From positions 1,116,001-1,180,000 of the forward strand of contig NZ_CP041970.1 in the NCBI RefSeq assembly GCF_009884975.1: DNA of 64,000 nt. The letters are read 5' to 3'. The DNA comes from Acinetobacter dispersus (GTDB lineage: Bacteria > Pseudomonadota > Gammaproteobacteria > Pseudomonadales > Moraxellaceae). Of the stretch, positions 1 to 64,000 are shown piece after piece. Within the stretch, counting starts at the first letter, position 1. Each line of letters opens with the position of its first letter. The position numbers and the translations under genes were made by a program. The notes beneath the pieces are model-generated. The model worked only from the letters and a program-made list of their open reading frames with translations, did no database searches and had not been told where the DNA came from.

Positions 1-2
1 AT

Positions 3-242
3 GAGTGGAAGCAGGGGCAAAATACGGCACCAGAGTTGAAAGCAATTACATGGGAAAATAAAACCTTAGCTTCACTCGCCAATATGGCCACAGTGAAATT
101 CCAGTTACGTAAACTCAGTCTTGGTAAATCAACCAATCCAAAAGTTTCTCCACTTTGGGCGTTGATTTTGCAACAATCAGCGATGACATGTCGTACGCGC
201 CAATATAAAAATCGGATGCGTACATATTCATTTGCATCTTAA
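3..242 (+). CDS. C-terminal end of an unrecognised protein (cut by window start)
   Basis: The reading frame is open from the window edge to a TAA stop and encodes about 79 residues; the N-terminus lies outside. The visible part is basic (many Lys/Arg near the end, e.g. TCRTRQYKNRMRTYSF) with no membrane segment. I do not recognise the family. A strong hairpin plus T-run follows 45 bases later, which supports this being the true end of a transcription unit. No function is proposed. Confidence 0.5.
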   Translation, partial: EWKQGQNTAPELKAITWENKTLASLANMATVKFQLRKLSLGKSTNPKVSPLWALILQQSAMTCRTRQYKNRMRTYSFAS

Positions 243-286
243 GCTGAGCAACAAGTTGCCAATACTTAGCTAATAGATTGAACAAC

Positions 287-321
287 AGCCAATTGCAGAA
301 CAATCTGTAATTGGCTTTTTA
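287..321 (+). terminator. Rho-independent terminator of the partial first gene
   Basis: The inverted repeat AGCCAATTGCAGA / TCTGTAATTGGCT is near-perfect and is followed directly by a run of T. Confidence 0.8.
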
Positions 322-370
322 TGGGCAAGCAATTAAAAACATTGGAAAGGAAAAAGTGGTTTCTGATCAT

Positions 371-405
371 AAAAAATCCGCTTTATTCAGAAAGCGGATT
401 TTTTT
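371..405 (-). terminator. Terminator of the acetoacetate decarboxylase-family gene, likely bidirectional
   Basis: AAATCCGCTTT and AAAGCGGATTT pair around a short loop, with A-run and T-run flanks. It lies 10 bases past the stop of the minus-strand gene. Confidence 0.8.
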
Positions 406-414
406 CTCATATAT

Positions 415-1461
415 CTATTTTGTATTTTCTTTAGCTTGATCTAATGCTGGAAAAGGAACGGGCATATTAAGTGCTAATTGAGCATCTTTTACTACATCTA
501 AACGTAATATCTTGTTTGCACCTAAGTCATCAAGTAATTTGCTCAGCGGGCCGCCGCTGCGAACAAGTTGCACATTTTTAGGAAATAGCTTCTGTCCAAA
601 TGCAAGGGTATTCGATTCCACAGAAGTGCTGTGCCATTTACCATCAACCAACTGATACATAGTTTTGGTTTCAATCCGTGATTGCGGCTTTACCGTTTTT
701 ATTTTAGGTAGAGGCGCAATTAGACTTAAATCAGGTTTGCCATCGGTATTAAAAATATGGGCTTGCAGCTCATGGCTACCAATTTTCATATCAATTGGGG
801 TTAACCACTTAGGTAGTTGATAACCATAAACGCCACGAACACGGGCGATTTCTGTATCAACAGGCAAGGCCAGTACATGTCCATAATAAGTATGATTTCG
901 CATAGAGCTTAACAATTCAGTGCTATTAAAGTGATGTGCACCAGGCTGACGAACCACAATGGCAACAGAAACCTCATCGTAGGGATCGACATCCCCCACG
1001 GCATAAGAGAAGAAAGTCAGTGAAACCAAGCCATAACCAGGAAGTGGCTGTAAAGGTTGAAGTGGAGCGGGGAGCTTAGCTTTTAATTTTGCAATAGGCG
1101 CTAACATCAATACTTGAACATTACTGGTCCGATAATAAAAATTAGGTGACCAGACTTTACCTACTCGGGTATCAACCAGCTTTTTAGGAATCGTACGGAA
1201 GTAATCAATATTGCCTGCTGCAGGATCTTTTGCAACTTCATCTAAGTTTGGATTCATGCGGAAGCGATCATAATAGCCACCTTTAGGTACAGCGACTTTA
1301 TAAGGTCCAAATTCAACGACAGTCGTTTGCTTTGCATTTGGAGCAGTAATATTACTCGTGGTGGCATTGATTGGGGCCTCAGCTGCATAGCTTGCTGTGC
1401 CGAGTAATAAGCCGATGGATATCGTAACGATGTTACGAGTTAAAGCAAAATTGTTGAACAT
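415..1461 (-). CDS. Acetoacetate decarboxylase-family protein with signal peptide
   Basis: A 348-residue protein starting with a basic and hydrophobic segment that ends in TASYAA, a likely Sec signal peptide, so it is probably periplasmic. The middle (about residues 95-330) resembles the ADC fold: a substrate-like loop GYGLVSLTFFSYAVGDVDPYDEV followed by YYGHVLALPVDTEIARVRGVYGYQLPKW. An exported ADC-family protein is unusual, because classic acetoacetate decarboxylase is cytosolic. The real substrate is therefore unknown, and activity on reactive carbonyls is only an inference from its neighbours. Its promoter carries the same MerR-type operator as the two DJ-1/PfpI genes nearby, so it is probably induced with them. 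Family assignment is reasonable; function is open. Confidence 0.7.
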   Translation of the reverse strand: MFNNFALTRNIVTISIGLLLGTASYAAEAPINATTSNITAPNAKQTTVVEFGPYKVAVPKGGYYDRFRMNPNLDEVAKDPAAGNIDYFRTIPKKLVDTRVGKVWSPNFYYRTSNVQVLMLAPIAKLKAKLPAPLQPLQPLPGYGLVSLTFFSYAVGDVDPYDEVSVAIVVRQPGAHHFNSTELLSSMRNHTYYGHVLALPVDTEIARVRGVYGYQLPKWLTPIDMKIGSHELQAHIFNTDGKPDLSLIAPLPKIKTVKPQSRIETKTMYQLVDGKWHSTSVESNTLAFGQKLFPKNVQLVRSGGPLSKLLDDLGANKILRLDVVKDAQLALNMPVPFPALDQAKENTK

Positions 1462-1491
1462 GTTGATGTTCCTCCTATTAACCTACATGAA

Positions 1492-1522
1492 ATGCTAAGA
1501 TTAAAGCCCACTTTAAGGTCAA
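1492..1522 (-). promoter_or_regulatory. MerR-type promoter with inverted-repeat operator, upstream of the ADC-family gene
   Basis: On the minus strand TTGACC (1517-1522) and TAGCAT (1492-1497) are separated by exactly 19 bases, the long spacer typical of MerR-activated promoters. The spacer contains TTAAAG-N4-CTTTAA (1501-1516). The same arrangement precedes two other genes in this window. Confidence 0.75.
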
Positions 1523-1620
1523 GCGTTTTCAGAGGAAGAAAATCAATCAACAGAGGAAGCTGAATGGATCAGATATTCAATTGAGGGCAAAAGAGGGTTT
1601 TAGGTCAATTTAATTTGATA

Positions 1621-1650
1621 AAAAAACCAGCTGTTTTGAGCTGGCTTTTT
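1621..1650 (-). terminator. Terminator of the exported DJ-1/PfpI gene
   Basis: An AGCCAGCT / AGCTGGTT-type stem is flanked by A and T runs, 10 bases beyond the minus-strand stop codon. Confidence 0.7.
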
Positions 1651-1660
1651 ATTAACGATT

Positions 1661-2467
1661 TTAATTCAAAGTTTTTAACCGTTTGACAACAGCTTCAGCA
1701 ATTTCTTTACTGGATTGTGGATTTTGCCCAGTGATTATTCGATCATCGGTAATCACATAAGATGTAAAGGGTAAAAAGCCACGCTTATACTTTGCGCCGC
1801 GTGTGACCAATCCATCTTGTAAGGAGAAAGGAACTTGAGATTTTATCCCAGACAAGGTTTCTTCAACATTAGCAAAGCCTGTAACCGTACGACCTGCAAT
1901 GAGTGGCTGACCAGTTTGGGTTTTAAGCGGCAATAATCCACCTACACCATGACATACTGCCGATACAACACCACCTTGCTGATAAATCTTTTCGCTGATC
2001 TGCTTTAGGTCTTGGTTGTTGGGAAAATCCCACATGGTGCCATGTCCACCCGTGTAATAAATCGCTTTATAGTGGGAAGTATCAATGGCATTGGGTGCTA
2101 GTGTATTGCTTAAGCGTTGCATAAATTGGGGATCAGCCAAGTGCTTTTTTGCTGATTGATCAACATAAATTGGCTTAAGACTACGTTCATCTAGCGGTAC
2201 AGCACCACCTTGTGGACTGACAAAATCCATGTCATAGCCAGCTGCTTGTGCAATGTCATAAAAATGGGTGAGTTCAGTTAGCCACAATCCTGTCGTATCT
2301 GATCGAGTTGGATAAGCTGAGTGGTTGGTCATCACCACCAAAATTTTGCCTTTTGGCTTAGCTTGTACGTGTTGTTGAGCAGTTTCGGTTGCATAGGTCA
2401 TATTACTGATGAATATGAGCATAAAAATGCCAATCAACCACTTTGCAAAGTTCCAAACTTTAAACAT
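1661..2467 (-). CDS. DJ-1/PfpI family protein (Hsp31/glyoxalase III-like), exported or membrane-anchored
   Basis: A 268-residue protein. Residues about 8-27 form a hydrophobic N-terminal signal or anchor ending in MTYA-T, so the domain probably lies outside the cytoplasm. The class I amidotransferase-like domain follows: E65 in GLWLTELTH, the GGHGTMWDF loop (140-148) and the nucleophile elbow with C172-H173 in SAVCHGVGG. Glu, Cys and an adjacent His are the signature of the Hsp31 subgroup, known for glutathione-independent glyoxalase or chaperone activity. It is a paralogue of the cytosolic protein at 3100-3795. An upstream MerR-type promoter with the shared operator suggests joint induction. 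The enzymatic role is inferred from family and motif only. Confidence 0.8.
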   Translation of the reverse strand: MFKVWNFAKWLIGIFMLIFISNMTYATETAQQHVQAKPKGKILVVMTNHSAYPTRSDTTGLWLTELTHFYDIAQAAGYDMDFVSPQGGAVPLDERSLKPIYVDQSAKKHLADPQFMQRLSNTLAPNAIDTSHYKAIYYTGGHGTMWDFPNNQDLKQISEKIYQQGGVVSAVCHGVGGLLPLKTQTGQPLIAGRTVTGFANVEETLSGIKSQVPFSLQDGLVTRGAKYKRGFLPFTSYVITDDRIITGQNPQSSKEIAEAVVKRLKTLN

Positions 2468-2497
2468 GACAGGTTCCTCATTTGATACCTGAGGTTA

Positions 2498-2528
2498 ATG
2501 CTATGTTTAAAGTGAGGTTTAAGGTCAA
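2498..2528 (-). promoter_or_regulatory. MerR-type promoter with inverted-repeat operator, upstream of the exported DJ-1/PfpI gene
   Basis: The minus strand reads TTGACC (2523-2528), a 19-base spacer, then TAGCAT (2498-2503). The operator TTAAAC-N4-CTTTAA occupies 2507-2522 and matches the other two copies except at one base. Confidence 0.75.
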
Positions 2529-2595
2529 GTACTTTTGCAGATTTCTTTATGAGTTAGTCTTTGTGATTGCAGCTTAAAAACTGATAATTGACGTA

Positions 2596-3009
2596 TTAAG
2601 CTTTGTCATTGGTATAGTACAGATTGAGCAAACGCTGTGCATTTTCTTCGCAGGTAATTTCATCTGGTTTGCTATTGATCGCCACAATCATCATTTGCAG
2701 ATTTTGCTTACTCACTGCCAGTTTTTGCTCTAGTTCTTCAATATCTTTGATCTTGCTTTCGAGCAAGCTAATGAGAATGTCATGATTCCATGAAGAGACA
2801 TTCGATGGTAAAAACGCTTTAATTTCTGTCAGAGAAAAGCCAACTTGCTGTGCTTGTTGGATCAGGAATAGCTGTTTGAGATCATTTTCACTATATTCCC
2901 GATAGCCATTTGATTTGCGTTTAGCCTTCGGTAATAGCTTGATTTGCTCATAATAACGAATGGTTGGGGTGCTTAAACCACTTTGTTTAGATAATTCACT
3001 GATATTCAT
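2596..3009 (-). CDS. MerR family transcriptional regulator
   Basis: The ATG at 3007-3009 is chosen because it gives the classic MerR start MNISELSKQSGLSTPTIRYY (137 residues); an upstream in-frame extension would run through the divergent promoter. The winged helix-turn-helix (residues 1-70, GVREY-like GYREYSENDLKQL) is followed by a coiled-coil dimer helix (about 80-115) and a short tail with one Cys (TCEENAQRL). Metal-type MerR proteins usually have a Cys pair at the dimer end; this one does not, so an organic or electrophilic effector (AdhR/NmlR style) is more likely than a metal. It is divergent from the cytosolic DJ-1/PfpI gene and is the obvious candidate to bind the three shared operators. 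Confidence 0.85.
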   Translation of the reverse strand: MNISELSKQSGLSTPTIRYYEQIKLLPKAKRKSNGYREYSENDLKQLFLIQQAQQVGFSLTEIKAFLPSNVSSWNHDILISLLESKIKDIEELEQKLAVSKQNLQMMIVAINSKPDEITCEENAQRLLNLYYTNDKA

Positions 3010-3022
3010 TACTGATTTTCTC

Positions 3023-3053
3023 TTGACATTAAAGCAAACTTTAAGCTTATAGT
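3023..3053 (+). promoter_or_regulatory. MerR-type promoter and operator between the regulator and the DJ-1/PfpI gene
   Basis: TTGACA (3023-3028) and TATAGT (3048-3053) have a 19-base spacer containing the perfect inverted repeat TTAAAG-CAAA-CTTTAA (3029-3044). It drives the gene at 3100 and overlaps the start region of the divergent MerR gene, so autoregulation is likely. Confidence 0.8.
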
Positions 3054-3099
3054 GATGCAAAAGCAAGATTAAAAATAAATCAAAAAGCAGAGGTGAAAG

Positions 3100-3795
3100 A
3101 TGTCAAAACGTATTCTCCATGTGGTAACTAACATCTCTAAATATGAGGGTATTGATCGTCCAACTGGATTATGGTTAGGGGAACTGACGCATGCCTATGA
3201 TGAGTTTGAAAAGCAACACTATATTCAAGATATTGTTAGCCCAAACGGAGGACATTCGCCGATAGAACCTAAATCATTAGAACGTTTTGTTGCCGATGCT
3301 TCTGTGCTTAAACGTAAAAATGACCCCGTTTTTATGCAACTCTTGGAAACCACCAAACAGCCCTCTGAGATTAACTGGCAAGATTATGACGCAATCTATT
3401 ACACCGGTGGGCATGGGGTCATGTGGGACTTCCTAGACAATGCTGAATTGCAGAGCATCACCAAAAATATTTATGAACATGGTGGCATTGTTGCTAGTGT
3501 CTGCCATGGTTATTGTGGATTGCTCAATGTTCAGTTATCAAATGGACAATATTTAATTCAAGGGAAAAAGCTGACAGGCTTTGCATGGTGTGAAGAGGTA
3601 TTGGCTGGTGTGGCAAAGAAAGTACCTTATAATGCTGAAGAACTGGCAAAACAACGTGGCGCACTTTATCAAAGAAAATTCATTCCATTTCTACCCAATG
3701 TGGTGCGTGATGAGAACCTGATTACAGGACAGAATCCATTTTCTGCACGTGTTACCGCATTTTCGATAATTCATGCTTTAGAAGCTAAATCATGA
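3100..3795 (+). CDS. DJ-1/PfpI family protein (Hsp31/glyoxalase III-like), cytosolic
   Basis: A 231-residue protein without a signal peptide, preceded by an AGAGGTGAAAG ribosome-binding site. The domain covers nearly the whole length. E28 in GLWLGELTH, the loop GGHGVMWDF (103-111) and C135-H136 in SVCHGYCG form the Glu-Cys-His set of the Hsp31-like subgroup. Members convert methylglyoxal or glyoxal to hydroxy acids without glutathione, or act as redox chaperones. It sits directly behind a MerR-type promoter and is divergent from the regulator. It shares its core with the exported paralogue at 1661-2467, so the pair would cover cytoplasm and periplasm. Confidence 0.85.
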   Translation: MSKRILHVVTNISKYEGIDRPTGLWLGELTHAYDEFEKQHYIQDIVSPNGGHSPIEPKSLERFVADASVLKRKNDPVFMQLLETTKQPSEINWQDYDAIYYTGGHGVMWDFLDNAELQSITKNIYEHGGIVASVCHGYCGLLNVQLSNGQYLIQGKKLTGFAWCEEVLAGVAKKVPYNAEELAKQRGALYQRKFIPFLPNVVRDENLITGQNPFSARVTAFSIIHALEAKS

Positions 3796-3818
3796 ATTTT
3801 TCATCATTAAAACAGAAA

Positions 3819-3854
3819 ATGGATAAAGTGAGCGATAAGAATCACCTTATCCAT
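3819..3854. terminator. Hairpin between convergent genes
   Basis: ATGGATAAAGTGA and TCACCTTATCCAT pair with one mismatch across a 10-base loop. It lies between the ends of two convergent genes and has no strong T-run. Confidence 0.4.
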
Positions 3855-3900
3855 AAACTCAATCCATTGATCTTGTAGTAATTTTAGATAGCGAGATTAT

Positions 3901-4599
3901 TCATATTCCACATGCAACGCGCTTTTTCGTTGCTGAAAAAAGTGCTAATTCTGTTGCGAGTGTTTCTGCTTGATTCAATGCATTGTCTAAAGATTTTTGA
4001 TGGCGAATATCTGCAAATTCTTGATATTCAGATGCAATTTCATCAATATGCTCAACCCCTAAATATTTGCTTAAAGTACGTAAATGCGGCACAAGATGGC
4101 TTTGATTGGTGCGAATACCATCGGCATCAAAACCAAATTCTCCACTTGACGTGATAATCACCAAGCGTTTACCTGACAGTAAAGGTTGGAGTGGAAAGTC
4201 TCCGCGCGCAAGGTCAAAGTCAAAGGTTTTATTAATACGGATAATTTGATCAAACCACGCTTTTAATTGTGCAGGCATACCATAGTTATACATCGGTGAT
4301 GAAATCACGATAAGATCGGCTGCTGCAACTTCGGCAATCAATTGATCAGATAAGGCTAAGATTTGCTTTTGCGCGGTTGTTCTTTTTTCTTCAGGGCTAA
4401 ACACAGCACCAATCCAGTCTTGATTAATAAAAGCGGGTGGATTCATGCCTACATCACGATAAATATACTCATCTATCACTTGTTGCTGTTGTAAAGTCTC
4501 AATAAAGCGTTTTGCGATATTTTTGGAAATGGAATTATGACTTGGATTCGGATTGAAAGCTGCTCGAACACTGGCATCAATATGTAATAGGGTTGTCAT
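3901..4599 (-). CDS. azoR: FMN-dependent NADH-azoreductase (flavodoxin-like fold)
   Basis: A 232-residue protein with the AzoR layout: the FMN phosphate loop near the start (LHIDASVR... SISKNIAKRF), then SSPMYNYGMPAQLKAWFDQ, the hallmark FMN-binding and active-site segment around residues 100-118, and a later ITSSGEFG loop. The family reduces azo dyes and quinones with NAD(P)H through FMN and acts as a cytosolic quinone reductase under electrophile stress. It is divergent from a LysR gene, its probable regulator. Proximity to the carbonyl-stress-like genes fits a detoxification theme, although the MerR operator is not present here. Confidence 0.85.
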   Translation of the reverse strand: MTTLLHIDASVRAAFNPNPSHNSISKNIAKRFIETLQQQQVIDEYIYRDVGMNPPAFINQDWIGAVFSPEEKRTTAQKQILALSDQLIAEVAAADLIVISSPMYNYGMPAQLKAWFDQIIRINKTFDFDLARGDFPLQPLLSGKRLVIITSSGEFGFDADGIRTNQSHLVPHLRTLSKYLGVEHIDEIASEYQEFADIRHQKSLDNALNQAETLATELALFSATKKRVACGI

Positions 4600-4648
4600 G
4601 ATGAGTCACTCTAGAAATTAAAAGATAAATTCATCTTAAGAGATCATA

Positions 4649-4667
4649 ACTGGCTGGACAAACCAGT
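4649..4667. promoter_or_regulatory. Possible LysR operator in the azoR/LysR intergenic region
   Basis: ACTGG and CCAGT arms lie 9 bases apart, a short dyad between the two divergent genes. The assignment comes from position and symmetry only. Confidence 0.35.
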
Positions 4668-4726
4668 AAATTGCAGCTATGAATGAGTTAAATTCATCTA
4701 TAAAACTTATTTATGGAGTGTTGAAA

Positions 4727-5584
4727 ATGCAGGTTTCTTTACAAGCATTGAAAGCATTTGAATCTGCTGCTCGTTTAGGCAGTTTTAAATTGGCTGCGGA
4801 AGAATTGTCTTTGACACCAACTGCCATTTCTCATCACGTCAGCAATTTGGAAAGCCGCTTAAATGTGGATTTGTTTTATCGACAGGTTCGAAAAATCAGC
4901 TTAACAGAGACTGGCGAAAAATTAGCGATCGCAATATCTAAAGGATTTCGGACTATTGAAGATGCTTTAGAAGAGGTGAGTACCGCCAGCCGAGTGATTA
5001 AGATCACCACAACGTCATCCTTGGCAGCAATGATTTTGATTCCAGCCATGCAGACCTTTTCACAACTCCATCCAGAAATCGAGCTTGAGATCTCTACAGG
5101 TGAAAGTTTGGAAAATCATCTGTATGCACTGCCAATTCGCTATGGGGCTGTTGCATCGGTTTCCACTACAGACATTATTAAACATGAGTCATTTAATGTA
5201 TTTGCAGCCATAGGGCTATATACAGAGAATTGGGCTGAACAGTCGATTACGCTGTTTAACACAGAATGGAAAAATAAGAATTTGCCTAAACCGCCATTGC
5301 AAACATGGCTTGAGAAAAATACTTTTGAGGAAAAAAATATAACTGTACAGCACTTTGACCAAGAAATTTTTGGTATTCAAGAAGCAATGATGGCCAATGG
5401 ATTGGTATTTTGCTCAAACACATTGGTCAGTCGACTAATACAGGCAAAATTGATGCAATCATTAGTAACTGAAAGTGTGCAATCCGAACTATGTTATTAC
5501 ATTCCAGACAAAGAACAATTTAAGCGTAGAAATCGGCATATGAATGAACTGATTTTGTGGATAGAAGCACTGTTAAATCAATAA
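4727..5584 (+). CDS. LysR family transcriptional regulator
   Basis: The ATG at 4727 is chosen because GGAG lies 8 bases upstream and the product then starts MQVSLQALKAFESAARLGSF, the usual LysR start (285 residues). The N-terminal winged helix (ALKAFESAARLGSFKLAAEELSLTPTAISHHVSNLE) resembles the GcvA/AmpR branch. The C-terminal half is a periplasmic-binding-like effector domain. It is transcribed divergently from azoR and is probably its activator; the inducer is unknown. Confidence 0.85.
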   Translation: MQVSLQALKAFESAARLGSFKLAAEELSLTPTAISHHVSNLESRLNVDLFYRQVRKISLTETGEKLAIAISKGFRTIEDALEEVSTASRVIKITTTSSLAAMILIPAMQTFSQLHPEIELEISTGESLENHLYALPIRYGAVASVSTTDIIKHESFNVFAAIGLYTENWAEQSITLFNTEWKNKNLPKPPLQTWLEKNTFEEKNITVQHFDQEIFGIQEAMMANGLVFCSNTLVSRLIQAKLMQSLVTESVQSELCYYIPDKEQFKRRNRHMNELILWIEALLNQ

Positions 5585-5688
5585 ATTATTGCTTGTTACT
5601 GTATTCTAAGAGCAGTGGAATATTGAACTTGTGCTTATAAAAATAACAGTCAACTAAAGTTTGTGCGATTCTTTCTTGATTTTATAAA

Positions 5689-5703
5689 TGATAATAATTA
5701 TCA
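5689..5703 (+). promoter_or_regulatory. Fur box upstream of the ECF sigma gene
   Basis: TGATAAT-A-ATTATCA is a perfect match to the 7-1-7 Fur consensus, located 27 bases before the ATG at 5730. It indicates iron repression of the sigma/anti-sigma pair. Confidence 0.85.
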
Positions 5704-5729
5704 TTTAATCACACTTTGTTTTGAGTCAA

Positions 5730-6257
5730 ATGATTGTGAACAAAACCCCTATGCTTGTAGATCAGTTATACAGAAACCATAGAGGCTGGCTTCATCAATG
5801 GTTGAGACAAAAAATAGGCAACACTGAGCAAGCTGCTGATCTGGTGCAAGACACCTTTATCAAATTACTGCAAACACGCGATGAACTGCTGGGCATTAAA
5901 GAACCTCGCGCTTATCTTACTTCAATAGCAAAAAACTTGCTCATCGACCAAGTCCGTCGCAAACGCATTGAACAGGCTTATTTAGATGGCTTGAGCCAGA
6001 TGGAATACATGCTGGATGTGGTTGCTTCGCCAGAAGATCAAATGCAGATTATTCAGGCGTTGGACCAGCTTTGTAAAGCATTGGAAGATGTCTCTGCTAA
6101 AGCACAACAAGCATTCATTTTGCATTACCTTGAAGGTTATACTCATAAGGAAACGGCAGAACGATTGGGTGTTTCAACCAAAATGATTCAGAAATATCTA
6201 GCAAACTGTCTGGCGCGCTGCTATCTGATTCGTTTAGAAATGGATGTCAGCATTTAA
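5730..6257 (+). CDS. FecI-like ECF sigma factor
   Basis: A protein of about 175 residues with the two ECF domains: sigma region 2 (QAADLVQDTFIKLLQTRD... EPRAYLTSIAKNLLIDQVRRKR) and region 4 (QAFILHYLEGYTHKETAERLGVSTKMIQKYL). The start is uncertain: TTG 5721, ATG 5730 and ATG 5751 are all in frame without a clear ribosome-binding site, and ATG 5730 is taken. It is followed with zero spacing by the FecR-like gene and then by an STN-domain receptor. By analogy with FecIRA, haem or haemophore binding at the receptor would release this factor to transcribe the receptor/haemophore genes. The Fur box adds iron repression. Confidence 0.9.
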   Translation: MIVNKTPMLVDQLYRNHRGWLHQWLRQKIGNTEQAADLVQDTFIKLLQTRDELLGIKEPRAYLTSIAKNLLIDQVRRKRIEQAYLDGLSQMEYMLDVVASPEDQMQIIQALDQLCKALEDVSAKAQQAFILHYLEGYTHKETAERLGVSTKMIQKYLANCLARCYLIRLEMDVSI

Positions 6258-7265
6258 ATGGCAATCGATAAACAAGTGCATCATCAATTGGTTGAAGAGG
6301 CTGCATTATGGATTGTGCAGTTAAGTTCAGATGATGAGTCGACCCGAAAAAATGCACAATTAAACTTTAATCAATGGAAACAGAACAGCCAGCAACATCA
6401 AAAAATTGCAGCTGATATCGAGCAGTGTATTCGCTCAATCCAAAAAGTATCTCAAACGGCACAGCATAAAAAAGTGGTTCAATCAGCACTTAAAGCAGGT
6501 TTGGGGTCTGCAAAAGCATATAAGCATGTTCGTGCGGGGAGTGCATTTGCGATTGCATTCGTTATCATCAGTGGTAGTTTCCTTTATGTGTCTGATACTT
6601 CTATTGCTTATATCAGCGCTGATATTCAAAGCGATTCGGCGCAGTGGACAACACAAACCTTACAAGATGGTTCGCGCTTAATTCTGCGGGGCAAGAGTGC
6701 AGTCAATATTGATTTCCAAGCAAAGCAAAGAGTGGTCGAATTGGTGCAAGGGCAGATTTATGTTGATGTTGCCAAAGATCCAAATCGCCCATTTTTAGTC
6801 AAAACCAAACATGGACAGATACAAGCGCTTGGAACGGCATTTAGTGTGGCTTTTAGACCTTCGGCAACAGAGTTAAAAATGTTGCATTCGCGAGTTCGTG
6901 TACAAGCTGCAGCGAATGAATATGCCAACCAGCAAGTGATTGTAAGCGCGGGACAAGCTGTCAGTATGAATCAAAATGGCGTGCAGTCACTGCCCGCACT
7001 GAATATTTATAATGAACAACAAAAATGGAATAAACATCAATTGATGGTAGAAGATTTACCGCTCGATCAGGTGTTAAAAGAATTAGATCAAAACTATAAA
7101 GGCAAAATCTTGTTTAATGCCGAAGCATTACAAGATATCCAAGTAAATGCGGTGTTGCCATTAGACCAAACACAGGATGCACTTAAATTATTAGCAACAG
7201 TATTTCCCAACTTAAAGGTATATCAAATTACACCTTATCTCATTGTTATTTCATTAAAAAAATAG
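6258..7265 (+). CDS. FecR-family anti-sigma factor
   Basis: A 335-residue inner-membrane regulator whose ATG abuts the stop codon of the sigma gene (TAAATG), so translation is likely coupled. The N-terminal DUF4880-like segment (EEAALWIVQLSSDDESTRKNAQLNFNQWK) should hold the sigma factor. One membrane helix is near residues 92-110. The periplasmic FecR domain follows (WTTQTLQDGSRLILRGKSAVNIDF, VKTKHGQIQALGTAFSV). The C-terminal end carries a small STN-like part (DLPLDQVLKELDQNYKG), as in many FecR proteins, where it meets the receptor signalling domain. Confidence 0.9.
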   Translation: MAIDKQVHHQLVEEAALWIVQLSSDDESTRKNAQLNFNQWKQNSQQHQKIAADIEQCIRSIQKVSQTAQHKKVVQSALKAGLGSAKAYKHVRAGSAFAIAFVIISGSFLYVSDTSIAYISADIQSDSAQWTTQTLQDGSRLILRGKSAVNIDFQAKQRVVELVQGQIYVDVAKDPNRPFLVKTKHGQIQALGTAFSVAFRPSATELKMLHSRVRVQAAANEYANQQVIVSAGQAVSMNQNGVQSLPALNIYNEQQKWNKHQLMVEDLPLDQVLKELDQNYKGKILFNAEALQDIQVNAVLPLDQTQDALKLLATVFPNLKVYQITPYLIVISLKK

Positions 7266-7401
7266 TTGGTATATTCATTGTCAAATGAACGCATTTTAAA
7301 AAGTTTTTATTTTTTTAAAATTTAGGTTCCACTTTTTTTAAAGCTGTTCGTCATAGTAAGTAGAAGCAATAAATTTGGGATCATTTTATTTTAACAAGTT
7401 T

Positions 7402-7418
7402 AATGATTCTTATTTACA
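7402..7418 (+). promoter_or_regulatory. Degenerate Fur-like box upstream of hphR
   Basis: AATGATTCTTATTTACA matches 11 of 14 consensus positions of the 7-1-7 Fur box and is nearly identical (16/17) to the copy before hphA. It could also reflect the sigma-dependent promoter region. Confidence 0.45.
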
Positions 7419-7435
7419 TTTACTGGGGCGGCAAA

Positions 7436-10400
7436 ATGAAGAACGTTGGAAAGGGTCAAATGCGTAATCGGAACTTATTTCGATTTTCAACACTCGCATT
7501 TGCAATACATACAGTTTGTATTGGTAGTCTGACTTTACCTTTACAATCGGCTTATGCAGAAACAGTTGGAACAAAAGCCTACAATATCCCAGCGGGAACC
7601 TTAGCCAATGTATTGAATCAATTTGCTGAACAATCTGGGACTTCAATTGCGATTGATGCACAACAATTAAAAGGTCAATACAGTTCAGGATTAAAAGGCA
7701 ATTATGCATTAGAGCAAGGCTTTCAACATATTTTAGCATCTTCAGCATTTTATGCAGTCAAAGCCGGACAGGGTTATACACTGGCGAAAAAGACCTCTCA
7801 AAGTGCCAATACCGCTTCTGTTGCTGCGAATGCAGTGGTGAGCACAGCATCTGCGCAGACTCAGGATGATGAAGTTTCGGTTCGTTTGACCCCACTTGTG
7901 GTCTATGGTCAACAAGATCGCGATACTCAGGGCAGCAATAGAGTTTACGATGCCAATCGGTCTTCTGTCTATGCAGGAAAAGACTATATTGAGCGCTTTA
8001 AAGGCACCAATCCAGCCGATGTTTTACAAGGGATGGTTGGGGTTTATAGTGGTGATGCCCGTAATAGTGGTGCTTTAGATCCAAGTGTTCGTGGTGTGCA
8101 GGGTGTAGGTCGAGTACCTTTAACCATCGATGGAACTGAACAGTCGATTGCAGTATGGCGTGGCTATAATGGCGTAAATAACCGAAATTATATCGATCCG
8201 AATCTAATTGCGGGTATTGAAGTCATTAAAGGGCCATCATTAGAGCGAAATACCACAACCTCAGTCGGTGGTGGCGTGGTGGTCAAGACCTTAGAAGCAG
8301 ATGATATTGTTCGTCCAGGTCAAACCTTTGGTGCAGAATTAAAAGTAGAAGGCTCAACCAACTCTATTGACCCATCGTTACCAGACATGAGCAAGGTCGG
8401 CAAGAATTATAATGATACGACGCCTTGGAATGATGTGGAGGGTAAAAAGTATGATCCCGACATATACAAGAAGAACCGAACTAAAAATGATAATTCTAAC
8501 TTCTCGGGGGATGATCTAGCAGGTCGACTGGCGTTGGCAATGAAGCAGGATAAATTTGATTTACTGGCGGTTTATGCTGTTCGTGAACGTGGCAACTATT
8601 TTTCGGGTACACACGGTTCGGGCTATTATAAACGGGCAGAACCGAGCAATAACCTCGATTTTATTCCTTATTTTGCACATTCCTATAAACCTGGTGATGA
8701 AGTTCCGAATACCTCTAGTCAAATGGAGTCTTGGTTATTTAAAGCAAACTATCGACCAACTGATGAGCAAGCCCTAAAACTTACTTATCGAGATACCAAA
8801 AATAGATTTGGTGAGATCATGCCTTCACGGATTGAGTGGGGTTTGACACCTGAAATTGGTGTACCTCAGTGGCCTCTTAGTGATATTCGTTCCAAGGCCT
8901 ATAGCTTGGAGTATAAGTTCAAACCTGAAACTAATCAGTGGGTCGATTTCTACGCCAATATTTGGCAGACCGATACAGAAAGCCAGACCTATACACGCGG
9001 TGGTTGGCCAACAACCATCGATTTTCGAGACAATCGCATTATCAATACGGCCATTAGCCATTCTGACAACCGACGTCAGGGCATTAATATCAGCAATAAA
9101 GCTCTATTAACAGATCAACTCAATTTAACTTTGGGCGGAAGCTTCTTAAAAGAAAAACTGACCTCTGATGATGTCTATGGTGAATATGGCCCAATGTATA
9201 GCCTATTTCAGGCTTTACCGCGTGCGGGCCGCCGTGAAGAAAAAACCTTTGATTTTAATTTTAACTATCAACCAGCCTCTTGGCTAAGCTTTGATGCAGG
9301 TATGCGCTATCGCTCATACTGGGCTTTTGATGATTTCTTAAATAAATCTCTAAGAGATGGGGTTGATCCTGCATTAAACCCACTATTTACCAAGAAAAGT
9401 AAACTCAAAGAATATAGCTTTGAATATGTAACAATGCCTGAAAGTTACAATGCTCAGCAGCAGCGTATGTTAGATCGGTTCTCACAGCGTTATGCCACCA
9501 AAAATCCAGATTGGGATGGAAAGTTAGAAAGTGTTCCTGCATCGGAAACACAGTTGTATAACCTCATTTGGACACAGAAGAATACGCTCACCTGGAAAGC
9601 AGATGAAAATGGTCATTTGGCTTTGGCTGATAATGTATTAGATCGACTGAATGCCTTAGGTCAAAAATATGTAATTACTGGAAATGGCAATCTTAGCCCT
9701 GCGGTGATTGAACAGGTTCCAATTGAGTCAGCGCAGAAAGTAAGAGACAGTGGTTGGGCTCCTCAACTCGGTGCATCCATTCACTTAACTGATAATAATC
9801 GGCTCTATGTCCGTTATGCAGAAGAGTATCGTTTACCCAGCTTATTTGAAAGTACGGTCGGTTTCTCTGCGATGATGCCATATCAAGCGATTAAACCCGA
9901 ACATGCGTTTAATTATGAAGTGGGTTATGTCTATGACATGCGTGATTGGTTAAGCTCAGCACGAAATGCCGATATTAAACTGGCGTATTACTACAACAAA
10001 ACCAAAAACGTGATTGAGCGAAATCAAAATCTGATTTTCACCAATATGGATGAGCAGAAGCTTTCTGGTTTAGAACTGCAAAGCCGTTTTGATAATGGTG
10101 CTTTCTTTAGCGATTTGAGCTTGGCTTATAACCTCAAAAATGAAGTCTGTGATACCAATAGTGCCATCGATAAAATGATTAACAGTGGAACGGTACAAAC
10201 GGATCAAGGCATCCAATTCCGTGATGCTTATCAACGGTGTGTCGACGATGGTTTTCCTAATGGTTATCTTGTCACCATGTCGACACCTGAACTCAGCGCA
10301 CATGCATTATTGGGCGCACGTTTTCTAGATGAAAGATTGGAACTAGGCGCACGAGCAACCTTCTACAAAGGCTATGAAAGTCCGCTACGTAAAAATAACG

Positions 10401-10618
10401 ATGCGGGTATCAATAAAGGCTATTACCTCAATGTACCGTTAGCTTGGGATGACACCTGGATTTTTGATGCCTATGCACGTTATCAAGTTGATACCTATAA
10501 CACAGTAGAATTTGTCGGAAATAACCTTTCAAACCAATTCTATATCGATCCACTCACTCGGAGTGCAATGGCTGCACCAGGCCGCACGCTGAAAGTCAGC
10601 TGGACCACTAAGTTTTAA
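7436..10618 (+). CDS. hphR: TonB-dependent haemophilin/haem receptor with STN signalling domain
   Basis: ATG 7436 is chosen over 7403 because GGGGCGG sits 5 bases upstream. The product (about 1060 residues) has a signal sequence ending QSAYA, then an STN domain (KAYNIPAGTLANVLNQFAEQSG to AGQGYTLAK). A plug domain follows (TPLVVYGQ box, YIERFKGTNPADVLQGMVGVYSGDARNSGALDPSVRG) and then a large 22-strand barrel ending in the outer-membrane signature KVSWTTKF. The STN domain is the partner expected for the FecI/FecR pair just upstream. Position next to hphA, slam, tonB and hemO identifies it as the receptor that extracts haem from the secreted haemophore, as described for Acinetobacter HphR. The signalling role here is inferred. 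Confidence 0.88.
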   Translation: MKNVGKGQMRNRNLFRFSTLAFAIHTVCIGSLTLPLQSAYAETVGTKAYNIPAGTLANVLNQFAEQSGTSIAIDAQQLKGQYSSGLKGNYALEQGFQHILASSAFYAVKAGQGYTLAKKTSQSANTASVAANAVVSTASAQTQDDEVSVRLTPLVVYGQQDRDTQGSNRVYDANRSSVYAGKDYIERFKGTNPADVLQGMVGVYSGDARNSGALDPSVRGVQGVGRVPLTIDGTEQSIAVWRGYNGVNNRNYIDPNLIAGIEVIKGPSLERNTTTSVGGGVVVKTLEADDIVRPGQTFGAELKVEGSTNSIDPSLPDMSKVGKNYNDTTPWNDVEGKKYDPDIYKKNRTKNDNSNFSGDDLAGRLALAMKQDKFDLLAVYAVRERGNYFSGTHGSGYYKRAEPSNNLDFIPYFAHSYKPGDEVPNTSSQMESWLFKANYRPTDEQALKLTYRDTKNRFGEIMPSRIEWGLTPEIGVPQWPLSDIRSKAYSLEYKFKPETNQWVDFYANIWQTDTESQTYTRGGWPTTIDFRDNRIINTAISHSDNRRQGINISNKALLTDQLNLTLGGSFLKEKLTSDDVYGEYGPMYSLFQALPRAGRREEKTFDFNFNYQPASWLSFDAGMRYRSYWAFDDFLNKSLRDGVDPALNPLFTKKSKLKEYSFEYVTMPESYNAQQQRMLDRFSQRYATKNPDWDGKLESVPASETQLYNLIWTQKNTLTWKADENGHLALADNVLDRLNALGQKYVITGNGNLSPAVIEQVPIESAQKVRDSGWAPQLGASIHLTDNNRLYVRYAEEYRLPSLFESTVGFSAMMPYQAIKPEHAFNYEVGYVYDMRDWLSSARNADIKLAYYYNKTKNVIERNQNLIFTNMDEQKLSGLELQSRFDNGAFFSDLSLAYNLKNEVCDTNSAIDKMINSGTVQTDQGIQFRDAYQRCVDDGFPNGYLVTMSTPELSAHALLGARFLDERLELGARATFYKGYESPLRKNNDAGINKGYYLNVPLAWDDTWIFDAYARYQVDTYNTVEFVGNNLSNQFYIDPLTRSAMAAPGRTLKVSWTTKF

Positions 10619-10679
10619 CACAGAATTTAATTTCCTCTTTTAAAAAGCGGGAATTAGATGGGCGTAAATAATTAATTTG

Positions 10680-10696
10680 AATGATTATTATTTACA
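10680..10696 (+). promoter_or_regulatory. Degenerate Fur-like box upstream of hphA
   Basis: AATGATTATTATTTACA matches 12 of 14 positions of the 7-1-7 Fur consensus and 16 of 17 bases of the hphR copy. It suggests a separate iron-controlled promoter for hphA. Confidence 0.5.
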
Positions 10697-10740
10697 AAAC
10701 CAAAGAGCAGTTATAGATCCCAGCTGCTCATACAACTAAA

Positions 10741-10762
10741 AAGATAACTATATCGTTATCTT
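10741..10762 (+). repeat. Perfect 8-bp hairpin in the hphA leader
   Basis: AAGATAAC and GTTATCTT flank a 6-base loop, 44 bases before the hphA start. There is no T-run, so it is more likely an mRNA-stability or protein-binding element than a terminator. Confidence 0.4.
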
Positions 10763-10806
10763 CATTGAAACAACAACTTAGCTTTAGAAAAATGGAGTAA
10801 CAATAA

Positions 10807-11598
10807 ATGAAAATCTCTCAACTGTTCATCGGTCTCGTTGCATGTTCTGCTGTATTTGCTCATGCAGGTATTGAAGGTGCTTCTAGCAATGAAGCAAATA
10901 TCAAAGTCGGTGCGGCAGCAAGTACCAGTCATCCGGGTGGTGCAGCTGCAGTTTCTGTGCAGGCTGCAGGTGCGCCATATAACGCTTTTACAGGCTTTAG
11001 TTCACTAAAAGGTTTAGCGCAAGCATTTTCTGCGCAAGGCACAAGTAATACTAATGTCACTGTAGGTACCAAGACATTTAATATCTCCCATATTCCTGTA
11101 TCTGCAATGCCGCCTTCACACAGTGCTTTAGGTAATTTTAATTTTGGTCAAGTCGGCACACAGGAAGTTTATTTCGGTGAATGGTGGAAAGCAGGCGATA
11201 CACCTGCAAGCGCAAGCCATACGGTTTATTACGCGGGTGACAATACCAATACCACAGTACCAACTGCAGGTACTGCAACATATACCGTTGCAGGGATTAA
11301 TGGCTCAGCAACTAATCTGCTAAGTGGTAATTTCACAGCGAACTTTGGTGCAGGTACTTTGGAAGGCTCATTAGCTGGAACAGGTACAACCGTTTCAAAC
11401 GTAACACTTGATGGTGTGACGTTTAATCCAGGTTCAGCTGCATTTAGTGGATTTGCAATTGCAAATGGTACAGCTGGCTTAAATGACTCAGGTATTGTTC
11501 AGGGGCATTTCTTTGGTGCAAATGCGGCTGCTTTAGCGGGTATCGCGAAATTTGACAATGTTTCTTATAACACTGCATTTGGCGGTGCGAAGAACTAA
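10807..11598 (+). CDS. hphA: Secreted haemophore HphA (haemophilin family, Slam substrate)
   Basis: A 263-residue protein preceded by GGAG at 10794. The signal peptide MKISQLFIGLVACSAVFAHA is followed by a Gly/Ala/Ser/Thr-rich mature protein. The C-terminal half has the TbpB-like 8-strand barrel signature of Slam substrates (GSLAGTGTTVSNVTLDG, GIVQGHFFGANAAALAGIAKF). Known Acinetobacter HphA is a soluble haemophore that takes haem from haemoglobin and hands it to HphR. The partner genes surround it: receptor before, Slam, TonB and haem oxygenase after. LVAC in the signal sequence resembles a lipobox, but it would leave a very short lipoprotein signal, so cleavage after AHA is preferred. A terminator separates it from the Slam gene. 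Confidence 0.88.
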   Translation: MKISQLFIGLVACSAVFAHAGIEGASSNEANIKVGAAASTSHPGGAAAVSVQAAGAPYNAFTGFSSLKGLAQAFSAQGTSNTNVTVGTKTFNISHIPVSAMPPSHSALGNFNFGQVGTQEVYFGEWWKAGDTPASASHTVYYAGDNTNTTVPTAGTATYTVAGINGSATNLLSGNFTANFGAGTLEGSLAGTGTTVSNVTLDGVTFNPGSAAFSGFAIANGTAGLNDSGIVQGHFFGANAAALAGIAKFDNVSYNTAFGGAKN

Positions 11599-11605
11599 TT
11601 ATGGC

Positions 11606-11637
11606 AAAAGGAATCTACAACTGTAGATTCCTTTTTC
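11606..11637 (+). terminator. Terminator between hphA and the Slam gene
   Basis: GGAATCTACA and TGTAGATTCC form a perfect stem with a 2-base loop, followed by a T-run. It would leave the abundant haemophore mRNA mostly separate from that of its secretor. Confidence 0.85.
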
Positions 11638-11680
11638 TTGTTTAAGACTTGATGATTTTATTTTGTGTTTTACGGTTTTT

Positions 11681-13171
11681 ATGAAAAGAACATTGCTGTG
11701 CTGTTTGATTTTATTGGCGAGTTCATCACTTTATGCAGATGATGAGACACAACTTCGCCTGAATCAAAGCTTAGATCAAAATTTATTACAACAACAGCAT
11801 CAACTACAACAACAAGGTGCGATTCGGAGCACGGATGAACTGCCCAATATTGTGATTAATGGTCAAGTATTTGAAGTTGAAAAAAATCAAGATGACCTCG
11901 CGAAAGCCTTATATTTGGCGGTTATGCAAAAACAATGGGGCAATGCTGCGGTTTATTTAAAACATTATCAGCAATATCAAGGCTACGATCAGGCTTTAAC
12001 GGATTTTGCCGAAGGTGCGTTAGCACGTGCTCAGGGACAGCTCAAATTAGCAGAGCAAAAATTTCAAAGCAGTCTCAATAAACAACCGAATAATCTGATT
12101 TGTGAACTAGAGTTAGCGCGCGTGCTGTTTGAACAGCAGAAGAACAAACAAGCAGCACGCCTTTTTACATCAATTCAGAGCAAGTTAGGACAAAGCGATC
12201 GTGCGGTGATACCACCAGAAGTAGAACAAACGGTTAATCTGTTCGTCAAAGCCCTGGAGCAGCGGGATTCATGGCAAGGCAGTGTCGCGATAGGTCCATC
12301 CTATGCCACAAATCTGAATAGTTCTTCTGAACAAAGCAAAACATGGACCTTGTATGGCATTGATGACAAGGGCAATGCGACCCCCATTCAAGAAATTAGA
12401 CGTGGCAGCCCCAAAGCAGCATCAGCAACGGGTATGGATTATGAAGCCAGTTTAATCAAACGCTTTTCTCTCTATGGCAACCATGGCGTTTCCTTACGTG
12501 GTTTAGCCTATGGGCAATCCTATGATGATCAGGCTGACTATAACGAATCGACCTTGAATATTAATGCAGGCTATAGTTTTTTTGATTTAAAAAATCAGAT
12601 CAGTATTGCACCACTGTTTGAACATAAACGTTATGCCAATGATGGTTTATACAATGCATGGGGGGCACGTGCTGAATGGATGCGATTTATTGCTGCAGAC
12701 AAAGCATTCAAGCTGGAAGCTGAAATCAAAGATCTGGACTATCAAAAATATAAAACGCTAGATGGTAAAGAAAGCTCAGCGATGTTCACCTTTTGGAAGA
12801 TTCTACCCAAACAATGGACATTATTTAGTGGACTAGATGTACTTGATCATGACACGCAAGAAAAGTACATGGCGGCCTATCAACAACAAGGTGTCCGTTT
12901 AGGATTGAGCAAGTCTTGGAATGTCGGATTGAATACAACGTTATTCAGTTCATATCGCTGGCGCCAGTTTGATCGATATGCCGAAAGTCTACAAGCCCGT
13001 CGTCATGATTTTGAACAAAATTATACATTCGTGGTGCAAATACCTCGATTTAAATTTTATGGTGTGACGCCAAATCTGACTTATCGTTATAACCACAACA
13101 GTAGCAATGTTGACTGGCTGTATTCCTATGATAAACACAATGTCAGCTTAAAGCTTGAACATCGTTTTTAG
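11681..13171 (+). CDS. hsmA: Slam / type XI secretion outer-membrane protein for HphA
   Basis: ATG 11681 gives a clean signal peptide (MKRTLLCCLILLASSSLYA); an in-frame TTG 18 bases upstream would only add a poor extension. The mature protein of about 477 residues has an N-terminal tetratricopeptide-like periplasmic part (about 50-185, e.g. ALYLAVMQKQWGNAAVYLKHYQQ) and a DUF560/Slam beta-barrel (about 190 to the end) finishing in VSLKLEHRF. Slam proteins move TbpB-like lipoproteins and haemophilins across the outer membrane. Location directly behind hphA makes HphA its substrate. The next gene starts 10 bases after its stop. Confidence 0.87.
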   Translation: MKRTLLCCLILLASSSLYADDETQLRLNQSLDQNLLQQQHQLQQQGAIRSTDELPNIVINGQVFEVEKNQDDLAKALYLAVMQKQWGNAAVYLKHYQQYQGYDQALTDFAEGALARAQGQLKLAEQKFQSSLNKQPNNLICELELARVLFEQQKNKQAARLFTSIQSKLGQSDRAVIPPEVEQTVNLFVKALEQRDSWQGSVAIGPSYATNLNSSSEQSKTWTLYGIDDKGNATPIQEIRRGSPKAASATGMDYEASLIKRFSLYGNHGVSLRGLAYGQSYDDQADYNESTLNINAGYSFFDLKNQISIAPLFEHKRYANDGLYNAWGARAEWMRFIAADKAFKLEAEIKDLDYQKYKTLDGKESSAMFTFWKILPKQWTLFSGLDVLDHDTQEKYMAAYQQQGVRLGLSKSWNVGLNTTLFSSYRWRQFDRYAESLQARRHDFEQNYTFVVQIPRFKFYGVTPNLTYRYNHNSSNVDWLYSYDKHNVSLKLEHRF

Positions 13172-13181
13172 GGAGATGACG

Positions 13182-14099
13182 ATGAAATCAAAGCTTCAGT
13201 ATCCACTTTATGAATTGACAGCAAAACCACCATCTATTGTGGTTTTGGCACATTCCCATCATAAGTCACTCATAGCATTGCTGGTCATTGTGCTGCATCT
13301 AGTTGGATTATGGTTTCTGAGTCATATTATTGAGCCTTATACTTTGGCCACTTCGCCGAAAGTAAATGCCCTTAAAGTACGCTTTGTATCATTAGCACCA
13401 TCAGAACAGGTATCTCCCCAAACTACCGCCCAGAGTGCTATTACTCAGCCCTCTAAACAACAACACTTACAAAAAGAATCTGAACTTCCTGCTTCACAAC
13501 AAAGTGCTGAGACCATAGAGCAAAAAATATTCATCAGTCAAAATGCAACGAATACCGTACAACAAAAACAACCGAGTCAAAAAGATCACTCCGTCACATC
13601 ACAACCAAAACAAACTGTTGCAGCTCAATCTGTAGAAAAAAAAGAACCCCAAAAACAGATACAGGCTGATCAACAATCTACTGCTGTCAATGAAAACCAG
13701 AAAATACAGAAAGAGCATTTTGGAGAAAACCAATCGTTCTCTGGTGGCGTAAAAGTACCCACAGCACAACAGGAACTAAGCCGAGCCCCTGAAAGTCAGG
13801 TTGAGCGTGATGAACCTGTTCAAGTCAGTAGTGTTGATGTGCTCAGTTTTGGAAAATTTAACTACGATGATCGGGAACTGAGACAACAAAATCGCATGGT
13901 GGAGTTGCGTTTACGTATCAATGAAAACGGACAGCCAATCGATATCCAATTAAAACAAAGTTCAGGTATTTCCAGCTTAGATGAACGTGTTCTAAACGCA
14001 GCGCGACAATCCAAATTTAAACCATACAAAGTCAATGGCCAAGCAGTGGCTATTGTCGTTGATTTCCCAGTGCAACTTAAACTCAGTCGGAGTCACTAG
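13182..14099 (+). CDS. tonB: TonB energy-transducing protein of the haem locus
   Basis: ATG 13182 follows GGGAG by 6 bases; 305 residues. A basic cytosolic start leads to one membrane helix (SLIALLVIVLHLVGLWFLSHII). Then comes a long periplasmic spacer rich in Gln, Lys, Ser and Glu, rather than the usual Pro-Glu/Pro-Lys repeats. The C-terminal TonB domain reads RMVELRLRINENGQPIDIQLKQSSG ... ERVLNAARQSKFKPYKVNG. It couples the proton motive force through ExbB/ExbD (not encoded here) to HphR. It is tightly packed behind the Slam gene and before hemO. Confidence 0.9.
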   Translation: MKSKLQYPLYELTAKPPSIVVLAHSHHKSLIALLVIVLHLVGLWFLSHIIEPYTLATSPKVNALKVRFVSLAPSEQVSPQTTAQSAITQPSKQQHLQKESELPASQQSAETIEQKIFISQNATNTVQQKQPSQKDHSVTSQPKQTVAAQSVEKKEPQKQIQADQQSTAVNENQKIQKEHFGENQSFSGGVKVPTAQQELSRAPESQVERDEPVQVSSVDVLSFGKFNYDDRELRQQNRMVELRLRINENGQPIDIQLKQSSGISSLDERVLNAARQSKFKPYKVNGQAVAIVVDFPVQLKLSRSH

Positions 14100-14133
14100 C
14101 CGATGAGTAATATTCTTTTTTAGGAGAATGATG

Positions 14134-14730
14134 ATGACCGCAGCAACAGAACAAATGGTTGCCAATAGCCTTTCTCAACGCTTAAAGCAAGAAACGGCGG
14201 CGGAGCATGAAAGAATGCATCGCTTAATGGCACAGGCAGATGTATTTGCAAGCAAAGAAAAATATGCGCAATTCACTTTGTCTCAATACTATTTTCAACA
14301 GGAAATTGAGCATCTTTTTGAACAAGACAGTGTCGCTGGATTAATTCCTGATCTCGGTATCCGTGGTCGTTCTCAGCAAGCTTTTGCAGATTTGCAAGAT
14401 TTGGGCATTCAGCCAGCAGGACAATCCTTACAAAGTGGAGATGTCAAATTACCTGAAGCATTGGGTTGGATCTACGTTTCAGAAGGCTCAACCTTGGGGG
14501 CTGCTTTTTTATTTAAACAAGCTCAAAAAAGCTTAGGCTTCTCTGAAACATTTGCGGCTCGCAATCTGGCAGCTTATCCAGAAGGACGTGCCAAGGTGTG
14601 GAAACGTTTCGTTGAAGCACTCGATGATGCTGCTTTTGATCAAGTCTTACAAGATCGCGTTGTACAAGGTGCTTTAGATGCATTTGGCTATTTTGGTAAA
14701 GCATTAACTCAACTCGATGAGTTGAAATAA
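14134..14730 (+). CDS. hemO: Biliverdin-producing haem oxygenase
   Basis: Three ATGs in a row (14128, 14131, 14134) follow AGGAG. The last has the best spacing and is taken; the product is 198 residues. H25 in TAAEHERMH is the expected proximal haem ligand, and the distal helix is in LGWIYVSEGSTLGAAFLFKQA (bacterial HemO/BphO pattern GSTLGA). The cytosolic enzyme opens haem to biliverdin, CO and iron, using reduced flavoprotein or ferredoxin. It completes the pathway from the haemophore to iron release. Confidence 0.92.
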   Translation: MTAATEQMVANSLSQRLKQETAAEHERMHRLMAQADVFASKEKYAQFTLSQYYFQQEIEHLFEQDSVAGLIPDLGIRGRSQQAFADLQDLGIQPAGQSLQSGDVKLPEALGWIYVSEGSTLGAAFLFKQAQKSLGFSETFAARNLAAYPEGRAKVWKRFVEALDDAAFDQVLQDRVVQGALDAFGYFGKALTQLDELK

Positions 14731-14777
14731 TTAATTAAGCACTAAAGGCATAACTCGGTATGGAGGTCATTAATCGC

Positions 14778-15206
14778 ATGGATAATGAGATGAAAACAGA
14801 TATTTTGTCACAACCGCCACAGCCAGCAAGCAAATTAGCACGCTCAGTTTGGTGGCGATTCTTATTTATCTGCCTCGCCTGGTTATGCATTGGACTCGGC
14901 ATACTTGGAATTTTTATTCCAGGTTTACCAACCGTTGACTTTATTTTATTGGCTGTTTTCTTTGCGGCAAGAGGATCAGAAAAGCTCCATCAATGGTTTC
15001 TGAATCATCGTTTTATCGGCCCAATCATCAAAGAATGGCAAGAAAATAGACGTATTCCCAAAAAAGCAAAATACATGTCGACGCTCAGTATGAGTGTCGC
15101 TGCGGGGATTATGATCTGGACCATTCCACATCCTTGGGTCGTTTATCCTCTTGTGGCGTGTATGGCAGCCGTATTGATCTGGATGTGGATGAGAGATAAA
15201 GACTGA
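14778..15206 (+). CDS. DUF454 (YbaN-like) inner-membrane protein
   Basis: About 142 residues from ATG 14778 (GGAGG upstream at 14762; ATG 14790 is also possible). The family hallmark GILGIFIPGLPTVDFILLAVFFAARGSEKLHQWFLNH is present, followed by GPIIKEWQENRRIPKKAK and two further membrane helices. DUF454 genes are frequently found at the end of haem oxygenase loci in Acinetobacter and Pseudomonas relatives. The molecular role is unknown. The 47-base gap from hemO suggests co-transcription, and a terminator follows. Confidence 0.85.
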   Translation: MDNEMKTDILSQPPQPASKLARSVWWRFLFICLAWLCIGLGILGIFIPGLPTVDFILLAVFFAARGSEKLHQWFLNHRFIGPIIKEWQENRRIPKKAKYMSTLSMSVAAGIMIWTIPHPWVVYPLVACMAAVLIWMWMRDKD

Positions 15207-15236
15207 AAGTGATTTAACACCAAGATAACGATTATT

Positions 15237-15263
15237 GAGCAGGCCTAAACGGCTTGCTCTTTT
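15237..15263 (+). terminator. Terminator of the haem operon
   Basis: GAGCAGGCC and GGCTTGCTC pair with one G-T, followed by TTTTA. Confidence 0.75.
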
Positions 15264-15319
15264 ATCTATCGGTATAATAAAATTATTTCACTATTTGCTT
15301 CGGTTGTAAGATTACTCAG

Positions 15320-15994
15320 ATGTATAAGGCTATATTCTTTGATATTGACGATACTTTGCTTGATTTTAGCGTAGCCAACCGCTCTGCATTTGTTAAATCG
15401 TTTGGGCAGTTTAACTTACAGCATGATGATTTGACTTATTCTACCTATAAAAATATTAATCATCAGCTATGGGAAAAACAGAAGTTAGGTCAAATTACAG
15501 TACAGAATGTGATTGATTATCGATTTAAAGAATTATTTTTGGCTTTGAATATCGAATTAGATCATGATCATTTTCGGGATACCTTCCAAGGCAATTTAGC
15601 CAAAGAGCATACCCTTGAGGATGGAGCAACTGAAGCAATTCAATACCTGAGCCAAAAATATAAGTTATTTGCTGCATCCAATAGTTTTCTGAATCAACAA
15701 AAATCACGTTTGGACTTGGCTGGTTTGTTATCACATTTTTCTGATTTATATATTTCAGATGACATCGGCTACGAGAAGCCTGATCAACGTTTTTTCGAAA
15801 CCTGCCTGCGTAGAAGTAATATTGCGAAAGAAGAAGTCTTATTCATTGGCGATAGCTTAGAGGCTGATATGAAAGGGGCTACTTCCTGTGAAATTTCGAC
15901 ATGTTGGTACAATCCTAAAAATTTACCCAATCACTATGATTTAAATCTAACGCACTCTATTCAGCATTTATCTGATTTAGTAAAGATTTTATAA
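15320..15994 (+). CDS. yjjG: HAD-family nucleotidase (YjjG-like)
   Basis: A 224-residue haloacid dehalogenase hydrolase. Motif I FFDIDDTLLDF (nucleophile D8, acid D10), motif II AASNSF, motif III Lys in DDIGYEKPDQRFFE and motif IV FIGDSLEADMKGA are all present, and a helical cap lies between residues 15 and 90. The order and cap fit YjjG noncanonical pyrimidine nucleotidases, which clear damaged nucleotides such as 5-halo or 5-hydroxy UMP. Its end overlaps the convergent gene by 6 bases. Confidence 0.8.
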   Translation: MYKAIFFDIDDTLLDFSVANRSAFVKSFGQFNLQHDDLTYSTYKNINHQLWEKQKLGQITVQNVIDYRFKELFLALNIELDHDHFRDTFQGNLAKEHTLEDGATEAIQYLSQKYKLFAASNSFLNQQKSRLDLAGLLSHFSDLYISDDIGYEKPDQRFFETCLRRSNIAKEEVLFIGDSLEADMKGATSCEISTCWYNPKNLPNHYDLNLTHSIQHLSDLVKIL

Positions 15995-16420
15995 ATCGAT
16001 GCGATCTGGCTGATGGGATTTTAGATGGATCAAAATCAGCCAGTAACAGAGCGCTGGAATGAGGGCGATAAACAAGGAAAAAATATCCGCATAAACCAGC
16101 CACCATTGCTTTGGGAGTTGGCCTGTATGAGCCCAAGCTAAAAGAGTAAAAAAAGGTGCCGCAACGACGAATGAGCTTAAGCAGATTGTCAGAAAATTCA
16201 GATACTGATAGCGGTTTAAGACAAGCGAGAACATGAATGAAAATGGAACGGTTAAAAGGCAATAAGCCAAATAAACTAGAAGATGCCCGACAATAACTGC
16301 AAATATTGAACCGAGTTTAAACTCATTGTTCATGAGAATAAACAGTACAGCCATAAAACAGAGTAAGGGAATTGGAGCCAATAGCAGCGATTTTAAAATG
16401 ATCTTTTTCTGATATTTCAA
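15989..16420 (-). CDS. Small four-helix membrane protein, unrecognised
   Basis: A 143-residue, strongly hydrophobic protein with about four membrane helices (ILKSLLLAPIPLLCFMAVLFIL, IFAVIVGHLLVYLAYCLLTVPFSF, FLTICLSSFVVAAPFFTLL, IFSLFIALIPALCYWLILIHL). I do not recognise the family. It is convergent with, and overlaps by 6 bases, the YjjG-like gene. There is no operon partner. Confidence 0.6.
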   Translation of the reverse strand: MKYQKKIILKSLLLAPIPLLCFMAVLFILMNNEFKLGSIFAVIVGHLLVYLAYCLLTVPFSFMFSLVLNRYQYLNFLTICLSSFVVAAPFFTLLAWAHTGQLPKQWWLVYADIFSLFIALIPALCYWLILIHLKSHQPDRIDL

Positions 16421-16584
16421 ATCAAATCTCTCAAACCACGAAAATTATGAATTGCATAATTTTAATACATATTGCGTAACTATATTCGCTCTGCTAGTCT
16501 TTTTAACGACTTTAATGGATATTTAAATCTATATTTGGAATTTTAGATCGATAAACTGGAAGAATCAAAAAAGGGAAGATAAGA

Positions 16585-17847
16585 ATGTTAAAAGATACCA
16601 ATATAGAGGCAGGCACTTCAAAACAAGCAATCGTGATTACACTCATCCTATGTTTCATTTTTGCCATTATTGAAGGATTTGATCTGCAATCTATGGGTGT
16701 TGCTGCACCACGGATGAAAGCAGAAATGCTGTTAAACAGTACCGAGATGGGCTGGGTGTTCAGTGCCGCGGTTCTAGGCACATTACCAGGTGCGTTGATC
16801 GCTGGACGAATTGCTGATTCGATTGGTCGCAAAAAAGTATTTATCACTTCGATTGCAATTTTTGGGCTGATGTCCTTACTGACACCATTTACCAAAGATT
16901 TGAACTCTTTACTTTTAGTTCGCTTTCTGACTGGACTCGGCATGGGTGGGGCTTTGCCCATCGTGATTACCATGGTTTCTGAAGCGGTACCTGAAAAGTA
17001 TAAAGCGACGGCTGTCAGTGCGATGTATTGCGGTATGCCGATTGGAGGCGTTTTAACCTCTGTGGTTGCTTTGTCTCTGACAGCAGATCATGAATGGCGA
17101 CATATCTTTTATATTGGTGGGATTGCACCTTTAATTTTAGTTCCTATTCTTATTTTATTTTTACCTGAATCAAAAGCTTATTTAAATAAAATCCCTCAGG
17201 CCACCACACAGAAACAAAGCGTGATAGACGTTTTATTTGCGAAACCACGTGTTGTGGTGACATCTACGCTGTGGCTCAGCTTTTTTGGTACTTTGCTGGT
17301 TTTAGCATTGTTTCAGAACTGGTTACCGACGTTAATCTCAGGACTGGGACTCAATAAGCAACAAGCCAGTTATATTCAGATTGGCTTTAATTTGGGTGGT
17401 TCTATCGGTGTATTGATTTTAGGTTTAATGTTGGATCGACTGAATAAATTCTTTATCGTTGCCAGTGTTTATGCGGGCATTCTGGTTTCATTGATTGGTC
17501 TAGCTTATTCCAATAGCGCGTCGAGTTTTATCTTGTTTGCTACATGTTGTGGTATGTTCGTGATTGGTTGCCAGTCAATTTTATACACCTTGGCAGCCAA
17601 GTATTATCCTACTGAAATGCGAGGCACAGGAGTGGGGGCTGCGGTTGCTGTAGGACGCTTAGGTGCTTTTGCAGGGCCTTTAGTTGCAGGTTATCTACTC
17701 GGAACTGGGCAAAGTGAGATTGTTGTAATTGCCTCTAGTATTCCTATGATCTTATTGGCTGCAATCTCTGCATTAATTTTACTGCGTAAGCCAGAGCATT
17801 CAATTACTCGGAAAGAACCTTTAGGCACAGTGACATCTTCACTTTAA
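16585..17847 (+). CDS. MFS transporter, aromatic acid:H+ symporter (AAHS) type
   Basis: A 420-residue, 12-helix transporter preceded by AGGGAAGATAAG. The AAHS signature is near the start (EGFDLQSMGVAAPRM), with the MFS loop motif GRIADSIGRKKVF between helices 2 and 3 and RFLTGLGMGGALP in helix 4. Relatives (PcaK, BenK, VanK, MhpT) import benzoate, hydroxybenzoate or phenylpropionate. No aromatic catabolic genes are adjacent, so the substrate is not predicted further. A 10-bp hairpin follows the stop codon. Confidence 0.85.
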   Translation: MLKDTNIEAGTSKQAIVITLILCFIFAIIEGFDLQSMGVAAPRMKAEMLLNSTEMGWVFSAAVLGTLPGALIAGRIADSIGRKKVFITSIAIFGLMSLLTPFTKDLNSLLLVRFLTGLGMGGALPIVITMVSEAVPEKYKATAVSAMYCGMPIGGVLTSVVALSLTADHEWRHIFYIGGIAPLILVPILILFLPESKAYLNKIPQATTQKQSVIDVLFAKPRVVVTSTLWLSFFGTLLVLALFQNWLPTLISGLGLNKQQASYIQIGFNLGGSIGVLILGLMLDRLNKFFIVASVYAGILVSLIGLAYSNSASSFILFATCCGMFVIGCQSILYTLAAKYYPTEMRGTGVGAAVAVGRLGAFAGPLVAGYLLGTGQSEIVVIASSIPMILLAAISALILLRKPEHSITRKEPLGTVTSSL

Positions 17848-17859
17848 GCATAGCGTAAA

Positions 17860-17888
17860 CCTTGACGGTAAGAACGAAACCGTCAAGG
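17860..17888. terminator. Hairpin between the convergent MFS and SRPBCC genes
   Basis: CCTTGACGGT and ACCGTCAAGG form a perfect 10-bp stem with a 9-base loop; no T-run follows. Confidence 0.5.
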
Positions 17889-17906
17889 AGCAATGCCTAA
17901 ACAACA

Positions 17907-18338
17907 TTAAAATTTTAGTTTTTTCAGACCACGGTTGATACCGTTTTGTAGTGCAGCCTTAATAATTGGACCAATCAAAGGAACACGGCCTTTAAAGCTA
18001 ATGGTGTAATCTAAGCGAGTGCGATCACCGCCTAAATCTGTAAATTTCATAACACCACGATGCGCTTTAATTGGACTAATGCCACTGGTAATCGCATATT
18101 CAATCAATTCATTTTCTTGGTAAACCAAGTTGGTTTCAACAAATGACGGAGCTAAAGGAATAGAAAGTTTACGCGCAGAGCCAACGCCATTTCGAGCATC
18201 TTTACCATTTTTAATGCGTGTGATTTTTGCAGGTGCAAATATTTTGTTGAGATTTTCATGTTCACTGAGAACTGCAAACACCTTATCTATCGGTGCATTG
18301 AATTCTTGTATTATCTTGACCTGTTGTGTTTTTAACAT
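17907..18338 (-). CDS. SRPBCC-fold (START/Bet v1-like) protein
   Basis: A 143-residue protein. The start IIQEFNAPIDKVFAVLSEHENLNKIFAPAKITRIKNG and later GDRTRLDYTISFKGRVPLIGPIIKAAL match polyketide cyclase/dehydratase-like SRPBCC proteins, which bind hydrophobic ligands in a helix-grip cavity. No catalytic motif is evident. It is a single gene, convergent with the MFS gene. Confidence 0.75.
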   Translation of the reverse strand: MLKTQQVKIIQEFNAPIDKVFAVLSEHENLNKIFAPAKITRIKNGKDARNGVGSARKLSIPLAPSFVETNLVYQENELIEYAITSGISPIKAHRGVMKFTDLGGDRTRLDYTISFKGRVPLIGPIIKAALQNGINRGLKKLKF

Positions 18339-18495
18339 ATTGGAACCCTTCCAAACAAATTGACATAATGAATTGTCAGTATTTGGATGTTAGCATGCTT
18401 TTTGTCCATTCTGAATTTGTCTTTATCGGAAATTCACATGCTTTTTTATACAGCTCAGTCATGTCGATTTTCAGATTGAGCATAGTAGCAAGATT

Positions 18496-18606
18496 TTATT
18501 GGAATTGACTTGGCACGATAGCTGTCCAACGTTTATAAACTTGGGAAAACGTAGATAAATCAGAGAAACCAAATTGTTCTTTGAACTGTGTGAGACTAAA
18601 TTTCCT
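18496..18606 (-). pseudogene. Remnant of an AraC-family regulator (C-terminal helix-turn-helix only)
   Basis: The minus strand encodes FKEQFGFSDLSTFSQVYKRW followed by TAIVPSQFQ and a stop. This is the second helix-turn-helix of AraC/XylS proteins (consensus GFSDxSTFSRxFKRWTGxxPSQF). Upstream in the same frame the similarity ends at once, next to a 38-base palindrome, and there is no start codon. About 37 residues of a roughly 300-residue protein survive, so it is a decayed gene end. Confidence 0.7.
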
Positions 18607-18610
18607 GATG

Positions 18611-18648
18611 CCAATAAAAAACTATACCGAGGTATAGTTTTTTATTGG
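18611..18648 (-). terminator. Strong terminator of the cytochrome bd operon (18-bp perfect stem)
   Basis: Two 18-base arms, each with a CTATACC/GGTATAG core and A6/T6 stretch, pair perfectly across a 2-base loop. The minus-strand reading ends in a T-run, 17 bases after the DUF2474 stop. It would work in both directions. Confidence 0.85.
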
Positions 18649-18664
18649 AAGAAAAAAGTTCAGC

Positions 18665-18772
18665 TTAATAAGCAAGTTTTAACAATACTCTAAAGAACAT
18701 CGCGATCACCAATAAACCTAAAAAACCAGCGAGCCAAAGTACGATAAACCATTGTGTTTTAGACAGTTTCAT
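18665..18772 (-). CDS. DUF2474 small membrane protein of cytochrome bd
   Basis: A 35-residue ORF preceded by AGGAGA and starting MKLSKTQWFIVLWLAGFLGL, with one membrane helix and a FRVLLKLAY tail. Position directly behind cydB (its start is 11 bases past the cydB stop) and the Trp-rich N-terminal helix match DUF2474/CydX-like small subunits of bd-type oxidases. CydX stabilises the haems of the E. coli enzyme; an equivalent role here is inferred. Confidence 0.8.
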   Translation of the reverse strand: MKLSKTQWFIVLWLAGFLGLLVIAMFFRVLLKLAY

Positions 18773-18783
18773 TACATCGTCTC

Positions 18784-19788
18784 CTAGTGATAACCTGTAT
18801 CTCCAACCCGTACTTTATCTCTAAACACCCAGTACGATAGGATGGTGTAGCCGATAATGATCGGGATGAGAATTACAGCCCCGACCAGTGCGAATTTCTG
18901 ACTAGAATATGGTGCAGCAGCTTGCCAAATGGTGACCGATGGTGGAATGATATTCGGCCAAAGGCTGATCACAAATCCAGTAAAGGCCAAGAACACTAAG
19001 GCTAAGGTAAAGATAAAGGGCTTTAATTCCTGACGTTGTTTACAAGCTTTTAAAATCAGGAAGGTAAATAGCAAGACCAAAATGGGTACAGGGCTAAAGT
19101 ACAGGAGATTTGGCAAGGCAAACCAACGTGCTGCAATTTCAGGATGGGTCAATGGGGTATAGAGACTGACACCCGCAAAGACCACAAACAAAACAATGAT
19201 CAGTTTAGGCATTAGACCATACATCTTGTCTTGTAATTCATGGTCGGTTTTCATAATCAGCCAACCACAGCCGAGAGCTGCATACATGGCAACCACGCCC
19301 AGTCCGGTAAATAAGGCGAAAGGAGTCAACCAATCCAGACCTGAACCAGAGAAAATACCATTGGTGGTTTGAATCCCTTGAATATAAGCACCTAAAATCA
19401 CGCCTTGCAGGAAACTAGATAGAATTGAGCCCCAGATAAAAGCTTGATCCCATAAATGCTTGGTGCGATTCGCCTTAAAACGAAACTCAAAGGCAACACC
19501 ACGAAAAATCAGTGCAATTACCATCAGGGTAATCGGCATATACAACGCAGACAGTACAGTTGAATACACCAGTGGGAAGGCTGCAAATAAACCTGCACCA
19601 CCGAGTACCATCCATGTTTCATTGCCATCCCAGACAGGCGCCACGGTATTCATCATCACATCACGTTCTTCGCGGCTTTTGATGAAAGGAAACAGAATTC
19701 CAATACCTAGGTCGAAACCATCCAGAATGACATAGATCAGGACACCCAGACCGATAATACCGACCCAAATCAGAGATAAATCAATCAT
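18784..19788 (-). CDS. cydB: Cytochrome bd quinol oxidase subunit II
   Basis: ATG at 19786-19788 is chosen because AGGAG lies just upstream and the product begins MIDLSLIWVGIIGLGVLIYVILDGFDLG, the family start; 334 residues. The conserved PVWDGNETWMVLGGAGLFAAFP and about eight membrane helices are present. It forms the heterodimer with CydA and overlaps the end of cydA by 8 bases, so translation is coupled. The operon ends with the DUF2474 gene and a strong terminator. Confidence 0.93.
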   Translation of the reverse strand: MIDLSLIWVGIIGLGVLIYVILDGFDLGIGILFPFIKSREERDVMMNTVAPVWDGNETWMVLGGAGLFAAFPLVYSTVLSALYMPITLMVIALIFRGVAFEFRFKANRTKHLWDQAFIWGSILSSFLQGVILGAYIQGIQTTNGIFSGSGLDWLTPFALFTGLGVVAMYAALGCGWLIMKTDHELQDKMYGLMPKLIIVLFVVFAGVSLYTPLTHPEIAARWFALPNLLYFSPVPILVLLFTFLILKACKQRQELKPFIFTLALVFLAFTGFVISLWPNIIPPSVTIWQAAAPYSSQKFALVGAVILIPIIIGYTILSYWVFRDKVRVGDTGYH

Positions 19789-21226
19789 GGTGCTTCTCCT
19801 CTTTGGTCTGGTCTTGTTGGTCAATGCTTTCATCAACAGCACTTAAAGGACGCATTGGTGTTTTGAAATGCCCATGACCTGCAGGCTCAATATCCACAGC
19901 TTCAACAAATTGCGGGCCTTTATGCATCAGTTTCAGCATGTAATAGATCCCGATTCCAAACACTACACAGTACACCACTACAAAGATAATCAAGGTAAGA
20001 CCGACTTGTTCGGCGGAAACAGGAGAAAGTGCATCTTTGGTCCGCATCACGCCATAGACCACCCAAGGTTGACGACCAACTTCTGTCGTAAACCAACCTG
20101 CCAGTACCGCGATAAATCCTGATGGCCCCATGACTAAAGCAAAGCGGTGAAACCATTTATTTTCAAAAAGTTTACCCGTTTTCCTGAGCCAAGCACCTGT
20201 GAAGGCAAGTAAAAGCATGAGCATACCTAAGCCAACCATGACACGGAAACTCCAGAATACAATGGTAGAGTTTGGTCGATCTTCAGGTGCGAAGTCTTTT
20301 AAGCCTTTAACTGTACCATCCATAGAATGAGTTAAGATTAGGCTGCCTAGATTTGGAATCGCGATCGCGTATTTGGTGCGTTCTTCTTGCATATCAGGAA
20401 CACCGAATAGGTAGAGAGGCATACCTTCATCATAATTGGTTTCCCAATGCCCCTCCATCGCAGCAAGTTTTGCTGGTTGATGCTCTAAAGTATTTAAACC
20501 ATGTGCATCCCCAACAAATACTTGTAAAGGTGCCAAGACAAGAATAAGCCACATCGCCATAGAGAATGAGGTCTTGACCAAGGCATCACGACGACCTTTG
20601 AGCAAGTGCCAAGCAGCAGTTGCCGCAACCAATAAAGCTGCAACCATAAAGGCTGCAATCGCCATATGTACCAGTCGATAAGGGAAAGATGGGTTAAAGA
20701 CGATTGCCCACCAGTCTGTCGGTACAATAATGCCATTTTCAATGCTAAAACCTTGTGGCGTTTGCATCCAACTATTAGAAGACAGAATCCAGAACATGGA
20801 AATACAGGTACCAATCGCGACCATCAAGGTGGCAAAGAAATGGGCTTTGGGACTAACACGGCCCCAACCAAACAGCATGATGCCTAAGAAACCCGCTTCC
20901 AAGAAGAATGCACTCAATACTTCATAGGTGAGTAGAGGACCTGTGACGCTCCCCGCGATTCGGGAAAACTCACTCCAGTTGGTTCCAAACTGATAGCTCA
21001 TGACGACGCCTGAAACCACCCCCATACCAAAGGCCACAGCAAAGATTTTGACCCAATACTTAAACAGGTCCTTATAAATTGGATCTTTAGTCCGTAACCA
21101 ACGCCACTCTAAAACAGCCAAGAAGCTGGCCAAACCGATAGAAATCGCAGGGAAAATAATATGGAAGGAGACGGTAAAAGCGAATTGTATTCTTGCCAAT
21201 TCGAGTGCAGTAAAACCTAAAGTCAT
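19781..21226 (-). CDS. cydA: Cytochrome bd quinol oxidase subunit I, short Q-loop (CIO-like)
   Basis: A 481-residue, nine-helix subunit that oxidises ubiquinol and reduces O2 without proton pumping. H22 (SFHIIFP), H187 (YRLVHMA), E102 and E110 (LLTYEVLSAFFLEAGFLG) match the haem and proton-channel residues of the family, and GRQPWVVYG is conserved. The length and short periplasmic Q-loop region (after GDAHGLNTLEHQPAKLAAMEGHWET) fit the cyanide-insensitive oxidase (CioA) branch better than E. coli CydA (522 residues). Confidence 0.92.
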   Translation of the reverse strand: MTLGFTALELARIQFAFTVSFHIIFPAISIGLASFLAVLEWRWLRTKDPIYKDLFKYWVKIFAVAFGMGVVSGVVMSYQFGTNWSEFSRIAGSVTGPLLTYEVLSAFFLEAGFLGIMLFGWGRVSPKAHFFATLMVAIGTCISMFWILSSNSWMQTPQGFSIENGIIVPTDWWAIVFNPSFPYRLVHMAIAAFMVAALLVAATAAWHLLKGRRDALVKTSFSMAMWLILVLAPLQVFVGDAHGLNTLEHQPAKLAAMEGHWETNYDEGMPLYLFGVPDMQEERTKYAIAIPNLGSLILTHSMDGTVKGLKDFAPEDRPNSTIVFWSFRVMVGLGMLMLLLAFTGAWLRKTGKLFENKWFHRFALVMGPSGFIAVLAGWFTTEVGRQPWVVYGVMRTKDALSPVSAEQVGLTLIIFVVVYCVVFGIGIYYMLKLMHKGPQFVEAVDIEPAGHGHFKTPMRPLSAVDESIDQQDQTKEEKHHD

Positions 21227-21315
21227 GACCGCACCTCATCTTGTTTTTGATGAGATAAACAGAGGGCTGATAAAGCCTCTACCCAACGAAGAGTATGATT
21301 AGAAATAGAAAACAT
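21223..21315 (-). CDS. Possible 30-residue leader ORF coupled to cydA
   Basis: Immediately before cydA an ATG opens a 30-codon frame (MFSISNHTLRWVEALSALCL then a basic/acidic tail). Its TGA overlaps the cydA ATG as ATGA. It has only a weak ribosome-binding site (AGAG). The arrangement looks like translational coupling or a regulatory leader, but chance is not excluded. I do not recognise the peptide. Confidence 0.35.
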   Translation of the reverse strand: MFSISNHTLRWVEALSALCLSHQKQDEVRS

Positions 21316-21370
21316 GACTATAATCTCTTGAATATAAGTTTTTCAAAACTAAAAAGTTTTGAGCTTCAAG

Positions 21371-21841
21371 TCAGAATGATAGTAATAGTGGTGGTGCTCG
21401 ACCTTGAGGGGTGAGAAAGAGTTGCTGAAGCTGAAAAAAAACATGAAAATAGTTTTCAATAAAAGCCAGAAAACGAACCTGAATCCTGACCAGAATGTGT
21501 TTTAGATCAACATCTGGTAAAGGTAGTACATGGCTATACACCACACAGTATTGACACTGATGGTTTGCATCATGATGATGGTGGCTGGATGTCGTCTTCG
21601 CTTCAGTTGAAAGAGTTGGATGTTTATGCTCTATCACATCATGTTGTGGACTAGGCACATTATGGTGCGAAGTAGTCACATGATGATCATGGAATGAAGA
21701 AGAGTTGTGAGGAGCTTGCAACAAAACTTGGGCAATAGTTTCACATACTGGAGAAACTTGATATTTCTCTGGCAGTAATGGCTGTAAGAACACAGCGATT
21801 TGTAAAAAGATTGCATAGAAGGCTAGCAATCTTCCAATCAT
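21371..21841 (-). CDS. His-rich DUF2946-like exported protein
   Basis: About 156 residues; the start could be ATG 21841 or GTG 21847. An N-terminal hydrophobic segment (GRLLAFYAIFLQIAVFLQPLL) is followed by a central stretch very rich in His (HDHH, SHHN, SHHHHD) and the motif HQCQYCVVYSH, ending in GRAPP. The CxxC-type motif and terminal RAPP are typical of DUF2946 proteins, often linked to copper or other metal handling in the envelope. Metal binding is plausible from composition; the role is unknown. It lies upstream of cydA on the same strand. Confidence 0.65.
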   Translation of the reverse strand: MIGRLLAFYAIFLQIAVFLQPLLPEKYQVSPVCETIAQVLLQAPHNSSSFHDHHVTTSHHNVPSPQHDVIEHKHPTLSTEAKTTSSHHHHDANHQCQYCVVYSHVLPLPDVDLKHILVRIQVRFLAFIENYFHVFFQLQQLFLTPQGRAPPLLLSF

Positions 21842-22106
21842 CAACACCCGATTGATCTCTTTCTGGAAATCATTGGAGAAATACTATAACAAAGAAATCT
21901 CTTTTTTAAAGATATAATTAACGTTTTAATGAAAATACCTGTACTTGTGTACATTTTAAATACTTATCGAGAATATGATCTTAAATTTTTGTGTTTTACT
22001 CATACTTTAAAATTGAAATCAGAACCAGAGTTAAATACTCGAGAATAAATAACACAAATAATCTAGGTATGTTAGGCTGATGAGTTTTTCTTAAGAAACA
22101 GCTGCT

Positions 22107-23036
22107 ATGACGTATGAACGGAAATCTAAGGCAGGGAAGTTTCAATGGTCATTTCTACGACCGAAATATTGGGCAATATGGGTCGCTTTAATTATTTTAA
22201 TGATATTTTCAATCCTTCCATGGGCAATACAATGGAGAATTGCGGACATTCTGTCTAAATTGGCTTGGAAATCTCTCAAATCTAGACGTAAGACTACAAT
22301 TAGAAACCTAGAAATCTGCTTTCCAGAAAAAAGTGAAGCCCAAATACAAAAAGAAGCGAAGCAGGTATTCTTTAATATGATGTTAGGGTTATTTGAAGCA
22401 TTAAACGCTTGGTACAAGCCACATTGGTTTAAAAATAGAATACACATCAAAGGTTTGGAACACCTTAAGACTTCGGAAGACAAAGGGATAATACTTTTAG
22501 GAACACACACCACGCTATTAGATGCTGGCGGTTTTGTATGTGGTCGTTTTTTCAACTTAGATGTTGTTTATCGCCCTCAAAACAACCCGCTGCTTGATAT
22601 GCTGATTTATCGATGTAGAGCTACAATTTATCAAAATCAGATTGCTAAAGATGATATGAAAGGATTAATTTCAAATCTAAAAAATGGACATGCAATTTGG
22701 TATAGCCCAGATCAAGATTTTGGGTTAAAGCAAGGGGTGATGGCACCATTTTTTGGAATAGAGGCTGCAACAGTCACGGCCCACAGAAGATTGATTAAAA
22801 TAACAAAAGCTTCGGCAATTCCTTTGTTTTTCTATCGTGATGGCGATATAAGAAACCCTCAATATCATGTTTTACTCGAACCGGCTTTAGAAAACTTTCC
22901 AAGTCTTGATGAAGTTGAAGATGCTACGCGAGTCAATTTAGTGATTGAAAATCAGATAAAAATGTACCCGACACAATATATGTGGTTCCATCGTCGTTTT
23001 AAAACGAGACCTGCTGGGTATGAAAAAATCTATTAA
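22107..23036 (+). CDS. Lipid A biosynthesis acyltransferase (LpxL/HtrB family)
   Basis: A 309-residue protein with one N-terminal membrane anchor (YWAIWVALIILMIFSILPWAIQW). The acyltransferase HX4D motif is H134-TTLL-D139, followed by VVYRPQNNPLLDMLIYRCR and IWYSPDQDFGLKQGVMAPFFG. This order is standard for Kdo-dependent late acyltransferases, which add the secondary acyl chains to lipid A at the inner membrane. It is a single gene followed by a hairpin. Which chain (LpxL or LpxM) cannot be told from sequence reading alone. Confidence 0.88.
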   Translation: MTYERKSKAGKFQWSFLRPKYWAIWVALIILMIFSILPWAIQWRIADILSKLAWKSLKSRRKTTIRNLEICFPEKSEAQIQKEAKQVFFNMMLGLFEALNAWYKPHWFKNRIHIKGLEHLKTSEDKGIILLGTHTTLLDAGGFVCGRFFNLDVVYRPQNNPLLDMLIYRCRATIYQNQIAKDDMKGLISNLKNGHAIWYSPDQDFGLKQGVMAPFFGIEAATVTAHRRLIKITKASAIPLFFYRDGDIRNPQYHVLLEPALENFPSLDEVEDATRVNLVIENQIKMYPTQYMWFHRRFKTRPAGYEKIY

Positions 23037-23152
23037 ATCCGTCTTTGATAAATAACAGCCCTATTTTAAAAATCTATAATTATCTGAATGCATTAGCAAA
23101 TAACGTATTGGTAGATCTAAGCAGTAATAGGGTTCACAAGTTAAGTTTAATC

Positions 23153-23187
23153 CGATCTTTGTGTCTGTTTTGAAGACACAAAGATCG
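23153..23187. terminator. Hairpin after the acyltransferase gene
   Basis: CGATCTTTGTGTC and GACACAAAGATCG pair perfectly (13 bp, 9-base loop) between two convergent genes. Confidence 0.6.
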
Positions 23188-23262
23188 TCTTAATTGTGAC
23201 TATTTTTCTATTCTGTTCAGATTCAAACTTTAAAAAGCTAAAAACTGTAAAGCAAGATCAAA

Positions 23263-24123
23263 CTAAACGGGCATATCTAAATCATCAAAACTTTCTAAGG
23301 TTTTTCCTGCATCAAGATGTTTTTGATAATATTCAAGTCGCACTTCATCCAATACTGTACTGGAAAGACCGACATTCCAATAACCAGTGACCTGTACATC
23401 TTTTTTAGGCAGCAATTTTTCTTCTATAAAAAACTGACGAATTGCTCTGGCTTCATTGCGTTCGCATGCAGCCCAAACGGTAATGTTATTCACCTGTTTA
23501 AATTGATAGGCCGCTTTAAGCAGCAGACCCATTTTCCCAGCTTGGTCTTGGCGTTCGCGAAGTAATAAATGCATCTGTACCTTTAAGCACTTAGGAAGGT
23601 ATGTCAGGATCTGCGGCTCAGAACTCTCGATAAAAATATCAGCACTGCTCTCATCTGGCCAAAATTTTAGAATTGAATAAAGTGCTGGAAGGGCCGTTTC
23701 ATCTGCAAACATGACAACATGTTTTTTCTCATTAAAATTTGGGACAAAGTGTGGTCTTGGCCCAATTAATTGAGTTTTTGTGCCTATTTTTGCCGTATGT
23801 ACCCACTGCATAGCAGGACTTTCATCTTCATGTTCAATCAGATCTATTTCAACTTCATATTTGTCTCGATCAAATGAACGAATCGTATAAACACGGGTTA
23901 ATAGGGTACTGTCAGCGGTTTGGGAAACCCCTAAGCGAACAGCTAAATTCGGCTTATCCCATAAATCAGGTTGATCAGTATCAATTTTTCCATATACACG
24001 GAGGATGCTTGGGAACGGTCTTGATATGGCTGTAATAGTCATTTCAATCTGTTCCAGATTTCTCATATGGTCATTTTGTTTCAGTATATTTTTATCATTC
24101 GAAATTTGATTTTGCGTCGTCAT
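23263..24123 (-). CDS. Siderophore-interacting protein (ferric-chelate reductase, ViuB-like)
   Basis: ATG at 24121-24123 gives MTTQNQISNDKN and 286 residues; longer starts (24141, 24159) lack a better ribosome-binding site. The FAD-binding motif TRVYTIRSFD is present, as is the SIP-specific region WVHTAKIGTKTQLIGPRPHF and a C-terminal NAD(P)H-binding-like half (VVMFADETALPALYSIL, WAACERNEARAIRQFF). The family releases iron from imported siderophores in the cytosol. A Fur-like box 53 bases upstream indicates iron control. No siderophore biosynthesis genes are adjacent; a receptor lies at 28.2 kb. Confidence 0.88.
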   Translation of the reverse strand: MTTQNQISNDKNILKQNDHMRNLEQIEMTITAISRPFPSILRVYGKIDTDQPDLWDKPNLAVRLGVSQTADSTLLTRVYTIRSFDRDKYEVEIDLIEHEDESPAMQWVHTAKIGTKTQLIGPRPHFVPNFNEKKHVVMFADETALPALYSILKFWPDESSADIFIESSEPQILTYLPKCLKVQMHLLLRERQDQAGKMGLLLKAAYQFKQVNNITVWAACERNEARAIRQFFIEEKLLPKKDVQVTGYWNVGLSSTVLDEVRLEYYQKHLDAGKTLESFDDLDMPV

Positions 24124-24175
24124 TATCAATTTACTCAACATTATTAAGTGAAATTTCACCCATTATGCATGATAA

Positions 24176-24190
24176 TGATAATTATTTGCA
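24176..24190 (-). promoter_or_regulatory. Fur box upstream of the siderophore-interacting protein
   Basis: TGATAAT-T-ATTTGCA matches 12 of 14 consensus positions and is extended on one side by a second GATAAT (24171-24176). Confidence 0.7.
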
Positions 24191-24208
24191 ATTAAATAAT
24201 AAAAGCGA

Positions 24209-24244
24209 CTTGAACTAGAGAACATGTTTGTTCTCTAGTTCAAG
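24209..24244 (-). terminator. 16-bp perfect hairpin after the 503-residue gene
   Basis: The arms at 24209-24224 and 24229-24244 are exact complements around a 4-base loop. It lies 17 bases past the stop of the minus-strand gene and upstream of the SIP promoter. There is no clear T-run, so terminator is likely but not certain. Confidence 0.55.
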
Positions 24245-24261
24245 TATGCAATCCGTTAAGA

Positions 24262-25773
24262 CTAAAACTTTTCCCGTATCCACCCATATGCCGCAGCGAA
24301 GGGTAAAGCTGTTCTGGCTAAATAAGGAACATGCCAAAGCCCACCATGATTAGCATTTTCCATAATGAGCTCCAGAGGGTGATCCAATGACTTTTCTGGA
24401 TTGGTTGCGCTATCAGGATTGTTTAAGTCATGTACCCAAAGGGCCGCCATAATGGCATTGGTAGTTTCAGGGCTAAAGGTTTCGACCTTAAACAAATCAG
24501 CTCCTGAGAATGCTGCTTTAAGGATTGGATTTTTCACAACAGAATGGGTCGTGGTTGAAGGGGCGATATTAATCACCGTCTTTTGACCTCGTGCACGTGT
24601 ACTGATAGCAAACCACTGTTGTAGTCGCTTAGCCAATGCATAATTTGGCCCTTGTTCAATCACCATACAATCAGAAATACCGTACTGTTGACCATTATCT
24701 GATTCAATCAGCTGCTTAATATTGGATTTGAAAAAATTGGATAAGGAAATATTGTGAATAGATCGGGTCAGTAACTTTTCTAAAATAGGACGTTGTTCAA
24801 TTTTTTGTTGTATCGATTGCACCACAGCTTTAGGAATCGCATAGATATCTGTAGGCGTGAGCATGAACATAATGCTGCTGTCTGATTTTTGGCGACTTAC
24901 TTGCTCCATGATGCTAATCATGGCGATCGAAACACGCACATGTTTTTCACCGTCTAAATATGCAATACCCGCTAAATCTAAAGTTTCAGCAAAAGTATTT
25001 AGCCAATTTGCAATCTCGGGTGTTTGAGTCAATAAATTCGCACCGAGCTGCTTTTCACCATTTGCCAAAGTGATTTGTGGCGCGATTAATGTGGCATTTC
25101 CTTGCTGAATGGTTTCAGTAATTTTGTCCCAGATTTTAGGTTGAGGTAGATCAATGGCAATAATATTGGCACGCCATTTTGCCAGCCAGCTAAGTGGGCC
25201 TGCTTCAGATGCAGCACCGAATAGCACCATAGTCCGTGTAGATAGATCAAACCATTCTGGATGAGCTTGTAGCAACCGCAATGCTTTTGCGTGGCTAGGC
25301 TCAATAATTCGTTGTGTTTCCCAACGATCGATTTGATCCAATAATGCTTGTCCCTGTAATTTTTTGCCATCAAAAGGAATGAACCATGGCTCAACAGTTG
25401 AAGGACCAGAACCTTTTAACACATAGTTTTCAAAAGGCTGATCAGTAATATTTAGCATCGCCTGTTCTAAAGAAGACTGTTGTGTCTCTCGATTGAATCT
25501 AAAAAGCTCTTTCGCGCTAGCTAATCCGTTTTGGGCAATCAATAAAGGGTGATGTACCGATGTAATTCCAGATTTAACCAGCTCTTCAAAGTAAATTGGA
25601 TATTTCTTTCTCCAATTTTTTTCAGCCCTAAGTTGAGATGCATACGGAGAATCCACACTTTTAAGTGCGGCATATAAAATTTTCTTTGCTGTGTCCGTGG
25701 TACTAGGCTTATTTTTGCCAGATTTAATGGGGAATTGTATTCCATCAATTTTAGACTGTGATTTATTGCTCAA
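24262..25773 (-). CDS. Unrecognised 503-residue protein with a Rossmann-like segment
   Basis: A soluble-looking protein with no signal peptide. The N-terminal 100 residues are Lys-rich and helical (TTDTAKKILYAALKSVDSP, RAEKNWRKKYPIYFEELVKSG). Around residues 180-215 RTMVLFGAASEAGPLSWLAKW followed by ANIIAIDLPQPKIWDKI resembles a dinucleotide-binding beta-alpha-beta unit with G-A-A-S-E-A-G in place of GxxGxxG. The C-terminal part (about 440-503) has ELIMENANHGGLWHVPYLAR and a hydrophobic helix. I cannot assign a family. An oxidoreductase of SDR-like ancestry is the best guess. A hairpin follows and no operon partner is seen. Confidence 0.55.
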   Translation of the reverse strand: MSNKSQSKIDGIQFPIKSGKNKPSTTDTAKKILYAALKSVDSPYASQLRAEKNWRKKYPIYFEELVKSGITSVHHPLLIAQNGLASAKELFRFNRETQQSSLEQAMLNITDQPFENYVLKGSGPSTVEPWFIPFDGKKLQGQALLDQIDRWETQRIIEPSHAKALRLLQAHPEWFDLSTRTMVLFGAASEAGPLSWLAKWRANIIAIDLPQPKIWDKITETIQQGNATLIAPQITLANGEKQLGANLLTQTPEIANWLNTFAETLDLAGIAYLDGEKHVRVSIAMISIMEQVSRQKSDSSIMFMLTPTDIYAIPKAVVQSIQQKIEQRPILEKLLTRSIHNISLSNFFKSNIKQLIESDNGQQYGISDCMVIEQGPNYALAKRLQQWFAISTRARGQKTVINIAPSTTTHSVVKNPILKAAFSGADLFKVETFSPETTNAIMAALWVHDLNNPDSATNPEKSLDHPLELIMENANHGGLWHVPYLARTALPFAAAYGWIREKF

Positions 25774-26113
25774 TTCATTGCTCCCATTTTCTGAATCAAA
25801 AATTCAAAAACTAGCGTGGCTCTATGCTTTATTTAGTTTAAATTTCAGGATAAAGCGAAACAATGAAATACAAAATAGCGAAAAAACTGCAATTTTTAAT
25901 GTTTTTAATATTCGGAGTAGGATATCAAAAAATGAGATAAATTATAAAAAACTAATAAATACAATTAACTATATTCTGTTTTTAGCTTTTCTTCCAATTC
26001 CTTAGATAGGTAAAATATTACTTCATGCACACTTAAGTTGTGTTAAACAAGCGTTATCACTCGCGTAATAATGTCCATATAATTTTAATTATTTAGCAGC
26101 TAAAAGCTTAAAA
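25774..26113. other. AT-rich gap without recognised gene
   Basis: About 340 bases upstream of the 503-residue gene and downstream of the minus-strand LysR gene. It is very AT-rich; the open frames here are short and overlap the N-terminus of the neighbouring gene. I see no RNA gene or clear operator; it presumably holds the promoter of the minus-strand gene. Confidence 0.4.
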
Positions 26114-27010
26114 TCAGTTTAAAGGATGATCCTTAAATAGTTGGACAATCCATTCAATAAAGACTTTTTGTCGTGGTGAAACCAGTGTCTTTGAAGGGTA
26201 GAGCAGAGAAACAGGCAGTGATGGCACAGCATAATTTTCAAGAATTTGACATAACGTTCCTTGCTTTAACTCTGGCGCTTGAGCGTATTGCGGGACTTGA
26301 ATAATACCAAAATGCTGTTTAGCTGCTGAGGTATACGTATGTGCTCCATTAACTTGAATCATATAAGGCAAATCATATAATTCGGTTTGCTGTTGAACGA
26401 TGAACTCAAGTGGTAATGGTTTCTGTCGAGCTGTTGAGTAGAAGCCAATCATGAAATGATCTTTGAGCTCTGATAAAAATTGTGGTGTGCCATATTTTTC
26501 TAAATATTCTGGGCTTGCCAAGGTAATTTGTTGAATATCTCCAAGATGCCTGACAATTAAATCACTGTTGTTGAGATGTCCAATACGAATCACGCAATCA
26601 ATTCCTTCTTTTATCACATCGACATAACGGTCGCTTTCAGTCAGTTGCAACTGTATTTGAGGAAACTCACTGAGGAATTCATGCAGTTTGGGGATAATAA
26701 AATAGCTGGCAAAAATACCATGTACTTCTATTTTTAACGTTCCATGGGGTTTTGCATGTAGAAAATCATGATCCGATTCATTGATATAAGCGAGGATGTA
26801 TTTACACCGCTCATAGTAAATTTCCCCTTCATCCGTGAGTCTAACCTGACGCGTGGTTCGAAATAACAAACGGGTATTCAACTGAATTTCTAATTGTTTA
26901 ATGGCATCAGTTAAGGTAGAGCGAGGTAAATTCAGAATTTGAGCTGCCTTGGTAAAACTCTTCTGTTCTACAACCTGTATAAAAGCAGACATCGCATTTA
27001 ATTTATCCAT
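26114..27010 (-). CDS. LysR family transcriptional regulator
   Basis: ATG at 27008-27010 gives MDKLNAMSAFIQVVEQKSFT, the standard LysR start (298 residues), rather than a 29-residue extension into the promoter region. The helix-turn-helix reads KAAQILNLPRSTLTDAIKQLE and a CrgA-type effector domain follows (GTLKIEVHGIFASYFIIPKL). It is divergent from an SDR gene, its most likely target. Confidence 0.87.
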   Translation of the reverse strand: MDKLNAMSAFIQVVEQKSFTKAAQILNLPRSTLTDAIKQLEIQLNTRLLFRTTRQVRLTDEGEIYYERCKYILAYINESDHDFLHAKPHGTLKIEVHGIFASYFIIPKLHEFLSEFPQIQLQLTESDRYVDVIKEGIDCVIRIGHLNNSDLIVRHLGDIQQITLASPEYLEKYGTPQFLSELKDHFMIGFYSTARQKPLPLEFIVQQQTELYDLPYMIQVNGAHTYTSAAKQHFGIIQVPQYAQAPELKQGTLCQILENYAVPSLPVSLLYPSKTLVSPRQKVFIEWIVQLFKDHPLN

Positions 27011-27134
27011 CACGCTTGCATCCTTTGTTCGGTTTATTCGGATAAAGATGTCAGAATTAGCTAGATTATCCAGACATATCTGAACAGTACCATACAACTC
27101 ACTAGATGCTAAATTTCATTCAATGAGGCCATAA

Positions 27135-27887
27135 ATGAGTACAACAGTTCATGCAAATCAGAAAAAAGTGATTTTAATTACCGGTGCTTCTCGAGGGATT
27201 GGTGCGTTTACTGCAAACCTATTAGCGCAGCAGGGTCATACCATCATCGTTAATTATGCCAATAATGATCAAGAGGCCAATGCTGTAGTCACAAAGATCC
27301 TAGCATTTGATGGAACAGCATCTTGCTTTAAAGCAAATATCAGTCAATCAAATGAAGTGACAAGACTATTTGATTATGCAGTTCAAACTTATGGACGAGT
27401 AGATGTATTGATTAATAATGCAGGAATTATGCAATTAAATAGAATTGAGCAGATTGATGATGAAAGCATTGACCAAATTTTGGCAATCAATCTTAAAGGT
27501 CCTGTATATGCCATGCGAGAAGCTGCTAAGCGACTGACTCATGGCGGTAAAATTATTAATTTATCCAGTAGTGTTGTTGGAATGAAACTTGAAGGCTACG
27601 GTATGTATACCGCTTCAAAAGCAGCAATTGAATCATTAACGGCTATTCTAGCCAAAGAGTTAAGGGGTAAAAATATTACCGTGAATGCAATTGCACCTGG
27701 ACCGACGGTAACAGAACTTTTTCTTGAAGGTAAAAGTGATAAGTTGCTTGCTCAACTGAGTAAAGCCGCGCCGTTAGAACGTCTAGGTCGCGTAGAAGAT
27801 ATTGCTGCAGTTTTGGATTTTGCGGTCAACGAAGGAAGTAACTGGGTGAATGCCCAAGTGCTTCGAGTAAATGGTGGGATTATATAA
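27135..27887 (+). CDS. Short-chain dehydrogenase/reductase (FabG-like)
   Basis: 250 residues with the complete classical SDR set: cofactor loop TGASRGIG (16-23), NNAG (94-97), catalytic Ser near 144-146 (INLSSSVVG), Y158-xxx-K162 (YTASK) and PG motif (IAPGPTVTELF). The YANN motif after beta-2 suggests NADP(H). The reaction is an unspecified ketone/alcohol redox step. It is transcribed divergently from the LysR gene at 26114-27010. Confidence 0.88.
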   Translation: MSTTVHANQKKVILITGASRGIGAFTANLLAQQGHTIIVNYANNDQEANAVVTKILAFDGTASCFKANISQSNEVTRLFDYAVQTYGRVDVLINNAGIMQLNRIEQIDDESIDQILAINLKGPVYAMREAAKRLTHGGKIINLSSSVVGMKLEGYGMYTASKAAIESLTAILAKELRGKNITVNAIAPGPTVTELFLEGKSDKLLAQLSKAAPLERLGRVEDIAAVLDFAVNEGSNWVNAQVLRVNGGII

Positions 27888-27899
27888 ATTGAATTCATT

Positions 27900-27931
27900 T
27901 AGCCGAAACTTAATGCTCTTATGCTTCGGCT
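27900..27931 (+). terminator. Hairpin after the SDR gene
   Basis: TAGCCGAA and TTCGGCTA pair perfectly around a 16-base loop, followed by AAATTATTT. Confidence 0.5.
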
Positions 27932-28240
27932 AAATTATTTATTAGATGTATAAATCCATCAATAGACGGAAGAATGGCGGCTAATCCATTATTTTAGAAG
28001 CAACAATAGCAGAGCTAGCTGCAATATTTATAGGAAAAAGAACAAGACAAGGCTCGAGTTAAAGAGCACTTCTCAAAATATAAAATAATGAAATGATACA
28101 ATGCCTTTCCACAATGATGGGTTTAACTAAAAATATCGCAGATATGTTGCAGAAATGCTTGTTCAATCTGTGAAAATTGGGAATACTCAAGCCCGTAAAA
28201 TTCGGGCTGTAAAATTATCTTTTGGGGTTAGGCAACTATT
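27932..28240. other. Intergenic stretch before the siderophore receptor
   Basis: About 310 bases with no intact gene. A short hairpin AGCCCG/CGGGCT at 28190-28208 lies 33 bases before the receptor start. No Fur box resembling the other two could be found here, which is unusual for a siderophore receptor. Confidence 0.4.
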
Positions 28241-30427
28241 GTGAAAACGTATCCATTTTCTCGTTTACAAAAAGCATTACTGGCGGTTGGTTCATTTTCA
28301 TATCTAGGACTAAGTCCTGCCTTTTTACATGCTGAGGAACCTCAAAGGCTTGAAACAATCACTGTAACCGCTGAAACCATACCAACGATCTATTATCAAC
28401 CAAAAGTAAACTTATCGGGTTTTACACAACAACAGCTTGCTGAAATTCCAGCATCAATCAGCACAGTAACTGCGGCACGGATTGCAGATCAACATGCTAA
28501 AACATTAACAGACATTATCAAGAATGATGCAGCGGCAGGCGATGGCTATGCGCCAATTGGTTATTACCCAAATATTGTCATGCGTGGTTTTGCCTTAAAT
28601 TTGGGCTCTAGTTATTTACTGAATGGTAACTTGCTGCGCGGTGAGCAAAATGTTGCGCTTGAAAACAAAGAACAAGTTGAAATTTTAAAAGGTATCAGCG
28701 CAATTCAAAGTGGTATGTCTACTCCGGGTGGTGTCGTCAACTATGTAAGCAAGCGACCAAAAGATATTCGTTCACTGACGCTTGAAGTAGACAGTCATGG
28801 TGGTAATCGCGTAGCAACCGACCTTGGCGGTTTATTTGGTGAAGATCAGCAGTATGGCTATCGTATCAATCTGGCCAATGAAGAAATCCATCCCTATGTT
28901 GAACATGCAGATGGAAAACGTTTGTTTGGTTCTTTGGCTTTAGATTGGAAAATTTCAGACCGCTCAAAACTAGAGTTTGATCTCGAGTCTCAACGTCAAC
29001 GCCAACGATCAGTACCGGGTTACCAGTTACTAGATGGTAAAACTGTGCCTACAGGTGTTGACTGGAATCGTTTGCTTGGTTATCAAAGCTGGAGCAAACC
29101 CGTCACCAATGAAAGCCTAAATGCAGGCTTAAAATATACCTATCAAATCAATAATAACTGGGCGACCAATCTCAGCGCTTCTCAAAGTCGGGTCGTGGTC
29201 GATGATTATTCTTCATTCGCATGGGGCTGTTATACAGATGCATGTCAAACCAAAGGGAGTACTTTTGACGAAAATGGTAACTACGATATTTATGACTATA
29301 TAAATCCTGACGATAGCTATTTAACCAACCAATTTAAAGCTGGACTAAATGGCACATTTAATACAGGAGCTTGGCAGCATAAGCTCAGTTTAGAATTATC
29401 ACATAGCTACAAACGTCATGCGCAATATGATGCTATATTCCGAGACCCTGAATTAACAGGAAATATTTATAATGATCCTAAAGCATATACACCAAGTGAA
29501 AAAGCTTTAGGCAATCATTACACATCATTAAAGAGCCAACAAACGGCCTTAAATTTACTCGACCAAATTGATTTTAATCACGAATGGTCAGTTATTGCTG
29601 GTGGGAAATTACTGCATTTAAATGAAGATGCTTATGATGCTGAAGGGCATAAAATTAGAGATACTAATTTTAATCGCTTCTTGCCACAGTTTGCATTGAT
29701 GTATCAACCTTGGGAACTTACGCATGTGTATGCGTCTTACGCCAAAGGTTTGAGCGATGGAACTCAAGCACCTGCTTATGCTACAGGCAATCCTGATAAA
29801 GGGATTGAAGGCAATGCTTATGCAACTCTGGCTCCGTTGCATTCAACTCAGTATGAAATAGGGATTAAACAGCAGTGGAAAAATTTACTTTTCACGGCAG
29901 CCGTATTTGATTTAAAACAAGACAACCAATATACCAATTCAGATAATTACTATCTTACAGATGGCAAGCGACATAATCTTGGCTTAGAGCTTGGGGCACA
30001 GGGTCGTTTAGGACAAAGTTTAGATATTACATCGACTTTAGCCCTCATACGTTCACGTTTAAAAGATATACAGGTTAACGAATATCAAGGTCATCAAACT
30101 CAAAATACACCTGCTGTGCGTTTTGCGAGTTATCTGTCTTACCAACTTCCACAAGTTGATGGCTTACGTTTATTGGGGGGGATGCAATACAGCAGTAGTA
30201 AATATGCAGAGAAAACAGGCACCGTGAAAGTGTCTGGTTATACTGTATTTAATGTAGGTACGGCGTATAATTTCCGTGCTAATGGTTATGATAATACACT
30301 CAGACTGAACGTAGATAACTTATTTAATAAAAAATACTGGCGAGATGTTGGTAATTTTGCTGGGGATGATTACTTATTTCTTGGTGCACCTCGCACAGCA
30401 CAGTTTTCATGGAGCGTTAATTTCTAA
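28241..30427 (+). CDS. TonB-dependent siderophore receptor
   Basis: 728 residues from a GTG start preceded by GGGGTTAGG. The signal peptide ends AFLHA; the TonB box is ETITVTAE. The plug domain carries the siderophore-receptor signature (LTDIIKNDAAAGDGYAPIGYYPNIVMRGFALN, VEILKGISAIQSGMSTPGGVVNYVSKRP), and a 22-strand barrel ends in TAQFSWSVNF. It lacks an STN domain, so it is a plain transporter. It resembles ferrichrome/catecholate-type receptors; the ligand is not predicted. It is monocistronic with a good terminator. The SIP reductase 4 kb away may serve the same pathway. Confidence 0.9.
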   Translation: MKTYPFSRLQKALLAVGSFSYLGLSPAFLHAEEPQRLETITVTAETIPTIYYQPKVNLSGFTQQQLAEIPASISTVTAARIADQHAKTLTDIIKNDAAAGDGYAPIGYYPNIVMRGFALNLGSSYLLNGNLLRGEQNVALENKEQVEILKGISAIQSGMSTPGGVVNYVSKRPKDIRSLTLEVDSHGGNRVATDLGGLFGEDQQYGYRINLANEEIHPYVEHADGKRLFGSLALDWKISDRSKLEFDLESQRQRQRSVPGYQLLDGKTVPTGVDWNRLLGYQSWSKPVTNESLNAGLKYTYQINNNWATNLSASQSRVVVDDYSSFAWGCYTDACQTKGSTFDENGNYDIYDYINPDDSYLTNQFKAGLNGTFNTGAWQHKLSLELSHSYKRHAQYDAIFRDPELTGNIYNDPKAYTPSEKALGNHYTSLKSQQTALNLLDQIDFNHEWSVIAGGKLLHLNEDAYDAEGHKIRDTNFNRFLPQFALMYQPWELTHVYASYAKGLSDGTQAPAYATGNPDKGIEGNAYATLAPLHSTQYEIGIKQQWKNLLFTAAVFDLKQDNQYTNSDNYYLTDGKRHNLGLELGAQGRLGQSLDITSTLALIRSRLKDIQVNEYQGHQTQNTPAVRFASYLSYQLPQVDGLRLLGGMQYSSSKYAEKTGTVKVSGYTVFNVGTAYNFRANGYDNTLRLNVDNLFNKKYWRDVGNFAGDDYLFLGAPRTAQFSWSVNF

Positions 30428-30483
30428 CTTACTATAAAATATAGACATTCTCTTTATCTATTAAAGATAAACCGAATATTTTG

Positions 30484-30515
30484 AAAAGACCAGTTAAGCT
30501 ATTAGCTGGTCTTTT
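30484..30515 (+). terminator. Terminator of the siderophore receptor gene
   Basis: AAAAGACCAG and CTGGTCTTTT pair around a 12-base loop, followed by TTCTTT. Confidence 0.85.
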
Positions 30516-30697
30516 TCTTTAATGCTATACAAAAATAATCTTTATCAGTGTTTCAATAAGTATGAAATATCACGTAAATTCAATATTTTTGTTTTATAAA
30601 TAGAACAATTCGTCTTAATAATACTGCTGTGTTCCTTTTCTTAATTTGCAATATTAATCCTGTGTTCAGAAAACATCGATAAACAAGGAAATTTAAT

Positions 30698-31384
30698 ATG
30701 AGCCATTCAAATTTAGAACTATTGACTGCACAAAACTGCCAAATTATTTTTATCGACCATCAGCCGCAAATGGCATTCGGCGTACAGTCGATTGATCGCC
30801 AAGTACTAAAAAACAATACAGTCGGTTTAGCAAAGGCCGCTAAAGTTTTTAATATTCCAAGCATCATTACGACTGTTGAAACAGAAAGCTTTTCAGGCCA
30901 TACCTATCCCGAACTCTTAGATGTATTTCCTCAAGCACCATTATTAGAACGTACTTCAATGAACTCTTGGGATGATCAGAAAGTGCGTGATGCCTTAGCA
31001 AATAATAAACGCAAAAAAGTAATTGTTTCAGGCTTATGGACAGAGGTATGTAATAACTCATTTGCTTTAAGTGCGATGCTCGAAGGCGGTTATGAAATTT
31101 ACATGGTTGCAGATGCTTCGGGCGGAACCAGCAAAGAAGCACATGACTATGCAATGCAACGAATGATCCAAGCGGGTGTCATTCCAGTGACATGGCAACA
31201 AGTTTTACTTGAATGGCAACGTGATTGGGCAAAACGTGATACTTACAATGCAGTAATGGATATTGTTCGGGAACATTCAGGTGCTTATGGCATGGGTGTC
31301 GACTATGCATATACCATGGTACATAAAGCAGCAGAACGGACCACTTCACCACACGAAGTATTGGCACCGATTGCAGCGAAATAA
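30698..31384 (+). CDS. Isochorismatase-family hydrolase (YcaC-like)
   Basis: A 228-residue cysteine hydrolase. D20 (FIDHQPQM) and C118 (SGLWTEVCNNSFALSAMLEG) are the catalytic Asp and Cys, and R85 in ERTSMNSW stands about where the family Lys is expected. The family acts on small amides or imidic substrates; the true substrate is unknown. It lies 78 bases upstream of the YtcJ-like amidohydrolase in the same direction, a pairing that suggests a joint amide-hydrolysing pathway. Confidence 0.85.
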   Translation: MSHSNLELLTAQNCQIIFIDHQPQMAFGVQSIDRQVLKNNTVGLAKAAKVFNIPSIITTVETESFSGHTYPELLDVFPQAPLLERTSMNSWDDQKVRDALANNKRKKVIVSGLWTEVCNNSFALSAMLEGGYEIYMVADASGGTSKEAHDYAMQRMIQAGVIPVTWQQVLLEWQRDWAKRDTYNAVMDIVREHSGAYGMGVDYAYTMVHKAAERTTSPHEVLAPIAAK

Positions 31385-31462
31385 TTAAAAATTGTGGAGG
31401 AATGATATGCCTCCACGACCTAAAACTGAAAATAATAAGGCTAGGCTCGGAGGGAATGACGG

Positions 31463-33337
31463 ATGTCAGACGTTCAATTGATTTTAAGAAATGCCAAAAT
31501 AACCACCCTTGATGAACAGAGTTCAGAAGCGCAAGCGATTGCAATTGCTGATGGAAAAGTTGTAAAAACGGGCAGTGATGATGACATCATGCGCTTATCA
31601 AACAGTACAACCAAAGTGATTGATTTAAATGGCCGTCGAGTAATTCCAGGTTTAAATGATAGCCACTTGCATATTATTAGAGGTGGTTTGAACTACAACA
31701 TGGAGTTGCGTTGGGAAGGTGTTCCTTCACTTTCAGATGCATTAAGACTGTTAAAAGAGCAAGCAGAGAATACACCAGCACCACAATGGGTTAGAGTCGT
31801 GGGCGGTTGGACTGAATTTCAGTTTGTGGAAAAAAGAATGCCAACACTGGAAGAGTTGAATCGAGCAGCGCCAGATACCCCCGTATTTGTCTTACATCTT
31901 TATGCCAGCGCGATGTTGAATCGCGCAGCACTTGATGTGCTGGGCTTTAATAAAGATACACCAGACCCACCAGGTGGAAAGATTGAGAGAAATGAGAGGG
32001 GTGAGCCGACAGGACTACTTCTCGCGACACCATCCGCAATGATTCTCTATTCTACTTTAGGAAAGGCACCAAAACTGCCGCTTGAAGATCAGGTCAATTC
32101 TACACGTCATTTTATGCGTGAACTCAATCGTTTAGGCATTACCTCCGCAATTGATGCGGGAGGTGGTGGTCAAAATTATCCTGATGATTATGAGGTGATT
32201 CAGTCTCTGCATAATCATGATCAAATGACAGTTCGGATTGCTTATAACCTATTTGCGCAAAAAGCAGGAGAAGAACTTGATGATTATAAAAAATGGACGG
32301 AGATGATATTCCCTGGTGATGGCGATGAATTACTGAAGGTAAATGGCGCAGGGGAAAATCTGACATGGTCAGCTGGAGACTTTGAAAATTTCTATGAACC
32401 ACGACCAGATTTACCAGAAAATATGGAAGCTGAGCTAGAAAGCATTGTTGAGTTGTTGGCTGAAAAGAAATGGCCATTCCGCATTCACGCCACCTATGAT
32501 GAAAGTATTAATCGCTTATTGAATGTCTTCGAACGCGTCAATGGTAGACAGCCTTTTGCGACGCGTTTCATTATCGACCATGCTGAAACTGTTTCAGATC
32601 GAAATATTGAGCGGATTGGTGCTTTGGGTGGGGGTATTGCGATTCAACATCGTATGGCCTATCAAGGAGAGATCTTTGTTCAGCGTTATGGTTTGGACGC
32701 TGCAAAATCGACTCCACCTGTGAAAAGAATGCTGGAGTTAGGCGTGCCTGTTGGTGCAGGTACCGATGCTACACGTGTTGCTTCATATAATCCGTGGGTC
32801 TGTTTAAGTTGGTTAAGTACAGGCAAAACAGTGGGTGGTTTACCACTTTATGATGAACAAAATCTATTAGACAGAACAACAGCGTTAAAGCTCTGGACCA
32901 AAGGCTCTGCATGGTTCTCTGGAGAACATCAGCATAAAGGTGCGTTAAGTTCAGGTGAGCTTGCCGACCTGATAGTGCTTTCAGATGACTACTTTGCTGT
33001 GGACGATAATGAAATTCAGTGGATTGAGTCTGTTCTGACAGTGATGAATGGCAAAATTGTCTATGCAGGGGCAGAATTTAAGAATCAAGATCCATCGATT
33101 CCACCAGCATCACCAGATTGGTCACCAGTCAAACGTTTTGGTGGGCAATGGCGACGGTCAGAAAATCGCAATGCACCTTCGTTATCACCGTTACAAAGTA
33201 GCTCGGCAGCGTGTGCGTGTTCTAGTAGCTGTGGTATGCATGGGCATAGCCATGCATGGATGCTGGATGTGCCCATTAATGACAAAGACAAAAAGTCTTT
33301 TTGGGGTGCATTGGGCTGTTCTTGTTTTGCTTTTTAA
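31463..33337 (+). CDS. YtcJ-like amidohydrolase with Cys/His-rich C-terminal tail
   Basis: A 624-residue metal-dependent hydrolase of the amidohydrolase_3 group. The first metal motif is H68-x-H70 (PGLNDSHLHIIRGG), later RIHATYDES and FIIDHAETVS carry further His ligands, and the C-terminal Asp is in VGAGTDATRV. After the conserved fold an unusual tail of about 45 residues contains C584, C586, C590, H593, H595, H597 and C619, C621 (CACSSSCGMHGHSHAW ... GCSCFAF), which looks like a metal or redox site. It has a good ribosome-binding site (CGGAGG). The substrate is unknown; neighbours are the isochorismatase-like hydrolase, XapX and DUF1275. Confidence 0.85.
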   Translation: MSDVQLILRNAKITTLDEQSSEAQAIAIADGKVVKTGSDDDIMRLSNSTTKVIDLNGRRVIPGLNDSHLHIIRGGLNYNMELRWEGVPSLSDALRLLKEQAENTPAPQWVRVVGGWTEFQFVEKRMPTLEELNRAAPDTPVFVLHLYASAMLNRAALDVLGFNKDTPDPPGGKIERNERGEPTGLLLATPSAMILYSTLGKAPKLPLEDQVNSTRHFMRELNRLGITSAIDAGGGGQNYPDDYEVIQSLHNHDQMTVRIAYNLFAQKAGEELDDYKKWTEMIFPGDGDELLKVNGAGENLTWSAGDFENFYEPRPDLPENMEAELESIVELLAEKKWPFRIHATYDESINRLLNVFERVNGRQPFATRFIIDHAETVSDRNIERIGALGGGIAIQHRMAYQGEIFVQRYGLDAAKSTPPVKRMLELGVPVGAGTDATRVASYNPWVCLSWLSTGKTVGGLPLYDEQNLLDRTTALKLWTKGSAWFSGEHQHKGALSSGELADLIVLSDDYFAVDDNEIQWIESVLTVMNGKIVYAGAEFKNQDPSIPPASPDWSPVKRFGGQWRRSENRNAPSLSPLQSSSAACACSSSCGMHGHSHAWMLDVPINDKDKKSFWGALGCSCFAF

Positions 33338-33351
33338 CTTGGATCCGCAGA

Positions 33352-33381
33352 TAGATTTCACTTTATTTTAAGTGAAATCTA
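33352..33381 (+). repeat. 12-bp perfect hairpin just before the XapX gene
   Basis: TAGATTTCACTT and AAGTGAAATCTA pair around a 6-base loop; the right arm ends in the ribosome-binding region AGGGA of the next gene. It could be an intercistronic processing or attenuation element. Confidence 0.5.
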
Positions 33382-33393
33382 GGGAAAAGCACG

Positions 33394-33558
33394 ATGAAAA
33401 TGTATTTGATCTCTTTAGCTGCTGGGCTTTTGGTCGGTGTCATATATTACTTGTTGAATGTTAAGTCACCAGCACCACCGTTAGTGGCATTGTGTGGCCT
33501 GTTAGGAATGGTGATCGGTGAACAATTACTTCCTGCGCTAAGAAATTTAATCAGTTGA
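33394..33558 (+). CDS. XapX-domain small membrane protein
   Basis: A 54-residue ORF preceded by AGGGA. MKMYLISLAAGLLVGVIYYL, then NVKSPAPPLVALCGLLGMVI and GEQ, is the XapX (DUF1427) signature with two membrane helices. The function is unknown in all cases I know. It is often encoded beside amidohydrolase and isochorismatase-like genes, as here. Confidence 0.85.
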   Translation: MKMYLISLAAGLLVGVIYYLLNVKSPAPPLVALCGLLGMVIGEQLLPALRNLIS

Positions 33559-33598
33559 AATTTAGCCGAATATAGGCTTGTTTTTTAGGAATTAGAAG

Positions 33599-34309
33599 AT
33601 GGATGAGATTATAAAAAAACAGCCCTTGAGCTTATGGGATAGTTGTCGAGATCCTGTATTACTCACTGTCGTAGGCGGTGCAATCGATACCATAGGTTTT
33701 ATTGCACTATTCGGCTTTTTCACTGCACATGTAACAGGAAACTTGGTACTGGCTGGGGCAGCATGGGTGAGTGGTGGGTCGGGTATCTGGATTAAACTTG
33801 CTGCGATCCCATTGTTCATTGTGACAGTGGCGATCACCAAATATTGTATCGATCGTAGTGCTCAAAAGAGTAAGACGCTAAGTTATCTATTTCTTGGTGA
33901 AGCCATTTTTTTAACGGGCTTTATGCTCTCTGGGCTTTATTTCGAGCCGTTCAACAATGCAAATAGTCTCACAGTCGCACTTACAGGTGGTCTGGGTTTA
34001 ATTGCCTTGGCAATTCGAAACACATCAAGTAAAACGCTAATTAAACACATTAGTCCAAGTACAATGATGACAGGAAATACCACCCAGTTAGGGATCGATA
34101 TTTCAAATTATATGAGACAGACCAGTCCTGAAAATAAACGGAAATTGTTGCAAAGTTTAAGCATTGTTGTTGGTTTTATTGTGGGTGCATTTTTGGGCGC
34201 GATTCTTTATGTTTACCTCGATTTTTGGAGTGTCGCTTTCTTTATCATTCCTGTGCTTTATTTGGCTTATCTTGCAGCTCATCATCGTTTTGTTCAACCT
34301 GAAACATAA
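33599..34309 (+). CDS. DUF1275 (YoaK-like) membrane protein
   Basis: 236 residues, about six membrane helices, preceded by AGGAATTAG. The family features VGGAIDTIGFIALFGFFTAHVTGNLV and later LIKHISPSTMMTGNTTQLGID are both present. DUF1275 proteins are proposed transporters of unknown substrate. It lies 40 bases behind XapX and is probably co-transcribed with the amidohydrolase genes, so it may export or import the metabolite they act on. Confidence 0.85.
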   Translation: MDEIIKKQPLSLWDSCRDPVLLTVVGGAIDTIGFIALFGFFTAHVTGNLVLAGAAWVSGGSGIWIKLAAIPLFIVTVAITKYCIDRSAQKSKTLSYLFLGEAIFLTGFMLSGLYFEPFNNANSLTVALTGGLGLIALAIRNTSSKTLIKHISPSTMMTGNTTQLGIDISNYMRQTSPENKRKLLQSLSIVVGFIVGAFLGAILYVYLDFWSVAFFIIPVLYLAYLAAHHRFVQPET

Positions 34310-34362
34310 ACGGACAGAGTTAGTGCTTTGTTGTTGAATCGTGATGTATGAGGTGGTATCGC

Positions 34363-36336
34363 ATGGTAATCAATAGAAAAACGCTAATAAAGGGCATTGT
34401 TTTGCTTTGTCTCTTTTACAGCTTATCTGCCTGTCAGCTCGTCAAACTTCAACAACGAAGCTTAAGTGCATCCTTAACCGATAAAACTCAAAGCATCTTA
34501 ACGAGACCTCAATTAAGTGATTCCTCACAAAATACCTTGCTTCTGGCTGGTATTCCAGCCAATGAATGTATCAATCAGCCCGATAGATGTATACAGACTT
34601 TAGAAAAAAAACTAACTGATAATAATGAACAGCGTTATGCTGCAGCCAGTGAAGTGTATTTGGCTCAGGCTTTACGGTTAAGTGAAGAAAAAAGATGTCA
34701 TGTATCGTTGTTGGAAAGACAGCATTCAACGAAACAAAATCAGTGTTTAGATCAAGTACTGACTTTACTTGATCGAAGTATCCGTTTTAGCTATGCCTAT
34801 TTATTCGAAACGCAACACACACCTCAACAGCGTATTTTTGATCAGAGGCAAACGCAGGTTCGGCTTTTTTATAACGTGGCACTTTCACGACTGATCACGA
34901 CGGCTTATTTACGCTATCAATTCACTCAGTTTCCAAAACAATTACTCATTAATCAGCATCGTTATTCTTTTAATTTCGATGATTATCCAGAATTAGCAAC
35001 GACAGATATTCAATTACTGCAGTCGAGCTACAATATGCGTTTTTCTGGATTTTACAGTGTCAATCGTCGAGATGGCTTTGGTTCTGAATTTGTGTTGGTT
35101 GCAAAGAATAAGCAGCCATTCAACTCAGATTATGTTTATGATCCAGAAACCTTTTATGCCGCTCAGGAAAATCCATATATTCACACAGCAAGATATTTAT
35201 CTGTTACTGCTGTAGCACAACCATTGAAACAGACCCAAGTTGAAGATTTACTTCAAGATGCTGCATTAGAAATCAAGCTGATTGATCCTTTTCACCATGA
35301 TGAGGTTCAGGTCGCGGGTGGGAATTATTTATTGACAGCGAATTATTCAGCACCATATGGTCTTTGGTTAGCAGAAAATAACTTAGGTGGTACAGGCTAC
35401 AAGAGCTTGATCGATCGTAAAGAACAGTTGAGCATGCCACATTTATTCATGTTGGAGCCGTATCAAGCGAATAAAAAAATTATTATCTTTGTCCATGGCT
35501 TAGCAAGTAGTCCCGAAGCATGGATTACTCTGACGAATGATATTTTAGGGGATGATAACTTACGTAAGCAATATCAGGTTTGGCAGGTTTTCTACTCTAC
35601 CAACATGCCGATTTTAGAAAGCCGCGCCCAGATTTATGCCTTGTTGAAACAGGCATTTTCAATGCATGATCCTAAAGATGCTGCAATGTCGGACGCTGTT
35701 CTGATTGGACATAGTATGGGTGGTATTATTAGTCGTCTGATCATGGGGCAGGGTGATATCCGTCAGCAGGCTGTTGAAGCCATCAATAATGAAAAAGCAC
35801 ATGATTTTATTTTCTCACCCGCTGTCAGTAAGCGCTTTATCTTCCGCCCAATTGATCAAATTAACCGTGTGATTTTTATTGCAACACCCCATAAAGGTAC
35901 TGCCTATGCAGATCGCTGGTTTACACTCGCGTTACGCAAAGTTATTCATTTACCCAGCAAGTTTTTAACTGCAGCCGAGGTTGCGGTCAAAGAAAAGAAG
36001 ATTGATTTACATCAGATGAAAAATAATCTTTCCTCAGGCATCATTGAAAATGGACCAAGTGATTTAAGCTATCAGTCCAAATTTATGAAAATGAGTCAGG
36101 ATGTTCAACTAATAAAGGGTTTAGCGTACCATTCAATCATTGGTAATCTCACGCAAAGCCAAGACCCTAATAAAATGACAGATGGTATCGTGCCCTATAC
36201 CAGCTCACATTTAGAGGGGGCATTATCTGAAAAAATAATTCAAGGTGGGCATTCGATTCAGGAAAAACCAGAAGCGATTTTGGAGTTAAGACGAATTTTA
36301 AAATTACATGCGAAACAGCATCCCTTGCCACAATGA
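34363..36336 (+). CDS. Lipoprotein alpha/beta hydrolase (lipase-like)
   Basis: ATG 34363 has GAGGTGG 6 bases upstream and gives MVINRKTLIKGIVLLCLFYS then LSAC, a lipobox with C24 as lipidation site; 657 residues. An N-terminal unknown domain of about 360 residues precedes the alpha/beta hydrolase domain: oxyanion loop FVHGLASSPEAW, nucleophile S451 in GHSMGG, ATPHKGTAYAD, and a final His in IIQGGHSIQ. The family includes cell-surface lipases or esterases. It is probably attached to the outer membrane. The substrate is unknown. Confidence 0.82.
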   Translation: MVINRKTLIKGIVLLCLFYSLSACQLVKLQQRSLSASLTDKTQSILTRPQLSDSSQNTLLLAGIPANECINQPDRCIQTLEKKLTDNNEQRYAAASEVYLAQALRLSEEKRCHVSLLERQHSTKQNQCLDQVLTLLDRSIRFSYAYLFETQHTPQQRIFDQRQTQVRLFYNVALSRLITTAYLRYQFTQFPKQLLINQHRYSFNFDDYPELATTDIQLLQSSYNMRFSGFYSVNRRDGFGSEFVLVAKNKQPFNSDYVYDPETFYAAQENPYIHTARYLSVTAVAQPLKQTQVEDLLQDAALEIKLIDPFHHDEVQVAGGNYLLTANYSAPYGLWLAENNLGGTGYKSLIDRKEQLSMPHLFMLEPYQANKKIIIFVHGLASSPEAWITLTNDILGDDNLRKQYQVWQVFYSTNMPILESRAQIYALLKQAFSMHDPKDAAMSDAVLIGHSMGGIISRLIMGQGDIRQQAVEAINNEKAHDFIFSPAVSKRFIFRPIDQINRVIFIATPHKGTAYADRWFTLALRKVIHLPSKFLTAAEVAVKEKKIDLHQMKNNLSSGIIENGPSDLSYQSKFMKMSQDVQLIKGLAYHSIIGNLTQSQDPNKMTDGIVPYTSSHLEGALSEKIIQGGHSIQEKPEAILELRRILKLHAKQHPLPQ

Positions 36337-36384
36337 TGATTTAGAGTCCAACAATTTGATAATGGGAACAGTAGTCTCTAAATT

Positions 36385-36810
36385 TTAGTCATCTCTTAAG
36401 ATTGCTTCCCCTGTACGCGGATTGGTGAGGGTCACATTTTCTAAGGCACGAATCAGCCAAGACTCTTGCTGCTTGGTCAATACCGCAAGAATCAAAGTAT
36501 CTACCTGATGCGGACCTGCTGGATGGGTAGTGCCGGCGGTTAATCTGCTCCAAAAATGGATAATCACCACATCATCGGTAATTGGACTCAGCTCTATGAT
36601 TTCATTCTGAAGCGTCGAATCGCGATAGATGGTTTCATGAATAGGACGATGTAAGGCAACAATTTCTTCTATACCTTTTACATAGTGCCCAAAGCGATTT
36701 ACAAAACTTGCATCCTCACAAAATAGCGAGGCAAACGCAGCCATATCGTGCTCATTCCAAGCCATTTGAAATAAATATGGGATTTGTTTTGGGGCAGTTG
36801 CTTTAGCCAT
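36385..36810 (-). CDS. SnoaL/DUF4440-type NTF2-like protein
   Basis: A 141-residue small alpha+beta barrel protein of the SgcJ/EcaC group: FQMAWNEHDMAAFASLFCEDASFVNRFG is the family start and VVIIHFWSRLTAGTTHPAG a core strand pair. Members are isomerase-, dehydratase- or ligand-binding-like; no specific reaction is predicted. It lies 10 bases downstream of the TetR gene, so the two form one minus-strand operon. Confidence 0.78.
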   Translation of the reverse strand: MAKATAPKQIPYLFQMAWNEHDMAAFASLFCEDASFVNRFGHYVKGIEEIVALHRPIHETIYRDSTLQNEIIELSPITDDVVIIHFWSRLTAGTTHPAGPHQVDTLILAVLTKQQESWLIRALENVTLTNPRTGEAILRDD

Positions 36811-36820
36811 GATCTTTTCC

Positions 36821-37456
36821 TTAGCTCAATCCCTTGATCAACGCACTGATCGTCATTTCTTTTAAGGTATTCGGATTCCCCCAAGGATATTCTGGAATAC
36901 CAATCAGACTTAAAGTAATCCCTAACATACTACAGAGTAGAACGTTCTTGATTTCGTTTGCATCACCTGCACGTATTTCACCACGGACTTGTGCTTCCTT
37001 AATTGCACGCGTGTAAATTTCTAATTGGGGAACTGCTTGTGAAGCATCGACAAAATAATGTTCCTCAGCATTCTGTGGATGATCTTCAATCAAAAAAATT
37101 GCTCTGCAATCATTCGGTCGATTCAACCAAAAATCAACCTGAGCAGTACACAGCTTTTCTAGTCGTTTTGATTCAGGACTGCAGTTGTAACATTCTTCCA
37201 GTTCAAGCATTAAATCTAAAAAAATCACTTCCCAAATATGGTGCAGTAACTGTCTTTTACTTGGAAATAAGGTATAGAGCGTTGCGGGTAAACAGTCTGC
37301 TTGGGCTGCAATTTTACGCATAGATACACCTTCGTATCCATGTGCTGCAAATAGGTCTCTGGCCGCCTGAATAATTACATTTCGATTGGCTTCGATTTGT
37401 TCCTGACTGCGCGGAGGACGTCCACGGCGGGGGGCTTTTGTTTGATTATTTTCCAT
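36821..37456 (-). CDS. TetR family repressor of the amine-oxidase region
   Basis: A 211-residue protein starting MENNQTKAPRRGRPPRSQEQ with the TetR DNA-binding domain (IIQAARDLFAAHGYEGVSMRKIAAQADCLPATLYTLFPSKRQLL) and a helical ligand domain. It is divergent from the flavin amine oxidase gene. Two similar 24-base inverted repeats between the genes (37466-37489, 37500-37523) are likely its operators, implying repression of both directions. Confidence 0.88.
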   Translation of the reverse strand: MENNQTKAPRRGRPPRSQEQIEANRNVIIQAARDLFAAHGYEGVSMRKIAAQADCLPATLYTLFPSKRQLLHHIWEVIFLDLMLELEECYNCSPESKRLEKLCTAQVDFWLNRPNDCRAIFLIEDHPQNAEEHYFVDASQAVPQLEIYTRAIKEAQVRGEIRAGDANEIKNVLLCSMLGITLSLIGIPEYPWGNPNTLKEMTISALIKGLS

Positions 37457-37465
37457 AGCTATTGA

Positions 37466-37489
37466 TTTTAGTGAACACGTTCCATAAAA
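37466..37489. promoter_or_regulatory. TetR operator, imperfect copy
   Basis: A 24-base dyad centred on GTGAACACGTTC and flanked by TTTTA and TAAAA, 20 of 24 bases identical to the downstream perfect copy. It begins 10 bases upstream of the TetR start codon. Confidence 0.65.
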
Positions 37490-37499
37490 TCAAATTTAA

Positions 37500-37523
37500 T
37501 TTTAATGAACGCGTTCATTAAAA
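37500..37523. promoter_or_regulatory. TetR operator, perfect 24-bp palindrome
   Basis: Core ATGAACGCGTTCAT with TTTTA/TAAAA flanks, fully symmetric. Its centre is 34 bases from that of the first copy, and it lies 31 bases before the amine oxidase start. Confidence 0.8.
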
Positions 37524-37553
37524 TATGGATGATAATTTTAATAGCAGGAAATA

Positions 37554-38930
37554 ATGATGGATACTCAAACAACTGAAAAAATGTGGGATGTAATCGTGAT
37601 CGGTGCTGGTTTAGCAGGTTTAAAAGCAGCACTGGAATTAAAGAAAGCGGGTAAAGATGTATTGCTTTTAGAAGCGCGTGATCGTGTCGGTGGGCGTTCA
37701 AAGGCTGGAGAGATCTATGGAGAAACCATTGATCTGGGTGGGCAGTGGGTTGGTCCGCAACAAAAACTGTTATTGGCACAGGCACAAGAACTGGGTGTCA
37801 AAACCTATCCTCAATTTATCAAAGGCGCGAGCTTGGTTAGTCGTAATGGTTTAGTCAAATCATATCGCTCCAATATCCCAAAGCTGCCAATTGCTTCACT
37901 GCTTGAAATTGCGCTGCTTGAACGTCGTTGGAATAAAGAAGCTCAAACATTGCCGAATGGTGAACCTTGGTTAGCAGCACATGCAAAGCAATGGGATGCG
38001 GAGTCGGTTGAAAGTTGGCTGTTAAAGCATGTACGTACAGACGGTGCGCGAGACTTTATGCGAACCATCGTAGGGGCACTCTTCTGTTGTAATACCTCTC
38101 AATTGTCCTATCTGTTTTTCCTCGAATATTTTAGACAAGGGCATGGACTTGAAGTTCTCATCTCAACTGAAGGTGGAGCGCAGCAAGATAAATTCATCGG
38201 TGGTGCATGGCAAATTTCCAAACTGATTGCAGATCAATTACAAGACCATTTAATCTTAAATTCACCTGTTTTAGCTGTTGAGCAGCATGCAGATCATGTC
38301 AAAGTTGTGTGTAGAACCCAAAGCTATAAGGCAAAAAATATCATCATTGCCACACCGCCTGTACTTGCATCCAAAATTCATTACACACCACCGCTACCTA
38401 CAAAGCGTGAACGCTTATTACAAAGTATGACCATGGGTGCTGTGATCAAAGTCCATTTGGCCTATAGCAACGCTTTTTGGAAGCAACAAAACTTAAATGG
38501 TGCTGTGGTTGCGACAGATCGAGCTGTGAGCGTTGTGTTTGATCAATCTCCAGAAGGAGCAAATCATGGTGTCTTACTGGGCTTGATCGAAGGTGATTAT
38601 GCAATTGAATTAAGTTCGCTGGATGTTGAAGCACGTCATCAACGGGTCATTGCAGATTTTGTTTATTACTTTGGCCAACAAGCAGCACATCCTTTGGAGT
38701 ATGTGGAACAAGACTGGCTCACTGAAGCGTGGTCTCAAGGGGGATATGTTGCACATATGCCACCAGGGGTGATGACCACTTATGGTGATTGTATCAGACA
38801 GCCTGTCGATCGAATTCATTGGGCGGGTACAGAAACGGCGACTGAATGGAGTGGCTATCTAGATGGTGCTTTACAGTCAGGTATACGCGCTGCCAAAGAA
38901 ATTATTTACAAACAGACCTTAGGTCTGTGA
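37554..38930 (+). CDS. Flavin-containing monoamine oxidase-like enzyme
   Basis: 458 residues (start 37554 or the adjacent ATG 37557). The FAD loop VIVIGAGLAGLKAALELKKAG is followed by LLEARDRVGGRSKAGE and GGQWVGPQQ. The C-terminal FAD/substrate motif IHWAGTETATEWSGYLDGALQSG is that of the MAO/amine oxidase family. These enzymes oxidise primary or tertiary amines to aldehydes with H2O2 release, in the cytosol. The divergent TetR and the following 161-residue gene form its immediate context. The substrate is unknown. Confidence 0.88.
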   Translation: MMDTQTTEKMWDVIVIGAGLAGLKAALELKKAGKDVLLLEARDRVGGRSKAGEIYGETIDLGGQWVGPQQKLLLAQAQELGVKTYPQFIKGASLVSRNGLVKSYRSNIPKLPIASLLEIALLERRWNKEAQTLPNGEPWLAAHAKQWDAESVESWLLKHVRTDGARDFMRTIVGALFCCNTSQLSYLFFLEYFRQGHGLEVLISTEGGAQQDKFIGGAWQISKLIADQLQDHLILNSPVLAVEQHADHVKVVCRTQSYKAKNIIIATPPVLASKIHYTPPLPTKRERLLQSMTMGAVIKVHLAYSNAFWKQQNLNGAVVATDRAVSVVFDQSPEGANHGVLLGLIEGDYAIELSSLDVEARHQRVIADFVYYFGQQAAHPLEYVEQDWLTEAWSQGGYVAHMPPGVMTTYGDCIRQPVDRIHWAGTETATEWSGYLDGALQSGIRAAKEIIYKQTLGL

Positions 38931-38987
38931 TTGTTCAGTAGACACCTTGAATTACATGACCTTCATTCTGATGAGTAAGGAATAAAT

Positions 38988-39473
38988 ATGCGGTCTCAAC
39001 AGTTTCTAAATAGAATTAACTATGAATTGCAAAATCGTGCCTTTGCGCTTATCGCAATTGCACGTATCGCCAATCGCGTACAGGGAACACAAGAATATAT
39101 TTTCTGGAGTGCCTATGAAAGTTTAGAACGATTCAATACGCCACATTATTTTGCATATGCAGAGAAGTTAGGCCTCGATGCAACACCATCTTTTTTGACT
39201 AAGGCAAAAGCATCACTGATTAGTTCAACGCCATCTTTCTTATTGGGTGAATTACTTAAACTGGTTTATGCAAAAACCAAAGTTTATATGGAGGATTTAA
39301 AACAAGTCCATGCTCAAGGAACGGAAGCAGATCGTGAGTTTCTAGACTATATGCTTGCACAAGAGCAAGTTCAAATAGAATTGATGGAACTGGCAATCAA
39401 AAAACAATATCGTGAAATTCCGCCTAAAATTGAGCAGTTTATCCAGCACTATCGAGATAAGAAACTGGTTTAG
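38988..39473 (+). CDS. Unrecognised helical 161-residue protein linked to the amine oxidase
   Basis: A mostly helical soluble protein (MRSQQFLNRINYELQNRAFA, FIQHYRDKKLV) with no signal or membrane segment that I can be sure of. It lies 57 bases behind the amine oxidase in the same direction and before a shared hairpin, so the two are probably one operon. Possibly a ferritin-like helical bundle, but no metal motif is evident. Family not recognised. Confidence 0.6.
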   Translation: MRSQQFLNRINYELQNRAFALIAIARIANRVQGTQEYIFWSAYESLERFNTPHYFAYAEKLGLDATPSFLTKAKASLISSTPSFLLGELLKLVYAKTKVYMEDLKQVHAQGTEADREFLDYMLAQEQVQIELMELAIKKQYREIPPKIEQFIQHYRDKKLV

Positions 39474-39503
39474 AGCATGTTTTATTCTTATGAGTTGAAA
39501 GTA

Positions 39504-39537
39504 AATCGTCCTATAGCTGCATCGATATAGGACGATT
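39504..39537. terminator. Hairpin between convergent operons
   Basis: AATCGTCCTATA and TATAGGACGATT pair perfectly (12 bp, 10-base loop) between the amine-oxidase operon and the convergent esterase operon. Confidence 0.65.
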
Positions 39538-39578
39538 AAACAAATAAAATGGCTAAATCATTAAACGCACACCATTAT

Positions 39579-40490
39579 TTAGATTCGGACTTTGTCATAT
39601 ATTTCTTTCGCAGCTGAAGTGATTGCTAACATATGAATAGCGCCATGAATCATGCCTTCTAACAAATGGAAGTTCACATTAACACCAGCTTCTCTCAATT
39701 TCTCTGCATACTTTTCACCATCATGTCGAAGTGGATCGTATTCACATACAAAAATTGTGGCATCAGGTAAGCCTTGTAATGAATGCGCAAGCAAAGGGCT
39801 GACAAGCTCATTTACTTTGTCTGCCTTAGCATTAACATATTGATCCCAACAATACGCCATGGTCGCCGTCGTTAAACCAAAGCCCTGTGCATATGTTTGA
39901 TAAGAAGCGTTACTCATGGTGGCATCTAATGCTGGGTAGAACAGCAGTTGATGACTGATTTTAATATCAGGATGTTGTTTTGCCAGTAGGCAGGCCACTG
40001 CTGCGATATTTGCTCCAGCACTGTCTCCACCCACTGCAATACGATTTTTATCAAGACCAAATACCGAAGCATTTTCCTGAATATAAGACAATGCAGTAAA
40101 AAAATCGGTTAATGGTATTGGGAATTTAACTTCTGGCGCTAAACGATAGTCGACGGAGAATATCACTTGCACCATTGATTCAGCCAATAAACGACAAGCA
40201 CGGTCCCATGCATCTAGGCTGCCAAGACACCATCCACCACCGTGAGCAAACACCATCGCTGGACGTTGTTGCACATGTTCTAAAACATAAGGAACATAAA
40301 CACGAACTTCAATTTCTGCTTGATCCTCAGTCATCACCCTAAAGCTGTGTTGATAAGATGAGTCTTGTTCAACGCCTTGTTGTTGGATAATCGATTGATT
40401 TACCTGTGCTCTTAGTTCATCCAATGTGTTTGCAGCGGGTAATGCAGACTGAGACTTAAGCCAATTTTCGATTTCAATACGTAACGTCAT
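39579..40490 (-). CDS. HSL-type alpha/beta hydrolase (esterase)
   Basis: A 303-residue hydrolase of the hormone-sensitive lipase group. HGGGW (83-87) forms the oxyanion hole, S157 is in GDSAG, the acid is in VCEYDPLRHDG and the His in LEGMIHGAIHM. It acts on short-chain esters. It is the last gene of a minus-strand operon with a 4-base overlap (ATGA type) to the upstream hydrolase. Confidence 0.87.
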   Translation of the reverse strand: MTLRIEIENWLKSQSALPAANTLDELRAQVNQSIIQQQGVEQDSSYQHSFRVMTEDQAEIEVRVYVPYVLEHVQQRPAMVFAHGGGWCLGSLDAWDRACRLLAESMVQVIFSVDYRLAPEVKFPIPLTDFFTALSYIQENASVFGLDKNRIAVGGDSAGANIAAVACLLAKQHPDIKISHQLLFYPALDATMSNASYQTYAQGFGLTTATMAYCWDQYVNAKADKVNELVSPLLAHSLQGLPDATIFVCEYDPLRHDGEKYAEKLREAGVNVNFHLLEGMIHGAIHMLAITSAAKEIYDKVRI

Positions 40491-41371
40491 CTTGCTTTTT
40501 CCTGTTGTAAAAAATTAAGAATCAATGAACAAAATATTTCTGGTTGTTCTTCCATAATGAAATGACCACAATCTTTGACAATCGCACTGGATAACTGAGT
40601 ACTCACTTTTTTCATGGTTTCATAAGGTGCATCATTTGTTGCATGCTCTGCACCAATCGCGAATACGGGCATATCTAAAGTCTTAGCTTCCCTTAGTTTA
40701 TTCTGACGAATAGTTTCAGGGATGGCGCGATAGTAATTAAAACCTGCTGTTAAACGTCCTGAAACCTTATAAGCCTCTATATAGGTTTCAGTGGCAACTT
40801 TATCTTGATGCCATGACCATTTATCAAAAATATAATTGAGATAAGTTTCTTCCCGACCCATCACTAAAGCTTCAGGCAAATCGCTAATCTGATTAAACAT
40901 AAAATGCCAGAGAAAAATATTCTGTTCAGGTGGAACAAAAATTGGGGGCGGTGGTGCTAAACCCGGAATTACAGCTTCTGTGACCGCAAGACGAGTGACG
41001 GATTCAGGGAAATCGCAGGCGAGTGCATAGCCAACCCACATCCCGATATCATGCCCAATAACGGCATAGCGATGATGTCCAAGTTCAGACATCAGACTCG
41101 ATAGAATGGCTGCAATATGTCCAGTATCATAATGACCATCCAATGGAGCTGAATATCCAGTTCCAGGTGGATCAACCGCAATCGCTTGATAACCATGCTG
41201 AGCCAACTCAGCCATGACGTGTCGCCATGCATACCATGTTTGAGGCCACCCCGGAATCAGTAAAACAGCGGGGCCATTGCCTGCGGATACGTAATGTAAT
41301 TTTTTAGCTTCAATATGGATGTAGTGATGATTAAATTGATTTGATAATTTTTCAGTGTGCGTCGTCATCAT
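40487..41371 (-). CDS. Alpha/beta hydrolase (epoxide hydrolase / dehalogenase-like)
   Basis: 294 residues (start 41371 or the adjacent 41368). PGWPQTWYAW is the oxyanion segment, D108 in GHDIGMWVG is an Asp nucleophile as in epoxide hydrolases and haloacetate dehalogenases, and the catalytic His is near KDCGHFIMEEQPE. It overlaps the HSL-type esterase by 4 bases and follows the epimerase by 17 bases. The substrate is unknown. Confidence 0.83.
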   Translation of the reverse strand: MMTTHTEKLSNQFNHHYIHIEAKKLHYVSAGNGPAVLLIPGWPQTWYAWRHVMAELAQHGYQAIAVDPPGTGYSAPLDGHYDTGHIAAILSSLMSELGHHRYAVIGHDIGMWVGYALACDFPESVTRLAVTEAVIPGLAPPPPIFVPPEQNIFLWHFMFNQISDLPEALVMGREETYLNYIFDKWSWHQDKVATETYIEAYKVSGRLTAGFNYYRAIPETIRQNKLREAKTLDMPVFAIGAEHATNDAPYETMKKVSTQLSSAIVKDCGHFIMEEQPEIFCSLILNFLQQEKAR

Positions 41372-41388
41372 TATTTCTCGTTCTACGC

Positions 41389-42441
41389 TTAAATGCCCAA
41401 TAATTGGTTGATTTGTGATTGATTTACGGGCGCAGCAGCAAAGTCATCAAATATTTTATCGGTCACATGGATAATATTTTGTTTAATAAATTCAGCACCT
41501 TCTCGTGCGCCATCATCTTTATTTTTTAGACAACATTCCCATTCCAACGTTGCCCAACCCTGATAGTTGTTATGTGCTAATTTTGAAAAAATCGATTTAA
41601 AATCAACTTGACCATCACCTGTAGAGCGGAAGCGGCCAGCTCGATCTCCCCAATTTTGATAGCCACCGTACATGCCTTGACGACCTGTCGGTGTGAACTC
41701 GGCGTCTTTTACATGGAACATACGAATGAAGTCCTTGTAGATATCTAGGTATTCTAAGTAGTTCAGTTGTTGAAGAATAAAATGGCTAGGATCAAACAAG
41801 ATCTGACAACGTGGGTGATGATTGGTGCGTTCTAAAAACATTTCAAAGCTAATCCCATCATGAAGATCTTCACCAGGATGAATTTCATAGCAAAGATTGA
41901 CACCGTATTCATCACAGGCATTTAAGATCGGAGTCCAACGGCGAGCAAGTTCATCAAAAGCTGTTTCGATTAGCCCTTCAGGACGTTGCGGGAAGGGAAA
42001 GATATAAGGCCATGCTAAAGAACCAGAGAAAGTTCCCATCTCATGTAACCCTAGACGCGCAGACGCTTGAACCGAAGCGAACATCTGTTGTTCAGCCCAT
42101 CGGGTTCTTTCTGTTGGTTTACCATGCAAATATGAGGGTGCAAAACCATCACATAAAGCGTCATAAGCAGGATGAACCGCCATTAACTGACCAAAAATAT
42201 GCGTGCTTAACTCACTAATTTGTAAACCGTTTTGATCTAAAATACCTTTGATCTCATCACAATAACTCTGACTTTCCGCTGCTAAATTGACATCAAATAA
42301 TCGTTTATCCCAAGCAGGCAGTTGAACAGCCTTGAAGCCATTGTCCGCAACCCATGCTGCAATACTTGCTAAATTGTTGAATGGAAAAATATTATCACTG
42401 AACTGCGCGAGATGAATACTTGGCCCTTTGATTGTTTGCAT
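41389..42441 (-). CDS. Sugar phosphate isomerase/epimerase (TIM-barrel, AP-endonuclease-2 family)
   Basis: A 350-residue xylose-isomerase-like barrel. Metal-binding pieces are visible in order: LCYEIHPGEDLHDG, QILFDPSHF, MFHVKDAEFTP and WATLEWECC. Such enzymes act on sugars or inositols in the cytosol. It is the first gene of the operon 42441-39579, with the TetR palindrome just upstream. The sugar may be a glycoside or ester freed by the two hydrolases; this is inference. Confidence 0.82.
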   Translation of the reverse strand: MQTIKGPSIHLAQFSDNIFPFNNLASIAAWVADNGFKAVQLPAWDKRLFDVNLAAESQSYCDEIKGILDQNGLQISELSTHIFGQLMAVHPAYDALCDGFAPSYLHGKPTERTRWAEQQMFASVQASARLGLHEMGTFSGSLAWPYIFPFPQRPEGLIETAFDELARRWTPILNACDEYGVNLCYEIHPGEDLHDGISFEMFLERTNHHPRCQILFDPSHFILQQLNYLEYLDIYKDFIRMFHVKDAEFTPTGRQGMYGGYQNWGDRAGRFRSTGDGQVDFKSIFSKLAHNNYQGWATLEWECCLKNKDDGAREGAEFIKQNIIHVTDKIFDDFAAAPVNQSQINQLLGI

Positions 42442-42458
42442 CTTTGAAACTCAATTGG

Positions 42459-42472
42459 TTGTCGATCGACAA
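42459..42472. promoter_or_regulatory. TetR operator, perfect 14-bp palindrome
   Basis: TTGTCGATCGACAA lies 17 bases upstream of the epimerase start and between it and the divergent TetR gene. A half-site ATGTCGAT recurs at 42521-42528. Confidence 0.65.
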
Positions 42473-42622
42473 ACAATAGGCTGAATATTATTTAAAAACA
42501 ACTTATTTTTTCAAATGAATGTCGATAATTGGGTTTGGATACAACAAATCATATTGATTTATTTGCGAAAAATATTATTCCGATTAATAATAAAAAACAC
42601 TAAATTTGAAAAAAGAAGCACT

Positions 42623-43222
42623 ATGGCGGGTCGACCAAGAGAGTTTGATAGAGAAAAAGCGTTGGTCAAAGCACGGGATTTTTTCTGGCAGCATGGCTAT
42701 GAAGGAACATCCATGTCAGATTTAGTTGAGGTTTTGGGTATTGCTTCAGCGCGTATATACAAAGCATTTGGTTCAAAAGAAGCGCTTTTCAGAGAGGCGG
42801 TTAAACATTACGAAGAACATGAAGGTGGCTTTGCAGTCAAAGCATTGCAGCAGCAAAATATCAAAGCGGTAATGACCCAATTATTTCAAGAAGCGATCAA
42901 GTTATACACTCAAACAAATCATGCGTATGGTTGTATGGTTGTTTCTTCGGCAAGTGTATTAAGTGAAGAAAATCAAGGACTTCTCGTCTGGATGAAACAG
43001 CAGCGTATTCAGCGTGTTGAAGGTCTAATTCAACGTTTTGAGCAAGCTAAACTGGATGGTCAACTGCGGGATGATGCCGATCCTGAACAATTAGGGCAAT
43101 ATTATGGGCTGGTTTTACATGGCTTATCTGTACAGGCAAGAGATGGTTATTCAGAACAAGTGCTATTATCAAACATCAGCTTGGCACTTAAAAATCTAGA
43201 TCAATATTTGGTAAAACCTTAG
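42623..43222 (+). CDS. TetR/AcrR family regulator
   Basis: ATG 42623 gives the typical MAGRPREFDREKALVKARDF start (199 residues); a 36-residue extension starting at 42515 is rejected. The DNA-binding domain HGYEGTSMSDLVEVLGIASARIYKAFGSKEALF and a TetR_C-like helical region follow. It is divergent from the epimerase/hydrolase operon, with a 14-bp palindrome between. Confidence 0.87.
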   Translation: MAGRPREFDREKALVKARDFFWQHGYEGTSMSDLVEVLGIASARIYKAFGSKEALFREAVKHYEEHEGGFAVKALQQQNIKAVMTQLFQEAIKLYTQTNHAYGCMVVSSASVLSEENQGLLVWMKQQRIQRVEGLIQRFEQAKLDGQLRDDADPEQLGQYYGLVLHGLSVQARDGYSEQVLLSNISLALKNLDQYLVKP

Positions 43223-43917
43223 CAAATTAATAGCAGTCTATACTCGCCGTCTTTCTCAGCAGGTGCTCGGTGCACACATGGTGGGACTTGTTGCGTTGGA
43301 TGATCAACTGCTAAACGCCAAAGATGTCCTACGCCTAAATTCACTGGGTTTACATCTGGCTTAGGTTGATAATGCAAATCAAAGAAATACTCTGAGAGGA
43401 ACGTTTCAAACTCAGCATCTGGACCATTATATAATTTCTTGAGTTTGTCTCTTATTTCTGGGATCAAAATCTTTTGCTCAACTTGATCATGAGCCAGAAT
43501 ATCACTTGCAGGACCATAATACGTACATAAAAAAGTATCTGTTTCGATAGGTGATCGATCCACATGATATGAATATACATCGGTTGAAATGAAATCGAGG
43601 TCTTCGTCACGCTCATAACTTTTAAGTAAATTTAGGCACGGCGATGCGCCTAAATCAGTCAGTAGCTGTATATCAGTTAATATCCTTTCTCTTGCAAAAT
43701 CGCCTTTTTCTGAAAGTTGTAATGCCAAAATATTCTCAACAGAAACCTCTGTAATATTCTCTTTTAATTCAAGTTTATTCACAACTTCTTCAAAATCACC
43801 AACCAAATTTCTATACCAGCAAAGGGCATTCATATCACCTTGAAAATGGCTATTGATAAGCTCAGAAAAACTAGAAACCGTTTTAATTTGGGTATTGTCA
43901 GAAAAGGGATTTTTCAT
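43219..43917 (-). CDS. DUF1826-like protein, possible Fe/2-oxoglutarate oxygenase
   Basis: A 232-residue soluble protein. YSYHVDRSPIETDTFLCTYYGPAS and later CVHRAPAEKDGEYRLLLIC follow the pattern HxD ... H ... R of iron/2-oxoglutarate oxygenases, and the surrounding text resembles DUF1826. Both are tentative. It overlaps the convergent TetR gene by 4 bases. No operon partner. Confidence 0.55.
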   Translation of the reverse strand: MKNPFSDNTQIKTVSSFSELINSHFQGDMNALCWYRNLVGDFEEVVNKLELKENITEVSVENILALQLSEKGDFARERILTDIQLLTDLGASPCLNLLKSYERDEDLDFISTDVYSYHVDRSPIETDTFLCTYYGPASDILAHDQVEQKILIPEIRDKLKKLYNGPDAEFETFLSEYFFDLHYQPKPDVNPVNLGVGHLWRLAVDHPTQQVPPCVHRAPAEKDGEYRLLLIC

Positions 43918-44204
43918 ATCAGAATTAAAAATAGATCATAGCTCATTATACAAGTAACTTTAGAGAAATGTCGTATGTACATTTATATTCAGTAAGCTTA
44001 ACTCTTATTTAATGGTTTTGATTTATGCTATTGATTTTTTAATAATTTATTTTGGTAAGTGATTTTATATATATTCTAGATAATTGAATAAACAAATGGG
44101 ATTTTCATTAATCTGCAATGTAATCGGCACAAAATAAACAATGGAAAAATTTACGTCTAATCGCGTATTAGAAAAATCACTTTTTATAAAATATAGAGTA
44201 ACTC

Positions 44205-46283
44205 ATGACTTCTATGCATGCACTAACAAATGGTCAGGAACACTGTTTGGAAACTTATATAAATCGAGAGTTATCATTATTAGAGTTTCATAAACGAGTG
44301 CTTGCACAGGCAAAAGATGATGGGCATCCACTACTAGAACGCCTTAATTTCTTAATTATTTTTTCTCGCAATCTGGATGAGTTTTTTGAAATCCGTGTTG
44401 CAAGCCTAATACAACAAATGAATTTGTCGACTCAGACGGTAGGGCCCGAAGGAACCGCTCTCACGGACGTATTACAACAAATTTCTAAAGTCGTTCATGA
44501 GGCAGTTGAACAACAATACAAAATATTAAACCATTCCATTCTCCCTCAATTGCAAGGTCATGGAGTTCATTACATCCAGTATGCTGACATACTAGAAAAG
44601 CATAAGGCATGGATTAAAGATTATTTTTTTAATGAAGTACAACCCGTTGTCACACCGATTAGTTTAGATCCTGCACATCCATTTCCTCGATTGGTCAATA
44701 AAAGTTTGAATTTTATTGTGACTTTAGAAGGAAAAGATGCATTTGGACGAGAAATTGATTTAGCTATCGTACCAGCACCAAGATCATTACCTCGACTGGT
44801 CAAATTACCACATCAAATTTCAGGTAATTCAGAACATTACATTTTACTCTCTGCAATTATTCAGGAACATATAGCGGATTTGTTCCCGGGGATGAAAGCA
44901 ACGGGATGCTATCAATTTCGTGTCACACGTAATGCCGATTTAACCGTATCAGAAGATGTTGAAGACTTGGCGATTGCGCTCAAAGGAGAATTATCAGCAA
45001 GACGTTTTGGACGCGCCGTTCGATTAGAAGTCAATAAAAACTGTCCTGAGCATATTGCCGATTATCTATTGGAACAATTTGAGTTAGAAAAAGAACATTT
45101 ATATTTTGTTGATGGTCCTGTCAATCTGGCTCGTTTCATTTCCAATTTCGATTTACCAGAATTACGATTCCAACCTTACCAACAAAAAATCCCAAAAGCG
45201 CTCTATACCAAAAAGCCAATTTTTGATGTGCTGCAAGCAGGCGATGTGTTGTTACACCATCCATTTGATAGCTTTGCTCCTGTGATCAAGCTGCTCAGAG
45301 ACGCAGCCTATGATCCCAAAGTACTTGCGATTAAACAAACGTTGTATCGGAGTGGTGCAGACTCTGAGATTGTCAAAATTCTTGCAGAAGCAGCAAGAAA
45401 TGGCAAAGAAGTAACAGCCGTTATTGAATTAAGGGCGCGTTTTGATGAGGAGTCAAATATTGAAGTAGCCAATGTACTTCAAGAAGCTGGGGCGGTTGTT
45501 GTATATGGAATTGTTGGTTATAAAACCCATGCCAAAATGATTCTAGTAGTACGCAGAGAACAAGATAGAATCAAACGATATGTGCATTTAGGCACAGGAA
45601 ACTATCACGCGACCAATGCAAAAATTTATACCGATTATGGCCTATTAACCAGTGATGATGAAATTTGTGAGGATGTACATAAAGTCTTTCAGGAGTTAAC
45701 AGGAATGGGGAAAATGGCAAAATTAAAAAAACTTTTTCATGCTCCATTCACCTTACATTCCCAACTTATTGAATTAATACAACAGGAAATTGAAAATAGT
45801 AAAGCAGGTAAAAAAGCGCAGATCATAATCAAGGTAAATGCATTGACTGAACCCCAACTGATTAATGCACTTTATAAAGCATCGCAGGCAGGTGTGCAGA
45901 TTGATTTGATTATCCGTTCAATTTGTTGTTTAAGACCACAAGTGAAAGGGCTTTCAGAAAATATTAGAGTCCGCTCAATCGTGGGACGTTATTTAGAACA
46001 TACCCGTGTTTATTATTTTTACAATGATGGTGAAGTTAAGTTGTACTGTGCCAGTGCCGACTGGATGGGGCGTAATCTGTTTTCTCGAATTGAATGTTGT
46101 TTCCCAATTGAAGATAAAAAGCTAAAAAAACTCATTATTGAAGATGGCTTGAAAAATTATTTGAAAGACAATTGCCGAGCATGGGAGCTTCAAGCAGATG
46201 GAACGTGGTTACAATGCCAGCCTAAACAAGATCAATCAGTGCATATCGCGCAAAGATATTTGATGGATAGAGAGGTTGGCTGA
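44205..46283 (+). CDS. ppk: Polyphosphate kinase 1
   Basis: 692 residues, the full length for PPK1. The N-terminal domain begins [19 protein letters not shown] with [13 protein letters not shown]; the catalytic PLD-like domains contain [14 protein letters not shown], the phosphorylated His in [15 protein letters not shown] and the second His in [19 protein letters not shown]. It makes long-chain polyphosphate from ATP at the inner membrane, with roles in phosphate storage and stress. It stands alone with an upstream gap of nearly 290 AT-rich bases and a strong terminator. Confidence 0.96.
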
Positions 46284-46410
46284 GCCTGATTTGGTCACTG
46301 TATTGTCATGAAGTCTTATTAATCTAATTTTAGAAAAACAAGAAAGAGCTCAGCAGAATATAAAAAATAATAATTTTATCTATTCTCACACAACATACCG
46401 TTCATTTTTC

Positions 46411-46433
46411 AAACCCACTTCGGTGGGTTTTTT
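46411..46433 (+). terminator. Terminator downstream of ppk
   Basis: AAACCCAC-TTCG-GTGGGTTT with a UUCG-type tetraloop followed by T. The 250 bases between it and mdcA are AT-rich and contain no gene. Confidence 0.9.
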
Positions 46434-46680
46434 ATTACAAAACAAAAAAACGATGGTATCAGGATTCACAATTAAAACAGAAGCTTATATCTAAATTACA
46501 AAAGATACTTTTCTAGCAACTCTATTTTTGATCCTTCTGCTAAGCAAGATCGATCTGTTTTCTTAGATTCAAAAAACCAAAACTCATTAACTTTAAGTTA
46601 ATGGTGTTGAATTCAGGTTGATTGATCACAGAGGAGAAAAAGCTTTTTATAGGATAAGTCATCGTTACCAAGGAAAGCAC

Positions 46681-48360
46681 ATGGAATGTTCTGTTCAAAA
46701 TAAAGCAAATCTATGGACAAAACGTCGACATGCGAAACAATTGAAACTAGAACAAGTACGCAAATATACAGATGGTGTTGTGATCCCTAGACAAAATATT
46801 ATTCAAGTCTTGGAAACATTAATCAGTTCAGGCGACAAGGTTGTGCTAGAAGGAAATAACCAAAAACAAGCGGACTTCTTATCGCGTGCTCTTGCTCAAG
46901 TCAACCCAAAGACACTTCATGATTTACATATGATTATGCCAAGTGTGGGTCGTCCTGAACATCTCGATATTTTTGAAAAAGGGGTTGCACGTAAACTCGA
47001 TTTTTCTTTTGCTGGAACACAAAGTTTACGCATTAGTCAATTACTTGAAGATGGACTGCTTGAGATAGGAGCTATTCATACATACATTGAACTATATTCA
47101 AGGTTGCTGGTTGATTTAATCCCCAATGTAGTTCTATCGGCAGGATTCATGGCAGACCGCCATGGCAATATCTACACAGGTCCAAGTACCGAAGATTCAC
47201 CTGCATTAATTGAACCTGCTGCATTCAGTGATGGCATTGTCATTGTACAAGTGAATGAACTTGTCGATGATGTACAAGATCTTCCACGTGTTGATATTCC
47301 TGCTTCTTGGGTTGATTTTGTCGTGGTTGCAGATAAACCTTTCTATATCGAACCCTTATTTACACGCGATCCAAAGCACATTAAACCCGTGCATATATTA
47401 ATGGCCATGATGGCAATACGTGGAATTTATGAACGTCATCAAGTGCAATCACTTAATCATGGAATTGGTTTTAATACGGCGGCCATTGAATTAATTTTGC
47501 CAACTTATGGTGAAGCATTAGGTCTAAAAGGGAAAATTTGTCGTAACTGGACTTTAAATCCACACCCAACGCTGATTCCTGCGATTGAAACAGGTTGGGT
47601 TGAAAGTGTGCATTGCTTTGGTACAGAACTGGGAATGGAAAAATACATTGCAGCACGCCCCGATATTTTCTTCACTGGCCGCGATGGTTCTTTACGCTCT
47701 AATCGCATGATGTGTCAGTTGGCTGGACAATATGCAGTGGACCTTTTCATTGGCGCAACCTTACAAGTGGATGGAAATGGTCATTCTTCAACGGTAACCA
47801 AAGGACGTCTGGCTGGATTTGGTGGCGCACCGAATATGGGACATGACCCACGTGGTAGACGCCATTCGACACCTGCATGGCTCGATATGCGTATTCAAGG
47901 CTCAAATGAAACCGATACATATTTAGCCCGGGGTAAAAAATTAGTTGTACAAATGGTCGAAACCTTTCAGGAAGGTGGAAAACCAACATTTGTGGACACC
48001 CTTGATGCTGTAGATGTCGCGAAGAAATCAGGCATGCCTTTAGCACCAATCATGATCTATGGTGATGATGTAACCCATCTTTTAACCGAAGAAGGAATTG
48101 CGTATCTCTATAAAGCACGAAGCTTGGAGGAGCGTCAGGAGATGATTGCAGCTGTAGCAGGCGTCACTGATATTGGCCTGAAGCATGATCCTAAAAAAAC
48201 TGAGAAATTACGACAAGAAGGATTGGTGGTTTTCCCTGAGGATTTAGGCATCCGCCGTACTGATGCGACTCGTGAATTATTAGCGGCCAAAAATATTGCT
48301 GATCTTGTGACTTGGTCAGATGGCCTATATCAACCTCCTGCAAAATTTAGGAGTTGGTAA
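46681..48360 (+). CDS. mdcA: Malonate decarboxylase alpha subunit
   Basis: ATG 46681 (AAGGA upstream) gives MECSVQNKANLWTKRRHAKQ and 559 residues, the usual length; an in-frame TTG 63 bases upstream is rejected. The protein is the acetyl-S-ACP:malonate ACP transferase that loads malonate on MdcC. LDMRIQGSNETDTYLARGKK and GMPLAPIMIYGDDVTHLL are typical. It is the first gene of a nine-gene operon; its stop shares a base with the mdcB start. Confidence 0.95.
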   Translation: MECSVQNKANLWTKRRHAKQLKLEQVRKYTDGVVIPRQNIIQVLETLISSGDKVVLEGNNQKQADFLSRALAQVNPKTLHDLHMIMPSVGRPEHLDIFEKGVARKLDFSFAGTQSLRISQLLEDGLLEIGAIHTYIELYSRLLVDLIPNVVLSAGFMADRHGNIYTGPSTEDSPALIEPAAFSDGIVIVQVNELVDDVQDLPRVDIPASWVDFVVVADKPFYIEPLFTRDPKHIKPVHILMAMMAIRGIYERHQVQSLNHGIGFNTAAIELILPTYGEALGLKGKICRNWTLNPHPTLIPAIETGWVESVHCFGTELGMEKYIAARPDIFFTGRDGSLRSNRMMCQLAGQYAVDLFIGATLQVDGNGHSSTVTKGRLAGFGGAPNMGHDPRGRRHSTPAWLDMRIQGSNETDTYLARGKKLVVQMVETFQEGGKPTFVDTLDAVDVAKKSGMPLAPIMIYGDDVTHLLTEEGIAYLYKARSLEERQEMIAAVAGVTDIGLKHDPKKTEKLRQEGLVVFPEDLGIRRTDATRELLAAKNIADLVTWSDGLYQPPAKFRSW

Positions 48361-49229
48361 TGAATGTAATTTTAAAAAAGACAGGTTTTAGCACTGCAGA
48401 ACTTATAGCTGATATGGCAGTGCAGGCATTAATTGATGAAGTTAATTTAACTCCAAAACCCGCTCTAGTGGATCAGCGTGGAAGTGGTGCTCATGATGAT
48501 TTAACGCTTGAGTTGATGGAGCGTTCTGCTCAGTGCTTATTCCCAATGTTCAAGGCGATGGCAGAAGCGGCCGAACTCTATGGCGAAGTTTGTACAGCTT
48601 TACGAGAGGATATTGGACAGCTTGGTCGCTATGGTGAGCACCGTATGTTGCAAGTCACTCATGGAGTGAATACACATCGTGGTGCGATTTGGTCAATTGG
48701 ACTAGTCGTGACATCTGCTGCATTGATCTTAATAAATCAGAAAAAATGCACGGCTGAACTGTTATGCAAAACAGCCAGTGAACTGGCAAAAATTGAGGAT
48801 CAATTTGCACCTATCCAGCCAATGACACATGGTCAAAAGGCAAGACAGAAATTTGGCATCAATGGAGCAAAACAGCAAGCTCAACAAGGCTTCCCTGTTA
48901 TTACGGAGTATGGTTTAGCTCAGTTACACCGTAGTCGGGTGAAAGGAATGTCGGAGTCTTCCGCTCGCTTAGATGCGCTATTGGCAATGATGGGGCAACT
49001 GACAGACACCTGTGTTATTCATCGGTCTGGCTTAGAGGGGTTACATAAAATGCAGGTAGGTGCCCAACAAGTATTGGCGCTTGGTGGCTGTTCAACAACG
49101 CAAGGACAGCAGCGCTTGGCACAACTAGAACATGATTTATTGGCGATTCGAGCCTCTGCAGGCGGTGCAGCCGATTTACTGGCAACGCTCTTGCTCCTCG
49201 ATAGCCTAGAAAAATATCACTGGAAATAA
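48360..49229 (+). CDS. mdcB: Triphosphoribosyl-dephospho-CoA synthase
   Basis: ATG 48360 overlaps the mdcA stop (TAATG) and follows AGGAG at 48349-48353; 289 residues. CitG/MdcB features: KPALVDQRGSGAHDDLTLELMERSA, YGEHRMLQVTHGVNTHRGAIWSIG and GINGAKQQAQQGFP. It makes the prosthetic group precursor for the acyl carrier subunit from ATP and dephospho-CoA. Confidence 0.93.
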   Translation: MNVILKKTGFSTAELIADMAVQALIDEVNLTPKPALVDQRGSGAHDDLTLELMERSAQCLFPMFKAMAEAAELYGEVCTALREDIGQLGRYGEHRMLQVTHGVNTHRGAIWSIGLVVTSAALILINQKKCTAELLCKTASELAKIEDQFAPIQPMTHGQKARQKFGINGAKQQAQQGFPVITEYGLAQLHRSRVKGMSESSARLDALLAMMGQLTDTCVIHRSGLEGLHKMQVGAQQVLALGGCSTTQGQQRLAQLEHDLLAIRASAGGAADLLATLLLLDSLEKYHWK

Positions 49230-49246
49230 CCTCAGGGAAGATAGCG

Positions 49247-49549
49247 ATGGAAACATTAACTTTTGAATTTGCAGCAGCAGAGATTCCCAAAAAATCAGCT
49301 CTCGTTGGCTGTGTAGGATCTGGTGATCTTGAGATTCTGATGGAACCGAACAGTTCAGGTCAAACCACGACGATAAAAGTGGTCACTTCTGTCGATGGTC
49401 GTCAACAACACTGGAAAAATTTATTTGAACGAATTTTTTCACTTCATCGTCCTCCCGCTGTCAACATTGATATCCATGATTTTGGCGCGACCCCAGGTGT
49501 GGTTCGTTTGAGACTTGAACAAGCTTTCGAGGAGGTGAACGGTGGCTGA
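49247..49549 (+). CDS. mdcC: Malonate decarboxylase acyl carrier protein
   Basis: A 100-residue acyl carrier. S25 in VGCVGSGDLEIL is at the position known to carry the phosphoribosyl-dephospho-CoA arm in Klebsiella MdcC. It overlaps mdcD by 8 bases. Confidence 0.94.
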   Translation: METLTFEFAAAEIPKKSALVGCVGSGDLEILMEPNSSGQTTTIKVVTSVDGRQQHWKNLFERIFSLHRPPAVNIDIHDFGATPGVVRLRLEQAFEEVNGG

Positions 49550-50393
49550 TCTAAATCACTTATTGAATAAACAAAGTTTTATTGAGCTTGGAGCACGTGA
49601 TCGGGCTAAATCTTTACTCGATGTGGGAAGCTTTCGGGAATTATTAGATCCGTTTGCAAGAATCATGTCACCTTGGTTAGCGAAACAAAACATCGTTCCC
49701 CAAGCTGATGATGGTGTCGTTGTGATAAAAGGACGTATTGAGCAACATCCTGTTGTGGTGATTTCAATTGAAGGCATATTCCAAGGTGGCAGTCTAGGTG
49801 AGGTGGGTGGAGCTAAAATTGCTGGGGCTTTAGAACTAGCAGTAGAAGACAACCTGAACGATATCCCTACAACAGCAATTTTATTGCTCGAAACCGGAGG
49901 TGTTCGTTTACAAGAAGCAAATCTGGGATTAGCTGCAATTGCCGAAATTCAATCTGCCATTGTCGAATTAAGACAATATCAACCCGTTATTGGTGTCATC
50001 GCAGGCAGTGTAGGGTGTTTTGGCGGGATGTCGATTGCAGCCGGACTGTGTAGTTATTTGATTATGACGCAAGAAGGTCGTTTGGGCCTGAATGGGCCTC
50101 AAGTCATTGAACAAGAAGCTGGCATGCAGGAATACGATGCAAAAGATCGTCCTTTTATCTGGAGTATTACTGGCGGGGAACAACGTTTTAACAGTGGTCT
50201 CGTCGATGTGTATGTGGAAGACGACCGTCAAAAGATCCAACAACAGATTGTTCAATGTATTGTGCAAGGTCAGCCTTTGATCCATCGGAGTCGTAATACT
50301 GCTTTTTACCTGTCAAAAATTCAACAGGTGGATACGACAGCACAGATATTACCAACTGAAGTTCAAGCCTTATATCAAGGAAAAGAGGTCTAA
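49542..50393 (+). CDS. mdcD: Malonate decarboxylase beta subunit
   Basis: Starts at GTG 49542 with GGAGG just upstream; 283 residues. A carboxyltransferase-type crotonase fold with LLLETGGVRLQEANLGLAAI and GSVGCFGGMSIAAGLCSYLIM oxyanion regions. With MdcE it decarboxylates malonyl-S-ACP to acetyl-S-ACP. It lies one base before mdcE. Confidence 0.94.
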   Translation: MADLNHLLNKQSFIELGARDRAKSLLDVGSFRELLDPFARIMSPWLAKQNIVPQADDGVVVIKGRIEQHPVVVISIEGIFQGGSLGEVGGAKIAGALELAVEDNLNDIPTTAILLLETGGVRLQEANLGLAAIAEIQSAIVELRQYQPVIGVIAGSVGCFGGMSIAAGLCSYLIMTQEGRLGLNGPQVIEQEAGMQEYDAKDRPFIWSITGGEQRFNSGLVDVYVEDDRQKIQQQIVQCIVQGQPLIHRSRNTAFYLSKIQQVDTTAQILPTEVQALYQGKEV

Positions 50394-50394
50394 A

Positions 50395-51216
50395 ATGAAT
50401 ACACATGTTACTCAAGCCTCGTTACGTGGACGAAACTGGTTTAATGCTTTAACCCAGAATTTAAATTTAGTCGAAACCCCAATTGATTCATTGCTCATTG
50501 CTGATGGCCAATGGAATGCTCAGGAGGTTCGTGTTTTTGCCATTGTCGCAGATGAACTGAATAAGTACCCACGGGCAAGAAGTGGTGAGGTTGGTTTATT
50601 GGAAGGTTGGGCGTTGGCACAAGCAATTGATGAACTGATTCAAGCTGATTGGGGAAAAACCAAGAAACGCGCAATTTTGTGTATTGTCGATGTACCGAGC
50701 CAAGCTTATGGACGACGAGAAGAAGTACTCGGAATTCATCAAGCCCTTGCTGGCGCTGTAGATGCTTATGCAACGGCCCGCTTAGCTGGTCATCCGATCG
50801 TTAGCCTGTTAGTTGGTAAATCGATGTCTGGGGCATTCTTGGCGCATGGCTATCAGGCTAATCGCATTCTGGCACTTAAAGATCAAGGCGTTATGGTGCA
50901 TGCGATGGGTAAAGAATCTGCTGCACGTGTCACTTTAAGGACTGTGGAAGAGCTTGAAGCTTTGGCTGCGACAATTCCACCCATGGCTTATGATATCGAA
51001 AGCTATAGCACCTTAGGGCTGTTATCTGATGTTCTTGAGGTAGAAGCTGCCGAGCAACCTACTGTAGCAGATGTTATCGCTGTTAAAGCCGCAGTGAATG
51101 AAGCCATTCAAGATATTAAAAAACAAGGCAATGTTGATTTAAAACATCGCTTAAATGGGAAAAACCGTAAAGCGTCGAAACAGGTTCGAGAACTGTTACG
51201 TGAGCAATGGTCATGA
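50395..51216 (+). CDS. mdcE: Malonate decarboxylase gamma subunit
   Basis: 273 residues with the MdcE pattern: ILCIVDVPSQAYGRREEVLG, LLVGKSMSGAFLAHGYQANRILAL and VHAMGKESAARVT. It pairs with MdcD in the decarboxylase. Its TGA overlaps the mdcG ATG. Confidence 0.94.
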   Translation: MNTHVTQASLRGRNWFNALTQNLNLVETPIDSLLIADGQWNAQEVRVFAIVADELNKYPRARSGEVGLLEGWALAQAIDELIQADWGKTKKRAILCIVDVPSQAYGRREEVLGIHQALAGAVDAYATARLAGHPIVSLLVGKSMSGAFLAHGYQANRILALKDQGVMVHAMGKESAARVTLRTVEELEALAATIPPMAYDIESYSTLGLLSDVLEVEAAEQPTVADVIAVKAAVNEAIQDIKKQGNVDLKHRLNGKNRKASKQVRELLREQWS

Positions 51217-51815
51217 GTCATCATTTTCAGGCGCATGATTTATTGTGGGGAATGAATCCACATATGTTACCTGAAAATGCGCCAGATTGGGCCATTCAAG
51301 TACTATCTGAGCAAAAGCCTGTTGTGGTTAGGCGGGCAGTAACGAAGACGCATATGGTCACTGTAGGTATTCGTGGAGAACAAAGAAGCCAACGCTTTGC
51401 AACCGAAATGCCTATTCAGGCGATTATCAAAAAGGTGAGTCCAGAAAGTCTGCTTGCAAAAAATTTGGCTTTATTCCCTCATTTACAATACAAACTGCAG
51501 CGGGTTTATAAAACCATGCAAACTTTTTCTTTGCCATGGGGATACACAGGAAGTGTCGGTTATGAATTGGCAACAGGACTTAAAACAGTCAACGAAAATA
51601 GTGATGTTGATTTATTAATTCGCACAGAACAATGCATCTCAAAATCTGAAGCGAAAATTATGTTAAGGGCGTTAGAAGATTTGGGTATCAACATTGATGT
51701 GCAGTTACAAACACCTTTAGGCGGCGTCGCACTCAAAGAATGGGCAAGGACAGCAGGAGAGGTTTTGCTAAAACAAAATGATAAAGCGGTTTTAGTCAAA
51801 AATCCTTGGCATTAA
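51213..51815 (+). CDS. mdcG: Phosphoribosyl-dephospho-CoA transferase
   Basis: ATG 51213 overlaps the mdcE stop as ATGA and gives MSHHFQAHDLLWG; 200 residues. The nucleotidyltransferase signature GSVGYELATG ... NSDVDLLI and VRIG-like GIRGEQRSQRFA are present. It attaches the prosthetic group to S25 of MdcC. Confidence 0.92.
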   Translation: MSHHFQAHDLLWGMNPHMLPENAPDWAIQVLSEQKPVVVRRAVTKTHMVTVGIRGEQRSQRFATEMPIQAIIKKVSPESLLAKNLALFPHLQYKLQRVYKTMQTFSLPWGYTGSVGYELATGLKTVNENSDVDLLIRTEQCISKSEAKIMLRALEDLGINIDVQLQTPLGGVALKEWARTAGEVLLKQNDKAVLVKNPWH

Positions 51816-51827
51816 AAGGAAAAAGGT

Positions 51828-52757
51828 ATGAGTTCAATCTGGGTATATCCAGGACAAGGTTCTCAGAAAGTAAATATGTTACATGATTTACCTCAACATT
51901 CACTGGTAAAGGAATATCTAGAGCAAGCATCAGATATTTTGCATCAAGATGTACTGCTGCTTGATCAAAAAGAAGCATTGAAATCGACGTATTCCGTTCA
52001 GCTTTGTTTGTACATTGCAGGCGTGATTTGTTCATCTCTACTGAAAGAACAAGGGCTCGAACCAGACTATGTTGCGGGTTTATCGATTGGTGCATGGGCT
52101 GCGGCTACCGTCGCAGATGTCATTACTTTTGAAGATGGTCTTGCGTTGGTGGCAAAGCGGGGAGAGTTGATGCAACGAGCCTATCCGAAAGGCTATGGCA
52201 TGACAGCAATCCTCAGTTCGGACTCATCTAAAGTTCAGGAGTGGGTTTCAACAATCCATAAGCATCAATCTGATGTTTATATTGCAAATTTTAATGCCCC
52301 AAACCAGATCGTGATTTCAGGTTCAGATAGCGCAATGCAACAGGTCGAAGCGCTTGCCGTTCAATCTGGAGCAGTAACAAAAAGATTAGACGTCAGTGTG
52401 CCATCACACTGTTGTTTATTGGAAAAGCAAGCCGAGCAATTGGCCTATTTGGCGGAGGGAGTTCAATTAAATCAACCAAACATTAAATACTTAAGCGGGA
52501 CTTCTGCTCGTTTGCTTAGAACAGGTGAACAGATTCTTGATGATCTCATTTTTAATATGAGCCGAACGATAGATTGGGAAAACACTGTTCAGGCCGCATG
52601 GGAACGAGGTGTGCGATTGCAAATCGAAGCTTTGCCAGGCATAACACTGACAGGTTTAGCACGGAAAGTATTTAAAGAAGGAACGGTTTTGTCTTTTCAA
52701 AATACAAAATTGGAAAATTTGATTATGGAAATGCATAAACACGGTAATTTTGCATAA
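51828..52757 (+). CDS. mdcH: Malonyl-CoA:ACP transacylase of the malonate operon
   Basis: 309 residues of the FabD-like transacylase fold: PGQGSQK (8-14), nucleophile S86 in GLSIGAW, and the His in SVPSHCCLL. It loads the holo-ACP with malonyl from malonyl-CoA to start the cycle, which the acetyl/malonyl exchange then sustains. Confidence 0.92.
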   Translation: MSSIWVYPGQGSQKVNMLHDLPQHSLVKEYLEQASDILHQDVLLLDQKEALKSTYSVQLCLYIAGVICSSLLKEQGLEPDYVAGLSIGAWAAATVADVITFEDGLALVAKRGELMQRAYPKGYGMTAILSSDSSKVQEWVSTIHKHQSDVYIANFNAPNQIVISGSDSAMQQVEALAVQSGAVTKRLDVSVPSHCCLLEKQAEQLAYLAEGVQLNQPNIKYLSGTSARLLRTGEQILDDLIFNMSRTIDWENTVQAAWERGVRLQIEALPGITLTGLARKVFKEGTVLSFQNTKLENLIMEMHKHGNFA

Positions 52758-52806
52758 ACAAAATCAAAAATAAATGAAGTCACTCAATGGATAGAGGAAA
52801 TTGAAA

Positions 52807-53223
52807 ATGATTATTTATGGCGTTGGTTTACTTGCCTTATGTACGCTGGTAGGCGTCATTATTGGCGATGCTTTAGGTGTTCTACTAGGCGTACCCTCGA
52901 ATGTTGGCGGTGTCGGTATTGCAATGATCTTGCTCATTTGTATTCGCTTATGGATGGACAAGCGTGGGCTGATGAATGTAGAGACAGAAAAAGGGGTCGT
53001 CTTTTGGGGCATGATGTATATCCCTGTCGTGGTTGCAATGGCGGCACAACAGAATGTTGTCTCTGCGATTACAAGTGGACATATGGCCGTTTTAGCTGCA
53101 ATTTTTTCTGTTGCAGTATGTACTATCACCATTGCAGCCTTAAGTCGCTATAAAAAAGGAACGCCGTTACCAGAAGAAGAAATAAACACATTAACAAGGG
53201 TTGGAGGCAAAGCTCATGGTTGA
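52807..53223 (+). CDS. madL: Malonate transporter subunit MadL
   Basis: 138 residues from ATG 52807 (AGAGGA upstream), a four-helix protein: ALCTLVGVIIGDALGVLLGV and NVGGVGIAMILLICIRLWMD are MadL hallmarks. It forms a sodium-coupled malonate carrier with MadM, with which it overlaps by 8 bases. Confidence 0.92.
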   Translation: MIIYGVGLLALCTLVGVIIGDALGVLLGVPSNVGGVGIAMILLICIRLWMDKRGLMNVETEKGVVFWGMMYIPVVVAMAAQQNVVSAITSGHMAVLAAIFSVAVCTITIAALSRYKKGTPLPEEEINTLTRVGGKAHG

Positions 53224-53983
53224 GATGCTATTAAAAGATTTAACACATTTAGGCTTGGTCACTGCCTTTGCACTGATTGCCTTAATTATGTGGTTATCCA
53301 CCAAACTGTCAAAATATTTAACTAATGGTCGAGTACATGCTTCAGCAATTGCCATCATTATTGGTTTGATATTAGCGTGGGTGGGTGGAACCATTACAGG
53401 TGGCGAAAAAGGGATTACGGATATTGCTTTGTTCTCTGGTATTGGGTTAATGGGCGGTGCAATGTTGCGGGACTTTACAATTGTCGCAACCGCATTTGAA
53501 GTGCAGGCAACTGAAGCTAAAAAGGCGGGTTTTATTGGTGCTTTTTCACTACTTTTAGGCACAATATTACCCTTCATTGTTGGCTGTCTCTTTGCGTGGA
53601 TTTTCGGTTATCGAGATGCTGTAAGTATTACGACAATTGGTGCAGGGGCTGTTACATATATTGTTGGCCCTGTTACTGGTGCTGCGATTGGAGCCAGTTC
53701 AGAAGTTATAGCGCTTTCTATTGCAACTGGTCTAGTGAAAGCAATTTGTGTCATGGTATCAACACCAATGACGGCAAAATTTATGGGCCTCGATAATCCA
53801 CGTTCAGCAATGATTTTTGGTGGATTGGCAGGAACAGTAAGTGGTGTGTCTGCTGGCTTGGCGGCTACTGATCGCCGTTTAGTTCCTTATGGTGCATTAA
53901 CCGCAACATTCCATACAGGCCTAGGTTGCCTGATGGGACCAACAATCTTGTTTTTTGCAGTAAAAGCATTGCTTGGTAACTAA
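53216..53983 (+). CDS. madM: Malonate transporter subunit MadM
   Basis: ATG 53216 has GGAGG at 53203-53207; 255 residues with about eight helices. GRVHASAIAIIIGLILAWVGG, GGAMLRDFTIVATAFEV and GGLAGTVSGVSAGLAATDRR are characteristic. It is the last gene of the mdc operon, followed by a terminator. Confidence 0.92.
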   Translation: MVEMLLKDLTHLGLVTAFALIALIMWLSTKLSKYLTNGRVHASAIAIIIGLILAWVGGTITGGEKGITDIALFSGIGLMGGAMLRDFTIVATAFEVQATEAKKAGFIGAFSLLLGTILPFIVGCLFAWIFGYRDAVSITTIGAGAVTYIVGPVTGAAIGASSEVIALSIATGLVKAICVMVSTPMTAKFMGLDNPRSAMIFGGLAGTVSGVSAGLAATDRRLVPYGALTATFHTGLGCLMGPTILFFAVKALLGN

Positions 53984-53997
53984 TTATTGATCTTTTT

Positions 53998-54031
53998 AAA
54001 AGCCCTTCATCAATACATGCAGGGCTTTTTT
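53998..54031 (+). terminator. Terminator of the mdc operon, shared with the convergent LysR gene
   Basis: AAAAGCCCT and AGGGCTTTT pair around a 14-base loop and lead into a T-run; the last bases overlap the stop region of the minus-strand gene. Confidence 0.85.
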
Positions 54032-54950
54032 ACATCTCTAAGAATCTTTTGGAAAACATACGGCATTCTGCAATTAATGCCAGTAGATTTGGGTCACGCT
54101 CTTTACTTTTTAGGAAAACCAGACCAATCTCTTGTTTAATTTGAAAGGGCTTTTTCAAAGGAATGAGCTTAACTGAACTTTCATAGATCGTTGAAATACG
54201 GCCTGGTAACAATGCCAAGCCAACACCTGTACTCACCATGCTGACCAAAGTAAAAATATCACTCACTTGTAAAAATACTTTTGGATCAATTCCTGCTTTT
54301 TCAAACAAGATATCTGAATCATTACGTGTTGCGAAACCCTTAGAAAGCGTTAAAAACTTTTCGTCCTTTAATGTTGTGAGATCTACTTCATTCATTAAAG
54401 CTAACGGAGAGTTTTTATTGACGGCTAGATAAATATTATCTTGAAACATTGGAAGTGTTTCAAAATCAGAGTCATCGGTCGTGTCATTGAGTGCAACAAT
54501 AATGGCATCTAATTCAGTCGATTTTAGTTTTGTGACCAAGTCTAAATTTGAACTTAGAAGAAGTTGAATATCTAGCTCACCTCGACGCAGCTTTAATCCA
54601 CTAATGACATTCGGAATCGTATTCACAGTGAGTGAATAGAGTGAACCTAGGTGCAATATCTTTGCAGCAAAACCTGCGGCTTCACGGGTTTTATTTACGG
54701 TAATAATCATATCCTGAATAAGCTTATGTGAATGTTCTTGCAAGACATAAGCACTTTTCAGTGGAATCAGGTTTCTTCCTTCATTTTTAAACAAAGGGCA
54801 GCGTAGGGCGCTTTCTAAGGAGTGCAATGCTTTATGTACACTGACATTACTGATTTGCATCTCATCCGCAGCTTTGGATAAGTTTCCATGACGCATAAAA
54901 GCCAAAAAAATTTGGATTTTTTTGAGGGTCAGTTCTTCTTCTATTTTCAT
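54030..54950 (-). CDS. mdcR: LysR family regulator, likely MdcR
   Basis: 306 residues. The helix-turn-helix reads LTLKKIQIFLAFMRHGNLSKAADEMQISNVSVHKALHSLE and the effector domain LHLGSLYSLTVNTIPNVISGLKLR. The typical mdcR lies near the malonate operon and activates it in response to malonate. Here it is convergent at the operon's 3' end, so it cannot share a promoter with mdcA. The assignment as MdcR rests on location and family. Confidence 0.78.
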   Translation of the reverse strand: MKIEEELTLKKIQIFLAFMRHGNLSKAADEMQISNVSVHKALHSLESALRCPLFKNEGRNLIPLKSAYVLQEHSHKLIQDMIITVNKTREAAGFAAKILHLGSLYSLTVNTIPNVISGLKLRRGELDIQLLLSSNLDLVTKLKSTELDAIIVALNDTTDDSDFETLPMFQDNIYLAVNKNSPLALMNEVDLTTLKDEKFLTLSKGFATRNDSDILFEKAGIDPKVFLQVSDIFTLVSMVSTGVGLALLPGRISTIYESSVKLIPLKKPFQIKQEIGLVFLKSKERDPNLLALIAECRMFSKRFLEM

Positions 54951-55146
54951 TGCACGAGCTAAATTAAAATAATAAAAACAATTATATAGATAATATTAAA
55001 AGGTTAGGTATTGGGATTGTATTTTTTATAGAGATTTATTAAACCAAGTGAAAAATCAGGTTATAGAGATGATATGTACGAGTTAAACTCAAGATAGTAC
55101 AAGACAATATTTACTCTCATTGTAATTATTGTCTTGCGATTAAAAC

Positions 55147-56436
55147 TTACTGGGTTAAATAGTTACTGACAGCATTAAAGAATAATGCATTTTCGTTTTC
55201 AATTTCTGCTGAAGGGCGAGCGGAATCCCATGTGCTCCACTGCATCATAATAATATTATTTTTTGGATTAATCGCCATACGCTGGCCAAAAATTCCACGG
55301 CCCCAAAAGGTCGCATCCATGTTTTTAGAATGGAGTGGTGCACCAGAGGTTGGATGATAATTCCACCATTGGTAACCATACTGTCCTTTAGGATATTCAG
55401 AAGTGACCGAGTTTTTTGCTGTCGTCCAATGACTTAAATCTTTTAACCAATGGTCTGGTAATAATTTCTCACCATTTGCAAGTCTCCCTTCTTTTGATAC
55501 AAACAGGGCAAAGCGTGCATAATCTCTGAGTGTCGCATTAAAACCATGACCTCCCATATCAGTCACATTACGCTGATAAGAATGCCAGACGCCTTCACGT
55601 TCCATTCCCACCTTTTTCCAGATGTTTTCTTGCAAATAATGTGCAATATTTTGTCCCGTTGCGGCTTCAAGTACTTTTCCAACGAGCCACGCACCGCCTG
55701 TGTTATAAGACCATACTTCGCCAGGCTTATATTTGGCTTTAACATTCTTCACAAGTTTATAAACACAATCATTAGGATTCGCTTGCGCTTCACAATAGGT
55801 CATATGTGCAAAGTCAGAATTAGGATCAGCATAGTCTTCATTCCATTCCACACCAGAAGCATGCTGTAAGATTTGTTTTAATGTTACATCTTGCCATGCA
55901 GACCCTTTTAAATCTGGAAGGTATCTGATGATTGGATCATCTACTGAATGAATTTTACCTTGCTTAATCGCAATACCAACTAAAGTTGAAACGACTGATT
56001 TACCAATCGAGCGAGAGGTCCAGAGTGTGGTTGGAGTATTACCTTGACCATAATATTCAAGAACGATTTTCCCATCTTTTAAAACAATTAACCCAGTCGT
56101 ATTTTGGCTTTTTAAATAATCATTTAACTGGTATTTTTTGTTATTAACAGCGTATGTAATATCCTTATTTGTTATTTGAATACTACTTTTTTGAAGTGGA
56201 AGGATATTTTTTGGGTCAGGTCTAAAAACACTTCCATCATACAGCCGATATGTATTTCGGAAACCAATAACCCTGTCACTTGGTGACCAAGTCAGCATAT
56301 CATGAGCAGAGGGGAGCTTAGCATCTACGGGTGAGGGGCAATCCTTCATGCCTAAGCTTTTACAATCATATTGAGCTAAAGCAGCTTGAGAAAAAATTAA
56401 TGTTCCAAAAACCATTCCTAACTTCATTGATTTCAT
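55147..56436 (-). CDS. Exported serine hydrolase (class C beta-lactamase-like fold)
   Basis: A 429-residue protein with a signal peptide ending AALA. The SxxK motif is S143-IG-K146 (WTSRSIGKSVVS) and the Tyr motif is Y244 in WSYNTGG. The whole is close to EstB/6-aminohexanoate dimer hydrolase-type enzymes (LKQILQHASGVEWNEDY, YGYQWWNYH), so an esterase or amidase is more likely than a beta-lactamase. It is single, with an octamer repeat array about 380 bases upstream. Confidence 0.83.
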   Translation of the reverse strand: MKSMKLGMVFGTLIFSQAALAQYDCKSLGMKDCPSPVDAKLPSAHDMLTWSPSDRVIGFRNTYRLYDGSVFRPDPKNILPLQKSSIQITNKDITYAVNNKKYQLNDYLKSQNTTGLIVLKDGKIVLEYYGQGNTPTTLWTSRSIGKSVVSTLVGIAIKQGKIHSVDDPIIRYLPDLKGSAWQDVTLKQILQHASGVEWNEDYADPNSDFAHMTYCEAQANPNDCVYKLVKNVKAKYKPGEVWSYNTGGAWLVGKVLEAATGQNIAHYLQENIWKKVGMEREGVWHSYQRNVTDMGGHGFNATLRDYARFALFVSKEGRLANGEKLLPDHWLKDLSHWTTAKNSVTSEYPKGQYGYQWWNYHPTSGAPLHSKNMDATFWGRGIFGQRMAINPKNNIIMMQWSTWDSARPSAEIENENALFFNAVSNYLTQ

Positions 56437-56999
56437 ACTTAAATTCCTTGAAAATATTTGTATTGTTCCAATTCCAATTACTGCTTCAATTTAACTTGTT
56501 AAAAATAATTAAAATTAAATAGCCTAATGCAGATTCTCATACCACTCAGAAACCTGAGTTAAAAAATGAAGATTTATCTCCCATGATGCTCTCATAGTTT
56601 TAAATTATGATTATTCGCATACCCAATCAATAAACTGTTTTTCGAAATTATTAACCTAAGGCTAATACATGCACAAAAATTAAAATTTAATATTATATGA
56701 ATTTAAATTATTTTTTTCTTGTAAAAACACCTGTCTTATTGAAATTACTGTATATATAAAATCGATTAGAATAATTGACTATATAAAACTCATTTTAATG
56801 ATAAAAACAGAGAATGATTAAATGATTAAATGATTAAATGATTAAATGATTAAATGATTAAATGATTAAATGATTAAATGATTAAATGATTAAATGATTA
56901 ATTTTTATTTATTTTAAGTGGATCTGACAACATTAAAACCAGGTAGATCGAGCATTAAACAAAGATGTAAATTATATTTATAAAAACCATTTAAATAAT
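56437..56999. other. 563-bp AT-rich gap upstream of the serine hydrolase
   Basis: No gene or RNA gene seen. It contains the octamer array at 56813-56900 and otherwise long A/T runs; it ends at the stop of the minus-strand TetR gene. Confidence 0.5.
56813..56900. repeat. Tandem octamer repeat AATGATTA x11
   Basis: Eleven perfect, contiguous copies of an 8-base unit (88 bases). The array lies in the intergenic region between the serine hydrolase start and the TetR stop. Such arrays change length by slippage. Confidence 0.95.
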
Positions 57000-57632
57000 T
57001 TATAATTCTTTATTAATTAAAATTTTAGTCAGATAACGATATATCGATTGGATAATGGCGTTTCTTAGCTCTTGCGGCTTCACATTGACTGGGGGGGCAA
57101 GCACTGCTGCATGAATGAGTGACTCTAATAATTGTAAGATCATCCAAACAATGAGCGGTTTATTTTTTTCTACGATCTCATCTTGATGTAATTCAACTAA
57201 ACGGAAGATTTCTTGTCGAATCCCAGTTTCATCTTCAACTCTATTGATATCAAAGAAAGGGAGTTTCTTTTCAAGCAATTTGTGCAACTCAGGTTCAAAT
57301 GAATGGGCAGCAATAACACCATCAACCAAAGACTCGATTCGCTGTTTTAAAGTTTGGGCATTTTGGCTATCAATCACAGTCCGCAGAATATCTCCAATGT
57401 GCTGCGTATGCTTTTTATGCAATGCTACAATGAGTGAGTCTTTATTGGGAAAGTATTGATATAACGAACCGATACTAATGCCCGCGCGCTCTGCAACTAA
57501 ATTTGTATTAAATTTTGCATAATCCATTTCTTTTAAAATTTCTGCCGCACTTTGTAAAATTGCATCGACAGTCACTCTTGATCGACCTTGGCTTGGTGCT
57601 TTTCTCGGTTTGAGTGCTGATTTCATGATCAT
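57000..57632 (-). CDS. TetR family regulator of the MBL-fold operon
   Basis: 210 residues (start 57632, or M3 at 57626). KAPSQGRSRVTVDAILQSAAEIL then NTNLVAERAGISIGSLYQYFPNKDSLIVAL is the TetR DNA-binding domain. It is divergent from the MBL-fold gene. Two related inverted repeats with GTGAGC-N4/5-CTCA cores lie in the intergenic region, the likely operators. Confidence 0.87.
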   Translation of the reverse strand: MIMKSALKPRKAPSQGRSRVTVDAILQSAAEILKEMDYAKFNTNLVAERAGISIGSLYQYFPNKDSLIVALHKKHTQHIGDILRTVIDSQNAQTLKQRIESLVDGVIAAHSFEPELHKLLEKKLPFFDINRVEDETGIRQEIFRLVELHQDEIVEKNKPLIVWMILQLLESLIHAAVLAPPVNVKPQELRNAIIQSIYRYLTKILINKEL

Positions 57633-57649
57633 AAGTAGACAGCCTAAAT

Positions 57650-57665
57650 GTGAGCATTAACTCAC
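57650..57665. promoter_or_regulatory. TetR operator, copy 1
   Basis: GTGAGCATTAACTCAC is an inverted repeat of five outer bases, preceded by AAT. It lies 17 bases upstream of the TetR start. Confidence 0.6.
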
Positions 57666-57816
57666 TTTTATTAGTAACGATCAATATAATTGTTATCTAA
57701 AAATATGAGTAATATCGAAATTACCTACAAATACACAATAGAGATAAATTCTATTTAATTGATTTTATTTAATTTATATCCATCTCTTCGACCATGGCTA
57801 AATGCGAGTATCTAAT

Positions 57817-57832
57817 GTGAGCTTTTACTCAT
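57817..57832. promoter_or_regulatory. TetR operator, copy 2
   Basis: GTGAGCTTTTACTCAT shares AATGTGAGC-TT-ACTCA with copy 1 and lies 50 bases before the MBL gene start. Confidence 0.6.
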
Positions 57833-57882
57833 ATTATGAATTCATCCTATGACTTCTTCAAATTATTGAGAAAACTGAAACA

Positions 57883-58899
57883 ATGAAGATCAAACAATTT
57901 CTCACTTTTTCCCTCATTGCATTAAGCGGTTTTAATGCTTATGCAAATAGCAATCAGATTACAGAGAGTCGTACTCAGTACCAGCTCACGGCTGCACCAA
58001 TTGTCGAAGTAGAAAAGAAACATCAAATTGCCTCTGGGGTATGGCTTATCCCTGACCCATATATTAATTATGTGCCTAACATAGGAATCATTGAGGGAAA
58101 GGATGCCATCCTCGTTATTGATACGGGTATGGGCCAAAGCAATGGTCAAAATGTCTATCAAGTGGCGAAAGACATGGCTAAAAACCGAAAGATTTATCTT
58201 ACAACCACCCATTTTCATCCAGAGCATCAGTTTGGAGCTTCTGAATTCAAAGACGCGACTTATATCATTAACAAGAAACAAAATGATGAGTTAATCGATA
58301 AAGGGGAAGACTACCTAAAAATGTTTCGAGCTTTTGGGAAGATCGAAAAAAATGCACTTGAAAATGTAAAGCTCCGTTATGCAGATCAAACTTACACAAA
58401 TCGGCAAGTCCTAGATTTGGGAGGACGACTGGTTACACTACAAGAGATGCCTGCACACACCCCTGGTGATCAAATCATTTATGATCAGCGTTCTGGTGTC
58501 ATTTTTATGGGGGATCTATACGAGAGAGAGTTCTATCCGATCATGCCAGATGAGGACTCGAAAGGGAGTCAATGGATTAAGGTGATTCAGCAAACAATTG
58601 ATATGAAGCCAAAGATTGTCGTACCTGGTCACGGCAAGCTTTCAACAGTTAAAGATTTACAAGAATTTAAGCAACATATGCTTCGAGTAAAGAGCTTGGT
58701 CAATCAGCAAATTGATTTAGGGCTTAACCAAAATCAGATTATTAAAAAGATATCACCTACGATTTATAGAGAATATCCTCAGTGGAATAATAGGGTGTTT
58801 CTCCCATTCCAGATTGCAAATTTTTATGCCGAGCTTACAAAACAATCAATCGTGTTACGTAGCTTAGTTAACGAACTTCAGTCTGATCCTGCTAAATAA
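57883..58899 (+). CDS. Exported MBL-fold metallo-hydrolase with Glu at a metal site
   Basis: 338 residues with a signal peptide ending NAYANS. Strand IGIIEGKDAILVIDTG leads to the metal motif H110-F-H112-P-E114-H115, where the usual HxHxDH Asp is Glu. Further metal residues are in PAHTPGDQ, FMGDLYE and VVPGHGK. It is a periplasmic hydrolase of the B3-lactamase or lactonase-like group; the substrate is unknown. It is followed 15 bases later by the 123-residue gene, one operon controlled by the divergent TetR. Confidence 0.83.
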   Translation: MKIKQFLTFSLIALSGFNAYANSNQITESRTQYQLTAAPIVEVEKKHQIASGVWLIPDPYINYVPNIGIIEGKDAILVIDTGMGQSNGQNVYQVAKDMAKNRKIYLTTTHFHPEHQFGASEFKDATYIINKKQNDELIDKGEDYLKMFRAFGKIEKNALENVKLRYADQTYTNRQVLDLGGRLVTLQEMPAHTPGDQIIYDQRSGVIFMGDLYEREFYPIMPDEDSKGSQWIKVIQQTIDMKPKIVVPGHGKLSTVKDLQEFKQHMLRVKSLVNQQIDLGLNQNQIIKKISPTIYREYPQWNNRVFLPFQIANFYAELTKQSIVLRSLVNELQSDPAK

Positions 58900-58914
58900 T
58901 TTTGGGAGTATGGC

Positions 58915-59286
58915 ATGGAATTAAATTTAGAAAACTTCCCGATAGTGGAAGTGAGTCATCTTCATCAAGGTAGTTTAGCTGAATTTATACAGCAGTTAGA
59001 TCAGTTGCTGCAGCGCAATCAACCTTTCGTATTAATCCGCGATCTAAAATCCAAATTCAATGAACCATCGCCATCACAAGCGCAATGGAAACAGACCATT
59101 CAGTGGATCAAAGCAAATACGCAAGCACTATCCATCGTGAAAGGGTGGATTGAGATTGCGGAAGAAAAAGTTGATCCCATGTTTTTAGATCGGGATCAAA
59201 AAATCTGGAAAATGTCGTTCTACCAAGTCCAAACGAAAGAAGAAGCAATCCTGCTGAGTCAGAAGTTATTGTCTTCAACGTTTTAA
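58915..59286 (+). CDS. Unrecognised 123-residue protein in the MBL operon
   Basis: A small soluble protein: FPIVEVSHLHQGSLAEFIQQLDQLLQRNQPFVLIRDLKS then ALSIVKGWIEIAEEKVD. It resembles STAS-like alpha/beta proteins in pattern (strand, amphipathic helix, strand VLIRD) but I am not sure of the family. It lies 15 bases behind the MBL gene. Confidence 0.6.
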   Translation: MELNLENFPIVEVSHLHQGSLAEFIQQLDQLLQRNQPFVLIRDLKSKFNEPSPSQAQWKQTIQWIKANTQALSIVKGWIEIAEEKVDPMFLDRDQKIWKMSFYQVQTKEEAILLSQKLLSSTF

Positions 59287-59302
59287 AATGATTTCTAGAA
59301 AA

Positions 59303-59338
59303 AGACCAAGAAAGATAACTAAATTCTTCTCTTGGTCT
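59303..59338. terminator. Hairpin between the MBL operon and marR
   Basis: AGACCAAGA and TCTTGGTCT pair perfectly across an 18-base loop, between convergent genes. Confidence 0.5.
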
Positions 59339-59349
59339 AAATGTCTCAT

Positions 59350-59793
59350 TTAGTTTTCAATAATATTCTTTAGCCATTCACGAACGCCACTTTCAATGTC
59401 TGGTGGCATTTGGTCTTTAATCTCTACTTCTAGATCTTCAATAATGACATTACATTTATGAAAACATTCGACTCCACTTTCAGTCAGTTCTAATTGCTGA
59501 ACTTTTTTATTCGTCGGGTGTTTCTTCTTTATTAATAAATTTTGCGACTCTAACTTAGAAATAATTTGATTGACCGTCTGCGGCGTAAGTAAAGATAGAC
59601 GAGCAATTTCTGCATTTGATAAGCCAGGACAATTATAAATAATTGAAAGTATAGCGAATTGAGCTGAAGTAACTTTCAATTCTAATAAAACACGTTCCAT
59701 TTTTAAGCGATACGCACCAGCCGCTTTCCGCAATAGATATCCCAAATAGCCATCATCATAGCCAAACATTTCGTTACTTTTAGTTACATTCAT
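59350..59793 (-). CDS. MarR family transcriptional regulator
   Basis: ATG at 59791-59793 (AAGGA upstream) gives MNVTKSNEMFGYDDGYLGYL and 147 residues; the longer frame would run through the 20-bp palindrome. The winged helix LSNAEIARLSLLTPQTVNQIISKLE and wing KKKHPTNKKVQQLELT are clear. It faces the carboxylesterase gene and is the likely regulator of it and perhaps of the aldehyde dehydrogenase. Confidence 0.86.
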   Translation of the reverse strand: MNVTKSNEMFGYDDGYLGYLLRKAAGAYRLKMERVLLELKVTSAQFAILSIIYNCPGLSNAEIARLSLLTPQTVNQIISKLESQNLLIKKKHPTNKKVQQLELTESGVECFHKCNVIIEDLEVEIKDQMPPDIESGVREWLKNIIEN

Positions 59794-59823
59794 AGATAAA
59801 GGAATCCTTTGCCGACAAGAAAT

Positions 59824-59843
59824 ATTATCAGTGCACTGATAAT
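59824..59843. promoter_or_regulatory. Perfect 20-bp palindrome, likely MarR operator
   Basis: ATTATCAGTGCACTGATAAT is fully symmetric and lies 30 bases upstream of the marR start. This is the usual position for autorepression. Confidence 0.75.
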
Positions 59844-60053
59844 CCTGATTGGAGCTGCATCTGAGCAGAACAATCATATCTTATTGTATAGAGGTGTTTC
59901 AAACGATGAGACGAGGTGCTTTGGCAGAGGCTTTTCCCGCAGTTGGGAGTACGAATTATAAAAATATCTTTAATGCGATTGTGATCCAGTTTACCCACTT
60001 GAAAATCAGGATTATTCACACTAAGGCATTAATCATTAATAGGAAATTAAAGG

Positions 60054-60115
60054 CAATTAATACAAATTTTAATGGCGTTGTTCAGAATTCTGGTCGTTAA
60101 AATTTGTATTAATTG
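60054..60115. repeat. 19-bp perfect inverted repeat in the carboxylesterase leader
   Basis: CAATTAATACAAATTTTAA and its exact complement lie 24 bases apart, ending 34 bases before the esterase start. It could be a long hairpin, a pair of operators or a decayed mobile element end. Confidence 0.75.
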
Positions 60116-60149
60116 AATATCTCATTCAAATTTCTATCGTGAGTTAAAT

Positions 60150-61703
60150 ATGAAATTATCTAAATTATCTCTTTGCACGCTGTTTACATTATCAATAACA
60201 GCGACCCATGCTTATGAATTATCAGATATCGTTGATACATCATATGGGCAGATTCAAGGTGTTGCAGAAAGCAACTTAGTACGATTTCAAGGTATTCCTT
60301 ATGCTGAAGCCCCAATTGGCGCAAGACGATGGGAAGCACCTGTCGAAAAAAGAAAATTAGACGCTGTTTATTATGCAGGGAATCTGGCAAATACTTGTGC
60401 AACAACAACGAATTTGGGTGGATTCAGTAAAATAAGTGATTCTGAAGATTGCTTATACTTAAATGTCTATGCCCCTAAAAATGTAAGTCTGGATAAAAAT
60501 CAAAAAGCACCTGTATTATTTTGGATTCCTGGCGGTGGATTACAAACGGGTTCTGCCAATGAGTATGATCCTCAGTATTTTATTGATAAGGGCATTATTG
60601 TTGTCACCATTAATTATCGTTTAGGGCCATTTGGATTTTTCTACAATCCCAATGTTGCCAACAAAGATGCAGCATTTATTAATTTAGGATTAATGGATCA
60701 ACAAGCCGCACTAAAATGGGTGAATAAGAATATTGAATCCTTTGGTGGCGATGCAAAAAATATTACGATCTTTGGCGAATCAGCAGGTGGGCAAAGTGTC
60801 CTAGCCAACATCTTCTCACCATTGTCTAAAAATCTTTTTCAAAAGGCCATCGCTGCCAGTGGTTCTTATCATGCGGATTTAAAGAATGTCGCTGATGCAA
60901 AACAAGTGACCCATACCATCGCTCAAAAACTAAATTGTGTAGGTGATGCTGCTGCGGTCAGTGCATGTTTAAAGAGCAAACCAACAGAACAGTTCTTAAC
61001 GCCAGATATTAGCTCATTATTCAATGATGGTTTTTTCATCGACAATACAACCTTGAACAAATCTTTCTATCAATCGATAGAAAGTAATGAATTCAATATT
61101 TCAAGCATGATCAATGGCTTTAATACGGATGAGGGTAGTTTCTTTGCTGGCGTGATTGAAAATTCACTCGGTCGAAAAATGAATTATGACGACTATGTTG
61201 GTTCATTAACTGGACTGTACGGTAAGAACACCCAAAAACATATCATCAAAAATAAAAAGCCGAATACATCAACAGATTATACGCAAGCATTCAGTGAGGA
61301 TCTCGGCAAATACAAGTTCGTATGTCCTACGATAACGTTTAATGACTTGTTCTCTAAAAAAGTAGCTTTATACAGCTATGAATTTGCTGACAAATCTGCG
61401 CCTCAATATATCAAGCCTATTTCTATTGCTTATGGTGCATACCATACAGGAGAGTTGGCTTATCTGTTTAAAGACTTCCGTGGTGCCAATGGAAGCCTGA
61501 CCAAACTGAATCCATCTCAAGCAGAGCTGTCTAAAACGATGGTGAATTATTGGGCCAACTTTATCAAAACAGGTAATCCAAATGGCGATGCATTGGTGAA
61601 TTGGACTCAATATCAAAATAACGCCAAGAATACGCTCTTGTTTAAGACGGATGGAGCCAAGCTGATCCAAGAGCGTAGTTCAAATAGATCATGCCCGAAA
61701 TAG
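60150..61703 (+). CDS. Type-B carboxylesterase, exported
   Basis: 517 residues with a signal peptide ending TATHA. The carboxylesterase/para-nitrobenzyl esterase features are complete: GIPYAEAPIGARRW, EDCLYLNVYAP, the oxyanion GGGLQTGS, the nucleophile S211 in GESAGG and a final His in YGAYHTGEL. It cleaves esters in the periplasm. It is followed 46 bases later by an aldehyde dehydrogenase, which would oxidise an aldehyde formed from the released alcohol; the link is inferred. Confidence 0.87.
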   Translation: MKLSKLSLCTLFTLSITATHAYELSDIVDTSYGQIQGVAESNLVRFQGIPYAEAPIGARRWEAPVEKRKLDAVYYAGNLANTCATTTNLGGFSKISDSEDCLYLNVYAPKNVSLDKNQKAPVLFWIPGGGLQTGSANEYDPQYFIDKGIIVVTINYRLGPFGFFYNPNVANKDAAFINLGLMDQQAALKWVNKNIESFGGDAKNITIFGESAGGQSVLANIFSPLSKNLFQKAIAASGSYHADLKNVADAKQVTHTIAQKLNCVGDAAAVSACLKSKPTEQFLTPDISSLFNDGFFIDNTTLNKSFYQSIESNEFNISSMINGFNTDEGSFFAGVIENSLGRKMNYDDYVGSLTGLYGKNTQKHIIKNKKPNTSTDYTQAFSEDLGKYKFVCPTITFNDLFSKKVALYSYEFADKSAPQYIKPISIAYGAYHTGELAYLFKDFRGANGSLTKLNPSQAELSKTMVNYWANFIKTGNPNGDALVNWTQYQNNAKNTLLFKTDGAKLIQERSSNRSCPK

Positions 61704-61749
61704 TCATTCTTTTTAATCATTCTAAAATCTCAATACAGGAGACAGATCA

Positions 61750-63198
61750 ATGTCTGTAACAACTGAAAACCAAGTTAAGAAAATTGATTTATGGATCAAT
61801 GGTGAGCGTGTAGCTCCAGCATCTCAACAGTATTTTATTGACCATAACCCTGAAGATGACTCTGTCTTTGCAGAAGTTGCGGATGGCGATGAAAGTGATG
61901 TAGATCGTGCAGTACAAAGTGCCCATGTTGCATTTCAAAACTATCGTAAAACCCTTGCTAAAGAACGAGAAGTTTATTTAATCAAAGCAGCATCTTTGGT
62001 GGAAAAATATGAAGATAAATTCATAGAGTTATTGGTCAAAGAAGTGGGTTCTCCGATTGGCAAAGCACGTTACGAAGTCGCCTATGCTGCCAATTGTTTA
62101 CGTGCAGCGGCAGGTGTGGCACGTCGTATCTCTGGCCAAACACTTCCATCTGACAGTTTAGGTCGTTTTGCAATGACGACTCGCCAACCTATTGGCGTGG
62201 TGGCAGCAATTACTCCATTTAATGTACCACTATTAAAAAGTGCGAAACTGAGCTCGTCTCCATTAGCGACAGGGAATACCGTTGTATTACTGCCATCGGA
62301 ACAAGCACCGATGATTAGTAACTTGCTTGCAGATATTTACCACGAAGCTGGATTCCCACCAGGAACCGTCAATGTTGTTACTGGGAATGGTGCTGTCATT
62401 GGCGATGCATTAACAACGCATGATTTGGTCAAGGCAGTCATGTTTACGGGATCAAGTCGAGTCGGGAAACATATTGGTGGGCTGTGTGGTTCCAGAATGA
62501 AACGTGCACTTTTAGAATTAGGCGGCAAAAGTCCTCTGGTTATTCTAGATGATGCAGACCTTGATGCTGCTGTAGAAGCTGCGGCAATGGGTCAGTTCTT
62601 CTTTCAGGGTCAAGCCTGTATGGCGTCAAGCCGTATCTATGTTGACAAGAAAGTTGAGCAAGAGTTTCTTCGCCGTTTTGTCAAAAAAGCTGAAACCTTA
62701 GGTTTAGGTGATTTATATGACGAAAGTACTTCTGTTGGGCCAATTATCTCGGCACGTCAACGTGAACGTGTCCGCCATCATATTGAAGATGCACGAGCTA
62801 AAGGTGCAAAGGTATTAACAGGCGGAGAGTGGATTGGTCATCGTTGCAAGCCGACCATCTTATCCGGAGTTAATGAATCGATGGTGGTGTACCGCGAAGA
62901 AACCTTTGGACCTGTGACATCTGTTTATTCATTTACTGACTTAGACGAAGCGATCGCACAGGCCAATGACAGTAATTATGGTCTCTCTTCTGCGATTTTC
63001 ACACAAGATATCAATAAAGCATTCCGCTTTGTTCAAGAGGTTGAATCTGGAATGGTTCATGTCAATGCACCAACGATTCTGGATGAACCGCATGTCCCAT
63101 TTGGCGGCGTAAAAGACAGTGGCTTTGGTCGTGAAGGCACAGATATCGATGTTGAGACCCTAACCGAGTGGAAATGGGTCACCATTAATCTGAATTAA
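61750..63198 (+). CDS. NAD(P)-dependent aldehyde dehydrogenase (vanillin/benzaldehyde type)
   Basis: 482 residues, preceded by AGGAGACAG. Catalytic N158 (TPFNVP), E256 (LELGGKSP), C290 (QGQACMASSR) and the EETFGPV and PFGGVKDSGFGREG motifs are present. The cofactor lysine of the usual KPSE motif is Leu in LLPSEQAP (residue 181). The overall length and FNVP segment fit the vanillin/benzaldehyde-type branch. It is probably co-transcribed with the carboxylesterase and is followed by a hairpin. Confidence 0.87.
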   Translation: MSVTTENQVKKIDLWINGERVAPASQQYFIDHNPEDDSVFAEVADGDESDVDRAVQSAHVAFQNYRKTLAKEREVYLIKAASLVEKYEDKFIELLVKEVGSPIGKARYEVAYAANCLRAAAGVARRISGQTLPSDSLGRFAMTTRQPIGVVAAITPFNVPLLKSAKLSSSPLATGNTVVLLPSEQAPMISNLLADIYHEAGFPPGTVNVVTGNGAVIGDALTTHDLVKAVMFTGSSRVGKHIGGLCGSRMKRALLELGGKSPLVILDDADLDAAVEAAAMGQFFFQGQACMASSRIYVDKKVEQEFLRRFVKKAETLGLGDLYDESTSVGPIISARQRERVRHHIEDARAKGAKVLTGGEWIGHRCKPTILSGVNESMVVYREETFGPVTSVYSFTDLDEAIAQANDSNYGLSSAIFTQDINKAFRFVQEVESGMVHVNAPTILDEPHVPFGGVKDSGFGREGTDIDVETLTEWKWVTINLN

Positions 63199-63207
63199 GA
63201 CTTGATT

Positions 63208-63239
63208 TTGACCGAGTCTTAATAAAGAAACTCGGTCAA
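63208..63239 (+). terminator. Hairpin after the aldehyde dehydrogenase
   Basis: TTGACCGAGT and ACTCGGTCAA pair perfectly (10 bp, 12-base loop); no clear T-run follows. Confidence 0.5.
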
Positions 63240-63317
63240 CTCCACTGCACGGTATGAATGTTGATGATCCTATTTCTTAACGCTCATACCATGCTGGCAT
63301 AGCATATGGTTTGGTAA

Positions 63318-64000
63318 ATGAATATGAACTCTAATCCTCCAATTCTCAATAAAGAGCGTTCCATCTTTCTGCTAATCGCTTTGCTATTGGTCGCATCGAC
63401 TTTACGCGCACCAATCACAGGAGTTGGGCCAATACTTGAGCAATTACGTTTGGTGTTTGGCCTTTCACCCAGTGCAGCAGGCTTATTAACAACTTTACCG
63501 CTGATTGCTTTTGCTGTTATTTCTCCATTTACCGCACGTTTTTCAATTAAATTTGGTTTTGAGCGAATTCTTTTTGCCTCCTTAATCGTAGTTATTGCTG
63601 GTGCTGTAGTCCGCTCCATTGGCTCAGCCACGATGCTTTTTATTGGAACAAGTATTATTGGTATTGGTATCGCGATTGGAAATGTATTGGTACCTAGTCT
63701 GGTCAAACGTGATTTTCCAAACAGCGTACCCGTTGTCACAGGATTATGTTCTATTGCGATGGCTGTAGCAGGGGCTTTTGCATCGAGCAGTGTTGTACCT
63801 CTTACTCAAATTTTAGGATGGCAGCCAACTTTAATGGTTATAGGCATTTTTTCCTTCATTGCTTGTCTGTTTTGGATTCCACTCATTCTCCAGAATAAAA
63901 CTCAAGAACAAGTACAGATGCCATTGGCAGAAACACATTCACAGAATATTTGGAAATCCAAACTTGCTTGGCAGGTCACATTGTTTATGGGCTGTAATGC
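63318..64000 (+). CDS. MFS transporter of the CynX/NimT type (cut by window end)
   Basis: The frame from ATG 63318 is open to the end of the window (about 227 residues). MNMNSNPPILNKERSIFLLI then LLVASTLRAPITGVGPILEQ is the CynX/NimT/YycB pattern, with LPLIAFAVISPFTARFSIKFGFERIL as the loop between helices 2 and 3 and RDFPNSVPVVTGLCSIAMAV. Relatives transport cyanate or nitroimidazoles; the substrate is not predicted. The C-terminal half is missing here. Confidence 0.82.
   Translation, partial: MNMNSNPPILNKERSIFLLIALLLVASTLRAPITGVGPILEQLRLVFGLSPSAAGLLTTLPLIAFAVISPFTARFSIKFGFERILFASLIVVIAGAVVRSIGSATMLFIGTSIIGIGIAIGNVLVPSLVKRDFPNSVPVVTGLCSIAMAVAGAFASSSVVPLTQILGWQPTLMVIGIFSFIACLFWIPLILQNKTQEQVQMPLAETHSQNIWKSKLAWQVTLFMGCN

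Follow-up and report, generated by a model that had tools for sequence, protein, structure and literature searches.

In this study, we examined a 64,000-nucleotide stretch of the Acinetobacter dispersus genome (in the following, the window), in which three promoters of the MerR type lie close together, and asked whether they answer to one regulator and, if so, to what kind of signal this regulator would respond. Read directly from the minus strand, positions 1522–1492 give TTGACC, 19 bases and TAGCAT, facing the gene of an exported-type ADC-family protein (ADC1), and positions 2528–2498 on the same strand give the same two hexamers at the same distance, facing an exported-type DJ-1/PfpI gene. 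The third promoter, located on the plus strand at 3023–3053 between merR and the gene of a cytosolic DJ-1 protein, reads TTGACA, 19 bases and TATAGT. In all three, TTAAA(G/C)-N4-CTTTAA is found at the start of the spacer with equal offset, and all three match exactly a full pattern of 31 bases, TTGACN-TTAAAS-N4-STTTAA-N3-TANNNT, which occurs three times in the window and not once in 100 shuffles. The preliminary description of this DNA had claimed three promoters, each with a −35, an exact 19-base spacer and a −10, as well as TTAAAG/C-N4-CTTTAA at the same offset in each spacer; the shuffles bear out the former point and direct reading the latter. The operator core alone was rejected as evidence, since it is near chance in the window, where it occurs four times at up to one mismatch compared to 1.48 expected (6 of 100 shuffles reach four), and since nine of its 15 exact places in the genome (7 for the reversed pattern) lie outside the six promoters described below.

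Extending the search to the whole genome of 4.02 Mb, as had been proposed in that description, returned six exact matches to the full pattern, all of them between 1,113,611 and 1,119,053 and thus within 5.5 kb. The next-best matches carry three mismatches and, being four in number, do not rise above the reversed control (five), while a second, looser pattern with up to two mismatches recovered the same six promoters genome-wide and nothing for the control. All six show the spacer of 19–20 bp that characterizes promoters of the MerR family. Consequently, the three promoters of the window are real, but the regulon as initially delimited was too small, with three further promoters located beyond the left edge of the window at 1113611–1113641 (minus strand; L011 5611–5641), 1113825–1113855 (plus strand; L011 5825–5855) and G000:C1:1114946–1114976 (plus strand; L011 6946–6976), each an exact match to the full pattern. 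These three precede ADC2, a paralogue of the ADC-family gene followed by a saccharopine-dehydrogenase-like gene (sdhL), an alpha/beta hydrolase gene of the chloroperoxidase/arylesterase type, and an Old Yellow Enzyme (OYE) gene, the last being led by the promoter at 1114946–1114976. The OYE matches PF00724, and the 3' end of its gene reaches into the window (1–242, plus strand). An alcohol dehydrogenase of the adhC/adhA type was not found among the targets that the six promoters face.

The target enzymes in the window could be assigned with differing confidence. For the ADC-family protein (415–1461, minus strand, 348 aa, signal-peptide-like start), an ADC fold is predicted, with a mean pLDDT of 76 for the model and 24 PDB matches at E ≤ 0.001, namely ADC, aldolase-dehydratase, ADC-like enzymes and MppR, which belongs to the ADC superfamily. 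Lys218 of this protein is invariant in 25 sequences and lies within an LPKW segment; we take it to be the Schiff-base lysine. The protein itself has no Pfam match and hence does not reach the Pfam ADC gathering score, ADC2 scores just below the cut-off (28.8 vs 29.8), and PF06314 is matched by all five homologues of the protein in the window, in one case above the cut-off. The exported-type DJ-1/PfpI protein (1661–2467, minus strand, 268 aa), whose signal-peptide-like start was recognized by eye, scores 42.1 bits against PF01965, compared to a cut-off of 26.6, and the cytosolic one (3100–3795, plus strand, 231 aa, Hsp31/glyoxalase-III-like, no signal peptide seen) scores 52.5 bits. The targets named initially, an ADC-family protein and two DJ-1/PfpI proteins, thus hold up, both DJ-1 proteins by family score and the ADC protein by predicted fold. 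An alignment of the cytosolic DJ-1 protein with yeast Hsp31 covers the CHG motif, with Cys135–His136 corresponding to the nucleophilic cysteine and the histidine that follows it; for E. coli Hsp31, PMC5297802 describes the matching cysteine and a glutamate as essential, with the histidine following. As read from the sequence, both ADC and DJ-1 are present as one plain copy and one copy with a signal-peptide-like start, which suggests that the response may operate in the cytosol and beyond the inner membrane alike. An MdlD-like aldehyde dehydrogenase additionally belongs to the regulon of A. sp. A47 and A. haemolyticus, followed in A. haemolyticus by a PIG3-type quinone reductase; this zinc-dehydrogenase relative was seen behind the aldehyde dehydrogenase at locus L036 only. 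Adjoining the regulon in the window are the genes of an azoreductase-like flavoprotein and a LysR regulator with their upstream regions facing each other (3901–5584), where no site is found, and further on three consecutive genes (5721–10618) which by eye encode an ECF sigma factor, a FecR-like protein and a TonB-dependent receptor.

In related species, the sites precede genes of the same families. From 80 loci kept, the 23 of Acinetobacter were analysed and the other 57 (29–45% identity) set aside. Together with the window's own locus, the 23 named loci contain 111 sites at up to two mismatches, 106 of which precede one of seven target families and one merR; the remaining four, without assigned target, lie at the aldehyde dehydrogenase (L036), at split ADC2 frames (L033, L050) and in a place with no long frame nearby (L034). 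Viewed from the genes, 102 of 103 leading target genes in the 23 loci have an upstream site at up to two mismatches: 19/19 for the hydrolase, 17/17 for the exported-type DJ-1, 17/17 for the cytosolic DJ-1 (weaker, with two mismatches in 6 of the 17), 20/21 for OYE, where the one miss has 44 bp upstream, 13/13 and 12/12 for the two ADC types (12/12 being ADC1) and 4/4 for sdhL genes that lead their unit. This count is per gene and leaves out matches below 50% identity or with E > 1e-20, including a DJ1exp match at L045, whose nearest site has three mismatches. In the same 23 loci, no site at up to two mismatches precedes sdhL where it lies behind ADC2 (0/7), nor any of the neighbourhood control genes (FMN reductase, LysR, nitronate-monooxygenase-like; 0/16). 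Gene order diverges strongly between species, yet each unit has kept its own promoter. In orthologous promoters, the operator arms are 91–99% identical and the 5' flanks 34–52%, a comparison in which only the contrast between arms and flanks counts, since the orthologous sites were chosen by pattern. When only the core is demanded upstream of the targets, the best spacer is 19 in 91 of 111 cases. In Acinetobacter sp. ANC 3929 and NIPH 2100, ADC2 appears broken into several reading-frame pieces behind an intact promoter (L033 ~15397–15820; L050 ~15393–15780). Sites facing merR itself are found at L044 (9816–9846), L133 and L134, suggesting autoregulation in these three genomes; the only site near merR in the window faces the DJ-1 gene.

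Across the genus, regulator and sites occur together. This MerR (E ≤ 1e-35) is encoded in 42 of 149 Acinetobacter genomes, and at least one site at up to one mismatch is present in 53. A site is never absent where this MerR is encoded, and 39 of the 42 genomes carry at least two; of the 107 genomes without this MerR, 11 carry a single site and no genome carries more. The reversed pattern gives five matches across all 149. For two or more sites against presence of MerR, Fisher's test returns p ~1e-32, a value to be read as a guide only, since the genomes are related. Apart from these sites, G019, G025, G071, G075, G097 and G098, mostly genomes without this MerR, contain promoters of a further, similar kind (TTGACATTAAACCATTGTTTAAATTTAGGAT and close variants), which another regulator may control. 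G058 and G133, neither of which encodes this MerR, share one identical, isolated site (TTGACCTTAAAGGTGAATTTAACGCTACGAT, one mismatch).

The association extends beyond the genus. Among 293 genomes of the order, counting that of the window, the regulator (E ≤ 1e-25) is encoded in 13, each with an exact site of the looser pattern, compared to 8 of the 280 genomes without MerR at this threshold and none for the reversed control. Nine Pseudomonadales genomes outside Acinetobacter encode the regulator at E ≤ 1e-35; they represent four families and five genera, and their MerR is 40–47% identical. Searched in full at up to one mismatch, these nine contain 24 sites, 21 of which precede OYE (8), ADC (7), DJ-1 (3), the hydrolase (1, at a distance of ~250 bp) or merR (2), while two of the other three precede an NAD(P)-binding-like protein (by eye) and one has no target. 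In one of the genomes (G270), three sites facing ADC, DJ-1 and hydrolase genes lie ~1.1 Mb from merR, which argues that the link between site and regulator is not mere neighbourhood. We additionally inspected seven of the eight genomes with a site but without MerR at E ≤ 1e-25. In four of them a MerR of 36–37% identity adjoins the site; three of these four also have OYE there, and the fourth has what reads by eye as a sugar-epimerase-like gene. Two have the site within an island of copper-ATPase and cytochrome-biogenesis-like genes (by eye) with other MerR proteins, and in one no MerR is in view. In the copper-related case of L146, two C-terminal cysteines are found in the MerR next to the copper-ATPase-like gene, and a second MerR, also near a site, has a cysteine in its DNA-binding part and none at the C-terminus. 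The exact looser-pattern matches at L146 13328–13358 and L148 4018–4048 both precede a peroxiredoxin-like gene, a two-cysteine MerR and a copper-ATPase-like gene (by eye). Such exact sites beside other regulators indicate that, at long range, the promoter pattern overlaps with operators of other MerR proteins, including those of the metal type.

Judged from sequence, the reading that one MerR acts on one type of operator at six promoters, which would form one small regulon, is strongly supported, and we favour it with very high confidence. The preliminary description had likewise assigned the shared operator to one regulator, and co-occurrence, target-specific placement and persistence of the sites at 40–47% identity of the regulator speak for this assignment. 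It had also named the merR gene next to one of the promoters as the only one, and by homology to itself it is indeed the sole MerR gene in the window, with six more MerR-like genes elsewhere in the genome. The regulator (2596–3009, minus strand, 137 aa) scores above the cut-offs of PF13411, PF00376 and PF09278, and its closest relatives among named species are those of A. genomosp. 15BJ (98% identical) and A. proteolyticus (96%).

Its sequence contains a single cysteine, Cys120, with the codon at 2650–2652 on the minus strand. Of 198 homologues found, 120 are among the matches listed, and in these Cys120 is present in 119, with one gap; cysteines in other columns of this MerR occur once each at residues 95 and 137, and none was found at residues 1–94 in any of the 120. 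His76 is near invariant in the same set (119/120), and one may speculate that it reaches the effector site. Cys120 is kept in all nine homologues of 40–47% identity, two of which (L111, L114) have an extra cysteine at 51–52. In the four homologues of 36–37% identity, Gly-X-Cys is found near the place of Cys120 in different surroundings, with an extra cysteine at 52 in one (L143) and an extra C-terminal cysteine in another. A cysteine in the DNA-binding domain is, given L111, L114 and L143, not foreign to the wider group, and these three relatives, which combine a C-terminal cysteine with one near the AdhR/NmlR place, are possible intermediates between sensing modes, as is the second MerR of L146 with its cysteine in the same region. 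In the predicted model of the regulator (mean pLDDT 88), a short loop leads up to the C-terminal helix, which starts at Cys120. The nearest solved fold is CueR, to which the HMMER alignment ends at residue 111; the assignment of the C-terminal site consequently draws on model and conservation, and as to which CueR ligand was lost we make no claim beyond the single cysteine left. Taking model and conservation together, Cys120 is likely a thiol switch for electrophiles.

We propose, with a probability of roughly 0.7, a model in which the six-promoter regulon is held shut by MerR and switched on by a reactive electrophile modifying the lone Cys120. MerR proteins, according to PMC9909328, bind promoters with an over-long spacer and repress them, and activation distorts the DNA such that −35 and −10 are lined up. 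The six promoters with 19-base spacers around a single merR gene would likely constitute one regulon of this kind, kept closed by the regulator. The signal would be an electrophile, namely a quinone or an aldehyde of the unsaturated or dicarbonyl type, and it would act via Cys120, where the C-terminal helix begins; the enzymes of the regulon would remove the class of compounds that induces them. We infer a reactive carbonyl or quinone as the inducer class. With OYE, DJ-1 and ADC, the targets include enzymes for carbonyls or quinones, and the inference is rendered more likely by the presence of OYE, by the fact that relatives add an aldehyde dehydrogenase and a PIG3-type quinone reductase, and by the lone conserved cysteine.

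Several known systems resemble the one described here in part. The operator of B. subtilis AdhR (YraB), CTTAAAG-N4-CTTTAAG, is very similar to the present one, and AdhR is likewise a MerR-family protein with a DJ-1-family target. According to PMC4776306 and PMC6943732, this target is yraA, and methylglyoxal and formaldehyde are signals to which AdhR responds; according to PMC4776306 and PMC3499171, the carbonyl-responsive MerR regulators NmlR and AdhR depend on a cysteine at 52–54. AdhR needs Cys52 (54 in another source) in its DNA-binding part, whereas the present regulator has no cysteine there and a single one at 120; its regulon also lacks an adhA-like target and contains OYE, ADC and hydrolase instead. 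NmlR of Haemophilus and Neisseria is comparable in being a MerR-family regulator of carbonyl or formaldehyde defence that is divergent from its target, but it is described in PMC4776306 with adhC-estD as target and a conserved Cys54, in both of which our regulator differs, and the solved HiNmlR is titled as lacking a sensor domain, while a C-terminal helix starting with the conserved cysteine is predicted here. With an electrophile sensor in control of OYE and glyoxalase, the E. coli system NemR–nemA–gloA would be functionally alike, NemR being a cysteine-based sensor of this type according to PMC5297802. However, NemR is a TetR-type repressor and unrelated to this MerR in fold and promoter logic. 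In titles and opening lines of abstracts of the open-access literature, no description of the regulon was found, and the SoxR-like MerR named in an ethanol RNA-seq study (PMC2848557) is apparently not the one described here.

One alternative is that the regulator is a regular orthologue of NmlR/AdhR, with aldehydes sensed through a cysteine of the DNA-binding domain, as suggested by the response of AdhR to methylglyoxal and formaldehyde and its control of yraA. Membership in this family, raised by the DJ-1 target and the similar operator, was rejected on the missing cysteine, given that residues 1–94 are free of cysteine in the 120 homologues among the matches listed, and on the family score (NCBIfam NmlR 57.6 bits vs a cut-off of 175); together with the lack of an adhC-like gene among the targets, this leaves us to regard such an orthologue as most improbable. 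A metal sensor like CueR or ZntR we consider very unlikely as well. CueR is both the nearest solved fold and the highest NCBIfam score, CueR, CadR and other metal-responsive MerR proteins share the long-spacer geometry of the promoter, and similar sites lie near the copper-ATPase-like gene in L146 and L148. Yet the CueR score of 81.6 bits stays far below the cut-off of 147.4, the regulator has one cysteine and not the two C-terminal cysteine ligands of such sensors, and its targets found are detoxifying enzymes with no metal pump among them.

The alternative that deserves most attention takes the regulon as real but its inducer as a growth substrate or intermediate, bound non-covalently, with the enzymes forming a catabolic route of ester or lactone hydrolysis, ene reduction, ADC-type chemistry and aldehyde oxidation. 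Hydrolase, OYE, ADC and aldehyde dehydrogenase can be read as such a pathway, and the patchy occurrence of the cluster in the genus (42 of 149 genomes) would fit. It is, however, unusual for a pathway that the set of enzymes is incomplete at several loci and that other genera often have OYE or ADC sites only; moreover, the genes led by a site include no transporter as far as seen, and a non-covalent ligand needs no lone conserved cysteine. We therefore hold this explanation to be unlikely. That the sites are shared by coincidence or belong to some other regulator could be argued from the operator core, which with 15 places in the genome is not rare; against the full pattern, its co-occurrence with this MerR and the match of targets across families, it retains next to no probability.

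Returning to a regulon opened by an electrophile at Cys120, a wider reading can be tentatively put forward, to which we assign slightly less than even odds. The regulator would represent a separate MerR clade found across Pseudomonadales, whose effector site at the C-terminus has been reduced to one reactive thiol, that of Cys120, accompanied by the nearly invariant His76 and Lys/Arg 114; electrophiles would be sensed covalently at this site and not in the DNA-binding domain, driving a detoxification regulon of OYE, DJ-1 and ADC with paired cytosolic and exported enzymes. What is new would then be a regulator akin to AdhR and NmlR that works without their DNA-binding-domain cysteine.

For a genus that includes hospital pathogens, the locus offers a complete, testable regulon consisting of regulator, operator, promoters and targets, and the operator could be put to use directly as a reporter for reactive carbonyls. 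Should Cys120 be the sensor, the MerR family would have a second way of electrophile sensing, distinct from that of NmlR and AdhR, in which a scaffold of the metal type has been turned into a thiol switch.
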